A DNA stretch of 64,000 bases from Thalassospiraceae bacterium LMO-JJ14 (lineage in GTDB: Bacteria; Pseudomonadota; Alphaproteobacteria; Rhodospirillales; Casp-alpha2), in assembly GCA_021555105.2 (NCBI GenBank), contig CP134604.1:2170001-2234000 (forward strand). The letters are read 5' to 3'. The notes beneath the pieces were generated by a model. The model had not been told where the DNA came from and ran no database searches. It was given only the letters and a program-made list of their open reading frames with translations. This document shows positions 1 through 64,000 of the stretch, in pieces. Every line of letters begins with the position of its first letter. The stretch's first letter is position 1. The translations under genes and the position numbers were made by a program.

Positions 1-330
1 CGCGGATATGACGGTGGCGAGATTTCAGGGACACACGGCGCCGCCGGTTCGATCGAACTGCAATACGGTGACGATCTGGAAGGCCGTTGGCTGTCGTCGT
101 ATCAGTTTTACGGGTTCTATGACGGCGGCGTGGTATGGGAAACGGCCGAGAACAGTTACGCCAGTGAGCATGAATCCCTGACGTCGGCAGGGATCGGCGT
201 GCGCAGCGGTATCGGTGAAAATATGTCGAGCGGCATCGAGCTTGCCATGCCGCTGACCCGTCCGGCCGAGGAAGTGGGCGGAGACGGCAAAAAGCCGCGT
301 CTGTTCTTTTACCTCAACGCGAATTTCTAA
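1..330 (+). CDS. C-terminal fragment of a ShlB/FhaC-type (TpsB) outer-membrane transporter
   Basis: The frame is open from the first base and stops with TAA at 328-330, so only the last 109 residues of a longer protein are present. The visible part begins RGYDGGEISGTHGAAGS, which matches the conserved barrel segment of two-partner-secretion transporters (hemolysin activator, ShlB/FhaC/HecB family). It continues with alternating beta-strand sequence (YQFYGFYDGGVVW, GIGVRSGIGENMSSGIELA) and ends in FFYLNANF. A terminal Phe is the usual signal recognised by the BAM complex. The protein would be a 16-strand outer-membrane barrel exporting a partner TpsA exoprotein. The N-terminal POTRA domains and the partner gene lie outside the window. 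Confidence 0.85.
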   Translation, partial: RGYDGGEISGTHGAAGSIELQYGDDLEGRWLSSYQFYGFYDGGVVWETAENSYASEHESLTSAGIGVRSGIGENMSSGIELAMPLTRPAEEVGGDGKKPRLFFYLNANF

Positions 331-514
331 GCCCTGAAGAATAGCCTCAAAAATCCTTGCAATCTCCGGGGTGAGCCGCAAATCTAGCGGCACTGGGAGA
401 GTGCGGCGCTGAAAGGCGCCGTTGTCGCGTTTCAAATGCGCGCTGTTCTAACGAACCGCTCTTGTTGGAAATTGAAATTCGACGAACACGCGACAAATAG
501 TGGGAAGAAAATAA

Positions 515-781
515 ATGGGTGCGTTCAGTATTTGGCATTGGCTTATCGTCCTGGCCGTCGTCCTTGTCCTGTTTGGCGGCGGGGGCAAGATTTCCCGTCT
601 CATGGGCGATTTCGGCAAAGGCCTGAAATCCTTCAAGAAGGGCATGAAAGACGGCGACGAAGCGTCAGGCGATGATGCCGGCGATGATGCCGGCAAGACC
701 GAGAAAAAGGCGATCGATCAGGACGCCAAGGAAAGCGTCTCGGCGAGCGAGTCCGAAAAGGACAAGGCTTCCGGTGGCTGA
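515..781 (+). CDS. tatA: Sec-independent protein translocase subunit TatA
   Basis: 88-residue TatA, the pore-forming subunit of the twin-arginine translocase, which exports folded, often cofactor-bearing proteins. It has one N-terminal transmembrane helix ([17 protein letters not shown]), the FG hinge, then the amphipathic helix [20 protein letters not shown] and a charged acidic tail. Length is normal for the family. The ATG follows a GGAAG ribosome-binding site. It is the first gene of a tatA-tatB-tatC cluster. The tail is longer and more acidic than the minimal functional part of TatA, which is common in alphaproteobacteria. Confidence 0.96.
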
Positions 782-845
782 TCTTGCCGCGGGCGCGCCG
801 GGCGCGTCCGCATTTTCGTTTATCGTTTGATCGAGGTCGTCCGCC

Positions 846-1325
846 ATGTTCGATATCGGCTGGCAGGAAATCTTCCTGATCGCGGTGATCGCCCTGATTG
901 TCGTCGGGCCCAAGGATCTGCCGCGAGCATTGAAAACCGTGACCGGGGCCTTGCGTAAGGTCAAGGGAATGGCGCGCGATTTCCAGAGCGGCCTCGATGA
1001 CATTGTCCGTGAATCCGAACTCGACGACATGCGCAAGCAGATCGAGGCGGAAAGCGGCGGCGACATCCTCAAAAACATCGAAAACAGCATCGATCCGGAC
1101 GGCGATATTTCCCGCGATCTGGACGAGATGCGCGATGTCGAGGGCGATCTGAGCAAGGCCGCGCAGGGCTATGGCGATGACGTCAAGAAAGCCGATAGCG
1201 ATGCCCGCGCCGATCTTCCCGATCCCAGCGAAGCGATGACTTTCTCACCGCCGCCCGCACCCGAGCCTGAAGCGGCCGGGGCGTCCGAACCTGACAAGAA
1301 CAGCAAAAATACCGGGGAGGGCTGA
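846..1325 (+). CDS. tatB: Sec-independent protein translocase subunit TatB
   Basis: 159-residue TatB, which with TatC forms the receptor for twin-arginine signal peptides. The N-terminus MFDIGWQEIFLIAVIALIVV is the classical TatB membrane helix, followed by GPKDLPRALKTV, the hallmark Gly-Pro hinge and start of the amphipathic helix. The remainder is a charged helical region and a Pro/Glu-rich tail. It lies 64 bases after tatA and 5 bases before tatC, so the three are probably co-transcribed. Confidence 0.96.
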   Translation: MFDIGWQEIFLIAVIALIVVGPKDLPRALKTVTGALRKVKGMARDFQSGLDDIVRESELDDMRKQIEAESGGDILKNIENSIDPDGDISRDLDEMRDVEGDLSKAAQGYGDDVKKADSDARADLPDPSEAMTFSPPPAPEPEAAGASEPDKNSKNTGEG

Positions 1326-1330
1326 GAGCG

Positions 1331-2191
1331 GTGGCCAAGGACAGCGATACCATCGACGGCTCGAAAATGCCGCTGCTTGAGCATCTGATCGAGTTGCGTA
1401 CCCGGCTGTTGTGGTCGGTTGTCGCCATCGTCGTGCTGTTTTTGATCTGCTTTTATTTCTCGACGCAGATCTACGCCTTTCTGGTGCAGCCGCTGTCCGA
1501 CGTGCTCGACGAGGTCGGCCGCGACCGCCGCATGATCTATACGGCGCTGCAGGAAGCGTTCTTCACCTATGTCAAAGTCTCGTTCTTCGCCGCCATGTTC
1601 ATCGGCTTCCCCTTCATTGCCTGCCAGATCTGGCTGTTCGTGGCGCCGGGGCTGTACAAGCACGAACGCTCGGCATTTCTGCCGTTTCTGGTCGCCACGC
1701 CGATCCTGTTCTTCATGGGCGGCGCGCTGGTTTATTATTATGTGCTGCCGGTGGCGTGGAAGTTCTTCATCGGCTTCGAAACCGCGGGCGGCGACGGTAC
1801 GCTGGCGATCCAGCTTGAAGCCAAGGTCAACGAATACCTGTCCCTCGTGATGCGGCTGATTTTCGCCTTCGGCATCAGCTTCGAGCTGCCGGTTGTCCTC
1901 ACGCTGATGGCGCGCGCCGGCATCGTCACCGCCGACGGGCTGGCCGCCAAGCGCAAGTACGCCATTGTCTGCGCGTTCGTCGCCGCGGCGATCCTGACGC
2001 CGCCGGACCCGATCAGCCAGATCGGTTTGGCGCTGCCAATTATCCTGCTCTACGAAGTCTCGATCATCATGTCGCGCATGGCGGAAAAGAAACGCGCCAA
2101 GCGCCTCGATGACGAAGAAGAAGCCGATGACGATGACGACGTCGACGACGATGAAGACGTCAAAAAACCGGAACCCGAGCCCGGGCCTTAA
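1331..2191 (+). CDS. tatC: Sec-independent protein translocase subunit TatC
   Basis: 286-residue TatC, the six-helix integral membrane core of the Tat translocase that first binds the RR signal. The N-terminal segment MPLLEHLIELRTRLLWSV is the conserved cytoplasmic signature (xHLxELRxR), and six hydrophobic segments follow up to about residue 245. The C-terminal tail is strikingly acidic (a run of Asp/Glu) and ends in a Pro/Glu motif. The start is GTG, only 5 bases after the tatB stop, with a GAG-rich ribosome-binding site inside the end of tatB. Confidence 0.96.
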   Translation: MAKDSDTIDGSKMPLLEHLIELRTRLLWSVVAIVVLFLICFYFSTQIYAFLVQPLSDVLDEVGRDRRMIYTALQEAFFTYVKVSFFAAMFIGFPFIACQIWLFVAPGLYKHERSAFLPFLVATPILFFMGGALVYYYVLPVAWKFFIGFETAGGDGTLAIQLEAKVNEYLSLVMRLIFAFGISFELPVVLTLMARAGIVTADGLAAKRKYAIVCAFVAAAILTPPDPISQIGLALPIILLYEVSIIMSRMAEKKRAKRLDDEEEADDDDDVDDDEDVKKPEPEPGP

Positions 2192-2201
2192 GACTTATTA
2201 C

Positions 2202-2289
2202 CGTCACCCTGAACTTGTTTCAGGATCCATGACTACAAACTGAAATCGTGCCGGGTTCTATGGGGCCTGAACCAAGTTCAGGACGACGG
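2202..2289. repeat. Dispersed palindromic element, family A copy 1
   Basis: An 88-bp element between tatC and serS. The left part GTCACCCTGAACTTG..CAGG and the right part CCTGAACCAAGTTCAGGACG can each fold as a hairpin around CTGAAC/GTTCAG. Nearly the same element occurs at 11960-12046 and 24078-24164. All copies are intergenic, lie just after a stop codon and keep an inner GTGCCGGG block. Confidence 0.85.
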
Positions 2290-2444
2290 TGATCCTTGGC
2301 TATGATGGGCTTTACATTACTCAATGATGTTGTTTGGAGAACGAAACGGGTGTCCCGCCGGGATTTTCATGTTAACTGACAGACGTTCGTGGCTGCATAA
2401 TGGCCAGAGCGATTTCGTGAGTTAACAAGGACGCGACGTTTCCC

Positions 2445-3722
2445 ATGTTCGATATCAGGTGGATCAGAGATAACCCCGATGCTTTCGATGCCGGTATGGC
2501 ACGCCGGGGCTTGCCCCCGCAAAGCCCGGCATTGCTGGCGCTGGACGCCGAAAGGCGCGATGCGCAGACCCGCGCGCAGGAAATGCAGACCGAGCGCAAT
2601 GCGCTGTCGAAACAGATCGGCCAGTTGAAGTCGAAGGGCGAGGATGCGTCCGATATCATGGCCAGGGTCTCCGAATCGAAGGATGCGCAGGCCGCCGCCG
2701 AAGCCGAGGCGAGCAGCGCGTCGGAACAACTGAATGACGCTCTTTCCCGATTGCCGAACCTGCCGCTCGACGATGTGCCGGACGGCGGCGGCGAGGACGA
2801 TAACGTGGAAATCCGCCGCGTCGGTGAGCCCAGGACTTTCGACTTCGAGGTCCGCGACCACGTCGATCTCGGCGAATCCCTCGGCATGATGGATTTCGAG
2901 ACCGCGGCCAAGCTGGCGGGCGCACGCTTCGTCATGCTGTCCGGCGCGCTGGCACGCATGGAACGCGCCCTGGCGGCGTTCATGCTGGATCACAATACCG
3001 CCGAATTCGGCTATACCGAGGTCAATCCCCCGGCGCTGGTCAACGACAAGACCATGTTCGGCACCGGGCAGTTGCCGAAGTTCGGCGAGGACCTGTTCAA
3101 GACCACGGCGGGATTCTGGCTGATCCCGACCGCCGAAGTGCCGCTGACCAATATCGTTGCCGATCACATCGTCGACGATGACTATCTGCCAAGGCGCTAT
3201 ACGGCGATGACGTGGTGCTTCCGCTCCGAAGCGGGCGCGGCCGGCAAGGACACGCGCGGTATGATCCGCCAGCACCAGTTCACCAAGGTCGAGATGGTTT
3301 CCGTTACGCATCCGGACAACTCGCTGGAAGAGCTTGAGCGCATGACATCGTGCGCCGAGGATATTCTGACGAAACTGGGCTTGCCGTTCCGCACCATCGT
3401 GCTGTGCACCGGCGACATGGGCGCGGGTGCGCGCAAGACGTACGATATCGAGGTCTGGCTGCCGGCGCAGGACCGTTACCGCGAGATTTCAAGCTGTTCC
3501 GTGTGTGGCGATTTTCAGGCCCGGCGCATGAACGCGCGGTTCCGCGTTAAGGGCGAGAAGGGGACGCAGTTCGTGCACACCTTGAACGGCTCCGGCCTGG
3601 CGGTCGGGCGCACGTTGATTGCGATCCTCGAGAATTATCAGCAGGCCGACGGCTCGATCGTTATTCCCGACGCGCTGCAACCCTATATGGGCGGCATGAA
3701 AGTGATCGAAGCCAATGGCTGA
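2445..3722 (+). CDS. serS: Seryl-tRNA synthetase
   Basis: 425-residue class II aminoacyl-tRNA synthetase charging tRNA-Ser (and tRNA-Sec if present) in the cytoplasm. Residues 1 to about 110 form the long antiparallel coiled coil that grips the tRNA variable arm (start [15 protein letters not shown] is typical). The catalytic domain shows the TAEVPLTN serine-binding motif, motif 2 ([14 protein letters not shown]) and motif 3 ([16 protein letters not shown]). Length matches the family. It overlaps the surE start by 8 bases, so translation of surE is probably coupled. No T-box or other leader is evident upstream. Confidence 0.98.
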
Positions 3723-4497
3723 GGCGGGCTTCGATCTTAAAAAAGCGCGGGTTCTGCTGTCCAACGACGACGGCATCCATGCGCCCGGGCTGAAAACCCT
3801 CGAAGACGCCATCCGCCCGCACGTCGCCGAACTTTGGGTGTGCGCACCGGAAACCGAACAGTCGGCGACCAGCCATTCGCTGACGCTGCGCCGCCCGCTG
3901 CGCATCCGTCATGTTTCGGAACAACGCTTTGCCGTCGACGGCACGCCGACCGATGCGGTTTTACTGGGCGTCACCAACATCATGAATGATGCCCGCCCTG
4001 ATCTGGTGCTGTCGGGCATCAACAGGGGCGGCAACCTGGGCGAGGACGTGACCTATTCCGGGACCGTGGCGGCGGCCATGGAAGGCGCCTTGCTGGGTAT
4101 TCCGTCCGTCGCGCTGAGCCAGACCTACGAGGACCGTCACAAGGTCAAGTGGGCGACCGCCAAAGCATGGACGCCAAAGGTCCTGAAGCAGCTTTTCAAG
4201 CTCGGCTGGCCGAAGGGTATCTTCATGAACATCAACTTCCCCGATGCGACGGCTGCCAAGGTCAAGGGCGTCGAGGTCTGCCGTCAGGGACGGCGCAAGA
4301 TCGGCGGCGGGCTGACACGCGGGGTCGACCCCCGGGGTGACGAATATTTCTGGATCGGCCCGCAACGCGACGAGGAAAAGTTCCTCAAGGGGACCGATCT
4401 GGCGGCCGTCAACAACGGCTATGTCTCGGTGACGCCGCTGGCGCTCGACCTGACCGACGCGCAGACACTCCGGAAAATCAAGGGCGGCATAAAATGA
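3715..4497 (+). CDS. surE: 5'/3'-nucleotidase SurE
   Basis: 260-residue metal-dependent phosphatase that removes phosphate from nucleoside monophosphates and is linked to stationary-phase survival. The N-terminus [16 protein letters not shown] carries the metal-binding Asp-Asp pair, followed by VDGTPTDAV and [19 protein letters not shown], the conserved SurE loops, and NINFP later on. The order serS-surE-pcm-nlpD-like recalls the widely conserved surE-pcm-nlpD neighbourhood. It overlaps serS by 8 bases and pcm by 4. Confidence 0.97.
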
Positions 4498-5135
4498 AGC
4501 CCGGCGGACTTGATGCGAGCACGCTCAGGAACGCGCTGATCGGGGACGGCATCACGGACGAGGCGGTTCTGGATGCGATCACGCTGACGCCGCGCGAACT
4601 GTTCGTGCCGAAGGCGTTCCGCGAACGGGCGTACGAAAACTCACCGTTGCCGATCGGCCTGCACCAGACGATTTCACAGCCGACCGTCGTCGCCATGATG
4701 ACGCAGGCACTGGAACTCAACGACCGGGTCAAGATTCTCGAGATCGGCACCGGGTCCGGATACCAGACAGCGATCCTGGCAAGGCTGTGCCGCCGCGTTT
4801 ACACCATCGAAAGACATAAGGCGCTATTGTCGGAAGCAGAGGAGCGGTTCGCCACCCTTGGCTTCAACAACGTCGTGACACGCCATGGCGACGGCTCGAT
4901 GGGGTGGCGCGAACAAGCGCCGTTTTCGCGGATTATCGTGACGGCGGCGGCGGTCGACGTGCCGCATGTGCTTTTGGAACAACTTGATGTCGGCGGAATC
5001 ATGGTGGTCCCGGTCGGTCTTGAGGAACGCACGCAGCATCTGCTCCGGGTCCGCAAGACCGAAGACGACATCGAAACCGAAGATCTGGGGCTGGTCCGCT
5101 TCGTGCCTCTGATAAGTGACGAGGAAGACGGTTGA
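4494..5135 (+). CDS. pcm: Protein-L-isoaspartate O-methyltransferase
   Basis: 213-residue SAM-dependent methyltransferase that repairs L-isoaspartyl residues in aged proteins. Visible motifs are the substrate-side SQPTVVAMMTQAL segment and methyltransferase motif I, ILEIGTGSGYQTAIL, which binds S-adenosylmethionine. Length is typical (about 210). It overlaps surE by ATGA and overlaps the next gene by TTGA, implying a translationally coupled operon. Confidence 0.96.
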   Translation: MKPGGLDASTLRNALIGDGITDEAVLDAITLTPRELFVPKAFRERAYENSPLPIGLHQTISQPTVVAMMTQALELNDRVKILEIGTGSGYQTAILARLCRRVYTIERHKALLSEAEERFATLGFNNVVTRHGDGSMGWREQAPFSRIIVTAAAVDVPHVLLEQLDVGGIMVVPVGLEERTQHLLRVRKTEDDIETEDLGLVRFVPLISDEEDG

Positions 5136-6184
5136 AATACAGTTTCGCCATCATTGCGATCCTCTGCGCCGGCCTGAGCGGATGCGGCAATATCCAGATA
5201 CCGTCATCGTCGATGCCCCGCGACATCAACACACCACCCGTACGGGCAACGCAATCGGGTAACGTGACACGCTCGGCAAGCGGGCAAAGCGATGCGTCCT
5301 TCGTCGGCGCGTCGGCGGTCAAGGTCGGGCCGGGCGATACCGTCTATGCCCTGTCGCGTCGCCACCGCGTCCCGGTTCAGGCGATCATCCGCGCCAACGA
5401 TCTGCGCCCGCCGTATCTGTTGAATGTCGGCCAGCGCATTGAACTGCCGCGCGGCACCCAGCACACGGTGACGCCCGGCGACACGCTGTATTCCGTAGCC
5501 CAGCGTTATGATGTGGTAATGTACGAACTGGCGCGGCTGAACGGCATCGATGCGCCCTATACGATCCGTGTCGGTGAGGTGCTGGTTATTCCGTCCGACG
5601 ACAAGCCGCCGAAATCGGTCAGCAGCCCCCCGGTGCAAAGCGCCGCCGCGCCGCCGCCGGCAGAAAAACCAAGGCGGATGGTGCGCGTGCCGCAAGCACC
5701 CAGAGGGACAACGAGCGGGACGAGCAGCGGCGCAGTCGGTCAAATCGCCGTGGTGCCGCCGAAAAAGCCGCCGGAACCGGTGCCGCCGCCGGTCGCCAGA
5801 ACGGGCAGGGGATTCGTATGGCCGGTCAAGGGGCCGCTGATGTCGAATTTCGGCACCAAGGACGGCGGGCTGCGCAATGACGGCATCAACATCATTGCGC
5901 CCAAGGGGACGCCGGTACGCGCAGCCGAAAACGGTGTCGTCGCCTATGCCGGGAATGAAATCCGTGGCTTCGGCAATCTGTTGCTGATCAAGCACGCCGA
6001 CGGTTATGTCACGGCCTATGCGCATAACGCGGATTTGCTGGTAAAGCGGGGCCAGCGTGTCTCGCGCGGCCAGAAGATCGCCACGGTCGGCCAGTCCGGT
6101 TCGGTCAACCGCCCGCAGCTGCATTTCGAAATCCGCAAGGGCCGCCGCCCGCAAAACCCCGAAAAGTATCTCAGAGGGGCCTAG
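5132..6184 (+). CDS. NlpD-like lipoprotein with two LysM domains and a degenerate M23 peptidase domain
   Basis: 350-residue envelope protein. The N-terminal signal ends in a lipobox (AGLSGC, Cys18), so it is a predicted lipoprotein. Two LysM peptidoglycan-binding domains follow (about residues 65-110 and 112-155), then a Pro-rich linker and a LytM/M23 domain (about 230-350). In active M23 enzymes the first zinc ligands sit in HxGxD; here the segment reads NDGIN, so the first His and the Asp are replaced. As known for E. coli NlpD and EnvC, this suggests an activator of cell-wall amidases in division rather than a peptidase. The start is TTG, overlapping the pcm stop by 4 bases. The position after surE-pcm supports an NlpD role. 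Confidence 0.88.
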   Translation: MKYSFAIIAILCAGLSGCGNIQIPSSSMPRDINTPPVRATQSGNVTRSASGQSDASFVGASAVKVGPGDTVYALSRRHRVPVQAIIRANDLRPPYLLNVGQRIELPRGTQHTVTPGDTLYSVAQRYDVVMYELARLNGIDAPYTIRVGEVLVIPSDDKPPKSVSSPPVQSAAAPPPAEKPRRMVRVPQAPRGTTSGTSSGAVGQIAVVPPKKPPEPVPPPVARTGRGFVWPVKGPLMSNFGTKDGGLRNDGINIIAPKGTPVRAAENGVVAYAGNEIRGFGNLLLIKHADGYVTAYAHNADLLVKRGQRVSRGQKIATVGQSGSVNRPQLHFEIRKGRRPQNPEKYLRGA

Positions 6185-6196
6185 AAATACCGCACA

Positions 6197-6302
6197 CCCC
6201 CTCACCCTGCCTCTCCCCCTGAAAGGGGGAGAGGGGTTATGCTGTGCCGTGATCCGGGAGTCCCTCTCCCCTACGCAGTGGGGGAGAGGACAGGTGAGGG
6301 GG
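6197..6302. repeat. Composite palindromic element, family B (double hairpin)
   Basis: Outer arms CCCCCTCACC (6197-6206) and GGTGAGGGGG (6293-6302) are exact reverse complements. Inside are two further hairpins: CCTCTCCCCCT-GAA-AGGGGGAGAGG and a second CCTCTCCCC..GGGGGAGAGG. The whole element could fold as a three-way cruciform. It is intergenic and related by its CTCTCCC/GGGAGAG core to elements at 17546, 20681, 22396 and 36110. It may act as a transcription terminator or mRNA stabiliser. Confidence 0.85.
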
Positions 6303-6346
6303 CGATATTTTATAACCGCGAACCGAAATCCCTGCTAAAATAGCGC

Positions 6347-6721
6347 ATGCTCATCATGCAGATCCTGCGCTCACCGCGCACCGCGTTCGTTTTCATGTCC
6401 TTTGTCGTGGCCTTGGGGATTGTCTTCGGTTTTCGCTGGTTCGGCTGGCTGGGGGTCGGCTTCGTCGGCCTTCTGGGGCTGATGATCTCGCACAGGGCGG
6501 AAATCTTCGATGACTGCAGCGACCCGCACGAACGGGCGTCGGCGCAGGTCACCGACATGTACGCCCGCCAGCTCGAAAACAAGCGCCTCGATAACCATGA
6601 TGCACGCCGCCGCCGCGAGGGCGAGGCACTGCAGCGCCACATCATGCACCGGGTGATCAACGCCGTCTTCGCCGCCATTCTGATGCTCGGCGGGTCGATG
6701 TTCTTCCTGAAGGAGTTCTAG
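6347..6721 (+). CDS. Small membrane protein of unknown function
   Basis: 124 residues. Two adjoining hydrophobic helices lie near the N-terminus (about 11-45, including FVVALGIVFGFRWFGWLGVG). A strongly charged, His/Arg-rich helical stretch (about 50-100) follows, then a third helix close to the C-terminus (VINAVFAAILMLGG). I do not recognise a family. The ATG at 6356 is an alternative start; neither has a strong ribosome-binding site. It stands alone between the repeat element and a P-loop gene on the same strand. Confidence 0.65.
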   Translation: MLIMQILRSPRTAFVFMSFVVALGIVFGFRWFGWLGVGFVGLLGLMISHRAEIFDDCSDPHERASAQVTDMYARQLENKRLDNHDARRRREGEALQRHIMHRVINAVFAAILMLGGSMFFLKEF

Positions 6722-6859
6722 CTTATGGAACTTTTGTTGACGGCCAACACTGCCCGCATTGACGGATGGATTATTTGCCCGGCCGGATCCGTCGGGCCGG
6801 GTTATCTGAACTACTGAACACCCCATCACGCATTTTGCGCCCGGTCAGAGTAATCGATA

Positions 6860-7345
6860 ATGTCAGAACAAAATCCCACACTTCATATGGTGTGCGGAAA
6901 GATCGCCTCAGGAAAGTCAACGCTTGCCTCTTCCTTGGCGAAAGCGCCTCGGACGGTGCTGATTTCCGAAGATCTTTGGTTGTCGAATCTTTACGCGGAC
7001 GAGCTGCGGAACATCGCCGACTATGTGCGTTGTTCCGCGCACCTACGCGCTGCAATCGGTCCGCATATCGTTGAACTGCTTCAAAACGGCACATCAGTGG
7101 TGCTGGATTTTCCGGCGAACACGCGTCAGATTCGCGCCTGGATGCACAGCCTGATCAAAGAAGCCGGCGCAGCGCACGCGCTTCACCTTCTGGATCTGCC
7201 GGATGCGGTGTGCAAGGAGAGGCTGAGGGAACGAAATGCCGCCGGTACACATGAATTTACAGTCTCGGACGAGCAATTCGACCAGATTACCCGGCATTTC
7301 GAACGACCGGTGCCCGATGAGGGGTTTAAAATCGTAATCTATTAG
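6860..7345 (+). CDS. AAA_33/zeta-toxin-like P-loop phosphotransferase
   Basis: 161 residues with an N-terminal Walker A motif GKIASGKST (residues 13-21). The layout is that of small P-loop kinases (AAA_33 group, related to zeta toxin and chloramphenicol phosphotransferase). A VVLDFP segment near the middle resembles the Walker B strand, and LRERN late in the chain could be the arginine-bearing lid. The substrate is unknown. No antitoxin-like partner is adjacent, so a toxin role is not supported. The base composition looks slightly lower in GC than the flanking genes. Confidence 0.8.
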   Translation: MSEQNPTLHMVCGKIASGKSTLASSLAKAPRTVLISEDLWLSNLYADELRNIADYVRCSAHLRAAIGPHIVELLQNGTSVVLDFPANTRQIRAWMHSLIKEAGAAHALHLLDLPDAVCKERLRERNAAGTHEFTVSDEQFDQITRHFERPVPDEGFKIVIY

Positions 7346-7369
7346 AGTTGGTGGGCGGTCAAATCTATT

Positions 7370-8224
7370 CTAGTCGAGCTTTTTGCCGAGCCGCCCGGCC
7401 AGATCTTGAATGTATTGCCACGCCACACGGCCCGAGCGCGCACCGCGCGTCACCGACCATTCGTTGGCTTCGGCCTTCAGGTCGATCGACGGATCGTCGA
7501 GTCCGTAGTGTTTGGCATAGCCTTCGATAATCTCGTAATAGGTTTTCTGATCGACGTTGTGGAAACCGAGCCACAGGCCGAAGCGGTCCGACAGCGAGAC
7601 TTTTTCCTCGGTCGCTTCCGACGGGCTGATGGCGCTGGAGCGTTCATTTTCGATCATGTCGCGCGGCATCAGGTGGCGGCGGTTCGATGTCGCATAGAAC
7701 AGGACATTGTCGGGCCGGCCCTCGACGCCGCCGTCGAGCACGGCTTTCAGGGACTTGTAGGCTTCATCCTGGCCGTCGAACGACAGGTCGTCGCAGAAAA
7801 TCAGGCAGCGGCGTTCCGTATTGCGGAGCTGGCCGAGCAGCGTCGGCAGCGACGGGATATCCTCGCGGTGGATTTCGATCAGCGCCAGCGCGCCCGGCGT
7901 TTCCTGGTTGATCTTGGCATGCACGGCCTTGACCAGCGACGACTTGCCGGTGCCGCGCGCGCCCCACAGCAGGGCATTGTTGGCGGGGAATCCGTTGGTG
8001 AAACGCTTGGTGTTGTCGATCAGTTGATCCTGCTGGCGGCTAATGCCCTGCAATAGGCCGATATCGACGCGGTTGACCTTGGCAACGGATTCCAGACCGC
8101 CGCTTGCATGCCAGACGAAGGCATCGGCATCGTCGATGCTGCATTCCGGCGTCGGCTCGGGGGCCAGACGCTCAAGCGCACCGGCAATCCGGCCCAGTAG
8201 GTCCTTGGTTTCCTGATCGGTCAT
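7370..8224 (-). CDS. DUF815-family AAA ATPase
   Basis: 284-residue P-loop ATPase of the DUF815 group, found in many alpha- and betaproteobacteria with no firmly established role. Walker A is GARGTGKSS (residues 88-96) and Walker B is CLIFCDDLSF. The motif SDRFGLWLGF near residue 230 and a C-terminal helical bundle (ARSGRVAWQYIQDL) are typical. It is transcribed divergently from yajC across a 234-base gap that must hold both promoters; I see no unambiguous sites there. Confidence 0.87.
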   Translation of the reverse strand: MTDQETKDLLGRIAGALERLAPEPTPECSIDDADAFVWHASGGLESVAKVNRVDIGLLQGISRQQDQLIDNTKRFTNGFPANNALLWGARGTGKSSLVKAVHAKINQETPGALALIEIHREDIPSLPTLLGQLRNTERRCLIFCDDLSFDGQDEAYKSLKAVLDGGVEGRPDNVLFYATSNRRHLMPRDMIENERSSAISPSEATEEKVSLSDRFGLWLGFHNVDQKTYYEIIEGYAKHYGLDDPSIDLKAEANEWSVTRGARSGRVAWQYIQDLAGRLGKKLD

Positions 8225-8458
8225 CTTCGTTTCACATTCCGCTCATGTCATTCGGTTCAGGGCGCGGAAGGTATACGCGCGCCTTTTGAGCGTCAATAAA
8301 GGTTTGCCCGCGTGCGCCGAAGATTACGATACGTTAATGCGCGATCCCCCGGATTTCGGTCGGAATCGGTTGCAACTCCGGGTCTGGGCGGTATAGTCCC
8401 GCGACTTTTATAAATGGGCGCATTCGCCCCGGCTGAGGCGTCTCGAGGAGTTGATACA

Positions 8459-8950
8459 ATGTTTATTTCCGAAGCTTACGCACAAGCGGCAGGTGGTGCT
8501 GGCGGCGGCAATGCTTTCCAGGCGTTCCTGCCCCTGATCCTGATCTTTGTGGTGTTCTATTTCCTGCTGATTCGTCCACAGCAAAAGAAGATCAAACAGC
8601 ACCGTGAACTGCTCGACGGCCTGCGTCGTGGCGACAAGGTGATTACCGGCGGCGGCATCATCGGCACCGTCACCAAGGTCGACAACGACAATGAAGTGAC
8701 CGTCGAAATCGCCAAGGACATCAAGGTCAAGGTACAGCGCGCCACGATCTCCGGCATTGTCAATCGCACCGATCCGGTCGGCGGTACGCCGGCCAACGAT
8801 TCCGGCAAGAAATCGGGCGGTCTGCTGGCCGGTCTGTTCGGTGGCGGCGCCAAGCCTGCGGCCCCTGCGGCACCCGAAGCACCTGCTGAAACCGAATCCG
8901 GCGACAGCGGTGACGGCGACGACAAGGGCAAGGACGCTCCCAAGAGCTGA
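8459..8950 (+). CDS. yajC: Preprotein translocase accessory subunit YajC
   Basis: 163 residues from the ATG at 8459, chosen because a GAGGAG ribosome-binding site lies 8 bases upstream; the frame is open back to 8414 but without such a site. The single transmembrane helix (PLILIFVVFYFLLI) is followed by the conserved RPQQKKIKQH motif and the GDKVITGGGIIGTV beta domain. YajC joins SecDF in the holotranslocon. The Ala/Pro/Asp-rich tail of about 50 residues is longer than in E. coli YajC. The secD and secF genes follow directly. Confidence 0.95.
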   Translation: MFISEAYAQAAGGAGGGNAFQAFLPLILIFVVFYFLLIRPQQKKIKQHRELLDGLRRGDKVITGGGIIGTVTKVDNDNEVTVEIAKDIKVKVQRATISGIVNRTDPVGGTPANDSGKKSGGLLAGLFGGGAKPAAPAAPEAPAETESGDSGDGDDKGKDAPKS

Positions 8951-8986
8951 TCCGAAGCACGGGCACGACAATTACAGGATAGTCAG

Positions 8987-10567
8987 ATGGTCAATTTCCC
9001 GACCTGGAAAAAGGTTCTGGTGGCGCTGGTCTGCTTTTTCGGCATTGCCTTTGCCGCGCCGAATTTCGCGCCCGAAAACGTCACCAAGGATTTGCCGGAC
9101 TGGATACCGCATCAGCAGGTCAACCTGGGCCTCGATCTCAGGGGCGGTTCGCACCTGCTGCTCGAAGTCGAAGTGCAGGCGGTCATCAACGAATACCTGG
9201 AAGCTTTGGTCGACAGTGCCCGCGCCGAACTGCGCGGCGAACGCATCCGCTACCGTGCGCTCGGCAAGCAGACGCAGAGCATCGGCGTCACCATTCCCGA
9301 TGCCGCGCAGCGCGATAAGGCGCTGGAACTGCTGAAGGCGCTCGACAGTGCCGCCGAAACCTCCATCGACGGTGACCGCATCACCATCGCCATGACCGAT
9401 CCGCAAATCATCGAACGCCGCACCTCGGCCGTGCAGCAGTCGATCGAGATCATCCGCCGCCGTATCGACGAGACCGGCGTGCGCGAGCCGACCATCCAGC
9501 GACAGGGCGATGACCGCGTCATCGTGCAGCTGCCGGGGATCGACGATCCGGAACGCGTCAAACGGCTGATCGGTAAAACCGCGAAGCTGACTTTCCAGAT
9601 GGTCGATGTACAGAATTCCGTCGAGGAAGCCATGGCCGGGCGCGTGCCGCCGGGCTCGGTGCTGCTGCCGTTGGTCGAAAGCTCGGTCAGGCCGGGGCAG
9701 AACCCGTTCATTCTGGTCAAGAAGCGCATCGCCGTCAGCGGCGAGAACCTTGTCGATGCCCAGCCGACCTTTGACGGCCGCGACAGCCAGCCGGTGGTTT
9801 CGTTCCGTTTCGACACCATCGGGGCGCGCAAGTTCGGCAAGGTGACGACGGAAAACGTCAAACGTCCGTTCGCGATTGTGCTGGACGGCAAGGTGATCTC
9901 GGCGCCGACCATTCAGGAACCGATCCTTGGCGGTTCCGGTCAGATTTCAGGCAGTTTCTCGGTTCAGGAAACCAACGATCTGTCGCTACTGCTGCGTGCC
10001 GGGGCATTGCCCGCGCCGCTGACCATTCTTGAAGAACGCACCGTCGGCCCCGGGCTCGGTGCCGATTCCATCGCTGCCGGCGAGATCGCCTGCCTCGTCG
10101 GTCTGGTCGCCGTGATTATCTTCATGGTGATCGCCTATGGCCGTTTCGGCATCTATGCCGACATTGCGCTGGCGATGAACATTTTCCTGATCCTGGGCGC
10201 CCTGTCGCTGTTACAGGCGACACTGACCCTGCCGGGGATCGCCGGGATCGTGCTGACGATCGGCATGGCGGTTGACGCCAACGTGCTGATTTTCGAGCGC
10301 ATCCGCGAGGAAGTGCGCTCCGGCCGCACACCGATTTCCGCCATCGACGCCGGCTACAGCCGCGCCATGACGACGATTATCGACGCCAACCTGACGACCC
10401 TGATCGCCGCCGTGCTGTTGTATTCGTTCGGCTCCGGCCCGGTGCGCGGCTTTGCCGTGACGCTGGCCATCGGGATCGTCACGTCGATGTTCACGGCGAT
10501 CATGCTGACCCGCCTGTTCGTGGTCTCGTGGCTGCGCAAGACCCGCCCCAACGAACTTCCGTTGTAA
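8987..10567 (+). CDS. secD: Protein translocase subunit SecD
   Basis: 526-residue RND-fold membrane protein that uses the proton gradient to pull preproteins through SecYEG. It has an N-terminal helix, the conserved GLDLRGGSHLLLEV segment, a large periplasmic P1 domain and five C-terminal helices (from about residue 365) including GIVLTIGMAVDANVLIFERI, the conserved TM4 motif with its proton-relay Asp. Length is close to the usual alphaproteobacterial size. It sits 36 bases after yajC and 21 bases before secF. Confidence 0.97.
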   Translation: MVNFPTWKKVLVALVCFFGIAFAAPNFAPENVTKDLPDWIPHQQVNLGLDLRGGSHLLLEVEVQAVINEYLEALVDSARAELRGERIRYRALGKQTQSIGVTIPDAAQRDKALELLKALDSAAETSIDGDRITIAMTDPQIIERRTSAVQQSIEIIRRRIDETGVREPTIQRQGDDRVIVQLPGIDDPERVKRLIGKTAKLTFQMVDVQNSVEEAMAGRVPPGSVLLPLVESSVRPGQNPFILVKKRIAVSGENLVDAQPTFDGRDSQPVVSFRFDTIGARKFGKVTTENVKRPFAIVLDGKVISAPTIQEPILGGSGQISGSFSVQETNDLSLLLRAGALPAPLTILEERTVGPGLGADSIAAGEIACLVGLVAVIIFMVIAYGRFGIYADIALAMNIFLILGALSLLQATLTLPGIAGIVLTIGMAVDANVLIFERIREEVRSGRTPISAIDAGYSRAMTTIIDANLTTLIAAVLLYSFGSGPVRGFAVTLAIGIVTSMFTAIMLTRLFVVSWLRKTRPNELPL

Positions 10568-10588
10568 TGGCGTTGTGAGGGACAAGAT

Positions 10589-11545
10589 ATGAAACCGCTT
10601 AATCTGATACCTGCCGACGTCGACATCGCGTTCATTTCCAAGCGCAAGATATTCTTTACGATTTCGGCCCTGCTGATTGCCGCCTCGATTGCCATGGTGC
10701 TGACCAAGGGGCTGAACTTCGGCATCGACTTCAAGGGCGGTATTCTGATTGAAATCCGCACCGAGGACGGCCCCGCCAATATCGCCGAGATGCGCGGCAA
10801 GATTTCGGCGCTGAACATCGGTGCCTTCTCGTTGCAGGAATTCGGCGAGCCGACCGATGTGCTGATCCGCATCCAGCGCCAGGACGGCGGCGAAGAAGCG
10901 CAACAGCAGGCAGTCAACGCGGTCAAATCCACACTCGGCGAGGGAATTTCCTATCGCCGTACCGAATTCGTCGGGCCGCAGGTTTCCAAGGAACTGCTGG
11001 AAGACGGCGTGATGGCGGTGTCGCTGGCGATGCTGGCGATCCTGATCTACATCTGGTTCCGTTTCGAATGGCAGTTCGGGGTCGGTGCGCTGGTTGCGCT
11101 GCTGCACGACGTCACGGCGACCATCGGCATATTCTCGCTGCTGGGACTGGAATTCAACCTGACCACCGTGGCGGCGGTGCTGACCATCGCCGGGTATTCG
11201 ATCAACGATACCGTGGTCGTATTCGACCGGGTTCGCGAAAAGCTGCGCAAGTACAAGTCCATGCCGCTGGACGAGCTTTTGAACTTCGCTATCAACAGGA
11301 CGCTGTCGCGCACCATCATCACCTCGTTCACGACGGTACTGGCGCTGTTGGCGCTGTTCTTCCTCGGCGGTGAGGTGATCCACGATTTCAGCTTCGCCAT
11401 GATCTGGGGCGTCATCGTCGGGACCTATTCGTCGATCTGTATCGCCGTGCCGCTGTTGCTGTATTTCGGCATCGACGACAAGGCGCGCGGCAACATGGCC
11501 GGCGGCGACGAAGAAGACGCCCAGCCCGAGCCGGGCGTCTCGTAA
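10589..11545 (+). CDS. secF: Protein translocase subunit SecF
   Basis: 318-residue partner of SecD. It shows the N-terminal helix, GLNFGIDFKGGILIEI (the conserved SecD/F box), and a later membrane core with YSINDTVVVFDRVRE, the family signature. Six transmembrane segments can be placed. It ends in a short acidic Pro-containing tail. It is in the same operon as yajC and secD and precedes a Mth938-like gene, an arrangement common in Rhodospirillales and rhizobia. Confidence 0.97.
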   Translation: MKPLNLIPADVDIAFISKRKIFFTISALLIAASIAMVLTKGLNFGIDFKGGILIEIRTEDGPANIAEMRGKISALNIGAFSLQEFGEPTDVLIRIQRQDGGEEAQQQAVNAVKSTLGEGISYRRTEFVGPQVSKELLEDGVMAVSLAMLAILIYIWFRFEWQFGVGALVALLHDVTATIGIFSLLGLEFNLTTVAAVLTIAGYSINDTVVVFDRVREKLRKYKSMPLDELLNFAINRTLSRTIITSFTTVLALLALFFLGGEVIHDFSFAMIWGVIVGTYSSICIAVPLLLYFGIDDKARGNMAGGDEEDAQPEPGVS

Positions 11546-11569
11546 CGCAGGAGTCCGGTACGCGCGCTC

Positions 11570-11953
11570 ATGTCCCTCGATATCAACCCCGTTGTCCCGA
11601 ATGACCGCCAGCTCATCCAGTCCTATGGCGACGGGCGCTTCAAGGTAACGGGCGAGGTGTACGAGGGCAGCATTCTGGTGTTTCCCGAGCGCACCCGGCT
11701 TTGGCCGGTCACCCATTTCGAACACATCGACCATGAATCCTTAAGCGAGGTCGTCGCCGAACGCGATGCCGTCGACATTTTGCTGGTCGGCTGCGGCGAA
11801 CGCTTCAAGGCAGTGCCGAAGGGACTGCGTGCGGCGCTCAAGGACGCAGGCATCGTGCTTGAGTGGATGGACACCGGCGCCGCGTGCCGCACCTACAATG
11901 TACTGGTCGCCGAGGAACGCCGCGTCGCGGCGGCGATTCTCGCGGTGGATTGA
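11570..11953 (+). CDS. Mth938-like (DUF498) domain protein
   Basis: 127-residue small cytoplasmic protein of the Mth938/NDUFAF3-like fold. Recognisable features are the FKVTGEVYEGSILVFP opening, DILLVGCGERF in the middle and IVLEWMDTGAACRTYNVLVAE near the end. The mitochondrial relative NDUFAF3 helps assemble complex I; the bacterial role is not settled. It lies 24 bases after secF and is probably the last gene of that operon, being followed by a palindromic repeat and a hairpin. Confidence 0.88.
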   Translation: MSLDINPVVPNDRQLIQSYGDGRFKVTGEVYEGSILVFPERTRLWPVTHFEHIDHESLSEVVAERDAVDILLVGCGERFKAVPKGLRAALKDAGIVLEWMDTGAACRTYNVLVAEERRVAAAILAVD

Positions 11954-11959
11954 GTGTCC

Positions 11960-12046
11960 CGTCACCCTGAACTTGGTTCAGGGTCCATGCCTGCAAATCG
12001 GGATGGTGCCGGGAATCATGGGTCCTGAATCAAGTTCAGGACGACG
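11960..12046. repeat. Dispersed palindromic element, family A copy 2
   Basis: An 87-bp copy of the 2202-2289 element, again starting GTCACCCTGAACTTG and ending AAGTTCAGGACGACG, with the inner GTGCCGGG kept. It begins within 10 bases of the upstream stop codon and lies between convergent genes. Confidence 0.85.
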
Positions 12047-12064
12047 ATAGCGCAGTACGCATAG

Positions 12065-12092
12065 AAAAAGGCGCGCCCCGAAGGACGCGCCC
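12065..12092 (-). terminator. Rho-independent terminator of sodB (UUCG loop)
   Basis: Read on the minus strand this is GGCGCGTCC-TTCG-GGGCGCGCC followed by TTTTTC. The 9-bp stem has one G-U pair and closes on a UUCG-type tetraloop. It begins 24 bases after the sodB stop. The hairpin also forms on the plus strand, so it may stop transcription from the secDF side as well, though the T-run there is weaker. Confidence 0.85.
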
Positions 12093-12115
12093 TGTTTCTA
12101 GAATTGCCGGTAAAA

Positions 12116-12718
12116 TCAGGCGTTGGCCAGATTTTCAGCGGCGAAATCCCAGTTCACAAGATTATCCAGGAACGCGGCCAGGAAGTCCGGGCGGCGGTTC
12201 TGGTAATCCAGGTAGTAGGCATGCTCCCAAACGTCGCACGTCAGCAACGGGGTCTTGCCCTGGGTCATCGGGTTTTCGGCGTTCGGCGTCTTGACGACTT
12301 CGAGCTTGCCGCCGTCACCGACGACGAGCCATGCCCAGCCGGAACCGAACTGCGTTGCGCCGGCCTGCTTGAAGGCGTCCTTGAAGGCGTCCAGGCTGCC
12401 GAAATCGGCATCGATCTTTGCGGCCAGATCGCCGGAAGGCGCACCGCCGCCGTTCGGCTTCATGGAATTCCAGAAGAAGGTGTGGTTCCAGACCTGGGCT
12501 GCGTTGTTGAACATACCGGCCTTGGCTGCATCGCCGGCGGTTGCCTTGATGATCTCTTCAAGGCTTTTCCCGGCAAGGTCGCTGCCGTCGAGAAGACCGT
12601 TCAGGTTGACCACATAGGTGTTGTGGTGCTTGCCGTGGTGAAAATCGAAAGTGTTGGCCGACATGTGCGGCTCAAGGGCGTTCTTTTCATAGGGTAGTGG
12701 GGGAAGTTCAAAAGCCAT
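12116..12718 (-). CDS. sodB: Superoxide dismutase, iron type
   Basis: 200-residue Fe/Mn-family superoxide dismutase. The N-terminus [20 protein letters not shown] and [13 protein letters not shown] give the first metal His and gateway residues. [10 protein letters not shown] supplies the second His, and [15 protein letters not shown] carries the Asp and His ligands. The FGSGWAWLV segment and the QFGSG context favour the iron-type branch. There is no signal peptide, so it is cytoplasmic. It is monocistronic with a clear downstream terminator. The ATG follows GAGGGAG. Confidence 0.96.
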
Positions 12719-12919
12719 AATGCTCCCTCTCGTGTGTTAAATAACTTAAGCGAATGTGACGTCCAGCGACGCAGACGGCACGTTAGACCACGCGTATCCC
12801 CGGTGCAACGTCCGGTGAACGATGGCGGCCGGTCTTTAACCCGGCCCTACACTCCCATATAAGTGACGAATGGCGAGTTTCCAGTATTTACACAATGAAG
12901 GATCGGTGACGGTGTCGAA

Positions 12920-13753
12920 ATGGCCGAAGTGAGCTATTGCGCCGAACAGGTCCGCCTGTTCGATAACGACCGTTTTCTGGCCAGCCTTTTTGCTAGCGAG
13001 GCGGTGCGCGAGGACCTGTTCGCGCTGTATGCCTTCAATCTGGAGCTGTCGAAGATTCGCGAAACCGTTTCTGAGCCGATGATCGGCCGCATGCGGCTGC
13101 AATTCTGGCGCGATTCCCTGCCGGGGGTGGCCGCTGGAAACCCGCCGCAGCATGCGGTGGCCGAGCCGCTGGCGGCATGCGTGGCCCGCGCGGGAATCGC
13201 CGAGAGCGAATTGGCGGCGCTGATCGATGCCCGCGAAACCGATCTCGACGATGTACCGCCCCGCGATCTGGCGGCGTTCGAGGATTATGCCGTGCGCACG
13301 TCGTCGTCGGTCATGGCGTTGGCGCTTCGGGTACTTGGCGAGGACCCGCAGCGCCATGCCGATTTGTTGCGCGCCGCCGGGATCGCCGTGGCGCTCGTCG
13401 GTCTGGTCCGCGCCATCCCCTTCATGGCAGCGGCCGGGCGGGTGACGTTGCCCGCCGACCTGTGCGCCAGGGCCGGGCTCGATCCGGCGCAACCGCACCA
13501 GTGGCCGCAAAACCCGGACCTCCGCGAGATCACCGGGCCGCTGTTGGCCGCCGCCGCACGCCATCTGCATGACGCACGGGGAAAGATGCCGGGGCGCACG
13601 GCCCTGCCGGCGTTCCTGCCGTTGAGTCTGGCCGCGCTTTATCTCAAGGACCTGAAAAAGGTGGGCGGCGATCCGGCGCGGCATGCCGCCCGTCCGCCGG
13701 GCGTGCGGCGTCCGCTGACGGTGCTGTGGCGCTCGGCGCTGGGGCGCATCTGA
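12920..13753 (+). CDS. Squalene/phytoene-synthase-like protein (NDUFAF6-like)
   Basis: 277 residues with the all-helical trans-isoprenyl synthase fold. The opening YCAEQVRLFDNDRFLASLF and FALYAFNLELSKIRETVSEP match the NDUFAF6-like branch. In true phytoene or squalene synthases the first Asp-rich motif (DxxxD) lies where this protein reads NLELSKIRE, with no Asp. A second motif near residue 163 is likewise weak. By family knowledge this points to a complex-I-assembly-like role rather than carotenoid or hopanoid synthesis, but that is inference. It stands alone, with no isoprenoid genes nearby. Confidence 0.82.
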   Translation: MAEVSYCAEQVRLFDNDRFLASLFASEAVREDLFALYAFNLELSKIRETVSEPMIGRMRLQFWRDSLPGVAAGNPPQHAVAEPLAACVARAGIAESELAALIDARETDLDDVPPRDLAAFEDYAVRTSSSVMALALRVLGEDPQRHADLLRAAGIAVALVGLVRAIPFMAAAGRVTLPADLCARAGLDPAQPHQWPQNPDLREITGPLLAAAARHLHDARGKMPGRTALPAFLPLSLAALYLKDLKKVGGDPARHAARPPGVRRPLTVLWRSALGRI

Positions 13754-13761
13754 AATTATTC

Positions 13762-13881
13762 CGTCATTCCCGCGAAAGCGGCGACCTGGATAAATCCGAA
13801 TGACTGGATTCCGGCCTGCGCCGGAATGACAATGCGTCAATCAAACATCGATCGTCACCCCGGCGAAGGCCGGGGTCCATG
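13762..13881. repeat. Pair of palindromic intergenic elements
   Basis: Two units lie between convergent genes. 13762-13830 begins CGTCATTCCCGCGAAAGCGG and contains CCGGCCTGCGCCGGAATGAC. 13853-13881 reads GTCACCCCGGCGAAGGCCGG and then GGTCCATG, which shares its ends with family A but has a CCGG(C)GAAGGCCGG stem instead of CTGAAC. Such CGTCATTCC/GTCACCCC repeats are widespread in alphaproteobacteria. Confidence 0.75.
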
Positions 13882-13898
13882 CATTCCAACCGATATCG

Positions 13899-16800
13899 TT
13901 ACTTGTTCGCCCGTCTGAGCCGCATCAACTCATGTGACGAAACCTGCGGGAAGATCGACGGTGCGTTGAAGTGATACAGCATCACCGCGCCCCGGTTGGT
14001 GTCGGGGAAGCCGCCACGGCTGTCGTCGAACTTGCGGATCTCGAGAACCGATATCACGTTGGTGCGTGAATCCCGACTGCGCCACGTGACCGTCGGATTG
14101 TCCATGCGCGGTTTGGCGAGCGGTGCGATGGAGCGCTTCCAGATTTCCGTCGGCTCACCGTAGCGGACCTGATAGTACGCCACCACCTGCTCGAATTTGT
14201 CGGACTCGAACAACGCGTGGAAGCGCGACGGACTGCCCTGATCGTAGCGTGTGATGGCACTCGGCCCGGTATACAGGATCGTCGGCACGACGAACGTCGG
14301 ACGCAGATCCTGCGGCCAGTCGACGGGTTCGATACAGAACAGCGTCGTGCCGCGGTTCTTTTTGACGCACGCATTCAGCGGGTCGATACCGTCCTGTTGC
14401 GGCGGCAGGGTGTTTTCCAGCGTCACCGATTCACCCAGACTGAGCACCACATCTTCCAAGGACGTGCGGGTCAGCACGCCGGGACGCGGCGCCGGGGGCA
14501 CGCCGGGGGTGGCATTGATGGTGTCGACTTCGGTGACCGGCCATTGCCCCTGATCGGGCAGCGCTGTCGGTGCGCCGTCGCGCAGCGCGTCTGAAAGCAG
14601 CCGCTCGGCAGCGGCCTGACGGTCCTGATCATCGAGCTTCTCGACCTGCGGCCCCTTGTCGAGATCCTTCGGCCCCTTGAACAACTGGCGGATGCGGCCG
14701 ACCATTTCCGACACCACGCCTTGCTCGCTTCTGATTTCCGAGCCGTCCTCGGGCGAGATCGCGGTCACGCCGAGAGTCTGTTTCTGGCCTTCGGCATCTT
14801 TGCGTTCGACGGTCATGGTCCAGGGATCGGGGATTGCCGGTTTCGCCGGCTGGATCATCTGATCCTTGGGCACATCAAGCTCGCCGAGGCCGATGGTGCC
14901 TGGCTCGGGCGGCGGCGGCGCGTCACCGGGCAGGCCCGGCTGTGCGCGCGTCGGGCCGAGAACCGATGTCAGGCGCTCAAGGAAATTCTGATCGAGATCG
15001 CCGTTGCGGGTCGCCGTGGCCCCGGCTTGTGTGCCGGGTGTTTCGGGGCGCAGTTCGACACCGCGCAAATCCAGCAGCTTGTCATCGACGACCTGGCCGC
15101 GCGCCGGATCGTTTTCCGGCATCAGGTTATCGATGACGCGGGGCAGCGGTTCTTTTTCGACCCTGTTTTCATTCTTGAACTGGGGCGGCTTCATGCCGGC
15201 TTCTTCTTCCTGATCGCCGCGGAAGAAGCGCGCCAGTTTCTGAATCTTGGCATCGGCGTCCTTGACCTCGTCGGCGGGCAATCCGGCGATTTGTATGTCC
15301 TTGCGCGGCGGAATGGTCTTGTGCTCCTTGCCGCCGGCAATCGGCTGGCGGACGATCGGCAGGCCGTGCACATCCTCGTTCTCATACTGGTCGCCGGTCA
15401 GATTTCTGAACCTTGCCATCATGCGGCTCGACGGTTCCTCGCGCGCCGTGATCGGCTTGTCCGGCTGCGGTAACTGGTGGCCGGAAGGCAGCATCGGGCG
15501 CGGAATATTCTGAACATTGCGGCCGGGTTTGTTTGCGTGAATTTCACGCTCGCGCATGACGGCTTCGCTCTCGCGGGCGCGGCGCAGGATTTCCGCCGGT
15601 GAACTGCGCTCGGGTTCGCGCTGGCGCGGTGCGGTGCGCGGCGTTTCCAATCCTTTCGGTATTTCCAGGAACGGGTCGGATTTCGTCACCGGCGCTTTGG
15701 CCGGGGCGGTGCGCGGTGCCCCGGTGTTGGGCGTGCCGGTTTCCGCATCGGTACCGCGCGGCGTCAGATAGCGTTCGGTATTCTGTGTCGGATTGCGGTT
15801 GAGGATCTCGTCGATCCTTTTCAGCCGCGCCTGCAGATCGCCACCGCCGGGCGGCGGCAGCACGTTCGGGTCGCTGGGTTCTATCAGGCCGCCGGGACGG
15901 CGCAATTGTCCGGTGTCGGAACCGGGCAGAGGCTCCAGACCGGGTGGCAGGGCAGGGATGGCGCCGGCACTCTCGGAAGGCGGCGGAATGATGCCTGGTA
16001 CTTCGCCCGCCGGTGCAGCCAGTCCTGGTATCTCAAGGCCCGGTGATTCCGGATCGGGCGGTGCCGGGCCGTCCGGCAATTCGGGGGCGGCCAGTCCTGG
16101 CATTTCGAGCCCGGGGACATCCATGCCTTCACCCGCGGGCGGCAGGGTCGGGGCGGCGAGACCGGGGATTTCCGGCATCGGTTCGCTGCCCGACGGCGGC
16201 AGGACGGGAACGGCAAGACCGGGAACTTCCGCGGTCTCGGTCTCCAGGCTCGGCGCGGCGAGCCCCGGTGGATTGCCCGGTGGCGGCGTTGTCCGTTCGA
16301 TGGTGACGGTGCCGGGGGGCTGCATGGTGCTTTCGGGCAACGGCGGAACGACCGGCGATTGCGGCAGGCCGAATTCATTTTCCGCCGGCTGATTACTGCC
16401 GACCATGCCGGTCATGCGGTCGACCATGCGTCCGGCGGAACTGGTGCTTTCCGGCGGCGTTGAATCGCCGAAGCGGTCGGCCGGGTTGGTCAGGCGTTGG
16501 CCGCCCGAACCGAATACGTCCTTGGGCGGTCCCGCCGGGACGTCCTCGTTTCTGCCGAATATGTTGTCGGTGGTGAAGGATCGCCTGATCTCGCCCCACA
16601 GACTGGTCAGAAACCCGCCGTCTTCGCCGGCAGCCTCGCCCGAAGGCTCATTCGCAGCCATGTCAGGGGCTTCGGCGGTTTCTTTCGGCGGCATGGCATT
16701 GGTGTTGGCGATTTCATCGTCCGGCCGCATTTCAGGCGGTGGTGCCTTGCCGGGCGACGCGGACGGCATCGGGGCCTGGGCGGGGGTGCCGGTGGGCGGC

Positions 16801-17315
16801 ATGTCCGTTTCCGCCGTCGCTTCCGGCATGCTGTCAGGCGCTTTGACCGGCTGCGGTTTCTTCGGCGGCACCAGATCGGAAAGTCTGGGGTCGGGCATCG
16901 CCGGCCTCGGTGCGGCGACACGCCGCTTCGGCTGGGTCAGGGCTTCCTTGACCTTATCCGTCACCCTGGGCTGCGTTGCGACGCTCGGCGGCTGGGTGCG
17001 TTTCGACAGCAGGATATGCGCGATGCGGAAGTGGCCGAGGTCGACCGCGACGTCGGCCGGGGTCATGCCGTCGGCATTCTTGGCGCTGAGATCGGCGCCG
17101 GCGGAAATCGCCGCCTCGACGGCATCGATATCATTGACCTCGACGGCGTTGAACAGGGCCTCGTTCGGGCTTTGCGCGGTGAGCGGCAGGGATGTCGCAA
17201 GGGAAATCGTCAGGGAAATCAGCAACGCCAGCACGCAGGCACGCAAAAACGCCGGAAAACGCGCCATGCGTCCCGGGGTAACCAAAGGTCCGGCGTATGA
17301 AGGATGCGTGCTCAT
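13899..17315 (-). CDS. Large secreted or anchored ankyrin protein with Pro-rich repeats and a conserved C-terminal domain
   Basis: About 1,138 residues. A hydrophobic helix near residues 24-46 (CVLALLISLTISLATSLPL) looks like a signal peptide or anchor. Ankyrin repeats follow (about 50-110, with NADGMTPADVAVDLGHFRIA). About 750 residues are then Pro/Gly/Glu-rich and probably disordered, including several copies of PGLAAP with short spacers. The last 180 residues form a compact segment (FCIEPVDWPQDLRPTFVVPT, YYQVRYGEPTEIW) that looks folded. I assign no function. The start is uncertain: ATG at 17315, TTG at 17321 and ATG at 17267 are in frame, and the AGGAGG at 17338-17343 is rather far from all of them. 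Confidence 0.8.
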   Translation of the reverse strand: MSTHPSYAGPLVTPGRMARFPAFLRACVLALLISLTISLATSLPLTAQSPNEALFNAVEVNDIDAVEAAISAGADLSAKNADGMTPADVAVDLGHFRIAHILLSKRTQPPSVATQPRVTDKVKEALTQPKRRVAAPRPAMPDPRLSDLVPPKKPQPVKAPDSMPEATAETDMPPTGTPAQAPMPSASPGKAPPPEMRPDDEIANTNAMPPKETAEAPDMAANEPSGEAAGEDGGFLTSLWGEIRRSFTTDNIFGRNEDVPAGPPKDVFGSGGQRLTNPADRFGDSTPPESTSSAGRMVDRMTGMVGSNQPAENEFGLPQSPVVPPLPESTMQPPGTVTIERTTPPPGNPPGLAAPSLETETAEVPGLAVPVLPPSGSEPMPEIPGLAAPTLPPAGEGMDVPGLEMPGLAAPELPDGPAPPDPESPGLEIPGLAAPAGEVPGIIPPPSESAGAIPALPPGLEPLPGSDTGQLRRPGGLIEPSDPNVLPPPGGGDLQARLKRIDEILNRNPTQNTERYLTPRGTDAETGTPNTGAPRTAPAKAPVTKSDPFLEIPKGLETPRTAPRQREPERSSPAEILRRARESEAVMREREIHANKPGRNVQNIPRPMLPSGHQLPQPDKPITAREEPSSRMMARFRNLTGDQYENEDVHGLPIVRQPIAGGKEHKTIPPRKDIQIAGLPADEVKDADAKIQKLARFFRGDQEEEAGMKPPQFKNENRVEKEPLPRVIDNLMPENDPARGQVVDDKLLDLRGVELRPETPGTQAGATATRNGDLDQNFLERLTSVLGPTRAQPGLPGDAPPPPEPGTIGLGELDVPKDQMIQPAKPAIPDPWTMTVERKDAEGQKQTLGVTAISPEDGSEIRSEQGVVSEMVGRIRQLFKGPKDLDKGPQVEKLDDQDRQAAAERLLSDALRDGAPTALPDQGQWPVTEVDTINATPGVPPAPRPGVLTRTSLEDVVLSLGESVTLENTLPPQQDGIDPLNACVKKNRGTTLFCIEPVDWPQDLRPTFVVPTILYTGPSAITRYDQGSPSRFHALFESDKFEQVVAYYQVRYGEPTEIWKRSIAPLAKPRMDNPTVTWRSRDSRTNVISVLEIRKFDDSRGGFPDTNRGAVMLYHFNAPSIFPQVSSHELMRLRRANK

Positions 17316-17461
17316 CGGCAATGTGTCAGTTACGCTGCCTCCTTCAATGATAAGTGCTTGAAATCATGGCGTTTCAAAGGCAGTTCCCAGAATTTGCCGC
17401 GCGGAATCGATTCTGCCTCGAATATACACTGAATCTTAACTTTTAGACATGCCGAAGGACG

Positions 17462-17491
17462 AAAAACACACATCATATCGTGTGTGTTTTT
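17462..17491 (-). terminator. Perfect 11-bp hairpin downstream of trmFO
   Basis: AAAAACACACA (17462-17472) and TGTGTGTTTTT (17481-17491) are exact reverse complements around the 8-base loop TCATATCG. It works equally in both directions and ends in a T-run on each strand. It lies between trmFO and the start of the ankyrin gene, both on the minus strand, so it most likely terminates trmFO transcription. Confidence 0.75.
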
Positions 17492-17545
17492 GTATCGGCA
17501 TCAAAGATTTAGGGGGTGGCGCTAGGGGTAGGGTGCGCTAAGCGG

Positions 17546-17714
17546 CCCTCTCCCTCCCACGCGCCGATGCGCGCGGGTCCCTCCCTCTCCCCGGGGAGAG
17601 GGTGGCGCGCATCGGCGCGCCGGGAGAGGGTGGCGCGCATCGGCGCGCCGGGAGAGGGTGGCGCGCATCGGCGCGCCGGGAGAGGGTGGCGCGCATCGGC
17701 GCGCCGGGAGAGGG
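17546..17714. repeat. Family B palindrome expanded into four identical 28-bp tandem units
   Basis: Four exact copies of a 28-bp unit that reads GGGAGAGGGTGGCGCGCATC then GGCGCGCC occupy 17594-17705, with a 9-base partial copy at 17706-17714. Each unit holds the internal palindrome GGCGCGCATCGGCGCGCC. To the left, CCCTCTCCCTCCC and another GCGC stem complete the mirror. The gap 17322-17722 holds only this array, the hairpin at 17462 and the ankyrin gene leader; no other gene is visible in those 401 bases. Confidence 0.93.
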
Positions 17715-17722
17715 GTATGAGG

Positions 17723-19114
17723 TTATTCCGCCGCCAGCAGGGCGTCGGCGGCGATCCAAGCATCCATATCGGCCAGTGCGCGCTCTGACAGTTTGATCTT
17801 GCGATCGCGCCCGCGCGGGCGCTGCTTTTTCGGCAGGTGATCGGTATCGAGTGGCGGGAACAGGCCGAAATTGGCGTTCATCGGCTGGAACGTATCGGCA
17901 TCGGCGCCGAGGGTGACGTGATTCAGGATCGCGCCCATCGATGTCGTCACGGGCGGCGCGGACGGGTCGAGTCCAAGCCGCTCAGCGGCCGCGAAACGTC
18001 CCGCCATCAGGCCGACGGCGGCGCTTTCGACATAGCCTTCGCAGCCGGTGATCTGCCCGGCGAAGCGCAGGCGCGGATCGGCCTTGAGCCTGAGCCGCGG
18101 GTCGAGCAGCTTCGGCGAATTGATGAAGGTGTTGCGGTGAATGCCGCCGAGGCGTGCGAATTCGGCATTTTCCAGGCCCGGGATCATGCGGAAGATGCGT
18201 TTCTGTTCGCCATACGTCAGCTTGGTCTGGAAGCCGACCATGTTGAACAGCGTGCCGAGTTTGTTGTCCTGGCGCAATTGCACGATGGCGTGCGGCTTTT
18301 TGTCGGGGTTGTTGGGATCGGTCAGGCCGACCGGTTTCATCGGCCCGAATGACAGGGTCATCCGCCCACGCTCGGCCATGACCTCGATCGGCAGGCATCC
18401 CTCGAAATACGGGGTGTCCTTTTCCCAGTCCTTGAACTGCGTCTTTTCACCGTCGAGCAGCGCGTCGATGAAGTCCTCGTACTGATTGTGGGTCATCGGG
18501 CAGTTGATGTAATCCTTGCCGTCGCCTCCGGGGGACGGCTTGTCGTAGCGCGATTGGAACCACGCCACGTCGAAATTGATGCTTTCCTTGTAAACGATAG
18601 GCGCAATGGCATCGAAGAACGCAAGCTGGTCTTCGCCGCTGACCTCAAGGATGGCCTTCGTCAGATCCGGCGAGGTCAGGGGCCCGGTGGCGATTATCAC
18701 GTTCGACCAGTCCCGGGGTGGCAGGGCGGCAACCTCGCCGCGCACGATGGTGATCAGCGGATGCGTCTGCAGCGCTTTGGTGACTTCGGCGGAAAACGCG
18801 TCGCGGTCGACGGCCAGGGCCGAACCCGCAGGCACACGGTGGGTATCGGCCGCGCGGATGATCAGCGATCCGGTGCGGCGCATTTCCTCGTGCAGAAGCC
18901 CGACCGCATTGGTTTGATAATCGTCCGAGCGGAATGAATTGGAGCATACAAGCTCGGCGCAGCCGTCACTATGATGTGCATCGGTTTTCCGTTCCGGGCG
19001 CATTTCGTGCAGGATCACCGGCACACCGGCCGCCGCGATCTGCCAGGCCGCTTCGGACCCGGCGAGGCCGGCGCCAATAACGTGGACAGGCTCTGGTAAG
19101 TCTTTGATATTCAT
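17723..19114 (-). CDS. trmFO: TrmFO, folate- and FAD-dependent tRNA uracil-54 methyltransferase
   Basis: 463-residue flavoprotein that makes ribothymidine at position 54 of tRNA with methylene-tetrahydrofolate as carbon donor. The FAD-binding motif [16 protein letters not shown] lies at residues 12-27. [20 protein letters not shown] and [12 protein letters not shown] are strongly conserved family blocks, and [14 protein letters not shown] lies in the C-terminal half. Length is typical (about 440-470). It is divergent from the pentapeptide-repeat gene across 197 bases. Confidence 0.97.
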
Positions 19115-19311
19115 CTCGATCCGGTTAATCGCTGTTTAAGAGTTCGAAACGACAATAGGCACCGTAGTGACCATAAACACTGACTGCAATGCGCGCGGTC
19201 TTTATAGTCGTTCGCTTGAATTGTCCAGTCGGCATCGATCCCTTTGGATGATTCTCCTGGCGGCCAGTAAATGGTGCCGGATTTTTTTTATGAAATGGAT
19301 GGAAGTGCGCC

Positions 19312-20679
19312 ATGGCGCTGAATGACGACGTCGAAAAGAGCGAGTGGACAAAACTCACGCAGCAGGAAGCCGACGCGATTGTCGACGTCCATGAGCAATT
19401 CCTGAAAGGTGCGCGCGGCGGTGAGCGGGCCAAACTCGCAATGATGGATCTGTCTTATCTGGACTTCAGCGGCCGCGATCTGAGCCGCGCCGATCTCGTC
19501 GGCGCCATCCTGAGCAACTGCGATCTCGAGGAAACCAAATTCGACGAAGCGAATCTTTTCGCCTGCGATCTCAGGGGTGCGATCCTGGTGCGGGCCAACC
19601 TGAACCGTGCGGATATTCGCGGCGCCTGCCTGGCCGGAGCGAACCTGACGCTGGCCAGCCTTGTTGATTGCGACATGCGCGACGGGGTCCTGCTGCGCTC
19701 CGGCGAACGCGGCGATCTGATGCCGCTGAACAAGAACGAAGCGACGCCGGGCATGGAAAAGGCCAAGGTACGCGGTGCCGACATGAGCGGCGCCAAGGTC
19801 TCGGACAGTGTCATCGTGCAGACTGACCTGACCGACTGTAATCTGAAAAATGCAAAATTCGTGCGCGCCAACCTGTCACTGTCGAACCTGACCGGGTGTA
19901 ATCTCGAAGGCACCGATTTCACCGACGCCAACCTTTCGGGGGCGGTCTTCCACGGTGCAATCTTTACCGGCACGACGCTTGACGGCGCCGACCTGTCCGG
20001 TGCCGATCTGATTGGTGCGATGTTCGACAATGTGGATTTTTCGAAGGTCGATCTTTCGGAAGCTAAAATCGCCAAAAGCATCGAAACCGTCGACTTGTCG
20101 TTGAAGGACATCATCGCCGCTCACGCCGCGTGGATGAAAACCAACGGCAAGGAAGGCAAGCGGGCGGTGTTCTCGAAAAGCGATCTCAACAATCACAATC
20201 TCAGCGGCGTCAACCTGTCGGCCGCCGATTTCTCGCTCGCCAACATGAAGGGCGTGGACATGTCCAAGGCGGAATGCCTGATGTCCGATTTTTCATATTG
20301 CGATCTGCGCGGCGCGGTGTTTGCCCGGGCCGACCTCAGGGGCTCGAAATTCAGCCGCGCCAACCTGACCGGCGCCAACCTTGTCGCCGTCGATCTCAGT
20401 GAAGTCATGATCTCGACCCGTGCCGGCGGCGGCGAATGGCGGGCCAATCTGGATAATGCCAAGCTCAAGGGGGCGCTGCTGAACGGTGCCAACCTGAAGA
20501 ACGGTGATTATACCAAATGCGATTTTACAGAAGCTGACCTGCGCGATGCGGATCTGCGCGGCTCGCTGTTGACCGATGCGATTTTCACCGGCGCCGATCT
20601 GCGCGGCGCCAAGCTTGAAAACACGGACCGCCGCGGTGCCATCGACCTGCCGAAAGCGTTCGAAGAAGAAGACGACTGA
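19312..20679 (+). CDS. Pentapeptide-repeat protein
   Basis: 455 residues dominated by A(D/N)LxG-type pentapeptides, which fold as a right-handed quadrilateral beta helix. The first block runs from about residue 45 to 255. A short helical insert (DLSLKDIIAAHAAWMKTNGK, about 261-280) interrupts it and a second block runs from about 290 to 445. The N-terminal 40 residues are helical and acidic. No signal peptide or membrane helix is seen, so it is probably cytoplasmic. The function of such proteins is mostly unknown; some bind DNA gyrase, but nothing here shows that. Confidence 0.93.
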   Translation: MALNDDVEKSEWTKLTQQEADAIVDVHEQFLKGARGGERAKLAMMDLSYLDFSGRDLSRADLVGAILSNCDLEETKFDEANLFACDLRGAILVRANLNRADIRGACLAGANLTLASLVDCDMRDGVLLRSGERGDLMPLNKNEATPGMEKAKVRGADMSGAKVSDSVIVQTDLTDCNLKNAKFVRANLSLSNLTGCNLEGTDFTDANLSGAVFHGAIFTGTTLDGADLSGADLIGAMFDNVDFSKVDLSEAKIAKSIETVDLSLKDIIAAHAAWMKTNGKEGKRAVFSKSDLNNHNLSGVNLSAADFSLANMKGVDMSKAECLMSDFSYCDLRGAVFARADLRGSKFSRANLTGANLVAVDLSEVMISTRAGGGEWRANLDNAKLKGALLNGANLKNGDYTKCDFTEADLRDADLRGSLLTDAIFTGADLRGAKLENTDRRGAIDLPKAFEEEDD

Positions 20680-20680
20680 A

Positions 20681-20768
20681 CCCCTCTCCCGGCGCGCTGA
20701 CGCACGCCACCCTCTCCCTTGGGAGAGGGTAGGACCCCGCATGCGTCAGCATGTGGGAGGGAGAGGGG
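20681..20768. repeat. Palindromic element, family B
   Basis: Starts CCCCTCTCCCGGCGCGCTGA just after the stop at 20679 and ends GGGAGGGAGAGGGG. Two inner hairpins are visible: GGCGCGC..GCACGCC and CCTCTCCCTTGGGAGAGG. It lies between convergent genes and may serve as a bidirectional terminator. Confidence 0.83.
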
Positions 20769-20796
20769 ACTAAAGCCCGATGCCGTCACGTTTGCC

Positions 20797-21291
20797 CTAC
20801 ATTTTCATCGCGTTCTGAAGTTGGCGCAGATAGAACTCTTCCTTTTTGCTGATCGAACTGCCGAAGGCGAAAAAGCCTTCCTTGGAGGCAGCCGCCACGG
20901 CGGTCGCGGCGTCGATCAGGAATTTCTTGTATTGCTTGGCTTCTTTCTTGTCGGCGATCCGATCGATAATGTCGCTGGCTTCGGCAATGGTTTTTACCCG
21001 GTCTTCAAGCGGTGATTCGTGCGATGCCGACGCGCCGATGGAGGCAAACAGGATATCGAATTCCTGGGTGCCTTCGTCTTCGATGGAATCCAGCACTTCA
21101 CTGACGAGGGCCGTCTTGCCGTATTTCTTGCGCAGTTTGATGAGCGAGTCCTTGAACGCCTGCATTTCCTCTTCTTCGGAATCCATATCGTCACCGACGT
21201 CGTCGGACGCCGAAATCACCGCCGCCGCGATAATCGGCGCGGATGCTATGAGTTTCCATTCTTCAGGATTGAAATCGCTTTTAGATGCCAT
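20797..21291 (-). CDS. Hypothetical acidic helical protein
   Basis: 164 residues from the ATG at 21291, which has a GGGGAAG ribosome-binding site; the frame is open a further 34 codons upstream without one. The sequence is almost all helical and acidic, with FNPEEWKLIASAPIIAAAVI at the start, an acidic DDMDSEEEEMQ stretch, and KEGFFAFGSSISKKEE near the end. The paired helices and AP..AA pattern are loosely like TerB-like folds, but I would not name it. No signal peptide or membrane helix is evident. Confidence 0.75.
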   Translation of the reverse strand: MASKSDFNPEEWKLIASAPIIAAAVISASDDVGDDMDSEEEEMQAFKDSLIKLRKKYGKTALVSEVLDSIEDEGTQEFDILFASIGASASHESPLEDRVKTIAEASDIIDRIADKKEAKQYKKFLIDAATAVAAASKEGFFAFGSSISKKEEFYLRQLQNAMKM

Positions 21292-21586
21292 GACTTCCCC
21301 CTCGATCAGAGCATGTGCCGTCATGCTAACGTAAAACGGCCTAGCGTGAAACGGCCCAACGTAATACTGCATCCCAGGTGAATAACCAGCCAAGTTTTGT
21401 CATTAAATGTTACTCGATTTGTTACAAATGCAGTTGCTTCGCCATATCGCCTTCTGACGACGCCATTTTCGGGAAGGGGCCGACAAACATGCAATTATAT
21501 GTTAAGGTCCCTGCAAACAGGCTTCGGTTGAAGGCGGCCTTGCTCTTTCGCTTTCTTCCGTGATCATGATCATGAGGAGGCGAGTA

Positions 21587-22384
21587 ATGCATAAACTTGC
21601 AAAGACTTTTGCCCTTGTTCTGGGCGTCGCGGCACTGCCGTTCGGCGCCGAGGCCGCGCCGCAACTGCTTGGCGTGGTGGCGACGGCTTCACCGCTTAAA
21701 CTGCAATGCGACGGGAATACCTGCGCGGTCGAACTGACCACGTTCTGCATGCAGTCGGAGCGCAAGACACCTGCAAGGGATTACGCCTATTCACCGCATG
21801 ACCTGTCGGTGTTCAAGATTCTGGTGCAGGACAGCGACGGCAAGACGGCCGGTGTGCCGTTGAAGGCAGCCAAGGTCATTGCCGTGCGCGGTTATACCGC
21901 GGCGCGGTTCGAGTTTTCCGTGCGCGAACTTGCAGAGCGCGGGCAAAGCGCGAAAGCCATCGAGGTTGCGTCGGGCGGCGTTCTGGTGCCGATGCCGGTG
22001 CCGGGCGACGACAACCCGATCCGTGACGGCGAAGTCGAACACGCGTTGGCGTCCCTTAACCCGGTTGCCGATCGGATTTTCAAACTGCACAGCACCGAAT
22101 TCGAGGCGATCAAGGTGGTCAGCCGTTTGCTCAGCGAAACCCCGGCGCGCGGGCGCATGGCGAAACAGCAGCGCGAAAACCTGTGGCAGGACACGTTCAA
22201 CGAAAACCCGCGCGAGTCTGTCGGTTCCGGGATGCACCGCGCCGCCGATGTGTTGGGCTATTGCCAGTACCGCACCTCGCAGGGCCGTTTCTTCAGCGTG
22301 CGCCGCTGTCTGGAACAACGCCTCGACGGCATGATGATGAATATCAATACCGATTACTGGAAAGCCGTGAAGCCGGGGTCGTAA
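21587..22384 (+). CDS. Secreted or periplasmic protein of unknown function
   Basis: 265 residues from ATG 21587, chosen because AGGAGG sits 6 bases upstream; the frame extends 9 codons further back. The N-terminus is a standard signal peptide ([21 protein letters not shown]). The mature part has two Cys-containing clusters ([16 protein letters not shown] and [17 protein letters not shown]), consistent with disulfides in the periplasm. I do not recognise a family. The upstream 195 bases are AT-richer than the surroundings and probably carry the promoter. Confidence 0.78.
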
Positions 22385-22395
22385 CGCACCGCTTT

Positions 22396-22452
22396 CCCCC
22401 TCTCCCGGCGCGCTGACGCGCACCACCCTCTCCCTGGGGAGAGGGAGAGGGG
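22396..22452. repeat. Palindromic element, family B (short copy)
   Basis: Reads CCCCCTCTCCCGGCGCGCTG then ACGCGCACCACCCTCTCCC and GGGGAGAGGGAGAGGGG. Its left half is almost identical to the 20681 copy. It lies between two co-directional genes. Confidence 0.82.
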
Positions 22453-22501
22453 CTGTCGATTTTTCCGTGCCAAGCCGGAACCGTCATCCTACAATCCGCC
22501 C

Positions 22502-23329
22502 ATGACAAATTATCTGAACGACGTCGAAGAACTTGCCGCACTGGTGCCGGATGGCGCGCTGCTGGCACTGCCGCCCGAATACAGCTTCGTGCCGATGGCG
22601 CTGACACGCGCGATCATCCGCCGGGGCGTCAAAGACCTGCATATCCTGACCGTGCCGATCAACGGCCTGGCCGCCGACATGCTGATCGGGGCGGGGTGTG
22701 TGAAGACGGTCGAATGCGCTGCCGTGTCGCTCGGCGAAGCGGGGCCGGCATCCAGGTTCGGCGCCGCCGTCGAAAACGGTTCGGTGAAAATCATCGACAG
22801 CACATGTCCGGCCATTCACACCGCCCTGCAGGCGACCGAGAAGGGCGTGCCGTTCATGCCGCTCGCAGGCATCATCGGCTCGGATATCCTCACCTACCGC
22901 GATGACTGGAAAGTGGTCGACGATCCGCTCGGCCAAGGCAACGGCCGCATCGTCCTGATCCCGGCGATCAGCCCTGACGTTGCGATCATTCACAGCCCGC
23001 TCGCCGACCGCGACGGCAACGTCTGGATCGGCCGGCGGCGCGAACTGGCAACTATCGCGCATGCGGCGAAGACGCTTCTGGTGACGGTCGAGAAAATTCA
23101 GGACGAGAGTCTGTTGGCGTCCGAGGCGACGGCGGCGGGCACGCTGCCGGGTTTCTACGTCACCGCACTGGCCCGGGCCGAAATGGGCGCCAAGCCGCTG
23201 GGCCTGGTCGAACATTACGCGCCGGACACCGACGAGCTTGCGGTCTATGCCCGCGAGTCGCGGACCGAGGACGGTTTCAACGCCTATCTGCAGCGCACCG
23301 TGTTCGGCACGCAGGAGGCGGCCGAGTGA
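22502..23329 (+). CDS. CoA-transferase-family protein, alpha-type subunit
   Basis: 275 residues with the family I CoA-transferase alpha fold (LPPEYSFVPMALTRAIIRRG, LTVPINGLAADMLIGAGCVK). GEAGPASRF and FMPLAGIIGSDIL are conserved positions. It overlaps the next gene by GTGA, so the two subunits are translated together and should form a heteromer. The pair resembles glutaconate-CoA-transferase-like and IpdA-like proteins. The substrate is unknown; nearby acyl-CoA genes (CaiB-like, thioesterase) suggest carboxylic-acid degradation, which is inference. Confidence 0.88.
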   Translation: MTNYLNDVEELAALVPDGALLALPPEYSFVPMALTRAIIRRGVKDLHILTVPINGLAADMLIGAGCVKTVECAAVSLGEAGPASRFGAAVENGSVKIIDSTCPAIHTALQATEKGVPFMPLAGIIGSDILTYRDDWKVVDDPLGQGNGRIVLIPAISPDVAIIHSPLADRDGNVWIGRRRELATIAHAAKTLLVTVEKIQDESLLASEATAAGTLPGFYVTALARAEMGAKPLGLVEHYAPDTDELAVYARESRTEDGFNAYLQRTVFGTQEAAE

Positions 23330-24069
23330 CGTATTCCCGCGATGAATTTCTGATCACGACCATTGCCCGGTTGCTTGAAACCGATGATGTGCGCCATGTC
23401 GCCGTCGGCGCCGCATCGCCTATTCCCGGTGCCGCCGCGTTGCTGGCGCGCAAGGTGCGGGGCGGCTCGCCGCGTGTGTCGCTGATTCACGGCAAGGCAA
23501 CCAATCCGTTCTGTGACGGCGGGCGTGAAATCTTCGATGCCGCCGGGCAGGGACGCATCGACGTGTTCTTTCTGGGCGGTGTGCAGATCGACGGCGAGGC
23601 CAATCTGAACCTTGTCGGTACCGGGACTTATCCAAAAGTCGACAAGCGCTTTTCCGGTTCGTTCGGCTCGGCGTTCATGTATTTCACGGTGCCCAAGGTG
23701 ATCTTGTTCCGCCCGGAACATTCGCGCCGTGTGTTCGTCCCCAAGGTCGATTTCATCTCGGCCCCCGGTGTTTCGGACCCGGACGTGCATCGCCCCGGCG
23801 GTCCGAAGTATCTGGTGACGGAACTCTGCGTGATGGCCTTCGACAAGGACCGCCGCCGCTTCCGTCTTGAAAGCGTCACGCCGGGCCGCACGGTCGAGGA
23901 AGTGCTGGACAACACCGGCTTCGAGATCGACGTGCCGGAAAGCGTCGGTGAGACCAAGGCGCCCGAGGAAGAGCGCCTCGCGTTGCTGCGCTCCACGGTC
24001 GGGGTCGAGGTCGCGGATACCTATCCCGGCTTTGCCCGCGATGTGCTGGGCGTCGACGTCGCGGCCTGA
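23326..24069 (+). CDS. CoA-transferase-family protein, beta-type subunit
   Basis: 247 residues, GTG start inside the stop of the alpha subunit. Features are VRHVAVGAASPIPGAAALLA at the N-terminus, FFLGGVQIDGEANLNLVG in the centre and KRFSGSFGSAFMYF later. In family I transferases the beta subunit normally carries the catalytic Glu in a short SEN/ESG-like motif; here the expected region (VSLIHGKATNPF) has no Glu. The pair may therefore act like the hydrolase branch (IpdAB-like) rather than as a true transferase. Confidence 0.87.
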   Translation: MTYSRDEFLITTIARLLETDDVRHVAVGAASPIPGAAALLARKVRGGSPRVSLIHGKATNPFCDGGREIFDAAGQGRIDVFFLGGVQIDGEANLNLVGTGTYPKVDKRFSGSFGSAFMYFTVPKVILFRPEHSRRVFVPKVDFISAPGVSDPDVHRPGGPKYLVTELCVMAFDKDRRRFRLESVTPGRTVEEVLDNTGFEIDVPESVGETKAPEEERLALLRSTVGVEVADTYPGFARDVLGVDVAA

Positions 24070-24077
24070 AAATACGC

Positions 24078-24164
24078 GTCACCCCAAACTTGATTTGGGG
24101 TCCATACATTCAAATCGATATCGTGCCGGGAAGCATGGGTCCTGAACCAAGTTCAGGACGACGG
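24078..24164. repeat. Dispersed palindromic element, family A copy 3
   Basis: 87 bp. The left arm reads GTCACCCCAAACTTGATTTG, a variant whose stem CCCCAAA..TTTGGGG is kept by paired changes relative to the CCTGAAC..GTTCAGG form. The right arm CCTGAACCAAGTTCAGGACG matches copies 1 and 2. It starts 9 bases after a stop codon. Confidence 0.85.
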
Positions 24165-24172
24165 ACTTATCG

Positions 24173-24910
24173 TCAGAAGCTGACCGTCTTGCCGTCTTCC
24201 GCCAGTTCGTAATCCGTGACGTCCGAAACATGCTGCATCATGTCCGGGCCGAAGTGCGTCAGGATCAGGCGTTTCGGCGCGATATCCGGCAGGTGTTCGG
24301 CGATCGTCGCAAGGTCGAGATGCCCTTTCACCTGCTTGTCGAAGAACAGGCATTCGGTGATGAACAGGTCGGCTTCCTTGCCCGCGCCGGCGACGCCGTC
24401 ACACCATTGCGTGTCGCCTGTGTAGGCGACGGTCTTGCCGTCGAGGGTGATGCGCAGCGCATAGGGCGGACTGCCGCAGGCATGCGAGACCGGGAATGTC
24501 TCGACCGCCAGGCCTGCGACCATCGTCGTTTCCAGCTTCGGCATTTCGATCACGTGTGTTTCGAACTTGCGCGGCGCGTCGGCGGAGCCGGGGAACAGCA
24601 GTTCCATCGCTTCGCGTAGCTTGGCTTCGGTCCCGGGCGGTCCGGCGACGGTCAGCGGCTTGTCGCGCTTCGAGTACAATTGCGCATCCAGAATAAAGAA
24701 CGGAATGCCGGCGAAGTGATCGCCGTGCAGATGTGTAAGGACGATGGCATCGATGCTGTTCGGGTCAACCCCGTGTTTACGGATGGCGACCATGCTCGAA
24801 GCGCCGCAATCGATCAGAAACGCTGTGCTTTCACCTTGTACGTAAAAACAGGTGTTGAAGCGGCCGCCGGTCCCGAAGGCGTCGCCGCAGCCGACGAATG
24901 TGAGTTCCAT
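24173..24910 (-). CDS. Metallo-beta-lactamase-fold hydrolase, RNase Z-like group
   Basis: 245-residue metal-dependent hydrolase. The metal-binding motif HLHGDH is at residues 60-65, with FPVSHACGSPP, VAYTGDTQWCD (bridging Asp) and a C-terminal LILTHFGPDMM giving the other ligands. The layout matches RNase Z-like or phosphodiesterase members of the superfamily, but the long exosite arm of RNase Z is not obvious, so tRNA processing is not claimed. It is 3 bases from the next minus-strand gene and probably shares its transcript. Confidence 0.88.
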   Translation of the reverse strand: MELTFVGCGDAFGTGGRFNTCFYVQGESTAFLIDCGASSMVAIRKHGVDPNSIDAIVLTHLHGDHFAGIPFFILDAQLYSKRDKPLTVAGPPGTEAKLREAMELLFPGSADAPRKFETHVIEMPKLETTMVAGLAVETFPVSHACGSPPYALRITLDGKTVAYTGDTQWCDGVAGAGKEADLFITECLFFDKQVKGHLDLATIAEHLPDIAPKRLILTHFGPDMMQHVSDVTDYELAEDGKTVSF

Positions 24911-24913
24911 GTC

Positions 24914-25738
24914 TTATCCCGGTTTGTCGCTATGCGGTTCGGATCTTACCAGCGTCTTGTAGGCATGCCACGTCGCATGACCGATCAGCGGCAGCGTCAC
25001 GGCAAGGCCGACCATCGCCGCGACCATGCCGACGCCGGTGACGACGACGATAATGCCGGCCCACACGGCCATGGCGCGGGGGTTCTTGGTCACGGCGAAA
25101 ATCGACGTCAGGATCGCCGGCAGGAAATCCGCCCGTTCGCCGAGCATCATCGGCAGCGATACGGCGCTGACCAGAAACGCCGCCGTGGCGAATACCGCAC
25201 CGATGACCGTGCCGACCGCCAGGAACACCAGCCCGTCGACAGAAAACAGTGTCGTATTCAGCAGGTTCTGGATCGTCAGCATGCCGTGCGGAAAATTGAT
25301 GACATAGATCAGCGCTGCCGAGCGCACCCACAGGATCAGGAAGAACGCCATCGCCAGCCCGGCACCGAGAAAGCGTCCCGGCGCTCTGCGCCAGGCATTC
25401 ATGGCGCTCATGAACGTTGCCGGTTCACCGGCTTCCATGCGCCGGCTCAGCTCGTAGATACCGACCGCGAACACCGGGGCGACCAGCACGAAACCGGCGC
25501 TCAGCGGCCAGATCAGATAATAATAGCCGAGCTGATACAGGCCGATGGTGACGGCGTAACCCGAGACCACGAAAATCAAACCGTAGATCAGGCTGATCCC
25601 CCGGGTGCGGCGCATGTCGGCCCAGCCGAGCGCCAGCCATTGCCAGGGTTCCGTGGTGCTGACGGTGTTGATGCGACGCGCAAACGGCATGGCCGTTCCG
25701 TTGCCGGACGGCCCCGCCGGTGTCGAAGTCTCCGGCAT
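24914..25738 (-). CDS. DUF2189-type integral membrane protein
   Basis: 274 residues from the ATG at 25738, preceded by GGAGGGG; the frame is open further but would overlap the divergent gene. Six or so hydrophobic helices follow a short polar N-terminus (from GISLIYGLIFVVSGYAVTIG). The block WQWLALGWADMRR and FGAVVA-like helices resemble DUF2189 proteins, sometimes linked to cytochrome c oxidase subunit-like folds. Function is unknown. It is co-directional with and just upstream of the MBL-fold gene. Confidence 0.82.
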   Translation of the reverse strand: MPETSTPAGPSGNGTAMPFARRINTVSTTEPWQWLALGWADMRRTRGISLIYGLIFVVSGYAVTIGLYQLGYYYLIWPLSAGFVLVAPVFAVGIYELSRRMEAGEPATFMSAMNAWRRAPGRFLGAGLAMAFFLILWVRSAALIYVINFPHGMLTIQNLLNTTLFSVDGLVFLAVGTVIGAVFATAAFLVSAVSLPMMLGERADFLPAILTSIFAVTKNPRAMAVWAGIIVVVTGVGMVAAMVGLAVTLPLIGHATWHAYKTLVRSEPHSDKPG

Positions 25739-25871
25739 AATATCCCCTCCCAAGGAATGGTTATTTGGACAATAGCGCGGCGGCGAATGTCCGGCAATCA
25801 CCGGGTCGTGCCTGGAATGTCGGGTTCTTGCGGGCGTTGCCTTCATGGGGCGAATGGATAAACTCGCGGCC

Positions 25872-27053
25872 ATGAAAAACACATCCACGACAGACACACC
25901 CACAACAGACACTGCCAAGGCCAATGGCCCGCTTCACGGGATCAAGGTTCTCGATCTTTCGCGCGTTCTCGCGGGGCCGTGGTGCGCCATGGTGCTGGGC
26001 GATCTCGGCGCCGACGTGATCAAGATCGAAAGCCCCGAAGGCGACGACGTGCGTCACTTCGGCCCGCCGTTCAAGAATGGCGAGAGTGCTTATTTCATGG
26101 TCGGCGGACGCAACAAGCGAAGTGTCGTCTGCGATCTGAAAACCGACGAAGGCAAGGCGCTGGTCAAGCGGCTGGCACTCGGTGCCGATGTGCTTGTCGA
26201 AAATTTCCGCAAGGGCACGCTGGAGAAATTCGGCCTCGCGCCCGATGAACTGAGAAAAGAAAACCCCGGCCTGATCGTCTGTTCGGTATCCGGTTACGGA
26301 CGTACCGGCCAGATGTCGGAACGCGCCGGTTATGATTTCGTCATTCAGGCGGAAAGCGGCCTGATGTCGATCATCGGCGACGAAGATACCGAGCCGATGA
26401 AGGTCGGTGCCGCAGTGACCGATCTGGTGGCCGGGCAGTACGCGACGCAGGGCGTGCTGGCGGCGCTGTTTCACCGCGAGCGCACCGGCGAAGGGCAGGA
26501 TGTCGATATCTCGCTGCTCGACGGTGCGGTGACGCTGCTTGCCAATCAGGCGGCGGCGTATCTGATGACCGGCGAACGGCCGGCCCGGCTCGGCAACGAT
26601 CATCCGACGGTCTGCCCGTACCGCCCGTTCGAAACGGCGGATTACCCGATTGCGCTGGCGATCGGCGCCAACCGTCAGTTCCGCAAGCTGTGCAAGGCAA
26701 TGGGCCACGATGACATCGCCGACGACCCGCGTTTCGCCACCAACCCGGCCCGGGTCGAGAACCGCCGCGCGCTTTACGATATTCTCGAAACCACATTCCT
26801 GACCCGGACCCGCGACGAATGGCTGGCGGCGTTTCATGCCGAGGGACTGCCCGCCGGTGCTATCCGCACCGTAGATCAGGTCATGGAAGCGCCGGAACTG
26901 GCGGAACGCGACATGGTGACGACGGTCGAACACGAAACCGTCGGTCCGGTGCGGCTTGTCGGTTCGCCGATCAAGCTGTCGAAGACGCCGGCGTCGATCC
27001 GTCTGGCCCCGCGGCCGCTCGGCGCGGACGGCGATAATCCCGACTGGCTTTAG
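25872..27053 (+). CDS. CaiB/BaiF-family (family III) CoA transferase
   Basis: About 393 residues. The family opening GIKVLDLSRVLAGPWCAMVL, LGADVIKIE and GGRNKRSVVCDLKT are clear, as is the catalytic-Asp region DLVAGQYATQGVLAAL. The C-terminal PAGAIRTVDQVMEAPELAERD is typical of these enzymes, which move CoA between carboxylic acids (formyl-CoA, carnitine or succinyl-type donors). The substrate cannot be read from sequence. The start is uncertain; ATG 25845 is also in frame and neither has a strong ribosome-binding site. Confidence 0.93.
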   Translation: MKNTSTTDTPTTDTAKANGPLHGIKVLDLSRVLAGPWCAMVLGDLGADVIKIESPEGDDVRHFGPPFKNGESAYFMVGGRNKRSVVCDLKTDEGKALVKRLALGADVLVENFRKGTLEKFGLAPDELRKENPGLIVCSVSGYGRTGQMSERAGYDFVIQAESGLMSIIGDEDTEPMKVGAAVTDLVAGQYATQGVLAALFHRERTGEGQDVDISLLDGAVTLLANQAAAYLMTGERPARLGNDHPTVCPYRPFETADYPIALAIGANRQFRKLCKAMGHDDIADDPRFATNPARVENRRALYDILETTFLTRTRDEWLAAFHAEGLPAGAIRTVDQVMEAPELAERDMVTTVEHETVGPVRLVGSPIKLSKTPASIRLAPRPLGADGDNPDWL

Positions 27054-27116
27054 AGGATGATCTATGCTGTGACGAATTACATATCCGCGTCACTTGATTA
27101 AGCGTATATTCCGCGC

Positions 27117-27443
27117 ATGGTTGAAATATCAGATCGCGAAAACCAACGGCGGGACCTGCTGTCGCAATTGCTGCAGCAGCACCGCAATAACGCGTTCTAT
27201 AAAAAAGGCGAGCAAAAGCCGTATGTGCCCAAGGGCCGCGAAGTGCACGACACGGTCAATTTGTCCGACGGCGCCAAGATCATCAACCTCGGCCGCGGTC
27301 TCGATCTCGCCGGCGAGGTTCGTTCCGACAAGGATCCGGAAACCCTGCGCGAACGCCTGAAGCAGGGGACTTCCGATATCGAACGCATCGGCCGTTTGTT
27401 CCGTGCCGTGTTCGCCAGTCTGCGTGCGTCGTTCGGGCGTTAA
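27117..27443 (+). CDS. Small hypothetical protein
   Basis: 108 residues, basic and largely helical. A Lys-rich N-terminal half is followed by VNLSDGAKIINLGRGLDLAG and a charged C-terminal helix. I do not recognise a family. It meets the next gene tail-to-tail with a 4-base overlap of stop codons. Confidence 0.65.
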   Translation: MVEISDRENQRRDLLSQLLQQHRNNAFYKKGEQKPYVPKGREVHDTVNLSDGAKIINLGRGLDLAGEVRSDKDPETLRERLKQGTSDIERIGRLFRAVFASLRASFGR

Positions 27444-27838
27444 AGCCCGTAGCGCTTCAGTTCCATTCGCTGATCGTGATGACTTTCGTATTTCCGTGAA
27501 ACCCGGCGCTTGATGGCGTTGATGTGATTTTTCGAATACGCCTTCGGCTCTGACGGTTCGCGTGCCAGGCGGCCCCGGATGGTATCCAGTTCATCCCTCA
27601 GACGTTCGATATCGCTGTCGGGCTCATCGTTCCTGAGCACGCGGCGCGTCAACAGGTTGAGGGCATCGACATCGTCCGGCCCGTATATCGGAACGTCGGG
27701 CTCGGCACCGTAGACATCGACGTAACGCTGCACGGTCGCTTCCGGCACAGCCGGCGCCTCGGGCGGCCAGTCGGCGATTTCCGGCGCGGCGCAGGCACCT
27801 AGAAGACAGAGAACGGGCAGGGTCAGGTGCTTTCGCAT
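27440..27838 (-). CDS. Small lipoprotein
   Basis: 132 residues. The signal peptide ends in a lipobox LGAC (Cys16), so it is a predicted lipoprotein. The mature part is Pro-rich, then acidic and helical (DIERLRDELDTIRGRLAREP), with a basic end. No family is recognised. It follows the thioesterase gene by 5 bases on the same strand and likely shares its transcript. Confidence 0.75.
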   Translation of the reverse strand: MRKHLTLPVLCLLGACAAPEIADWPPEAPAVPEATVQRYVDVYGAEPDVPIYGPDDVDALNLLTRRVLRNDEPDSDIERLRDELDTIRGRLAREPSEPKAYSKNHINAIKRRVSRKYESHHDQRMELKRYGL

Positions 27839-27843
27839 ATTTC

Positions 27844-28272
27844 CTATCTAAGGATCATTTGCGTGCAGCGGAAGAGGGCGATGGTTTTTCCCGTTTCCTC
27901 GTGCGTCACCTCGGCGTCCCAGACGTGCGTCCGGCCACCCAGATGGCGTGCCGTCGCGGTGGCGATGATGGCGCCGTCGCGGGCCGTGCTCAGGTGGTTG
28001 GATTTCAATTCGATGGTGGTGAAGTTCGTGCCGCCTTCGGGCATGTGCGCATAGGTCGCATACCCGCACGTGGTGTCGGCCAGCGAAATGATTGTCGCCG
28101 CATGCAGATAGCCGTTCGGCGCCGTATGATGCGGCTTGATATCCAGCCGCGACACCAGCTTGCCTTCGCTGATTTCGACGGGAACGACGCCCATGTATTC
28201 CGGCAGGTAGCCTTTCGCCCGCTCGATCATGTGTTCAATGGTGACGTGGGGCAGGGGGTAGGTCGTGGACAT
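27844..28272 (-). CDS. PaaI-family hotdog thioesterase
   Basis: 142-residue single-hotdog enzyme hydrolysing acyl- or aryl-CoA thioesters. HHTAPNGYLHAATIISLADT is the family signature; the Asn and Gly-Tyr-Leu-His region form the active site. GRTHVWDAEVTHEETGKTIA forms the late strands. Its start overlaps the stop of the upstream gene by one base (TAATG). It probably serves the acyl-CoA metabolism suggested by the nearby CoA-transferase genes. Confidence 0.9.
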   Translation of the reverse strand: MSTTYPLPHVTIEHMIERAKGYLPEYMGVVPVEISEGKLVSRLDIKPHHTAPNGYLHAATIISLADTTCGYATYAHMPEGGTNFTTIELKSNHLSTARDGAIIATATARHLGGRTHVWDAEVTHEETGKTIALFRCTQMILR

Positions 28273-28808
28273 TAACCGAAAACTCCATTGGCGCGGATCA
28301 TTTGTGACAGGAACAGGATGCAGAAAGAGCCGGCGGCCCAGAAAAGTGCACGCAGGAAACGCGTGCGTTTCTGGTCGCGGATCAACGAGACTTTGGTGAT
28401 TTCATAGAGAATTTCCATTGCCCAGTCGGATTTTCGCGCGGCATCGCTGAAGCTCTTCACATCGGGAAAACTTTTGGGATCGAAGTACATCACCCCCTGA
28501 ACGTTAGCGGGGCGGTTCTGGCGGTCGATCTTGTCGACCCGCGACGGATAAAGCACCAGCGCGAACATGATGATCGGAATGACGATGATCAGCCAGCCGG
28601 CAAGAACATAGAACGAGGCGTATTCGATCGGTACCGGAATGCTGTCGCCGGCCTGCTTGACGATGCCGAGTGCGAGAATGAAGCCGACGCCGCATATTTC
28701 CGCCTTGGTGTCGTAATTGCGGATGGTGTCCTGTGCTTCGGCAAGGATCGCCAATAGCGCATCGGCGTCTAGTTTTTCGTGAAAATCGTCTGAGTATTCT
28801 TTATTCAC
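28272..28808 (-). CDS. Hypothetical membrane protein
   Basis: 178 residues. Two adjoining transmembrane helices lie near residues 40-85 (EICGVGFILALGIVKQAG and a LAGWLIIVIPIIMFALVLYP segment) and one near the C-terminus (ALFWAAGSFCILFLSQMI). An acidic helical N-terminus precedes them. The layout recalls membrane effector or pore-forming accessory proteins (for example Pycsar or CBASS-type), but no partner cyclase or sensor is adjacent, so I do not name it. Confidence 0.7.
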   Translation of the reverse strand: MNKEYSDDFHEKLDADALLAILAEAQDTIRNYDTKAEICGVGFILALGIVKQAGDSIPVPIEYASFYVLAGWLIIVIPIIMFALVLYPSRVDKIDRQNRPANVQGVMYFDPKSFPDVKSFSDAARKSDWAMEILYEITKVSLIRDQKRTRFLRALFWAAGSFCILFLSQMIRANGVFG

Positions 28809-28879
28809 AATCGGCCTCCTGTTGCCCGGCGGAGTATTCCATGGCGGGCAGGCAGGTAAAAGTCATAGCGGAATGACGG

Positions 28880-29068
28880 TTATTTTAAATTGGCCTCGAT
28901 GTCGGCGATCTCGGCCTCGATATCGTCGACATTCCGTCTGATCCGCTTTACGTCCGCTTCCGACGCGCCGAGCACGCCGCCGTTGCGTTCGGCGGTGTCA
29001 GAATATCTGCGTAGTTGATGTTCGAACTCGGCCTTGGCGGCACGCAGCTCGCGAAGGTGCGCTTCCAT
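28880..29068 (-). CDS. Small coiled-coil protein
   Basis: 62 residues from ATG 29068; the frame runs 30 codons further upstream into AT-rich, probably non-coding sequence, so I prefer the shorter form. It is entirely helical with heptad-like spacing (MEAHLRELRAAKAEFEHQLR and IRRNVDDIEAEIADIEANLK). No ribosome-binding site is strong. Function is unknown. It is divergent from the lipoprotein gene at 29202. Confidence 0.5.
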   Translation of the reverse strand: MEAHLRELRAAKAEFEHQLRRYSDTAERNGGVLGASEADVKRIRRNVDDIEAEIADIEANLK

Positions 29069-29201
29069 GTTATTCAAGTGCGGCAATTCCAAATACCAAT
29101 ACCTGTATAATACCAAGAAATATTTGTAATAGTTGTAAAAGCGAATTTGTGGTAACATTCCAACTATAAGTCATCAAATTAAAATGACAGGGGGTGTTCT
29201 C

Positions 29202-30908
29202 ATGCGGAAAGTATTTGTACCGGTACTGGTCAGCATTTTAAGCGGGTGCGCCAGCGGCAGTGTTTTTCATGAATTCCAACTCGATCCGAATGGTGGCAAC
29301 TCGTACACCACCAGCGCCGATCAGCGCCTGATCTCAAGCATGTCTTACGGGGTCGCTACGGCGCCCGGCCGGGTTCATCCGCAACGGATCGTATGTGTGG
29401 AACCCAGCCCTGACGTCGCCATGACCGTTGCCAACCAGATCGGCGCCGGAGTCAGCGCATTCGGGTACGGGAGCGGATCTCTGAGTGCATCCACGGCGCA
29501 GGGGATCGCGCAACTGGCGGAGCGGACGACAGCCATTCAGGCGCTTTTGAAACAAGGCTACCAGGCCTGTCTGGACTACGCGAACGGTGCGATTACCGGC
29601 ACCAGCTACAGCCAGCGCACCAGCCGTTTGGATGATCTGATGGTCACGCTGATCCTGTCCGAAAATGCAAGCGGCGCATTCGGCAGGAGCGGCGCCGCAC
29701 TGGCCGGCAAGGCATCCGGTTCCGCGCAGGCATCCCTGTCGCAATTGGACAAGGATGCTTCGGACGTCCAGAAGCTTCAGGAAAAACTGGCAACAGCCGA
29801 GAAGAGCGTGACCGACAAGGAAGCCGAGGTCGAAACGGCCGAGCAGGCGGCGGCTTCGGCACCCGAGGCGGAAAAAGAGGCCAAGAATGCGATTGTTAGC
29901 GCAAAGCAGGCCGAACTCGGCAAGGCCAAGGCCGAGCGCTGGGCGATCCTTGCGCAACTGAAGCAGAGTGCGGACTCGCTGGTCACGTCATCTGCGGAAA
30001 TCACGACCGCGACGGGGATCGGCGGCATCACCGCAAACCCGAATGCGGAAATCGCCAAGGTATTGGGCGAGATGCAGGCGCGCTTTCTCGACAAGGATAT
30101 CGATCAGTCCTATATCGCCACGTGTCTGACGGAATTGGGGCATCGCAAGCTGGCGACGGCGGAAGACAATGAATACAGGAAACTGGCGCTGGCCGAATTG
30201 ACGAAAATCCACGACAAGGCAGCAAATGGGCTGACGTTCGGCGACGGCGGCTTCCCCGGAACTGATTACGGTCTGCATCTCGAAAGTTTCTTCCTGTCCA
30301 CCCAGCTGACCGGTGAAAACCAACTGACACAGCATTGCCGGCAGAATTTGAGCGGCTTCGTCGAAACCTCCATCCGTAACCGCCAGGAACTCAAGCTCAA
30401 ACGTCTCGAAATAGAGCAGGCGAAGCTCACCTTGCTGGCGAAGCAGGCGGAGCAGGCAACGCCCAAGGCATTCCATCCAAAACTGGTCATGGCCCGCCTG
30501 CAGGCGGACAAGGCGGCGTATGACAAGGTCAAGAACGCATACGACACGATGATCGTGAAGGTGCCGAAAGAACCGAAGCCGGATCCGAACAAGGTGCTCC
30601 GCGATGAATTCAAGGCGTTCGTCAAGGGACTGCCCGCGTTCGAAAAAGAAATGAATGCGGCCGTCGCGGCGGGACCGGTTGGCGAGGTTGCGAAACTGGA
30701 GGCTGCATACCTGACGCTCGTCGCCGACATCCGCCAGGAGGGGACAACCCTGCAACGTAAAGCCTGGAAGGCGGACTACGATAAACAACAAGCAGAAGCC
30801 GAAAGCCGGACTGTTGGGCTGACAAAGGTTTCAAAGAAAGTGCGGGGCATGACCGCCGCGTTGAAGGATCTGCACGACCGCATCGTCAAAACGTTCGATA
30901 TCAAGTGA
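29202..30908 (+). CDS. Large coiled-coil lipoprotein of unknown function
   Basis: 568 residues from the ATG at 29202, chosen for AGGGGG 8 bases upstream and because it gives a clean lipoprotein signal (MRKVFVPVLVSILSGC, Cys16). The first 170 mature residues hold VCVEPSPDVAMTVANQIG and a helical region with LLKQGYQACLDYANGAITG, a layout seen in uncharacterised bacterial lipoproteins. Residues about 185-255 form a long Ala/Lys/Glu coiled coil. The C-terminal half is helical and charged. The next gene is a papain-like peptidase only 41 bases away, so they probably work together. The upstream 130 bases are strongly AT-rich. Confidence 0.82.
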   Translation: MRKVFVPVLVSILSGCASGSVFHEFQLDPNGGNSYTTSADQRLISSMSYGVATAPGRVHPQRIVCVEPSPDVAMTVANQIGAGVSAFGYGSGSLSASTAQGIAQLAERTTAIQALLKQGYQACLDYANGAITGTSYSQRTSRLDDLMVTLILSENASGAFGRSGAALAGKASGSAQASLSQLDKDASDVQKLQEKLATAEKSVTDKEAEVETAEQAAASAPEAEKEAKNAIVSAKQAELGKAKAERWAILAQLKQSADSLVTSSAEITTATGIGGITANPNAEIAKVLGEMQARFLDKDIDQSYIATCLTELGHRKLATAEDNEYRKLALAELTKIHDKAANGLTFGDGGFPGTDYGLHLESFFLSTQLTGENQLTQHCRQNLSGFVETSIRNRQELKLKRLEIEQAKLTLLAKQAEQATPKAFHPKLVMARLQADKAAYDKVKNAYDTMIVKVPKEPKPDPNKVLRDEFKAFVKGLPAFEKEMNAAVAAGPVGEVAKLEAAYLTLVADIRQEGTTLQRKAWKADYDKQQAEAESRTVGLTKVSKKVRGMTAALKDLHDRIVKTFDIK

Positions 30909-30949
30909 TCGGAGCGGGCTGAGCAGACATAACCTGATGGAGGAATCCT

Positions 30950-32065
30950 ATGGCAGATAAAAAGAAAGGATCGCGTTCCAAGACCCCCAAGAATGAAGCG
31001 CCGGACGTACCGGACGCGCCGGACGAATTGGCCATGCGTTCAAGGGGCGGCGGTGGGCACGGCGGCGGCGGACATGGTGGCGGCGGACATGGCGGCGGAA
31101 ATAGCGGCGGCGGAAACTGGGGCGGCGGTAACTGGGGCGGCGGTCTGCGGCTGGTCGCCATGCGTTCGGGCCTTGATGCGCCGGTTGTGCGGCCCGGTCG
31201 ACATCTCGTTAGCATGGGCTGGCATCCCGATGTGCCGGATTTCCGCGATCTGAACCCGCGAAGCGACAAGATCGCCAATATCTTGAAGAAATCGAAGTCC
31301 GGCATTCTCGGCAATACACGCGTCCCGGCAAAAGTCGATAATCGGCGCAAATGTTCTCCGATAGAAGACCAAGGACGACTGGGATCCTGTACCGCACAGG
31401 CGGTCGTTGGTCTGATGGAATATATGATGCGCGCGAGCGGCACGGATCATATCGACGGTTCCAGACTGTTTGTCTACAAGGTGTCGCGCAAACTGCTTGG
31501 CTGGCAGGGCGATACGGGCGCCTATTTGCGCACGTCCATGCAAACGGTGGCGGCCTTCGGTGTGCCGCCGGAACAGCATTGTCCGTATGACATCGACCGC
31601 TTTGACGAGGAGCCTTCGTCGTTCCTGTATTCCTATGCGGATCGTTTCAAGGCCTTGAATTACACGCGGCTCGATCCGGCAGGGGCTTCGCCCGACGAAG
31701 TTCTTGGCATGGTCAAACGCGTACTTGCGGCAAATTTTTGTGTCGTCTTCGGTTTCACCGTCTACAACTCCATATCGCATCTGCCCGATATTCCGTTTCC
31801 GGACGATGACGATAGTCAATCCGGCGGGCACGCCGTGATGGCGGTCGGATTTGACGACAATCATATGGCCGAATATGTCGATGCCGAGACGGGTAATGTC
31901 AAAAAAGTCAGGGTGCCGTCCCTGATAATCCGGAATTCGTGGGGTACGTCGTGGGGCGAAGACGGTTACGGCTACCTGCCGTATGAATATGTCCTTGCCG
32001 GGCTGGCCCGCGATTTCTGGACGTCATTCAAGTGGGAATGGCTGGAAACCGCGCAGTTCGGCTAG
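30950..32065 (+). CDS. Papain-like (C1 family) cysteine peptidase with Gly/His-rich head
   Basis: 371 residues. No signal peptide: the N-terminus is Lys-rich, then residues about 33-65 repeat GGGGH three times followed by GGGN/W units. The peptidase core follows: DQGRLGSCTAQA holds the oxyanion Gln141 and catalytic Cys147, GGHAVMAVGFDD the catalytic His294, and NSWGTSWGEDGYGYL the Asn329. All four catalytic positions are intact. There is no long propeptide with an ERFNIN motif. With the lipoprotein upstream it may form a two-gene envelope or export system, but how it would leave the cell is not evident. Confidence 0.9.
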   Translation: MADKKKGSRSKTPKNEAPDVPDAPDELAMRSRGGGGHGGGGHGGGGHGGGNSGGGNWGGGNWGGGLRLVAMRSGLDAPVVRPGRHLVSMGWHPDVPDFRDLNPRSDKIANILKKSKSGILGNTRVPAKVDNRRKCSPIEDQGRLGSCTAQAVVGLMEYMMRASGTDHIDGSRLFVYKVSRKLLGWQGDTGAYLRTSMQTVAAFGVPPEQHCPYDIDRFDEEPSSFLYSYADRFKALNYTRLDPAGASPDEVLGMVKRVLAANFCVVFGFTVYNSISHLPDIPFPDDDDSQSGGHAVMAVGFDDNHMAEYVDAETGNVKKVRVPSLIIRNSWGTSWGEDGYGYLPYEYVLAGLARDFWTSFKWEWLETAQFG

Positions 32066-32074
32066 GAACGGCCC

Positions 32075-35002
32075 TCACGACGCCTTTTTTTTGGCGCCCT
32101 TGGCGGCGAGGTAAGGGGCGAGGTATTGGCCGGTATAGCTGGCCTTTACCTTGGCGACGTCTTCGGGCGTGCCCTGGGCGACGATGTGGCCGCCCTTGAT
32201 GCCGCCTTCGGGGCCGAGGTCGACGATATAGTCGGCTGTCTTGATGACCTCCAGATTGTGTTCGATGACGATTACGGTGTTGCCCTGTTCGACCAGCGCG
32301 TCGAGGACTTCGAGCAGTTTCCGCACGTCGTCGAAGTGCAGCCCCGTCGTCGGCTCGTCCAAGATATAGACCGTCTTGCCGGTGGCGCGCCGTGACAGTT
32401 CCTTGGCCAGCTTGACGCGCTGCGCCTCGCCGCCCGACAGCGTCGTCGCCTGTTGGCCGAGATGGATATAACCCAGGCCGACGCGCTGCAACGTCACCAT
32501 CTTGTCGCGGATCGCGGGCACCGCCTTGAAGAAGTCGGCGGCCTCGTCGACGGTCAGGTCCAGCACCTCGGCGATGGACTTGCCACGGAATTTGATTTCC
32601 AGGGTTTCGCGGTTATAGCGCGCGCCCTTGCAGACATCGCATTCGACATAGACGTCGGGCAGGAAGTGCATTTCGATCTTGATGACGCCGTCGCCCTGAC
32701 AGGCCTCGCAGCGCCCGCCCTTGACGTTAAACGAGAACCGGCCCGGCTTGTAGCCGCGCGTCTTGGCTTCGGGCAGGTTGGCGAACCAGTCGCGAATCGG
32801 CGTGAAGGCGCCGGTGTACGTCGCCGGGTTGGAACGCGGCGTGCGGCCGATCGGGCTCTGGTCGATGTCGACCACCTTGTCGACGAATTCGAGGCCCTTG
32901 AGGTCGTCGTGGTGCCCCGGGATTTCCCGCGCGTTCATTAACCGGCGGGCCAGTGCCTTGTACAGCGTCTCGATGATCAGCGACGACTTGCCGCCACCCG
33001 AGACGCCGGTGACGCAGACCATGGTGCCGAGCGGCAGGCTGACGCCGACGTTCTGCAGGTTGTTCGACGTGGCGCCTGTCAGTTTGAGCTTCTGGCCCTT
33101 CTTGCCGGGACGGCGCTTGGCGGGAATCGGTATCGCTTCCTTACCCGACAGATAGCGCCCGGTGAGGCTGTCCTCGCACGCCAGAATGTCCTTCGGCTGC
33201 CCGGCACAGACGACATGACCGCCGTGCACGCCGGCGCGCGGCCCCATGTCGACGACGTAGTCGGCGGCGCGGATCGCGTCCTCGTCGTGTTCGACGACGA
33301 TCACCGTGTTGCCGATATCACGGAGCCGTTCCAGCGTCTTCAGCAATCGTTCGTTGTCGCGCTGATGCAGTCCGATGGACGGCTCATCCAGCACATACAG
33401 CACCCCGGTCAGGCCGGAACCGATCTGCGACGCCAGGCGGATACGCTGGCTTTCGCCGCCGGAAAGCGTGCCGGATGCCCTGGACAGGGTCAGGTATTCC
33501 AGCCCGACATTGCGCAGAAAGTGCAGGCGTTCGTTGATTTCACGCAGGATACGCCGGGCGATTTCGTTCTGTTTCTTGCTGAGAGTTTTCTCAAGGCCCT
33601 CGAACCAGTCCGCCGCTTCTTCAATCGACAGGTCGCTGACGTCGGAAATGTCGCGCATGTCGATTTTGACGGCCAGCGCTTCCGGGCGCAGACGCTTGCC
33701 CTTGCAGGTATCGCACGGGGCAACGGTCTGGTAGCGCTGCAACTCGTCGCGGACCCAGTTGCTGTCGGTTTCACGCCAGCGCCGTTCCATGTTCGGCACC
33801 ACGCCCTCGAACGGCTTCTTGATTTCGTAGCTTTTCGAGCCGTCCTTGTACTTCATCGTCACGGTTTCGCTGCCGGACCCGAAAAGCAGAATTTCGCGGT
33901 GTTTTTTCGACAGTTTCTCCCACGCCTGATCGAGCTTGAAACCGAAGTGTTTGGCGAGGCTTTCCAGCGTCTGTGCGTAGTATTTCGACGAAGACCCGGC
34001 CCACGGCGCAATCGCGCCCTGGGCCAGCGATTTTGTCTCGTCGGGGACCACCAACTCGGCGTCGAAAAACATTTCTGTCCCCAGCCCGTCGCATGACGGA
34101 CAGGCACCGAACGGGTTGTTGAAAGAAAACAGCCGGGGTTCGATCTCGTCAATGGTGAAGCCGGAAATCGGGCAGGCGAATTTGGCGGAAAATACCGTGC
34201 GGCCTTCGGGGACGTGATCCTTGATGCCGCCTTTCTTGCCTTTTTGCGGCTTGGTCGTTTCGGCATTTGCGTCGTCCGTACCGGGCGCGGAAGCTAAGTC
34301 GACGTAGGCTATGCCGTCGGCGAGACCCAGCGCGGTCTCCAGACTGTCGGCGAGGCGCTGTTCCATGCCTGTCTTGACGACCAACCGGTCGACGACGATT
34401 TCGATGTCGTGCTTGTATTTCTTGTCGAGATCGGGGGCGTCTTCGAGGTCGAACATCTCGCCGTCGATGCGGACGCGCTGAAAACCGCGCCGTGCCAGAT
34501 CCTGCAATTCCTTTTTGTATTCGCCCTTGCGGCCGCGGACGATGGGGGCCAGCAGGTACAGCCGAGTGCCTTCGGGCATGTCCATGACCCGGTCGACCAT
34601 CTGGCTGACGGTCTGCGCCTCGATCGGCAGGCCGGTTGCGGGCGAGTAGGGGATGCCGACTCGGGCGAACAAAAGCCGCATGTAGTCATAGATTTCCGTC
34701 ACCGTGCCGACCGTCGAACGCGGATTGCGCGACGTTGTCTTCTGTTCGATGGAAATCGCCGGGCTGAGGCCTTCGATGGTATCGACGTCGGGCTTTTGCA
34801 TCAATTCCAGGAACTGCCTGGCATAGGCCGACAGGCTCTCGACATAGCGGCGCTGGCCTTCCGCGTAAATTGTATCGAAGGCGAGCGACGACTTGCCGGA
34901 ACCGGACAGACCGGTAATAACCGTCAGGCTATGGCGCGGAATATCCACGTTGACGTTCTGCAGATTGTGTTCGCGTGCGCCTTTTACGCTGATGGTGTCC
35001 AT
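32075..35002 (-). CDS. uvrA: Excinuclease ABC subunit UvrA
   Basis: 975-residue DNA-damage sensor of nucleotide excision repair. Two ABC modules are complete: Walker [15 protein letters not shown] near the N-terminus and [10 protein letters not shown] near residue 670, with signatures [15 protein letters not shown] and [15 protein letters not shown]. Two zinc-finger regions ([17 protein letters not shown] and CDVCKGARY) are present. A basic Lys-rich tail ends the protein. No convincing alphaproteobacterial LexA box (GTTC-N7-GTTC) was found in the 264 bases upstream. Confidence 0.98.
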
Positions 35003-35135
35003 ATCTGTCCTGTGTGTGGTGCAGGTTTAACGCTCAACCGACGATGGATATATGGGTTTGCCATGGCGGTAAAGAAGGGACACGTGGATAACTTCACTTA
35101 AAACGGACGAATTTGATGAATTGTATATGACTCAA

Positions 35136-35160
35136 TCACAATTATAAGTTGTTTTGTGAT
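35136..35160. promoter_or_regulatory. AT-rich inverted repeat between uvrA and the next gene
   Basis: ATCACAA and TTGTGAT form a 7-bp inverted repeat separated by about 11 AT-rich bases, within a 264-base divergent intergenic region of low GC (35003-35266). It could be an operator or part of a promoter for either gene. Coordinates may be off by one base. Confidence 0.3.
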
Positions 35161-35266
35161 AAAAAATCTCTCTAAGCCTTATATGGATGATATGGCACGT
35201 TGACTCAAAAGCAAACGTGACGAGACTGCGTCGCTACAGACGCGTGGAGATTTAGGAGAAACCGGT

Positions 35267-35509
35267 ATGAGTGACCAGTTAAACGAGGAATTTGAAAAAG
35301 CGGACATAATTCTAGCCGATGCCCTCGTCGCATTTCAGGACCAGCACGTCAGCCAGTACGTCTATGGCATGGCGCTTCTGGAGATCGGCATTGCCGCTCT
35401 CGTCAAGCTCGAAGAGCCGGACGAAACGATCTATCAGGTGGCGCGCGAATTCATCGACAAGGCCAAGGGGTTTCAGGATTCGGCTTTTCCCGTTCCCAGA
35501 GAGCAATGA
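35267..35509 (+). CDS. Small hypothetical acidic protein
   Basis: 80 residues, helical and acidic, starting at an ATG with a good AGGAGA ribosome-binding site. The segment QYVYGMALLEIGIAALVKLE is amphipathic. No family recognised. It is 72 bases upstream of ssb on the same strand and could be co-transcribed with it. Confidence 0.7.
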   Translation: MSDQLNEEFEKADIILADALVAFQDQHVSQYVYGMALLEIGIAALVKLEEPDETIYQVAREFIDKAKGFQDSAFPVPREQ

Positions 35510-35581
35510 GCGGGCAAAACGACTCCACTCGGCAAACTTCAACCGTTATAGTGCCGACGAATTCATCCAAGCGGGGGAAAA

Positions 35582-36088
35582 ATGGCAGGTTCAGTTAACA
35601 AGGTTATTCTCGTCGGCAATCTCGGTCGCGACCCGGAGATTCGTTTCACCCAATCCGGCCAGAAAATTGCCAATATGAGCGTCGCCACCTCCGAACAATG
35701 GCGCGACAAGCAATCCGGCGAACGCCGTGAAAAGACGGAGTGGCACCGGGTTGTCATCTTTGACGAACGGCTCGCCGACATCGTCGAGAAATACGTCAAG
35801 AAGGGCTCCAAGGTTTATCTCGAAGGCTCGTTGCAGACCCGCAAGTGGACCGGTAACGACGGCATCGAGAAATACACGACCGAGGTTGTGCTGCAACGCT
35901 TCTCCGGTGTCCTGACCATGCTCGACTCGCCCGGCGGCGGCGGCGGCGGTTACGGTGGTGGCAGCGACGAGCCCCCGTCGTGGGACAGCCCCGACAGCGG
36001 TTCCGCGTCAGGCGGGTCATCGTCAGGCGGGTCATCGGGGGGCGGCAAAGGTCCCGGCGGCGATCTCGACGACGAAATTCCGTTCTGA
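35582..36088 (+). CDS. ssb: Single-stranded DNA-binding protein
   Basis: 168 residues. The OB-fold is clear: SVNKVILVGNLGRDPEIRFT at the start, KTEWHRVVIFDERLADIVEK in the middle and VYLEGSLQTRKW. A Gly/Ser-rich linker (about 120-160) leads to the acidic tip DLDDEIPF, which recruits partner enzymes such as RecG, PriA and Exo I in well-studied bacteria. Typical neighbour genes uvrA and gyrA lie around it, as often in alphaproteobacteria. Confidence 0.97.
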   Translation: MAGSVNKVILVGNLGRDPEIRFTQSGQKIANMSVATSEQWRDKQSGERREKTEWHRVVIFDERLADIVEKYVKKGSKVYLEGSLQTRKWTGNDGIEKYTTEVVLQRFSGVLTMLDSPGGGGGGYGGGSDEPPSWDSPDSGSASGGSSSGGSSGGGKGPGGDLDDEIPF

Positions 36089-36109
36089 CGCGACTGATAA
36101 TCTGAAGCG

Positions 36110-36213
36110 CCCCTCTCCCTGTCCCTCTCCCGAGGGAGAGGGAACTCTTGGTTAAACGCCGGCCTTTCACCCTCTCCCCGGGGGGAAGGTGGCGCAAAGC
36201 GCCGGGAGAGGGG
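36110..36213. repeat. Palindromic element, family B
   Basis: Starts CCCCTCTCCCTGTCCCTCTC 22 bases after the ssb stop and ends GCGCCGGGAGAGGGG. Hairpins CCCTCTCCC-GA-GGGAGAGGG and GGCGC-AAA-GCGCC are visible. The reverse complement of the right half reads CCCCTCTCCCGGCGC, matching the other copies. Confidence 0.83.
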
Positions 36214-36241
36214 ATTCGAAAAGGCTAAAGCTTTGATCAAC

Positions 36242-37411
36242 ATGCGCCGAAATGTGCTGATTCTCGCCAGTTGTCAGGCGCTGGCGATGTCCGGCACGTC
36301 GATGATGCTGACCGTCAGCGCGCTGGTCGGCGTCATGCTGGCGCCCGACAAGACGCTGGTGACGCTGCCTTTGGCGGTGCAGTTCATTTCGACGACGGCC
36401 TCGACCATTCCGGCGTCGTTCTTCATGGCCCGGGTCGGACGGCGCACCGGCTTCACCATCGGCCAGATGCTCGGCATGATCGGGGCGGCGATTGCATCCT
36501 ATGCCATCTATATCGGCAATTTCTGGCTGTTCATGGTCGGCACGGCGATTCTCGGCGTGCATAATGCATTCTGGCAGTATTACCGCTTCGCCGCCGCGGA
36601 AACGGCGAACGATGAATTCCGGCCGCGGGCGATTTCATATGTCATGGCGGGCGGCCTGGTGGCGGCGTTTCTGGGGCCGCAGCTGGCCAAATGGACGGCG
36701 GAGCTCAGCGTTGCGACCTTTGCCGCCAGTTTTGCCGCGATCATCGGGCTGAGCTTCATTTCCGTCGTCCTGTTGCAGTTTACGCGCATTCCGACACCGA
36801 ACTTCGAAGGCGTCAGCACCGCGGGGCGGCCGATCGCCCAGATCATGCGCTCGCCCGGCTTTATCGTCGCCGCCATGTCGTCGACCATCGGCTATGGGAT
36901 GATGAACATGCTGATGACATCGACGCCGCTGGCGATGACGTTCTGCGGCTTTGCCTTCAACGATGCGGCGACGGTGATCCAGTGGCATATCGTCGGCATG
37001 TTCCTGCCGAGTTTCTTCACCGGCAGCCTGATCAAGCGCTTCGGTGTCATCAGTGTCATCGCCTGCGGGGCCGCGCTGCAGGCCGGAGCCATCGCGACAG
37101 CGCTTTCGGGAATCGATTTCAGCAATTTCTGGGGCGGACTGATCATGCTCGGCGTCGGCTGGAATTTCATGTTCATCGGCGGCACCACGCTGCTGACCGA
37201 ATCCTACATGCCCGAGGAACGCGCCAAGACGCAGGCAGCGCACGATTTCCTGGTTTTCAGTCTGGTTGCGGTGACGGCCTTTGCCTCCGGCGCGTTGCAT
37301 GAAACGCTGGGCTGGCAGGCGGTCAATCTGATCGCTGCCGTACCGGTCTCGGCGGCGTTTGTGATGGCGATCTGGTACGGCACGCGCAAGGCCCGAAAAC
37401 CGTCGATTTGA
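36242..37411 (+). CDS. Major facilitator superfamily transporter
   Basis: 389 residues with twelve predicted hydrophobic helices, starting at ATG 36242 (an in-frame TTG at 36233 is possible). The intracellular loop after helix 2 (MARVGRRTGFTIGQMLG) contains the MFS-type GRR motif, and a second half-copy begins near residue 200. Substrate is unknown; there are no obvious binding-site signatures. A GC-rich hairpin at 37449-37473, without a T-run, follows the gene and may mark its 3' end. Confidence 0.9.
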   Translation: MRRNVLILASCQALAMSGTSMMLTVSALVGVMLAPDKTLVTLPLAVQFISTTASTIPASFFMARVGRRTGFTIGQMLGMIGAAIASYAIYIGNFWLFMVGTAILGVHNAFWQYYRFAAAETANDEFRPRAISYVMAGGLVAAFLGPQLAKWTAELSVATFAASFAAIIGLSFISVVLLQFTRIPTPNFEGVSTAGRPIAQIMRSPGFIVAAMSSTIGYGMMNMLMTSTPLAMTFCGFAFNDAATVIQWHIVGMFLPSFFTGSLIKRFGVISVIACGAALQAGAIATALSGIDFSNFWGGLIMLGVGWNFMFIGGTTLLTESYMPEERAKTQAAHDFLVFSLVAVTAFASGALHETLGWQAVNLIAAVPVSAAFVMAIWYGTRKARKPSI

Positions 37412-37567
37412 GGCGGCTAGACAAAAGCTTAAAAAAGCCCCTGAAAGTCCCCGCCCGAGGTTGTGGGCAGGGGTTCAAAATGCTACAAATAGGGGTCTAT
37501 CGGGGGTGCTTTCAAGGCGCTCTAGCATCGACGCTTAAGTAACTGAAAACAAAGCGAAATATAAAAA

Positions 37568-40422
<2,855 letters not shown>

Positions 40423-40426
<4 letters not shown>

Positions 40427-40965
40427 GCGTAAAGCGTATCGGCGTCTATCCGGGGACCTTCGACCCGGTAACAAACGGGCATATGGACGTGATCGGCCGC
40501 GCGACGCGTATCGTCGACGAGCTGGTGGTGGCCGTCGCCGTCAACATCGGCAAGGGACCGCTGTTCACGCTGGAAGAGCGCGTCGAACTGCTGGAAGGGT
40601 CGATCAAGCACCTGTCGGCGGACGCGGCGTCGCGAATCCGCATCGTGCCGTTCGATAACCTGTTGATCGATTTCGTGCATACGCAGGGGGCGTGCATGAT
40701 CGTGCGTGGCCTGCGGGCGGTGTCGGATTTCGAGTACGAATTCCAGATGGCCTCGATGAATGCGCGGATGGATAACCGCATCGAAACGGTGTTCCTGACG
40801 GCGTCCGAGCGCAATCAGTTCATTTCGTCGCGTTTCGTCAAGGAAATCGGCCGTCTCGGCGGCGATATCGGCCATTTCGTCACACCCGAGGTCAAGGACC
40901 GGCTGATTCAGCGATTTGACGAGATCCGCAATGACGGTCTCGACGCCGACGGCGGCGACGACTGA
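40423..40965 (+). CDS. coaD: Phosphopantetheine adenylyltransferase
   Basis: 180 residues, the penultimate enzyme of coenzyme A synthesis, joining AMP from ATP to 4'-phosphopantetheine. The nucleotidyltransferase motif [20 protein letters not shown] (TxGH type) and [14 protein letters not shown] are diagnostic. Length is slightly longer than the usual 160 owing to an Asp/Gly tail. It overlaps gyrA by ATGA, an arrangement common in alphaproteobacteria. Confidence 0.97.
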
Positions 40966-41096
40966 TTGCCGGCGGCAGCGGCGAACGCAGAAAATCTGCC
41001 GTAAACGGCAAATCGAGCGTTGACCATCGGAGCCTGTCTACGTAATGTCCCGGCGGTTCCGGGCAGGACGCTGTCTTGGCACCGAACGTTACCTGG

Positions 41097-41172
41097 GCGC
41101 GCTTAGCTCAGTTGGTAGAGCAACTGACTTTTAATCAGTAGGTCACAGGTTCGACCCCTGTAGCGCGTACCA
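41097..41172 (+). tRNA. tRNA-Lys (anticodon TTT)
   Basis: A complete 76-base cloverleaf with the CCA end encoded. Acceptor arms GCGCGCT and AGCGCGT pair with one G-U at the first position. The D arm contains AGCTCAGTTGGTAGAGC, the anticodon stem ACTGA..TCAGT closes the loop CTTTTAA with anticodon TTT, and the T arm is ACAGG-TTCGACC-CCTGT. It lies 131 bases after coaD and is followed by a strong terminator. Confidence 0.98.
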
Positions 41173-41177
41173 TTTAA

Positions 41178-41214
41178 AACCCCGCAGCCGGCAACGGTTC
41201 GCGGGGTTTTTTTT
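41178..41214 (+). terminator. Rho-independent terminator after tRNA-Lys
   Basis: Stem AACCCCGC (41178-41185) pairs with GCGGGGTT (41201-41208) and is followed at once by a T-run (41207-41214). The 15-base loop can form a further short stem. Confidence 0.92.
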
Positions 41215-41305
41215 GTGTGTAATTTCCGTCCGGTTCGCAACGTGCTAGCGTCGCTTTTCAAGCGTGTGAAACAGGCTCGACAGTTTGTACGTGAGGGATG
41301 AACAA

Positions 41306-42742
41306 ATGACCCACCCCTGTGATCTCAGCGCCGTTGAGGCGCGCAGGCTGATGAAAGCGCGTGAGCTGTCGCCGGTCGAGCTTCTGGAAAGCTGCCTTGC
41401 ACGCATCGAGGGCCTGAACGGCACCGTCAATGCGATCACGGCGATGGATGTGGTGCGCGCGCGGGCCGAGGCAGTGGCAGCCGAAAAGGCCTTTGCCGCG
41501 GGCGACGTGGTGGGACCGCTGAGCGGGCTGCCGGTCGGCATCAAGGATCTCAACGTCACGGCCGGGCTGCGCACCACGTTCGGCTCGCTGCTGCATGAAA
41601 ACGATGTGCCCGACACCGACGAGGCGATGGTGGCGCGGCTGCGGGCCGCAGGCGCGATCGTGCTCGCCAAGACCAACACGCCGGAGTTCGGGTCCGGCTC
41701 CAACACCACCAACCGGGTCTTCGGGCCGACACGCAATCCCTACAACGTCGAGCGGACGCCGGGCGGCTCGTCCGGCGGCTCGGCGGCGGCGCTGGCCACG
41801 GGCATGCTGCCGCTCGCACACGGCAGCGATACCGGCGGCAGTCTCCGCAATCCGGCGACGTGGTGCGGGGTCGTCGGCCTCCGACCGACGCCGGGGCTGG
41901 TCGCGCGCGAAGCGCGGACCCTGAATTACACGCATTTCAGCGTGCAGGGCCCGATGGGCCGGAGCGTCGCCGATGCGTCTTTGATGATGGCCGGGCTGGC
42001 CGGGGATGACGCGCGCGATGCGCTGGCGGGACCGTGTGCACCGAATGATTTCGTCGAGCTGCCCGATTGCGACCTGTCGAAACTGCGTATGGCGTGGTCC
42101 ACGGACTTCGCAGGCAGCGCACCGATCGACGATGACATCCGCACCTGTTTTGCCGCGGTGATGAACGACATCGCGCCGTGGTTCGGAGACAGCGGCGCGC
42201 ACGATCCGGATTTCACCGATGCCCGGGATATCTTCTGGACGCTGCGCTGTGTTTATTACGTGGCCAGCCATGAAGAGCGGGTGGCCAACCATCGCGATCT
42301 GCTGGCGCCGAGCATCGTCAGCAACTATGAGGCCGGGTTGTCCATGTCGCTGGTCGATGTGGCACATGCCGAGCGGGCGTGGACAAAACTCTACAAGGCG
42401 TTCGAGGCGTTCTTTGCCGATATCGATCTGCTGATCGTGCCGGGCAACGCGGTGTCACCGTTCCTGATCAAGGACGGCATCCCCAGATCCGTCGGCGGCA
42501 AGGTGATGGAGAACTACGTCGATGCCTCGTTGATCCGCTCGGCGCTGACCCTGACCGGCCATCCGGTGATCGCGATCCCGGCGGGCGTCGATGCGCTGGG
42601 CATGCCGTTCGGCGTGCAGGTCGTCGGCAAACGGCGCGGCGATCTTGATCTGCTGGCGGCGGCACAGGCGCTCGAAGCGAAAATCCGCACAAACTCACGT
42701 TTGACGCTGCCGCCGCCCGACCTCGCCACATTGATGCGTTGA
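41306..42742 (+). CDS. Amidase (amidase-signature family)
   Basis: 478 residues. The family's Ser-cisSer-Lys triad is visible: Lys in GLPVGIKDLNVTAG and the two serines in the signature GGSSGGSAAALATGMLPLAH. DTGGSLRNPATWCGVVGLRP follows as the conserved strand. The start ATG 41306 has GAGGGA upstream. Substrates of such enzymes range from aliphatic amides to amidated peptides and Glu-tRNA; GatC/GatB neighbours are absent and the loop differs, so this is a free-standing amidase rather than GatA. It is a single gene after the tRNA terminator. Confidence 0.93.
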   Translation: MTHPCDLSAVEARRLMKARELSPVELLESCLARIEGLNGTVNAITAMDVVRARAEAVAAEKAFAAGDVVGPLSGLPVGIKDLNVTAGLRTTFGSLLHENDVPDTDEAMVARLRAAGAIVLAKTNTPEFGSGSNTTNRVFGPTRNPYNVERTPGGSSGGSAAALATGMLPLAHGSDTGGSLRNPATWCGVVGLRPTPGLVAREARTLNYTHFSVQGPMGRSVADASLMMAGLAGDDARDALAGPCAPNDFVELPDCDLSKLRMAWSTDFAGSAPIDDDIRTCFAAVMNDIAPWFGDSGAHDPDFTDARDIFWTLRCVYYVASHEERVANHRDLLAPSIVSNYEAGLSMSLVDVAHAERAWTKLYKAFEAFFADIDLLIVPGNAVSPFLIKDGIPRSVGGKVMENYVDASLIRSALTLTGHPVIAIPAGVDALGMPFGVQVVGKRRGDLDLLAAAQALEAKIRTNSRLTLPPPDLATLMR

Positions 42743-42833
42743 ACGGCAGCGTGTGCTGACGACGGGCATCGGGGTCTGCAAAGTATGCTAAGGTCGGCGG
42801 GTGCCGCCGTCATCGACATTGAGGCTGATTGCC

Positions 42834-43238
42834 GTGAACCGGTTTGTCGTTTTAGTCGTCCCGCTTTTGCTTGTGTGCGGCTTTGCCGCCGCAGCGCAGG
42901 CAACGGTCTTTTCATGCACGGTCGCCGACAGCCGCAGGCTCGACCCGCAGGGCAAGCTTGTCATGGGGGAAGGAACCGCGACGGGGGATCGGCCGCTCGG
43001 CCACTTCACCTTCAACGACCGCACCGGCCGGTTTTACGGTTATGGCGATCCATGGGTGCTGAGCATCATCCAGCGCGGTTCCCGCGAGCATGTCCTGTTG
43101 GCGATCAGTACCCATGTGGGGCCGGGAAATACGGCCATCCAGATGCTGAAGATCAACACCTTCAACACCGGACGGATGCCGTTTTTGTGGCTCAACGACG
43201 ACGAACTTGCATCCGGCGTCTGCACGGCGGGAGAGTAG
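42834..43238 (+). CDS. Small secreted protein of unknown function
   Basis: 134 residues from the GTG at 42834, chosen because it gives a clean signal peptide (VNRFVVLVVPLLLVCGFAAA) with GAGG upstream. The frame is open to 42801. The mature part is beta-rich (HFTFNDRTGRFYGYGDPWVL) and has two cysteines at its ends (TVFSCTVAD and SGVCTAGE) that could pair. No family recognised. Confidence 0.7.
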   Translation: MNRFVVLVVPLLLVCGFAAAAQATVFSCTVADSRRLDPQGKLVMGEGTATGDRPLGHFTFNDRTGRFYGYGDPWVLSIIQRGSREHVLLAISTHVGPGNTAIQMLKINTFNTGRMPFLWLNDDELASGVCTAGE

Positions 43239-43255
43239 TCTCTCGGGATGCGGAC

Positions 43256-43293
43256 AAAAAGAACCCCGCAGCACCCTTTCGAATGCAGCGGGG
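43256..43293 (-). terminator. Rho-independent terminator of the DUF465 gene
   Basis: Read on the minus strand: CCCCGCTGCA, a loop, TGCTGCGGGG, then TTCTTTTT. The 9-bp stem has a single T-T mismatch. It lies between convergent genes and may serve both. Confidence 0.7.
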
Positions 43294-43316
43294 CGTTATT
43301 GGGGGACGAGCCCGGA

Positions 43317-43550
43317 TTACTTGAGGAAACCCGAAATTTCGTCGAGCAGGGCCAGGCGCTTTTTCTTGAGGTCCTCAAGGTGGTCGTCGCTCATCGGCTC
43401 GACGTCGGTTTCGCCGCGGTGAATTTCCCGGTTCAGTTCGTGATATTCATCGCTGATTTTGGCGAAGTGCGGCTCGCTTTCACGCAGCTTGTGAAGCTGC
43501 TCTGCCTGTTCGGGGAATACTTCAGCAAGTTCGTGCGGGGTGTGGGACAT
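43317..43550 (-). CDS. YdcH-family (DUF465) protein
   Basis: 77 residues from ATG 43550, with AGAGAGA upstream; the open frame extends 20 codons further. The family pattern is clear: LHKLRESEPHFAKISDEYHE, then LNREIHRGETDVEP and a closing helix LEDLKKKRLALLDEISGFL. Members are short antiparallel helical hairpins. The biological role is unknown. Confidence 0.87.
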   Translation of the reverse strand: MSHTPHELAEVFPEQAEQLHKLRESEPHFAKISDEYHELNREIHRGETDVEPMSDDHLEDLKKKRLALLDEISGFLK

Positions 43551-43619
43551 GTTTCTCTCTTTGACGTGTTGATTATGTTCGATGATGCGGCGTGTCCGCG
43601 GATTGCTCATTGACCTACA

Positions 43620-44813
43620 TCAATAGGTCCCGGACGGCACGCTGTTTTTCAGGAAATCCAGCAGCAGACGGCAGACCGCAACGGGTTGTTCCTGCTGGAC
43701 CCAGTGCCCGGCGCCGGCGATCAGTTGCGTACCGCGATAATCCGGACAGACGGCGGTCTCCATCTTTTCCAGCGCGCCCGGTGCCTGATACGTGCCCCAG
43801 TCGCTTTTGCCGGAAATGAACATCACCGGCACGTCGATGGTACGCCCGGCGAAAATCTCCTGTTCGCGGGTGAAGCGCTCGACGAAGCGGCAGCGATACC
43901 AGTTGAGACCGCCCTGAAATCCGGTCCGCCCGAAGGTGTCGCTGTAGACGCGCAGCTCATCGTCGGTGAGCCATGTGCAGCCTGCGATATGCTCTGGCGT
44001 CGGCATTTCCGGAGCGACGGTTTCGGCCATGGTCCGGTTCAGGTCCATCACGTAATACGTCGGCAGCTTGGCCAGTTCTCCGGCCGTCCAGCCGTCCAGC
44101 CTGTGCGGCGTGTTGCCGGGCCAGTCCGCGCTTTTGAAATGGAAATAGGCGCGCAGGAAATCGTGGATGCCCTGTTCGCAGGCCCACATGTGGCCATTGG
44201 CATCGCGGGTCGAATAGTACCGGTGATAGTGCTTGCGGGGCCGCTCGAGGGAGGCCAGCTCAACGTCCATACCGGTGACCGGGTCGGTATCGGATGTTCT
44301 TTTCAGGGGCGGTGGTCCGGCGTAAGGCGCGCTCATCAGAACGCATGAGGTGAAGACATCGGGGCGGATCAGGGCGAAGTGCGCGGCGGCGAACGAGCCG
44401 AAGTCATGTCCGACGAGCCCGGCCACGCGATCGATGCCGAGCGCCGACAAAAGCCCCAGGGTATCCCTGAGCAGGTTGAGAAAGCGGAAGGACGAAAGAT
44501 CGCCGTCATAGGACGCGTCCCATCCGGTGCTTAGCCCGTAACCGCGCTGATCCGGGGCGATGACGTAATAGCCGGCGTCCGCCAGCTTCGGCATGACATT
44601 GCGCCAGCTGTAGGCCAGTTCCGGAAAGCCGTGCAAAAGCAGAACCGGCGGGCGGTCCGGTGCGCCGGCTTCGAGGACATGCATGTTGAGGCCGTTGCCG
44701 TTGTCGATAAAGCGCGATCGGATTTCGGGCGGCAGCGATGCGGTGTAAAGCGTTTCTGTCAATTCGGGACTGGGGGCAAAGAGGCTGGGGGGCAGGGATG
44801 GCGGCGTGATCAA
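43620..44813 (-). CDS. Epoxide-hydrolase-like alpha/beta hydrolase
   Basis: 397 residues. The oxyanion motif HGFPE is at residues 61-65 and the nucleophile is Asp137 in VGHDFGSFAAAHFA, which favours epoxide hydrolase or haloalkane-dehalogenase-like chemistry over esterases (which use Ser). A cap region (about 180-280) and a C-terminal AGAGHWVQQE carrying the catalytic His complete it. The start is TTG, overlapping the stop of the upstream gene by 4 bases (TTGA), so the two are probably coupled. Confidence 0.88.
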   Translation of the reverse strand: MITPPSLPPSLFAPSPELTETLYTASLPPEIRSRFIDNGNGLNMHVLEAGAPDRPPVLLLHGFPELAYSWRNVMPKLADAGYYVIAPDQRGYGLSTGWDASYDGDLSSFRFLNLLRDTLGLLSALGIDRVAGLVGHDFGSFAAAHFALIRPDVFTSCVLMSAPYAGPPPLKRTSDTDPVTGMDVELASLERPRKHYHRYYSTRDANGHMWACEQGIHDFLRAYFHFKSADWPGNTPHRLDGWTAGELAKLPTYYVMDLNRTMAETVAPEMPTPEHIAGCTWLTDDELRVYSDTFGRTGFQGGLNWYRCRFVERFTREQEIFAGRTIDVPVMFISGKSDWGTYQAPGALEKMETAVCPDYRGTQLIAGAGHWVQQEQPVAVCRLLLDFLKNSVPSGTY

Positions 44814-45244
44814 GGCGGGACCGGCATGACCCGCTGGTTGGTGGAACGCAGCTTTTTGCTGATGTCGAGAAACAGGCTCTCATAGAAGCGGGCGGTGAAG
44901 TTGATATCCTGCTTCAACTGCGCGAAAAGAACGCTTCCGGGGATCGAGAGGATTTCACAAGCGCCGTCGGCGACAAGGGTGGCGCTGGCGCCGTGACCGT
45001 CCATCAGGGACAACTCGCCGATTACTTCTCCCGGGCCGAGCGGTCCGGCGAATTCGGCGCAAATTTCATCCAGATACATCCGCGTGACGCGGAGATTGCC
45101 GGACTTGATGATAAGCAGACTGTCGATGACATCGCCTTCGGTGATAACGGCCTCGCCGCTTTTGTAGGAGAGCGTATCGGCAACGGATATGAGCCAGTCG
45201 TGCTCGTTTTCATAGAGCTTTGGAAATGCGCCGATAAGATTCAT
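44810..45244 (-). CDS. Cyclic-nucleotide-binding domain protein (no DNA-binding part)
   Basis: 144 residues, essentially one CRP-like cyclic-nucleotide-binding domain. It has GEAVITEGDVIDSLLIIKSG at the start and GPLGPGEVIGELSLMDGHGA, the phosphate-binding cassette region with its Glu, in the middle. A C-terminal helix follows with no HTH, so it cannot bind DNA by itself. It may act as a stand-alone ligand sensor. It is translationally coupled to the downstream hydrolase. Confidence 0.88.
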   Translation of the reverse strand: MNLIGAFPKLYENEHDWLISVADTLSYKSGEAVITEGDVIDSLLIIKSGNLRVTRMYLDEICAEFAGPLGPGEVIGELSLMDGHGASATLVADGACEILSIPGSVLFAQLKQDINFTARFYESLFLDISKKLRSTNQRVMPVPP

Positions 45245-45320
45245 GCCCCGTCCTCTCTGCCCCGCACCCGTATTGGCTTATTAATTGTGCCAGTAGGTCC
45301 AGCTATGATAAGCCGGTACA

Positions 45321-45587
45321 ATGAAGAAATACAAATTCTTAGCTGTTTTGCTCGGGGCCGTCCTGTTGAGCGGGTGCGCCGTTGTCGCCGCGGATGAAAA
45401 CGGCATTTCGATCCGGCACTCGGCCGAAAACAATCTGCTGGTCCAGCGCAAGGCCGAAAAGCACTGTGCAAGTTTCGGCAAAATTGCCGTCAAAGTGCAG
45501 GAAAGCTCCATCATGAACCTGTATTACGTGCGCACCTCGGTCAGCACGTTCGAGTGCGTCAAGAAAGCGCCGAAGCCGCCATCGTGA
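45321..45587 (+). CDS. Small lipoprotein
   Basis: 88 residues with a signal peptide ending in lipobox LSGC (Cys19). The mature part is short and basic with two further cysteines (EKHCASFGK and STFECVKKA) that could form a disulfide. No family recognised. It is a single gene between divergent and convergent neighbours. Confidence 0.78.
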   Translation: MKKYKFLAVLLGAVLLSGCAVVAADENGISIRHSAENNLLVQRKAEKHCASFGKIAVKVQESSIMNLYYVRTSVSTFECVKKAPKPPS

Positions 45588-45614
45588 GTATTGAGGGACG
45601 CGCGCGTCAGCGCG

Positions 45615-45818
45615 TTAGTGAAGGACGCAATCCTGCGGACGTTCGTCCGACAGAAGTTCCTCCGCCGCCCTTGCGATCTTGAGCCAGATTTCACGTCCGG
45701 CAGCATCACCGGCATCGCGCAACTGGTCGGCTTTGATGAAAGCGCCGGCGGGGGCGAATTCACCGTATTCCTGGATCATCAGCGTGGCGGTCTTATAGAC
45801 AGCGGGTGTAAGTGTCAT
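45615..45818 (-). CDS. Small hypothetical protein downstream of fliN
   Basis: 67 residues, helical and acidic, with LRDAGDAAGREIWLKIARAA as its most distinctive stretch. Such short conserved proteins occur in alphaproteobacteria, but I can assign no role. It lies 11 bases after the fliN stop and probably belongs to the same transcript. Confidence 0.65.
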   Translation of the reverse strand: MTLTPAVYKTATLMIQEYGEFAPAGAFIKADQLRDAGDAAGREIWLKIARAAEELLSDERPQDCVLH

Positions 45819-45829
45819 GATTGGCCTCG

Positions 45830-46120
45830 TTAGCCCGAAGGGCTTTTGATCACGTCATTGACGGTCACGCCAAGCCGGTCTTCCACGACGATGACCTCGC
45901 CCTTGGCGATGAGCTGGTTATTGGCATGAAGCTCGATATCCTCGCCGACGGTGCGGTCTAGTTCGACAACCGCGCCACGTCCGAGTTTTAGAATTTGACT
46001 GATCGGCATGAAGGCCGTGCCGAGAACCGCCGTGACCTCGAGCTTAACGTCGAGAACGGCCTCCATCTCGCTGCGCGAGCCGTCACTTTTGACGCCGTAT
46101 TCCTTATCTTCTTCTGCCAT
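45830..46120 (-). CDS. fliN: Flagellar motor switch protein FliN (SpoA domain)
   Basis: 96 residues with the SpoA fold that builds the bottom of the flagellar C-ring. VLDVKLEVTAVLGTAFMPIS and ILKLGRGAVVELDRTVGE are the family core, and VEDRLGVTVNDVI ends it. Length is normal for the short FliN form. No other flagellar gene is in the window, so the flagellar cluster must be elsewhere. Confidence 0.92.
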   Translation of the reverse strand: MAEEDKEYGVKSDGSRSEMEAVLDVKLEVTAVLGTAFMPISQILKLGRGAVVELDRTVGEDIELHANNQLIAKGEVIVVEDRLGVTVNDVIKSPSG

Positions 46121-46225
46121 AATCGCGATCCTAGCGGCAACTTGGTTAACGCTTGATGAATCTCTTGCCCTGAGAATCGCAGATTATCATTTTCGCGCAG
46201 ACCAGCCTACGGCATTCGCACAGGC

Positions 46226-46804
46226 TCAGATTCCGCCGCCCTGATCGATTTCGCCGGTCAGGATGCGGACCCGCTGGCGCAGCGACATCAGGTCGGGCTC
46301 GGCGAAGCCTTCCGTCTCCAGTTTGGCTACCGTATTCAGCAGGTATTCGCGGTTCAGGCCGCTGATCCCCTCGGCCCGCATGATGATTTCCGCCGCCGTG
46401 CTTTCGCCGAGCGTACCGGCATATTGTTCGTGTGCCGGATCGGCGATGAAGGTGTAGGCGGAGACCGCTTTCCCGTTGATATCCACGTCCACGCAGGCCG
46501 GTTGATACGCGTAGCCGATCATCTCTCTTTCATAAAGATAATCAAATATTTGTACCCTGTCCTTAATGTCTATTCTGAATGCTATGCCAAGGCAATAACC
46601 GCCTTCGTCCAGACCAAGAACCAGACCCGGCACATCAAGCGTGCCGCGATGGTAATGCGAATAGATGCATGGCGCGCGATGATAGCCGTCGAGCCGTGCC
46701 GTCTGCTGTTCGAGGAAGCGGAATCCCGGTCGCCACATCAACGATCCGTAGCCGAATATCCATTCGACATCCGGGATCTCGTTTCCATAGCGCGAGCCTG
46801 TCAT
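46226..46804 (-). CDS. ChaC-type gamma-glutamylcyclotransferase
   Basis: 192 residues. The signature FGYGSLMW lies at residues 17-24, as in ChaC enzymes that cleave glutathione to 5-oxoproline and Cys-Gly. The downstream LYEREMIGYAY carries the expected catalytic Glu. The closing segment LNREYLLNTVAKLETEGF is also typical. Its upstream end faces the giant gene, across a 282-base gap. Confidence 0.88.
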   Translation of the reverse strand: MTGSRYGNEIPDVEWIFGYGSLMWRPGFRFLEQQTARLDGYHRAPCIYSHYHRGTLDVPGLVLGLDEGGYCLGIAFRIDIKDRVQIFDYLYEREMIGYAYQPACVDVDINGKAVSAYTFIADPAHEQYAGTLGESTAAEIIMRAEGISGLNREYLLNTVAKLETEGFAEPDLMSLRQRVRILTGEIDQGGGI

Positions 46805-46944
46805 GTAGCTGTCATCCTGGCGGTTTACTTAGTGAGACTTAAATCCCGGAAATTATTGGATTTTCCGTTACATCAAATTTGGCTAGAGTAATCTTCTGGA
46901 GTGAAATGGCCAACCATCGGAATTTAGTTAAAATTTTCATCAAA

Positions 46945-46960
46945 AGTGATGCATGTCACA
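46945..46960. promoter_or_regulatory. CRP/FNR-like palindrome upstream of the giant gene
   Basis: AGTGA-TGCATG-TCACA matches the CRP/FNR consensus half-sites TGTGA and TCACA at nine of ten positions with the right 6-base spacing. It lies about 127 bases upstream of the ATG at 47087 and about 140 bases upstream of the ChaC gene on the other strand. Direct action is inference. Confidence 0.35.
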
Positions 46961-47086
46961 GTTGGTTTTGACGGAAAAGACGATAACCGACAAGTGCTGC
47001 AGAGAAGCTGCTGCCATCGGGGTTTATATGAAGTGTTTCGCGGTTTCCCAGCCGCTGGACACCGAGCCTTTGGGGGGCTCTTTTGA

Positions 47087-50000
47087 ATGAATAACATGCC
47101 ACCTGATGCCGGATCTGACTCCGGCAGCGGTCAAACGAATATCCAGGGCCAGATTCTGATTACGGCGGAAGCCGGCCAGGATATCGTTATTGAGGGGGCA
47201 TGGTTCCTGCGCGCCGATTTCGACAGATCCGGCCCGGATCTGATCATCAAAGGCCCCGACGGCGAAGTCGTCGTCGTCCGCGGCTACTTCAATCAGCCTT
47301 CACCGCCCGATATCACAACCCCCGACGGTGTTGTCCTGAAAGGCGAAACGGCAACGCTCCTGGCCGGGCCGCGCACGGACGTGCAACTCGCGCAGGTTCA
47401 GGAAATCGCCCAGGTCGAACCGATCGGCACTGTCGAGACCATCGAAGGCACGGTCGAGGTAACGCGCGCCGACGGTTCCAAGGTGACCCTTCAGGCCGGC
47501 GATCCGGTTTTTCAGGGCGATGTCATTGAAACCGGCGGTAAGGGTGCCGTGGGCATTGTCTTTGCCGATGAAAGCACGTTCGCGCTCGGCGAAAGCGGCC
47601 GCATGGTGCTTGATGAAATGATCTACGACCCGGCGGCCCAGCAGGGGCAGGCCGCGATCTCGCTGCTGCAGGGTGCATTTACCTTCGTTTCCGGGCAGAT
47701 CGCCAAGACCGGCGTTGACGCCATGACGGTCGATACGCCGACGGCGACCATCGGTATTCGCGGCACAGCGGGCGGCGGCGGTGTGAATGCGCGCGGGCAG
47801 ATGACCATCGCCATCGCCAACGAGCGCGGCGATATCGTCGGCGAAGTGACGATCACCAACGAAGGCGGATCGCAGACCATCAACCAGGCTTTCCAGGCGC
47901 TGTCTGTCGGCAGCCGCGATGCGGCCCCGTCGCAGCCGTTCGTGATGACGGCCAGGCAGTTCGGCCAGGCCTTCGGTTCGGCCATGAAAAACCTTCCGAA
48001 TGCGGAAGCCGCCCTGCCGCCGGAAGTCGTCGCCGAAGCGACGCAGGCGTTCGAGGAACAGCAGCAGGTCCGCCAGCAGGCAGAATCCGCCGAGCAGGAA
48101 AAGGAACAGAAACAGGCCGAAGCCGAGCAAGCGGCGCAAGCCGAACAGGCGGCAACGGCCGAGGCTCAGGCGGCACAGGAAAATGCCCAGGCAGCCGAAG
48201 CGGCGGCGCAGGCGCAGGAAGCCCAGGCGGCCGAAGCGGCGGCGGCTGCAGCCGAAGCGGCGGCGGCGGCGGAAGCCGCGGCCGCGGCGGCAGAGGCGGC
48301 AGGAACGGCGGAAGCGGCGGCGGCGGCGGAAGCGGCGGCGGCGGCGGCAGCAGCGGCGGAAGCGGCGGCAGCGGCGGAAGCGGCGGCGGCGGCGGAAGCA
48401 ACCGCACAGGCCGAAGCAGCGGCGGCTGAAAGCGCCACCAAGGAAGCCGAGGCCGCGCAGATCGGTGCCGAGGCGGCGCAGAAACAAGTGGAAGCCGCAA
48501 CGGCGTCGAAAGCCGCGGCGGAAGCCAAGGCGCAGGCCATCGAGTCGAGCCCTGAAAACGCGGTTGTCCAGGCGGCGCAGGCCGCCGGGGTGGAAACCCA
48601 CCTGCAGCAGGACGTCGAGCAACAGCAACAAGAAGTGCAGCAGGAAGCCCAGCAGGCCGATGCCCAGGCACAGGCCGCACAACAAAATGCGGAAGCTAAA
48701 CAGGCCGAAGCGGCGGCGAAGGTGGAAGCGGCGGCGGCCCGTGAAGCGGCGGCGGCGGAAGCGGCGGCGGAAGCCGAAGCAGCGGCGGCAGCGGCGGCAG
48801 AGGCGGAATCTGCAGCAGCGGCAGCCGAAGCGGAAGCGGCAGCGGCGGAAGCGGCAGCAGCAGCGGCGGAAGAGGAAGCAGCAGCGGCAGCCGAAGCGGA
48901 AGCAGCAGCGGCAGCCGAAGCGGAAGCAGCAGCGGCGGAAGCGGAAGCAGCGGCAGCCGAAGCGGAAGCCGCAGCAGCCGAAGCGGAAGCCGCAGCAGCA
49001 GAAGCGGAAGCCGCAGCAGCAGAGGCTGAAGCCGCAGGAACCGAGACTGAACAAGGCCAGGAAGGCGGCGCCGAAGGGGAAGGGACCGCATCGCCACCGC
49101 CGACAACAACGACGACGACTACGTCGCCGCCGCCAACGACAGTCATCACACCGGTTTTTACCTCGCCACCGCCGCCCCCGCCGGAAACAGTGGGGGAATC
49201 AACAACCCCGAAAGATAATGACCGCGATGACGACGTCACCAACGATGACGAAGATGAAGACCAGGACGTTTCCGCCAGCGGCGGTGTCATCGACGGTTAT
49301 CTGCGCGGCGCCACGGTGTTTATCGACGCCAACGCCAATGCTGCCTACGACAGTGGCGAAACCTTCACGTCCACGGACGCCTACGGCCAATACATTCTGA
49401 CGATTCCATCAAGTTTGAGCGGGTTCCCGGTGTATGTGACAGGCGGGGTCGACGTCACGACCGGTCTGCGTTTCGAGGGGATACTCAAGGCACCTGCGAA
49501 TTCAGGTGTCGTCACGCCACTGACGACGCTGATCCAGCACATGGTGGATAACGGCGTTGCCGACGACGAAGACGCGGCACATGACCTTCTGCTAACGAAA
49601 TTCTCGATTTCACTGTCCGCCGGCGATGACCTGCGAGACTACGACCCGATTGCAGGCAGTGACGGCCCGGTATTCGCCGCCGGGCTCAAGATCATGTCGG
49701 TGGTGCAGATTCTGACCAAGGCGATCACCGGCAGCCATCCGAGCCTATCGGCATCCGAGGTGATCGAGGAGGTGATGAGCGCGTTTGCCAATCATCTCGC
49801 CACCGGTTCCACCGATTTCGATTCCGCTGCCGGTATCGAGTCGATCCTGAATGAAGTTGCGAGCAATCTAACGGGCTTCACGGCTTCAACCGTGACCGCG
49901 CACAAGGGCAATATCGCGACGCTGATTCAGGAAGTAACGGGACATTTCGACAGCAACACCGGCGATTTCGATGCGCTCGCACGCGGGGCGTTCCACGCCA

Positions 50001-53000
50001 TGGGCGCGGTCGCCGAGCATTTGAATACAGTCGGCGGGTCGAGCTTCAGCGGCCTTCAGACCAACCACTTCTCAAACAATCTTGCAAATGCATCGCACAT
50101 ATCGTTCGCAGCGTCCGCCAATCCGATCGAAGGCACGGATGGGGGCGACTTTATCTCGACCGAGGACTCGATCCTGTCGACGTCCGGTCGCGACATCATC
50201 GACGGGCTGGGCGGTGACGATGTCATCGATGCCGACGACGGCGCGGACGTCGTCTTCGGCGGCGACGGCGACGACAGTATTTTCGGCGGTGCCGGTGCGG
50301 ATATTCTGTACGGCGACGATGGCGACGATACGCTGGAAGGCGGCGCCGGCAACGACATTCTCGAAGGCGACGACGGCGACGATACGTTCGTCATCGATGC
50401 TGAAACCGGCGACACCGATACGGTCCGCGGCGGCGCCGGCTCGGACACGCTCAGTTTCGAAAACGCCCAGTCGGGCACGGTGACGGCCAATCTGGCAACG
50501 TTGCTGGCGTCCGGACTTAGCACCGCCAACGGCCTCGCCGGCCTGACGATCACCAGCATCGAGAACCTGGCCGGGTCGCTGACCCTGGCCAACGTGCTGA
50601 CCGGCGATGCCAACGCCAACGTGCTGACCGGCGGTGGCGTCAACGACAGTCTGACCGGCGGCGCCGGTGACGACACGCTGATCGGCCTCGGCGGTGCGGA
50701 CATTCTGCTTGGCGGAGATGGTGCTGACGTCATCGACGGCGGGTCTGAGGACGACACGATCACCGGCGGCGCCGGGAACGATGACATTACCGGCGGTGAC
50801 GGTACCGACCGCGCTATCTTCTCCGGCAATCTGGCCGACTACACGGTGACCAACGTGTCGACCGGTGTCTTTACCGTGGTGCACAACACCACCGGCGAAA
50901 CCGACACGGTAACGGAAATCGAGACCCTGCAGTTCGCTGACGGCACGTTTAACCTGCAATCGGTTACGGAAACCGACGGCAGCGGCCAGGTCTTCGGCAG
51001 CGATTTCGGTGACACCATTGTCATGACCGGCGACGGCGTGGCCGAGGGCTTCGGCGGGCCGGATACGATGACGGTTGAAGCTGCGTCCGCGACCGTACCG
51101 CTCGACGTTACCCTCGACGGCGGCGAAGGCGACGATATTCTTGAGGTCGACAACCTGACCCTCGATACCGGCGTCGTCGCGCGTTATGCCGGCGATATCG
51201 GCGACTTCGATATCACCGAGGACGGTGCCACCGTGCGCGCCCCGTTCGAGGCCGTGGACGCGACGCTGTCGGCGGCACTGGACAGCATTCTCGGATCGGA
51301 CCGGGGCGGCGATACCCAGGGTCTGCTATTCGATGCCGACCAGATAGTGTCGACCAACAGTTCGGATGCTTTCATTGTTGCGAACTCGAGCGCATTCGCC
51401 GTCAACGCATCAAGTGATCTGTCCTCTGCCATCTCAACACTTTCGGGTCTGATCGACGCCGAAGCACTTGAAGCGGAGCCGTTGGATACGACCATCGCAG
51501 AAAGTTATCTGACGGTGCTGGAAAATATCCAGACCACGCTCGATGATGCGGTCACCAGTGCCAACACCACGCTCAGCGATCAGGTCTATGTGCTCGACGC
51601 CATCGCCACCGCCGACCGCACCGAGCGCGACGATATCCAGCAGGTGCACATCGAAAGCATCGTGCAGCCGACACTGGTCACTGTCGCATCGATCTCGGCA
51701 TTGTCGTCGGCGGAGACGGTCAACATCGGCAACCTGGCGCAGCTCGGCAATCCGTCACCCTCCAGCGATCATTACTTCCTCAACGTCACCGATGAATTCG
51801 CGACCGACGATGACGAGGGCTCGGACACCCTGACCGATATCCGCACCCTGGAATTCGAGGGCGGCATCAAGCTCGACGTCACGGACTCTATATATGAAGC
51901 GGGCGACAGCGGTGAAACCATCGATGCCAGCGCGCAGGGCGCGACGACGCAGTTCTTTGGCGGTGACGGCGACGACGACTTCTCGGGCGACGGCGACGAC
52001 GAAATGGTTGCCGGCGGCCTTGGTAACGACACGCTGTTCGGCGGCGCCGGCAATGACCAGATGTCCGGCGGTCAGGGCGATGACGTGATCAGCGGTGATG
52101 ACGGCGACGACCTGCTGGTCGGCAGTACCGGCGACGATACGCTCGGCGGCGGCGCCGGCAACGACACGCTCGATGGCGGTACGGGGACGGATACGGCGAT
52201 ATACACCAATTCTGTCAACGAATTCACTTTCGACGCCACCTACGATACCGACAGCGATCTGGAATCCCTGACCGTCGGTCATTACCCGAACGGGGCGCTG
52301 ACACTGGTCGGCGCCGAGGGAGAGGATGTGCTCAAAGGGATCGAGCAAATCCAGTTCACCGACGCCACGCTCGACCTGACCAAGCTTGCCGAGACAGGGA
52401 CCGACGCCGACGACCTGCTGCTGGGGAACGAAGCGGTGGAGACCTTCTCGGGCGGCGCAGGTAACGACACCATCTATGCGCAGGAGGGTGACGATACCCT
52501 CGACGGCGGCGCCGGCGACGACACCCTGGTCGGTGGTACAGGCGCGGACAAGTTCATCCTGTCCGAAGGCGACGACACAATCATCACGGACAGCAGCGGC
52601 ACCGATACGCTGACCATCGATTTGACCAATCGCGGGGTCGCCGGGGTCGAGCGTTCCGGCACCGATATGCTGTTCAGCATTCTGGATGCGGACGGCAATA
52701 CGCACACGACGACGGTCGTCGGTGTCTTCGGCGCGACGCCACTGCAAAGCATCACGATTACCGAACAGGGCGAGGCGGACGAGACCTTCCTGTTCGACCC
52801 GGACTTTATCGGCAGCGCCGGTAACGACATGCTGTTTTCGACGTCAGCCGGGCCGAACATCAATGCCGGCGCCGGGCGCGATATCGTGTTCGGCGGTGCC
52901 GGCAATGATACGTTGAACGGCAGTGACGGCAACGACATTCTGTTCGGTGGTTTGGGAGATGACAGCCTGATCGGCGGCAACGGCCAGGACGAAGTGTCTT

Positions 53001-56000
53001 ACGAAACCGCAAGCGCCGGCGTGACTGTTGATCTGGCAAACGGTACGGCGAGCGGCGGCGCCGGAAACGATGCCATCAGCGGCGTCGAAGATATTCACGG
53101 ATCGCGGTATGACGACGTGCTGACGGGTGACAGCACGGTCAACGAGATATTCGCTGGTGCCGGAAACGACACGATCAGCGGCGGCGGCGGTGCCGATATA
53201 CTGGATGGCGGTGCGGGCGACGATCTGCTGCTATACAGCGGCTCAGAGGCTTCGCTGAGCGGCGGAGCCGGTGACGACGCCATTGAATTTTCCGGCAGCA
53301 ATCTGACGCTTGTCGACGGCATGCCGCCCGCCACAGCAGTGTACCCGACACAGACCAACGATGCGACGGACGTACTGCGCGAGATCGAAGGCATTTTCCT
53401 GTCTGATTCAACGGATGCCTATCTGGATGCCGAAGGTGTTGTCAAGATCACGGACGAAAACAACACCCTCGTCATTCACGACGATGGCACGGGCGGCAAT
53501 GTCGGCAGTATCGAGTCCGTTGCGCAGGACGGGACGTGGACGCTGGACAGCAGTCAGGAAAGCATCTCGGTCAATGGCGTCCTGAACGACTACAACGTCT
53601 ATACCGCGACCGTCGGCGGCGAGACGGTGACGCTGAAGGTCGACACCGATATCGATCAGGCATCGATCGCCAACGCCGGCGCTGTGGTCAACGAACCGAC
53701 CATCGCCGGTGCCGGGGCAGCGAATTTCCCGATTGAAGGACTGGTGATCAGCGACAGCGACGACCAGGGCGGCAACTATACCGTAAATATCTATACCACC
53801 GGGGAAACCGCACTGCTGACGTTCGATCCGGGCAGCACAAACGTGGCGATAACCGGCAACGGTACCTACGACGTGACACTGTCGGGAACGCTGAGCGAGA
53901 TCAACTCGATCCTCGCCGCTTCAAACGGTGTCGTCTACACGGTCAACGGGCAGACCGGGCCGGATAGTCTTGAATTCGAGATCGTCGATGACGGCGGTTC
54001 GTCCGGGATCGCACGGACGACGTTTGACAGCGTCACGGTCAATCTCGATCTGATCACCACCAGCACCAACGCCAATCCGGGGAGCGCGCAATGGGGCAAT
54101 GCAGCCACCTGGGCGCATATCGGACCGGATGCGAACGGTACCACAGGTGTTGTTCCGACCATCGCGCACCATGCTTACATTATTGATGGTTCCGGTGGCA
54201 TGACCCTGGGTGACGGCAACAGCTATTCCGTCGGCGCGGTATCGATCGGTAACGGATTCACCATTTCCAACGGCAGTTCGCTGACGGTCGAACAGTTCAT
54301 AGATTTCAAATTCGACGCATCGTTCATCGGACGCGGCGAAATCAGCAACAGCCTGCAACTGAACACGGACGGTGAGCTGTATGTGAATGGCGCCGTCGAC
54401 GACGATGACGGCTCGCTCTTTCTCAAGGACGGGATTCTCGGCGGTACCGGCAGCCTGGCGATGTCGAAAATCACGTTCGGGGCCAGCAGCACCGGGACCG
54501 ATGATCTAAGTGTCGAAGACCTGGCGATCACCATCAACTCATCCGGCGCCAACCAGTCGAAATCCCAGGGCAGCGGCACCAAAACCTTCGACAATGTCGA
54601 CATGACGGTCGCGGGCGATCTTATCCTGCAAACCGGAAACGAGAATTTCATTCTCGCCGGTGGCTCAAGTATTACGGTCGCCAGCGGCGGCGTGCTCGAT
54701 CTCCAAGACGCCGACGGCATCAACGCAGGTACCGGCAGCGGTACGTTGACGGTCGACGGTACGCTGGCGCGATCAGCCGGTGGCGGCAGCACGTCTATTG
54801 ATGTCAGCGTCGATTTGAATGGCAGCGTGGATGTCGATAGCGGAACACTGGAACTGACCGCCGGTGGCACAATTGCCGGTGCGGTTGACGTAGAATCAGG
54901 AGCGACGCTCGAGTTGAGCGGCTCGGCCGCCTATAGCATCGACGACACCTTCAGTCTCAACGGGGCCGGTACGACGACGCTGGACAACGTCACTCTCGGC
55001 GTCGATGCGGACCTAAGCGTTGCCGGCAGCCACATCCTGAATATCGCCGCCGGGACGACGGTTACGGTCGCCAGCGGTGTGACGATCACCAACAACGGTA
55101 TCATCACCGGCGAGGGGACTATCGATTTCAGCGCCGGCGGCAGCTTCGTCAACAACGGCATCATCGATCCGGCAGGCGATCTCACGGTCGTCGGCGACGT
55201 CGACCTGTCGACGTCGGGCGGCATGACCTTCGATATCGCCAGCACGTCCGATTTCGACGTCCTCAGCGCCGACAGCCTCGATCTCGACGGCGGGTCGAAC
55301 GTACTGAACCTGAACTTCGGCGGCAGCGTTGCCGCGGGTGAGAGCTTTAATATCGTCACCTACAACAACACCGATACCGATCTGACGGACGTGTTCGAGA
55401 GTGTCAACGTCACCGGTCTGGCGTCGAACCAGGCGGCCGCCCTCAGCTATACGGCGAGCGGCATCACGGTGACGATCACCGAGGGGCCGACCATCGCCAG
55501 CACCAGCAGCACGGTCGATATCACCGACCCGCAGGTACAGGTGAACTCCGAGACCGACGGCGAGCAGGCCCGGTTCTCGGCGGCAGCCCTCAACAACGGC
55601 AATGTCGTTGTTGTCTGGGATTCCCTCGACCCGCAGACCGACGGTAGCGGCCTCGGCATTGGCGTGCGGCTCATGACGGCGGCTGGTGAGGTCATCGGCA
55701 CGGACGAGTTTATTGCCAACACGATCACGACGGGCGGGCAGGCGCGGCCCGATGTGTCGGCGCTGGCGGATGGCGGGTTCGTCATTGTCTATCAAGCCGA
55801 CTCGTTTGGCGCCGATACCGGCAACGCCGCCATCGTGATGCAAAAGTTCGACGCAAGCGGCACCAAGGTCGGGTCCGAAACCCTCGTCAATACGCTGACC
55901 ACGGACATCCAGACAGATCCCTCGGTCTCGGTGCTCTCGAACGGGCAGATCGCCGTCACGTATGGCTCCGACGCAACAATGGACAGCGTTACCGACCGCA

Positions 56001-59000
56001 ATGCCGCCGTGAAGATCTATGACCCCGACCTGACGGTCGCCGTCGACGAGTTCCGCGCCAACTCGGCGACCGGAAACATCAATACGCCGCAGATAGCACC
56101 GCTGGCGAACGGCCAGTTCGTTATTACCTACTCGGCCAACACCAACGCCAACATCTATGCCCGCATCCTGAACGCGGACGGCACCGAGGCAGTCGCCGAG
56201 TTTCAGGTGGAGACGGACTCCACGGGTACGCAGGCGGTTCCCGAGGTTACGACGCTCGACAACGGCAACTTCGTCGTCACCTGGCAGACTCAGGCGGGTG
56301 CTTCCAGTTCGGCCGTCGCGGCGCGTATTTACCAGCCGGACGGCACGCCTGTCACCGGTGAGTTCCAGGTTTCCGACGAAACGACGCTGGAACAGAAAAA
56401 CCCCGAAGTGACGGCGCTGGATGGCGGCGGGTTCGTCGTTACATACTACACGAACGTGTCGCCGCAGGGTGTGCGGGCGCGCGAGTATGCCAACGACGGC
56501 ACGCCGACGACGGATGTGTTCCTTGTCGAAGACACAGGCGCTTCCACCTTCAACCCGCAAACGGCTGTGGTCCCGCATACCGACGGCGGCTACTCGGTCG
56601 TCTACAACGATCTGGACGCAAGCGGTCTCGGCATTTTCTCGACGACCTACCGCAATCCGATTGTGCCCATCGCCTTTGCCGAGGGCGAGGGCGCGATCGC
56701 CGTTGACGACGGCATCACCATCAGCGATCCGGACTCCGCCGATTTCGACGGCGGCACGTTAACTGTTTCGGTCAGCGTCAACGCGACGACGAACGACCGG
56801 CTGTCGATCCAGGATATCGGCACGTCGACCGGCGAGATCGGCTTCGACGGCACTAACGTGACGTATGAAGGCACACTGATCGGCACCGTCTCTGGTGGCG
56901 TCACCGACAATTCTGATCTGGTGGTGACCTTCAATTCAAGTTCGTCCCCGGCGGCAGCGCAGGCGTTGGCGCGCGCGGTGACCTTTAATAATGTCGGATC
57001 GCCGCCGGATACGACAACGCGGACGATTTCGTTCGTGGTCAATGACGGCGATGGCGGCGACAGTGAAACGCTGACCCGTGACGTGACGCTCGGCGTCAAC
57101 GATCCGCCGGACATCCTCGGCGCCAGCGTCAACGCCGGCGCGCTGCAGTTCGACGGCACCGACGATATCGTGACGACACCGGTCACGTCGCTGGGCGCAA
57201 GCTATACGCTCGAAGCATGGGTCAATCTCGATGAACTGCCGACGACGCAAGCGGCGATCATGAGCAAGCCGACCGTGACGAGCGGCCAGTTAAACGACAA
57301 CTCTGAAGCCATCCTGTACGTCAATGCGGCGGGCGAACTGATTTTCATTGCGGGGACCGGAAATTCCAACCCGGTCATGGGGCTTAACGCGGGGGCGACG
57401 ATCACGGCGGGGCAGTGGCAGCACGTCGCCGTAACCGTCGACGATACGAACAAGGAAATTTCCCTGTTTGTAGACGGTGCGTCCGTCGCTACGCTGGACT
57501 TCACCGGCAACACGCTCGTTTCCGGCACTTTACCATTGGAAATCGGCCACTTTAACAATACGAATGATCGTTATTTCGATGGCGCGATGAGCGACGTCCG
57601 CGTCTGGAGCGATGCGCGCACGGCGACCGAAATCGCCGACAACTACGATATCCGTATCGATGATCCGACGACGGAAGCGGGACTTGTTGCCAACTGGACG
57701 TTCGACGGGCTGAATGCATCCGGCGCCGCAGTCGATGTCACCGGCAACGGCAACGATGTGCAGGTTCTTCAAGGCCCGCCGGTTGATTCAAGGAGTGCTG
57801 CCGCAACGTTCGACGGGAATGGCGACTATATCGCACTTGCTAATCCATCCTCGCTGTCGACGGGCAGCGGCAGCTTCACGTACGAAACGTGGATCAGGAC
57901 CGACAATGCCGACGCGAGCCATGAATATATCGCGACGATCGGCACGACCGGAACGAATACGGCGAGCCAGTTCTTCGTCGAGGCCACGACCGGCGTGTTA
58001 CGGGGGCAATTCAGCGGTCAGGGCGGTCCTGCCGGCACCGTTGCGGTGAATGACGGCGAATGGCACCACGTCGCTTTCGTCTTCGATGATTCCACCAACG
58101 GCACCGCAGGCACCGGCCAGTTGACCATGTACATCGACGGGGTCGCCGACGGGACGCAGCTGATGAGCGGCGTCAACCTCGGAACATCGCTCGCCCGCAT
58201 TGGCGTTGATAACAACGGGTCCAGTTTTTTTGACGGCGACATTGCCGATTTCCGCGTCTGGAACACCGCGCGGACGGGTACGGAACTCTCCGACTATGCG
58301 GACGTACGCCTGAACGGGGACGAGTCCGGTCTGATCGGGTATTTCCCGCTCGAAAGCGACGCCAACGACTACCAGACCAACACAACCGCGTCGAACGGCA
58401 CCGTGCAAGGTAATGTCTCTTTCATCGACAGTTCGCCGCTGCTGCTGGGCGACAACGTGGCGCGCGCACTCGATTTCGACGGCGCGGATGATGTGATCAG
58501 CATTCCTGACAGTAGCGACTTCCGGTTCTCGGGCGGGTTGTCGCTGAGCGCGTGGGTAGAACTGGATAAGTTAACCACCTACGATGTAACCAGCGATCCG
58601 GATGATATTCAGAGCCTCATCAGCCGGTTCGGAAGCGTATCGCCAGAGCGGGCGTTTGTTCTGGAAGAATTCGAAAGTGGCAAGCTGCGGCTCTATCTTT
58701 CAGCTACCGGTCCGTCCGTTGTTACGGATGCAGCAGTGTTCGAGGTCGGCAAACCGGTTCACGTCGCTGCTACTTATGACGGATCGGTGGTTAAATTATT
58801 CGTTAACGGCGAGGTCGTAAAAACTCATACAACGTCGGTTTCAATCCCCGATGCGGTCGGCCTCGAAACATTGATCGGCGATGTCAATGGAAGTGATAAT
58901 CGCTTTGTTGACGGTCGCATCGCCGATGTCGCTATCTTCAATCAGGGGATCAGCGACGACGATATCCTGAGCATCTACCGGAGCGGCGTCGATGACGCGG

Positions 59001-62000
59001 CGACGGGCCTGATCGGGCATTACGATCTGGGCGCTGCCGACATTAATACTGGGACGGTCAGCGACCTTTCCACCGCCGGTAACACTGCCAATCTGGGCGC
59101 GACGTCAACGGCAGGCGAATCCAGCGAGCCGGTCCCGGGTTCTCTGTCATTCGGTCCGCCGATCTACGGCACCGAGATTACGTTGACCGAGGACAGCGCC
59201 TATACCGGTATTATCGCGGCCGAGGACCTGTCTTCCGGTTCTCTGACGTACACCGTTTTCCCGGGCGGCGATCCTGATCACGGGACGCTGGATATCGATG
59301 CTGCCACCGGCGAATTTACCTATACGCCAGATGCCGACTATTCGGGGACCGATACCTTCACCGCCAAGGTCTACGACGCCACCGGCGCGTATTCTACGCA
59401 AGTCATCACGGTCACCGTCGACAGCGCGCCGGACGCACCGACGATCCTCGGCGCCAGCGATGCCCAGATTTTTGTGCAGTTGGACGGTCAGGACGATTAC
59501 CTGCAGATCGACGACAACGGTTTCGATCTTGATTTCGGCGCCGACGATTTCACCTTCGAAGCCTGGGTCGATCTGGCGGAACTGTCGGGCACGATGACGC
59601 TGTTCGACAAACGCGACGCGAATGGCGTCGGCGTACATGCCTTTATCGACGCCAGCGGTATTATCAGCCTGGAAATGGGCGACGGTATGCAACTCAATGC
59701 CGGCGGTTCAAGTTCCGGCACCCTCGATGCCGATGGCTGGCATCATGTGGCGATCTCGGTCGACCGCGACGGCAATGCGGATTTCTATATCGACGGGATG
59801 CTGTCCGGCAGCAACGATGTCACAACCGCGAGCGATTTCCCGCTCAGCAACAGCGATCCGCTGCTGATCGGCAAGGCCAACGACGACAGCGGTTATCTTC
59901 AGGGCGCCATCGACGAAATCCGGTTCTGGAAGGAAGCGCGCACGGATATTGAGATCGCGCAGAATTACGCCACCAAGATCGCTGCGCCGGCATCTGAAAG
60001 CACGCTCGCCGGGTACTGGAACTTCGACAACATCGATGCCCATGACGAAGGTTATGCCAGCGATCTGTCCGCGAACGGTAATCGCCTTTACGCCGGCGAT
60101 CCGCTGCTTGACGGGGATGCCGACACGGCGTCGGGCGAGACCGTCAATCATCTGATCAAGGCGTCGGATTTCAACGGCACGTCGTCCAATGTCGACCTGT
60201 CCGCGAATGCGGCGGCGCTGTCGACCGGGACCGACAGCTTCACCTACGAAGCCTGGATCAAGACGACTGCGACGGCTGACGGCGAAATTCTGACTATCGG
60301 CGATAACCCTGGTACCAATTCGCTGACACAATTCCGCACCCTGGCGAACGGCACGGTCACATTGCAGGTTCTGAACGGCGGTGCGGCGGTCAGCAGCGGC
60401 ACAGTAAATGACGGAATTTGGCATCATGTCGCGGTCCGCTACGACGCTGCCTCCGGCATGGCGAGTCTTCTTATCGATGGCGTAGAGGACGGCTCTGCTG
60501 CGGTATCGCCGAACCTTGGCAACAGCCTTGCCTATATCGGTCAGAACGCCGCTGGCAACGCCCACTTCTTCGACGGCGAGATCGCCGATCTCAGGATCTG
60601 GGATTATGCGCGTACCACGAGCGATATCGCCGACGGCCGTGAAGACTTCCCACAGCCGGACGAAGAGGGGCTTCTGGCGCACTACAAACTCGACGGCGCC
60701 GACGGTTCGGCGATCAGCGATTCCTCGATACACGGCTACGACGGCACGTCGACCGCCGTGCAGGCGACAGAAGCCGCCGCGCCGGTGTTCTCCGCCGCGA
60801 TCACGATGGACGAGGACCAGACGTTTACCGGTAGCATCGGTGCCATCGATCCGGACGGGGTGACCTCGCTTGTCTTCTCGGTTCAGTCCGATGCCGCGAC
60901 CACGCAGGGTGGGGTGGTCAACGTCGATGTGGACGGTAACTTCACCTACACGCCGCCGTCGGGATATCTCGGCGCGGATACGTTCACGGTCACGGTTTCC
61001 GACGAGCAAGGCAACCTGAGCACCGACACGATCACCATCAACACGGCGGCCTATAATGATCCGCCGGCGCTGCTGGGCGTGGCGCCGACGTCGGGCGGAA
61101 TTCAGTTCGACGGCGTCGATGACAAAGTCGTCGTCGCAGACGCTGCGAACCTGCGCCCGGGCACCGGCAGCCAGACGATGGAGGTCTGGTTCTACTGGGA
61201 CGGCAGCGCCAACGAATTGGACTCAAGCCAGCAGTTCCTGATGGCGAAAGGCAACCTGGCCGGTGGTTGGGAAGGCACATCCATATTCCTGGCCAATCTA
61301 GATACATCGCCCGAATTGAAGGTTCGCGTTGCAACGACCGGAACCGGCGGCACGCCGGCTGTTTCGAATGCGGCTGGACAAGCCATCGACATATCGGGCC
61401 TGGAACATGGTTGGCACCACGTTGCCCTGGTGCTGGATCAGTCACAGGCTACAGGAACGATTTCCGGTTATCTTGACGGGGCGAACACCGGCTGGACGGA
61501 TGATGCCACCAATGGCAGCACCTTCACTTCTGGGAACATCGATGTCACGAGTGGTGTCATCTTTGGTCAGTCGCAGACGGGGTCGGCCAACAAGTCATGG
61601 TATATCGGCCAGATGGACGAAGCGCGTATCTGGTCCGAAGCGCGCACCGCCGAGGACATCGCCGGGAACTACCAGCAGCGCCTCGATGCCGGTGTCGACA
61701 CCACGAACCTCGAAGGCTACTGGCGGTTCGATCAGATCACAGACGCCGGGACGGCAATCGATCATTCCGGCAACGGGAACGACGCCGTCGTCGGGCAGGG
61801 TTCGCCCGCGGATGCGTTCGCCCCGACGATGAGCTTCAACGGCTCCACCGACGAAATCACCACGGCCAGCCCGCCGGAGATATCCGGCTCGCATACGGTA
61901 GAGGCCTGGTACAAGACAACCTCGACAGGCACGGTGGCCGTTGTCTCAAGCGACGATGTCGGCGCTGACGGCACCAACGCGATGCAGATTTACGTCACCA

Positions 62001-64000
62001 ACGGCCAGCCGAACCTGGAGGTCGCGGGCTCGGGCGGGATCGACGTCTTTACGCTGAGCGCAAACTCGACGAACGACGGCGAATGGCACCATATCGCTTA
62101 TTCCTACGATGCGTCGACGCAGACATTCGCCGCCTATCTCGATGGTGCGCCGGCAGGCGGCACGATGACGTTGAACCAGGACATCGGCACATTCGCGCCC
62201 GACGGCAACCTGCAGATCGGCATCAACCGTCTGGGCAGTGCGAACTTTAACGGCGAAATTTCCGACGTCAGGGTCTGGGACGATATCCGCACATCGACGG
62301 AGATTTCCGATAATTATACGTCTCGCCTGAACGGCGGAGAGGCGGATCTGGCAGCATATTATCGACTGGATCAGGACGGCGCCGACAGCACGCCGAACGG
62401 CAACGACGGCACGCTCACGGGCACGACGCTTATCTATCCGTCAACATCGCCGACGCCGATTCCGTTCGCGCGGTCGCTCGAGTTTGATGGCAGCGCCGAT
62501 TACGTTTCGATCAGCGGCGCGCCGGCCAGCATGTCCGCCATCACGTACGAAGCCTGGATCAAGCCGGACACGGTTTCGGCTTACGGCAACATCGTCTCCA
62601 AGGCTTCGGATACCTTCGGGACCAGTTTCGTTATTTGGTCGGACGGCAGACTCGGGCTGCAAACGGATGGTGGCAGCTGGACGTACTCGACATCCACCGT
62701 CGCGGCAAACGAATGGCAACACGTTGCCGTCAGTTACGACGCGGCGGCCGCGGGCGGCACGATGACGTTCTATATCGATGGGGTGAAGGACAACACCATA
62801 ACGGGTGTTGGCGGCACCATCGACCCGTCCACGCTGTTCGCCATCGGCAGTCAGGACGGTGACGCGGCCGCGAACCTGTTTAATGGCAATATCGCCGATG
62901 TCCGGGTCTGGAACGACGTTCGTACGGACAATGAAATTCGCGACGGCATGACAGGATATGTCGATAGCAATTCGACGAACCTTATCGCCAATTGGCGCCT
63001 GAATGACGATCTGGGCGCGGTGACGGCTGGCACGACAATCACGGACAGCGCCGGTGGTATTGACGGATCCATCGTCGGCGATCCGCAGTTCGTCGACGGT
63101 GCGGCGCCGGTCTACAGCTATTCGTTCTCGACCGACGAGGATATCGCTGTACACGGTTCGTTGGCCGCGACGGATGCCGAGACCGCATCGCTGACATTCA
63201 CGCTCGATCAGGATGCCGGACACGGCACGGTCAGCATCGACAGCAACGGCGAGTTCGTCTATACGCCCGCCGGCGATTATTCAGGTGCGGACAGCTTCCG
63301 CGTCAAGGTCAGCGATGGTTCGGCGACGGTGACGCGGACCATTGCCGTCAGCGTCGAGGCCGTGAATGACACGCCGGAAATCCTGGGGGCGCAGACCACG
63401 TCCGGTACCGTGCAGATGGATGGCGTCGACGATTATATTCAGGTCCTGCACGATCCGGCGCTGAACCCGGGCGAAGGCAGCTTCAGCGTTCAGTTGATGG
63501 CGGACTTCCGCGACACATCGTCGCTTCAATCGCTGCTTTCGAAGGGCAACGCGACGTCGAGCGTCGAAGGCTGGAACGTCTTCATTCAAAGCGGATATCT
63601 GTACGTGCGCATGGGGGACGGCGGCGTCGATGCAGCAAACAAGGCGGAACTGAAGTACGACCTGACCGGGATCGACGGCTGGCACGAGATCACATTCACG
63701 CTCGACCGCGATAACGGCACGTTCGATGCCTATTTCGACGGTTCGTCAACCGGCTGGAGCCAGACTGCGGGGCGGGACAATGATCCGTCTGGCTGGAATG
63801 TTTCCAACACCGATCCGCTTCTGATGGGCAAGACAGTCAGCGACACGGCCTTTGCAAACACGGCCATCGACGAGGTCCGTATCTGGAACACCGCGCTCAG
63901 CGAAGCTGAGGTTTCCAACAACACCAACACGAGCCTGACGGGCTCGGAAAACAACCTGGTTGCCTACTGGCAGTTCGAGGCGGATCAGCAGGACACGGCT
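47087..64000 (+). CDS. Giant FecR/RTX/LamG repeat protein, 3' end beyond the window
   Basis: One open frame of at least 5,638 codons with no stop to the window edge. Approximate residues: FecR-like domain 112-235 (DTPTATIGIRGTA); Ala/Glu-rich helix 310-655; Pro/Thr linker 668-705 and acidic hinge 707-727; EF-hand-like segment 729-798 (DANANAAYDSGE); helical 800-1000; RTX nonapeptide blocks 1033-1245, 1623-1702, 1782-1822 and 1909-2065 (GGAGNDTL type, calcium binding); beta-helix-like 2334-2798; seven propeller-like strands 2813-3191; cadherin-like modules near 3200, 4027, 4569 and 5343; nine LamG-like jelly rolls from 3351 on. There is no Sec signal peptide. RTX repeats and this layout suggest type I secretion as a surface adhesin; the real C-terminal signal lies outside. 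Start ATG 47087 follows GGGGGG; ATG 47096 is also possible. Confidence 0.95.
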   Translation, partial: MNNMPPDAGSDSGSGQTNIQGQILITAEAGQDIVIEGAWFLRADFDRSGPDLIIKGPDGEVVVVRGYFNQPSPPDITTPDGVVLKGETATLLAGPRTDVQLAQVQEIAQVEPIGTVETIEGTVEVTRADGSKVTLQAGDPVFQGDVIETGGKGAVGIVFADESTFALGESGRMVLDEMIYDPAAQQGQAAISLLQGAFTFVSGQIAKTGVDAMTVDTPTATIGIRGTAGGGGVNARGQMTIAIANERGDIVGEVTITNEGGSQTINQAFQALSVGSRDAAPSQPFVMTARQFGQAFGSAMKNLPNAEAALPPEVVAEATQAFEEQQQVRQQAESAEQEKEQKQAEAEQAAQAEQAATAEAQAAQENAQAAEAAAQAQEAQAAEAAAAAAEAAAAAEAAAAAAEAAGTAEAAAAAEAAAAAAAAAEAAAAAEAAAAAEATAQAEAAAAESATKEAEAAQIGAEAAQKQVEAATASKAAAEAKAQAIESSPENAVVQAAQAAGVETHLQQDVEQQQQEVQQEAQQADAQAQAAQQNAEAKQAEAAAKVEAAAAREAAAAEAAAEAEAAAAAAAEAESAAAAAEAEAAAAEAAAAAAEEEAAAAAEAEAAAAAEAEAAAAEAEAAAAEAEAAAAEAEAAAAEAEAAAAEAEAAGTETEQGQEGGAEGEGTASPPPTTTTTTTSPPPTTVITPVFTSPPPPPPETVGESTTPKDNDRDDDVTNDDEDEDQDVSASGGVIDGYLRGATVFIDANANAAYDSGETFTSTDAYGQYILTIPSSLSGFPVYVTGGVDVTTGLRFEGILKAPANSGVVTPLTTLIQHMVDNGVADDEDAAHDLLLTKFSISLSAGDDLRDYDPIAGSDGPVFAAGLKIMSVVQILTKAITGSHPSLSASEVIEEVMSAFANHLATGSTDFDSAAGIESILNEVASNLTGFTASTVTAHKGNIATLIQEVTGHFDSNTGDFDALARGAFHAMGAVAEHLNTVGGSSFSGLQTNHFSNNLANASHISFAASANPIEGTDGGDFISTEDSILSTSGRDIIDGLGGDDVIDADDGADVVFGGDGDDSIFGGAGADILYGDDGDDTLEGGAGNDILEGDDGDDTFVIDAETGDTDTVRGGAGSDTLSFENAQSGTVTANLATLLASGLSTANGLAGLTITSIENLAGSLTLANVLTGDANANVLTGGGVNDSLTGGAGDDTLIGLGGADILLGGDGADVIDGGSEDDTITGGAGNDDITGGDGTDRAIFSGNLADYTVTNVSTGVFTVVHNTTGETDTVTEIETLQFADGTFNLQSVTETDGSGQVFGSDFGDTIVMTGDGVAEGFGGPDTMTVEAASATVPLDVTLDGGEGDDILEVDNLTLDTGVVARYAGDIGDFDITEDGATVRAPFEAVDATLSAALDSILGSDRGGDTQGLLFDADQIVSTNSSDAFIVANSSAFAVNASSDLSSAISTLSGLIDAEALEAEPLDTTIAESYLTVLENIQTTLDDAVTSANTTLSDQVYVLDAIATADRTERDDIQQVHIESIVQPTLVTVASISALSSAETVNIGNLAQLGNPSPSSDHYFLNVTDEFATDDDEGSDTLTDIRTLEFEGGIKLDVTDSIYEAGDSGETIDASAQGATTQFFGGDGDDDFSGDGDDEMVAGGLGNDTLFGGAGNDQMSGGQGDDVISGDDGDDLLVGSTGDDTLGGGAGNDTLDGGTGTDTAIYTNSVNEFTFDATYDTDSDLESLTVGHYPNGALTLVGAEGEDVLKGIEQIQFTDATLDLTKLAETGTDADDLLLGNEAVETFSGGAGNDTIYAQEGDDTLDGGAGDDTLVGGTGADKFILSEGDDTIITDSSGTDTLTIDLTNRGVAGVERSGTDMLFSILDADGNTHTTTVVGVFGATPLQSITITEQGEADETFLFDPDFIGSAGNDMLFSTSAGPNINAGAGRDIVFGGAGNDTLNGSDGNDILFGGLGDDSLIGGNGQDEVSYETASAGVTVDLANGTASGGAGNDAISGVEDIHGSRYDDVLTGDSTVNEIFAGAGNDTISGGGGADILDGGAGDDLLLYSGSEASLSGGAGDDAIEFSGSNLTLVDGMPPATAVYPTQTNDATDVLREIEGIFLSDSTDAYLDAEGVVKITDENNTLVIHDDGTGGNVGSIESVAQDGTWTLDSSQESISVNGVLNDYNVYTATVGGETVTLKVDTDIDQASIANAGAVVNEPTIAGAGAANFPIEGLVISDSDDQGGNYTVNIYTTGETALLTFDPGSTNVAITGNGTYDVTLSGTLSEINSILAASNGVVYTVNGQTGPDSLEFEIVDDGGSSGIARTTFDSVTVNLDLITTSTNANPGSAQWGNAATWAHIGPDANGTTGVVPTIAHHAYIIDGSGGMTLGDGNSYSVGAVSIGNGFTISNGSSLTVEQFIDFKFDASFIGRGEISNSLQLNTDGELYVNGAVDDDDGSLFLKDGILGGTGSLAMSKITFGASSTGTDDLSVEDLAITINSSGANQSKSQGSGTKTFDNVDMTVAGDLILQTGNENFILAGGSSITVASGGVLDLQDADGINAGTGSGTLTVDGTLARSAGGGSTSIDVSVDLNGSVDVDSGTLELTAGGTIAGAVDVESGATLELSGSAAYSIDDTFSLNGAGTTTLDNVTLGVDADLSVAGSHILNIAAGTTVTVASGVTITNNGIITGEGTIDFSAGGSFVNNGIIDPAGDLTVVGDVDLSTSGGMTFDIASTSDFDVLSADSLDLDGGSNVLNLNFGGSVAAGESFNIVTYNNTDTDLTDVFESVNVTGLASNQAAALSYTASGITVTITEGPTIASTSSTVDITDPQVQVNSETDGEQARFSAAALNNGNVVVVWDSLDPQTDGSGLGIGVRLMTAAGEVIGTDEFIANTITTGGQARPDVSALADGGFVIVYQADSFGADTGNAAIVMQKFDASGTKVGSETLVNTLTTDIQTDPSVSVLSNGQIAVTYGSDATMDSVTDRNAAVKIYDPDLTVAVDEFRANSATGNINTPQIAPLANGQFVITYSANTNANIYARILNADGTEAVAEFQVETDSTGTQAVPEVTTLDNGNFVVTWQTQAGASSSAVAARIYQPDGTPVTGEFQVSDETTLEQKNPEVTALDGGGFVVTYYTNVSPQGVRAREYANDGTPTTDVFLVEDTGASTFNPQTAVVPHTDGGYSVVYNDLDASGLGIFSTTYRNPIVPIAFAEGEGAIAVDDGITISDPDSADFDGGTLTVSVSVNATTNDRLSIQDIGTSTGEIGFDGTNVTYEGTLIGTVSGGVTDNSDLVVTFNSSSSPAAAQALARAVTFNNVGSPPDTTTRTISFVVNDGDGGDSETLTRDVTLGVNDPPDILGASVNAGALQFDGTDDIVTTPVTSLGASYTLEAWVNLDELPTTQAAIMSKPTVTSGQLNDNSEAILYVNAAGELIFIAGTGNSNPVMGLNAGATITAGQWQHVAVTVDDTNKEISLFVDGASVATLDFTGNTLVSGTLPLEIGHFNNTNDRYFDGAMSDVRVWSDARTATEIADNYDIRIDDPTTEAGLVANWTFDGLNASGAAVDVTGNGNDVQVLQGPPVDSRSAAATFDGNGDYIALANPSSLSTGSGSFTYETWIRTDNADASHEYIATIGTTGTNTASQFFVEATTGVLRGQFSGQGGPAGTVAVNDGEWHHVAFVFDDSTNGTAGTGQLTMYIDGVADGTQLMSGVNLGTSLARIGVDNNGSSFFDGDIADFRVWNTARTGTELSDYADVRLNGDESGLIGYFPLESDANDYQTNTTASNGTVQGNVSFIDSSPLLLGDNVARALDFDGADDVISIPDSSDFRFSGGLSLSAWVELDKLTTYDVTSDPDDIQSLISRFGSVSPERAFVLEEFESGKLRLYLSATGPSVVTDAAVFEVGKPVHVAATYDGSVVKLFVNGEVVKTHTTSVSIPDAVGLETLIGDVNGSDNRFVDGRIADVAIFNQGISDDDILSIYRSGVDDAATGLIGHYDLGAADINTGTVSDLSTAGNTANLGATSTAGESSEPVPGSLSFGPPIYGTEITLTEDSAYTGIIAAEDLSSGSLTYTVFPGGDPDHGTLDIDAATGEFTYTPDADYSGTDTFTAKVYDATGAYSTQVITVTVDSAPDAPTILGASDAQIFVQLDGQDDYLQIDDNGFDLDFGADDFTFEAWVDLAELSGTMTLFDKRDANGVGVHAFIDASGIISLEMGDGMQLNAGGSSSGTLDADGWHHVAISVDRDGNADFYIDGMLSGSNDVTTASDFPLSNSDPLLIGKANDDSGYLQGAIDEIRFWKEARTDIEIAQNYATKIAAPASESTLAGYWNFDNIDAHDEGYASDLSANGNRLYAGDPLLDGDADTASGETVNHLIKASDFNGTSSNVDLSANAAALSTGTDSFTYEAWIKTTATADGEILTIGDNPGTNSLTQFRTLANGTVTLQVLNGGAAVSSGTVNDGIWHHVAVRYDAASGMASLLIDGVEDGSAAVSPNLGNSLAYIGQNAAGNAHFFDGEIADLRIWDYARTTSDIADGREDFPQPDEEGLLAHYKLDGADGSAISDSSIHGYDGTSTAVQATEAAAPVFSAAITMDEDQTFTGSIGAIDPDGVTSLVFSVQSDAATTQGGVVNVDVDGNFTYTPPSGYLGADTFTVTVSDEQGNLSTDTITINTAAYNDPPALLGVAPTSGGIQFDGVDDKVVVADAANLRPGTGSQTMEVWFYWDGSANELDSSQQFLMAKGNLAGGWEGTSIFLANLDTSPELKVRVATTGTGGTPAVSNAAGQAIDISGLEHGWHHVALVLDQSQATGTISGYLDGANTGWTDDATNGSTFTSGNIDVTSGVIFGQSQTGSANKSWYIGQMDEARIWSEARTAEDIAGNYQQRLDAGVDTTNLEGYWRFDQITDAGTAIDHSGNGNDAVVGQGSPADAFAPTMSFNGSTDEITTASPPEISGSHTVEAWYKTTSTGTVAVVSSDDVGADGTNAMQIYVTNGQPNLEVAGSGGIDVFTLSANSTNDGEWHHIAYSYDASTQTFAAYLDGAPAGGTMTLNQDIGTFAPDGNLQIGINRLGSANFNGEISDVRVWDDIRTSTEISDNYTSRLNGGEADLAAYYRLDQDGADSTPNGNDGTLTGTTLIYPSTSPTPIPFARSLEFDGSADYVSISGAPASMSAITYEAWIKPDTVSAYGNIVSKASDTFGTSFVIWSDGRLGLQTDGGSWTYSTSTVAANEWQHVAVSYDAAAAGGTMTFYIDGVKDNTITGVGGTIDPSTLFAIGSQDGDAAANLFNGNIADVRVWNDVRTDNEIRDGMTGYVDSNSTNLIANWRLNDDLGAVTAGTTITDSAGGIDGSIVGDPQFVDGAAPVYSYSFSTDEDIAVHGSLAATDAETASLTFTLDQDAGHGTVSIDSNGEFVYTPAGDYSGADSFRVKVSDGSATVTRTIAVSVEAVNDTPEILGAQTTSGTVQMDGVDDYIQVLHDPALNPGEGSFSVQLMADFRDTSSLQSLLSKGNATSSVEGWNVFIQSGYLYVRMGDGGVDAANKAELKYDLTGIDGWHEITFTLDRDNGTFDAYFDGSSTGWSQTAGRDNDPSGWNVSNTDPLLMGKTVSDTAFANTAIDEVRIWNTALSEAEVSNNTNTSLTGSENNLVAYWQFEADQQDTA
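48030..49060 (+). repeat. Low-complexity Ala/Glu-coding zone inside the giant gene
   Basis: About 1 kb built from GCG, GCC, GCA and GAA codons in units such as EAAAAAEAEA. It codes for an almost purely helical Ala/Glu/Gln stretch (residues 310-655). The purine-rich plus strand and the repeats create long shadow reading frames on other strands. It would be prone to slippage and to assembly collapse. Confidence 0.9.
55523..56657 (+). repeat. Seven WD/kelch-like protein repeats (probable beta-propeller)
   Basis: Seven blade-type strands recur about every 50-55 residues: NNGNVVVVW, ADGGFVIVY, SNGQIAVTY, ANGQFVITY, DNGNFVVTW, DGGGFVVTY and TDGGYSVVY. The intervening segments carry AR-xx-DGT-type turns. 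Seven blades is the usual number for a closed propeller. It lies between the beta-helix-like region and the cadherin-like plus LamG array. Confidence 0.75.
57137..64000 (+). repeat. Array of at least nine LamG-like jelly-roll domains in cadherin-led supra-units
   Basis: Nine modules of about 180-220 residues start near 57137, 57806, 58478, 59480, 60170, 61100, 61838, 62474 and 63413. Each has an opening FDG-DD-like turn, an EAW or similar strand, a WHHVA-type strand with Asp, a DG turn and an F-G-IAD-RVW strand. Cadherin-like modules with YTP-xxx-DTF patterns sit before modules 1, 4, 6 and 9, so the order is 3, 2, 3 and then at least 1. Confidence 0.85.

Follow-up and report, generated by a model that had tools for sequence, protein, structure and literature searches.

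A papain-like peptidase gene paired with a CxEPSPD lipoprotein gene beside uvrA: a candidate mobile accessory cassette

Introduction

Short C1A peptidases without signal peptides are a known and widespread kind of papain-like enzyme; they are often intracellular, signal peptides being absent from the intracellular members, and they are moved horizontally, phages included (PMC10380794). Proteases coupled to other genes are known from the NucA-trypsin conflict systems (system 3, Kaur et al. 2020), which occur mostly in alphaproteobacteria, and CxEPSPD-type lipoproteins are not described among these systems (PMC7159879). A further likeness is offered by the T6SS pair Tse1/Tsi1, where a signal-less papain-fold enzyme also adjoins an exported protein.

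The locus described here lies in a window of 64,000 nucleotides (the whole stretch of DNA that was analysed) from Thalassospiraceae bacterium LMO-JJ14, and joins a peptidase gene to the gene of a large lipoprotein. The initial annotation knew of no described system with this pairing, and none was found in the literature searched. Judged from the sequences, a peptidase of a known kind is here combined with a lipoprotein from an uncharacterised family, and this pairing is real, rare and, in the literature searched, undescribed.

Layout of the Locus and Insertion beside uvrA

As shown in Table 1, the two genes are co-directional; by their ORF coordinates they are separated by 41 bases, and a GGAGG ribosome-binding sequence precedes the peptidase ORF. 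The AT-rich upstream stretch between divergent genes that had been described is confirmed as a 137-bp spacer with a GC content of 33.6%, compared with 61% in the window. It arrived with the insert and presumably contains the promoter, and the apparent "divergent promoter" is thus a result of the insertion of pair and spacer.

Table 1. Features of the two-gene locus and its flanks (positions in the window).
Feature	Position	Strand	Basis
Small coiled-coil gene beside the insertion site	28880..29068	-	Synteny
Inserted cassette: AT-rich spacer, lipoprotein gene and peptidase gene	29065..32073	.	Limits good to ~10 bp
AT-rich spacer between divergent small gene and lipoprotein gene	29065..29201	.	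Composition, absence in congeners
Lipoprotein gene, CxEPSPD family, 568 aa	29202..30908	+	ORF, translation, homologues
Lipobox L-S-G-C, residues 13-16	29238..29249	+	Translation; Cys16 invariant
CVEPSPD motif, residues 65-71, family signature	29394..29414	+	Invariant columns
Peptidase gene, predicted xylellain-type short C1A, papain-like, 371 aa, without signal peptide	30950..32065	+	PF00112, 3OIS match
15-bp imperfect tandem repeat encoding the GGGGH/GGGNW tract	31046..31143	+	TRF
GWHPDVPDFRD segment, about residues 88-100	31211..31249	+	>=90% conserved positions in 40 relatives
Oxyanion-hole Gln141 and nucleophile Cys147 (DQGRLGSC)	31370..31390	+	Invariant in alignment
Catalytic His294	31829..31831	+	Invariant in alignment
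Catalytic Asn329	31934..31936	+	Invariant in alignment
uvrA, right flank of the insertion site	32075..35002	-	87-93% identical in congeners

Four congeners are without the pair. In congeners the small coiled-coil gene lies directly behind uvrA, and in two of them (L193 and L194) blastn, tblastn and reading of the junctions place these genes about 17 bp apart; therefore, the window carries a 3.0-kb insert made up of exactly the pair and the 137-bp spacer. The pair in the window is a recent, clean insertion between uvrA and the small gene. At the same spot beside uvrA, the congener L192 (G005) holds an unrelated 1.2-kb insert of 45% GC, in which positions 7778-8848 encode a membrane and pentapeptide-repeat protein of 356 aa, and the site is an insertion hotspot of the genus. 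A gene on the other side of the insertion site, 28272-28808 (-), encodes a 178-aa membrane protein with a PADLOC match to PycTM (8.6e-12) and was considered as a third member; it was rejected because it is conserved, at 55-62% identity, in the four congeners without the pair, and it is best read as a conserved genus gene that is not part of the insert.

Identity of the Peptidase

Pfam returned a match to PF00112 (Peptidase_C1) at residues 125-343 of the peptidase (E 1.4e-14) and nothing else notable; no match to the I29 propeptide was found, and the enzyme has a single catalytic domain. Its closest PDB match is 3OIS, xylellain (sequence E 3.8e-27), which is also its best fold match. The four catalytic residues had been numbered correctly in the initial annotation and are invariant in an alignment of 40 sequences; the absence of a signal peptide likewise holds, since the N-terminus is not hydrophobic (best 15-residue hydropathy -0.58, compared with 2.11 for the lipoprotein). 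The missing inhibitory propeptide, which had been presented as an oddity, is ordinary for short C1A enzymes, and the N-terminal GWxPDxxDxRD segment proper to this subfamily is present. In this segment G90, W91, D97, R99 and D100 are at least 90% conserved among 40 relatives, and the predicted structure models it confidently. In xylellain this segment reportedly covers the active site (Leite et al. 2013, whose title speaks of "an intriguing activation mechanism"), so that "no propeptide" is a description half true at best. Taken together, the peptidase appears to be a xylellain-type short C1A enzyme and is a predicted thiol protease. PADLOC gave no defence-family match for it, its close relatives include stand-alone genes in phages and plasmids, and clustering of the neighbouring genes at about 80 peptidase loci on viral contigs yielded no recurrent partner.

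In front of the GW segment, residues 5-82 are predicted to be disordered (pLDDT <50), and within them residues 33-65 form the Gly/His tract, in which three GGGGH-type units are followed by GGGNW units. The tract had been taken as a head that could bind metal, and its three regularly spaced His would fit a protease gated by Ni or Zn; such a reading is hardly credible, as the tract derives from expansion of a 15-bp DNA repeat, is predicted to be disordered and does not occur in the peptidases of the other two pairs. Their heads are longer, contain many Arg, Lys, Asp and Trp residues and have a total of 0 and 2 His, and no conserved His tract was found when these orthologues were compared. The added disordered head spans about 87-136 residues across the three paired enzymes; unpaired relatives mostly begin at the GW segment and are without such a head. 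A head of some kind thus accompanies the pairing, and the histidines do not.

Short C1 peptidases were also seen in other surroundings. On symbiotic plasmids of Sinorhizobium and Rhizobium (L016 and L017) they are divergent from the gene of the lanthipeptide synthetase LanM, and they are possibly leader peptidases. That the peptidase of the pair would process a modified peptide, as may hold beside LanM in rhizobia, is very improbable: these homologues provide a model for it, but there is no LanM in the pair loci, and the rhizobial proteins are distant (31-32%) and sit on a long separate branch.

The Lipoprotein and Its Family

The lipoprotein of 568 aa (MRKVFVPVLVSILSGC) has the traits of the CxEPSPD family, namely the lipobox, the C-x-E-P-S-P-D motif and a second invariant Cys about 58 residues further on; in the homologue alignment the Cys of CVEPSPD and Cys123 are the two invariant extracytoplasmic Cys. 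Family members have an N-terminal part of roughly 180 residues, with Cys16, C-x-E-P-S-P-D and Cys123, and continue in a variable, mostly helical remainder; the shortest have about 190 residues. The "CVEPSPDV start" of the initial annotation stands as a conserved motif, but its placement does not, as it occupies residues 65-72 and not the start of the mature lipoprotein; nor does CVEPSPD mark the pair, since it is the signature of a lipoprotein family whose members are mostly solitary. The proposal of long helices agrees with the low-confidence model, which is predicted all-helical with a long-helical C-terminal part; the AlphaFold model is poor (mean pLDDT 48.5, pTM 0.26), too poor for a fold search. 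No family was found for the lipoprotein in Pfam, NCBIfam, PHROGs or PADLOC, the last giving coiled-coil noise only (E 0.014). It is, by homology, evidently a member of an uncharacterised, widespread Pseudomonadota family without a name. A search of 50,697 phage records gave no match to the lipoprotein, and four family members lie on IMG/VR viral contigs. On these contigs (L064, L065, L066 and L067), the lipoprotein genes stand alone next to phage genes for a terminase, portal or tail protein, and L067 also has a gene for a KAP-like NTPase, all of these neighbours being named by eye.

Among 39 distinct CxEPSPD lipoprotein loci examined, a C1 peptidase lies downstream in 3, a small membrane protein and a trypsin-like protease in 1 (Nitrosospira multiformis plasmid 3) and a NucA-like nuclease in one or two. 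The nearest relative of the window lipoprotein, G471, is 47% identical over nearly the full length, and no such C1 peptidase was found when its genome was searched; therefore, the lipoprotein would be able to work without the peptidase.

Recurrence of the Pair

The recurrence of the adjacency in other genomes had been set as the test that could refute the unit, and the pair was found in two other alphaproteobacterial genomes. A scan of a genome collection gave five loci with close relatives of the peptidase, and in two of the five a homologous lipoprotein gene lies directly upstream: 38 bp away in an uncultured alphaproteobacterium (L005) and 71 bp away in a Marinicaulis MAG (L006). Gene order and strand are identical in the three pair genomes, with gaps of 41, 38 and 71 bp, and the two-gene unit is real in that its adjacency recurs in unrelated genomes. 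In a class sample of 385 genomes (thresholds E to 1e-20 for the peptidase and to 1e-6 for the lipoprotein), such a peptidase occurs in 9 and such a lipoprotein in 15; both occur in 2, the window's own genome and G150, which is either identical with the L005 genome or a twin of it, and they are adjacent in both (41 and 38 bp). The adjacency exceeds chance. The orders around the two other pair genomes were searched, and no further pair was found.

In the peptidase tree the three paired copies cluster (SH-aLRT 86) within a set of four supported at 99, and in the lipoprotein tree they fall inside a supported set of five (96/86) together with two unpaired copies; the two gene trees thus concur in grouping the paired copies, with unpaired relatives nearby. 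L005 and L006 are 81-82% identical over the compared columns, and because they are this close, the pairs represent two lineages rather than three.

These data also bear on the strongest rival explanation, according to which two accessory genes with separate jobs were joined once by chance and have since travelled together. It is somewhat unlikely. The families are mostly solitary, with 36 of the 39 lipoprotein loci lacking a C1 partner and peptidase relatives standing alone in phages and plasmids, and L005 and L006 form one recent lineage; on the other hand, order and short spacing persisted despite protein divergence to about 45-60% identity, and a second protease type lies behind a related lipoprotein in Nitrosospira. 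Ordinary housekeeping of the envelope, with the protease trimming the lipoprotein or other proteins of the envelope or turning them over, would suit co-directional genes and a helical lipoprotein that could serve as a scaffold, but presence is patchy (the pair occurs in 1 of the 37 genomes of the family sample), the setting is mobile and the protease carries no export signal, which makes this explanation improbable.

Settings in Other Genomes

The Marinicaulis pair is carried on a tRNA-Leu island of 17.8 kb, where it follows the tRNA-Leu gene and a gene for a tyrosine integrase; the final 21 bases at the tRNA end are found again 17.8 kb away as an att repeat, and a type I methylase gene lies between the repeats. 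In L005, a protein of the metallo-beta-lactamase fold (MBL) encoded next to the pair matches LmuA (3.5e-18) and Avs1a (2e-13), and a neighbouring 2TM protein has an SLATT_2-like match at 3.6e-4, under the Pfam cut-off. On Nitrosospira multiformis plasmid 3 (L019, 2011-6043), an IS3 element interrupts a CxEPSPD lipoprotein gene, which is followed by the gene of a 97-aa membrane protein and then by that of a signal-less trypsin-like protease.

Some neighbours of related peptidases recur elsewhere. An unnamed protein family adjoins C1 peptidases in Marinicaulis (L006, 7273-8322) and Sporomusa (L015, 7047-8213), and a relative of it is found in a MoxR/SAV_2336 locus of Pseudanabaena (L201, 4887-5975), where it adjoins a caspase-family gene; as a component of the pair it was set aside, being absent from the window and L005. 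In a Bacteroidetes MAG (L008, 3819-4511), a DUF2589 protein (4.6e-34) is encoded two ORFs upstream of a C1 peptidase.

The layout of the pair also recalls toxin and immunity genes, in which a signal-less protease would be delivered into rivals and the lipoprotein would shield the periplasm of the producer, as papain-fold amidase effectors are paired with immunity proteins in the periplasm. The adjacency of a signal-less papain-fold enzyme and an exported lipoprotein, and their horizontal spread, are consistent with this; however, the T6SS sheath protein VipB (PF05943) was searched for and is absent from all three pair genomes, the pair loci contain no delivery genes, the lipoprotein family is mostly without an effector, and the nearest relatives of the enzyme are proteases and not NlpC/P60 amidases. 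Its probability is accordingly low.

Proposed Function

Both proteins, their co-inheritance, their mobility and their island setting are established. The pair is most readily read as two co-transcribed genes that form a mobile accessory cassette and most likely work as a defence or conflict module, a reading to which we give a probability of about 0.4. Both genes would be transcribed together, and the pair would be swapped in and out of genomes through the spot beside uvrA and through tRNA-linked islands. The lipoprotein would be anchored by its N-terminal Cys either to the outer face of the cytoplasmic membrane or in the outer membrane, its long helices would carry it away from the membrane, and it may watch or alter the envelope. 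The peptidase, joined to its disordered head, would remain in the cytoplasm and be held inactive until an assault, whereupon it would cut a cellular or invader protein; contact between the partners, proteolytic activity and a role in defence belong to this proposal.

The defence or conflict reading is favoured by the conserved order in three genomes, the concurring trees, the clean insertion and the Marinicaulis island, as well as by the defence-effector matches in L005, the trypsin-like protease locus of Nitrosospira and the lipoproteins on viral contigs. Against a joint module stand the small number of C1 pairs (only three, two being close kin) and, as the main weakness, the apparent position of the partners on opposite sides of the membrane, the lipoprotein being exported and the peptidase having no export signal; against defence stands the absence of any known defence gene within the window's insert. 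A broader proposal, in which the CxEPSPD lipoproteins would be the fixed component of a new envelope-linked module for defence or conflict and the cytoplasmic effector could be exchanged (papain-like, trypsin-like or perhaps a NucA-type nuclease), is unlikely. Joint action of a lipoprotein outside the membrane and a protease inside it would, if true, define an accessory module of a new kind, and further cargo of this sort could then be sought at the uvrA site. It would also provide an initial clue to what a widespread unnamed Pseudomonadota lipoprotein family does, and a clue to signal-less bacterial papain-like enzymes, very few of which have a known function.

Comparison with Known Systems

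The cassette differs from each of the closest described systems. The NucA-trypsin systems resemble it in that trypsin-like or NucA-like genes lie near a few CxEPSPD lipoproteins (L019, L181 and L184); unlike them, the window cassette is without trypsin, NucA and EAD1, and its insert holds two ORFs only. Unlike Tse1/Tsi1, the window enzyme belongs to a protease family and is not an amidase, no T6SS sheath gene occurs in the pair genomes, and the CxEPSPD lipoprotein is far larger and mostly without a partner. The xylellain-type short C1A enzymes (MEROPS C1A; xylellain, 3OIS; Lpg2622, PDB 6A0N) have the same catalytic Q, C, H and N, are likewise without an I29 propeptide and share the N-terminal GWxPDxxDxRD segment with the window peptidase; unlike them, the paired peptidases add a disordered head and an upstream lipoprotein gene.
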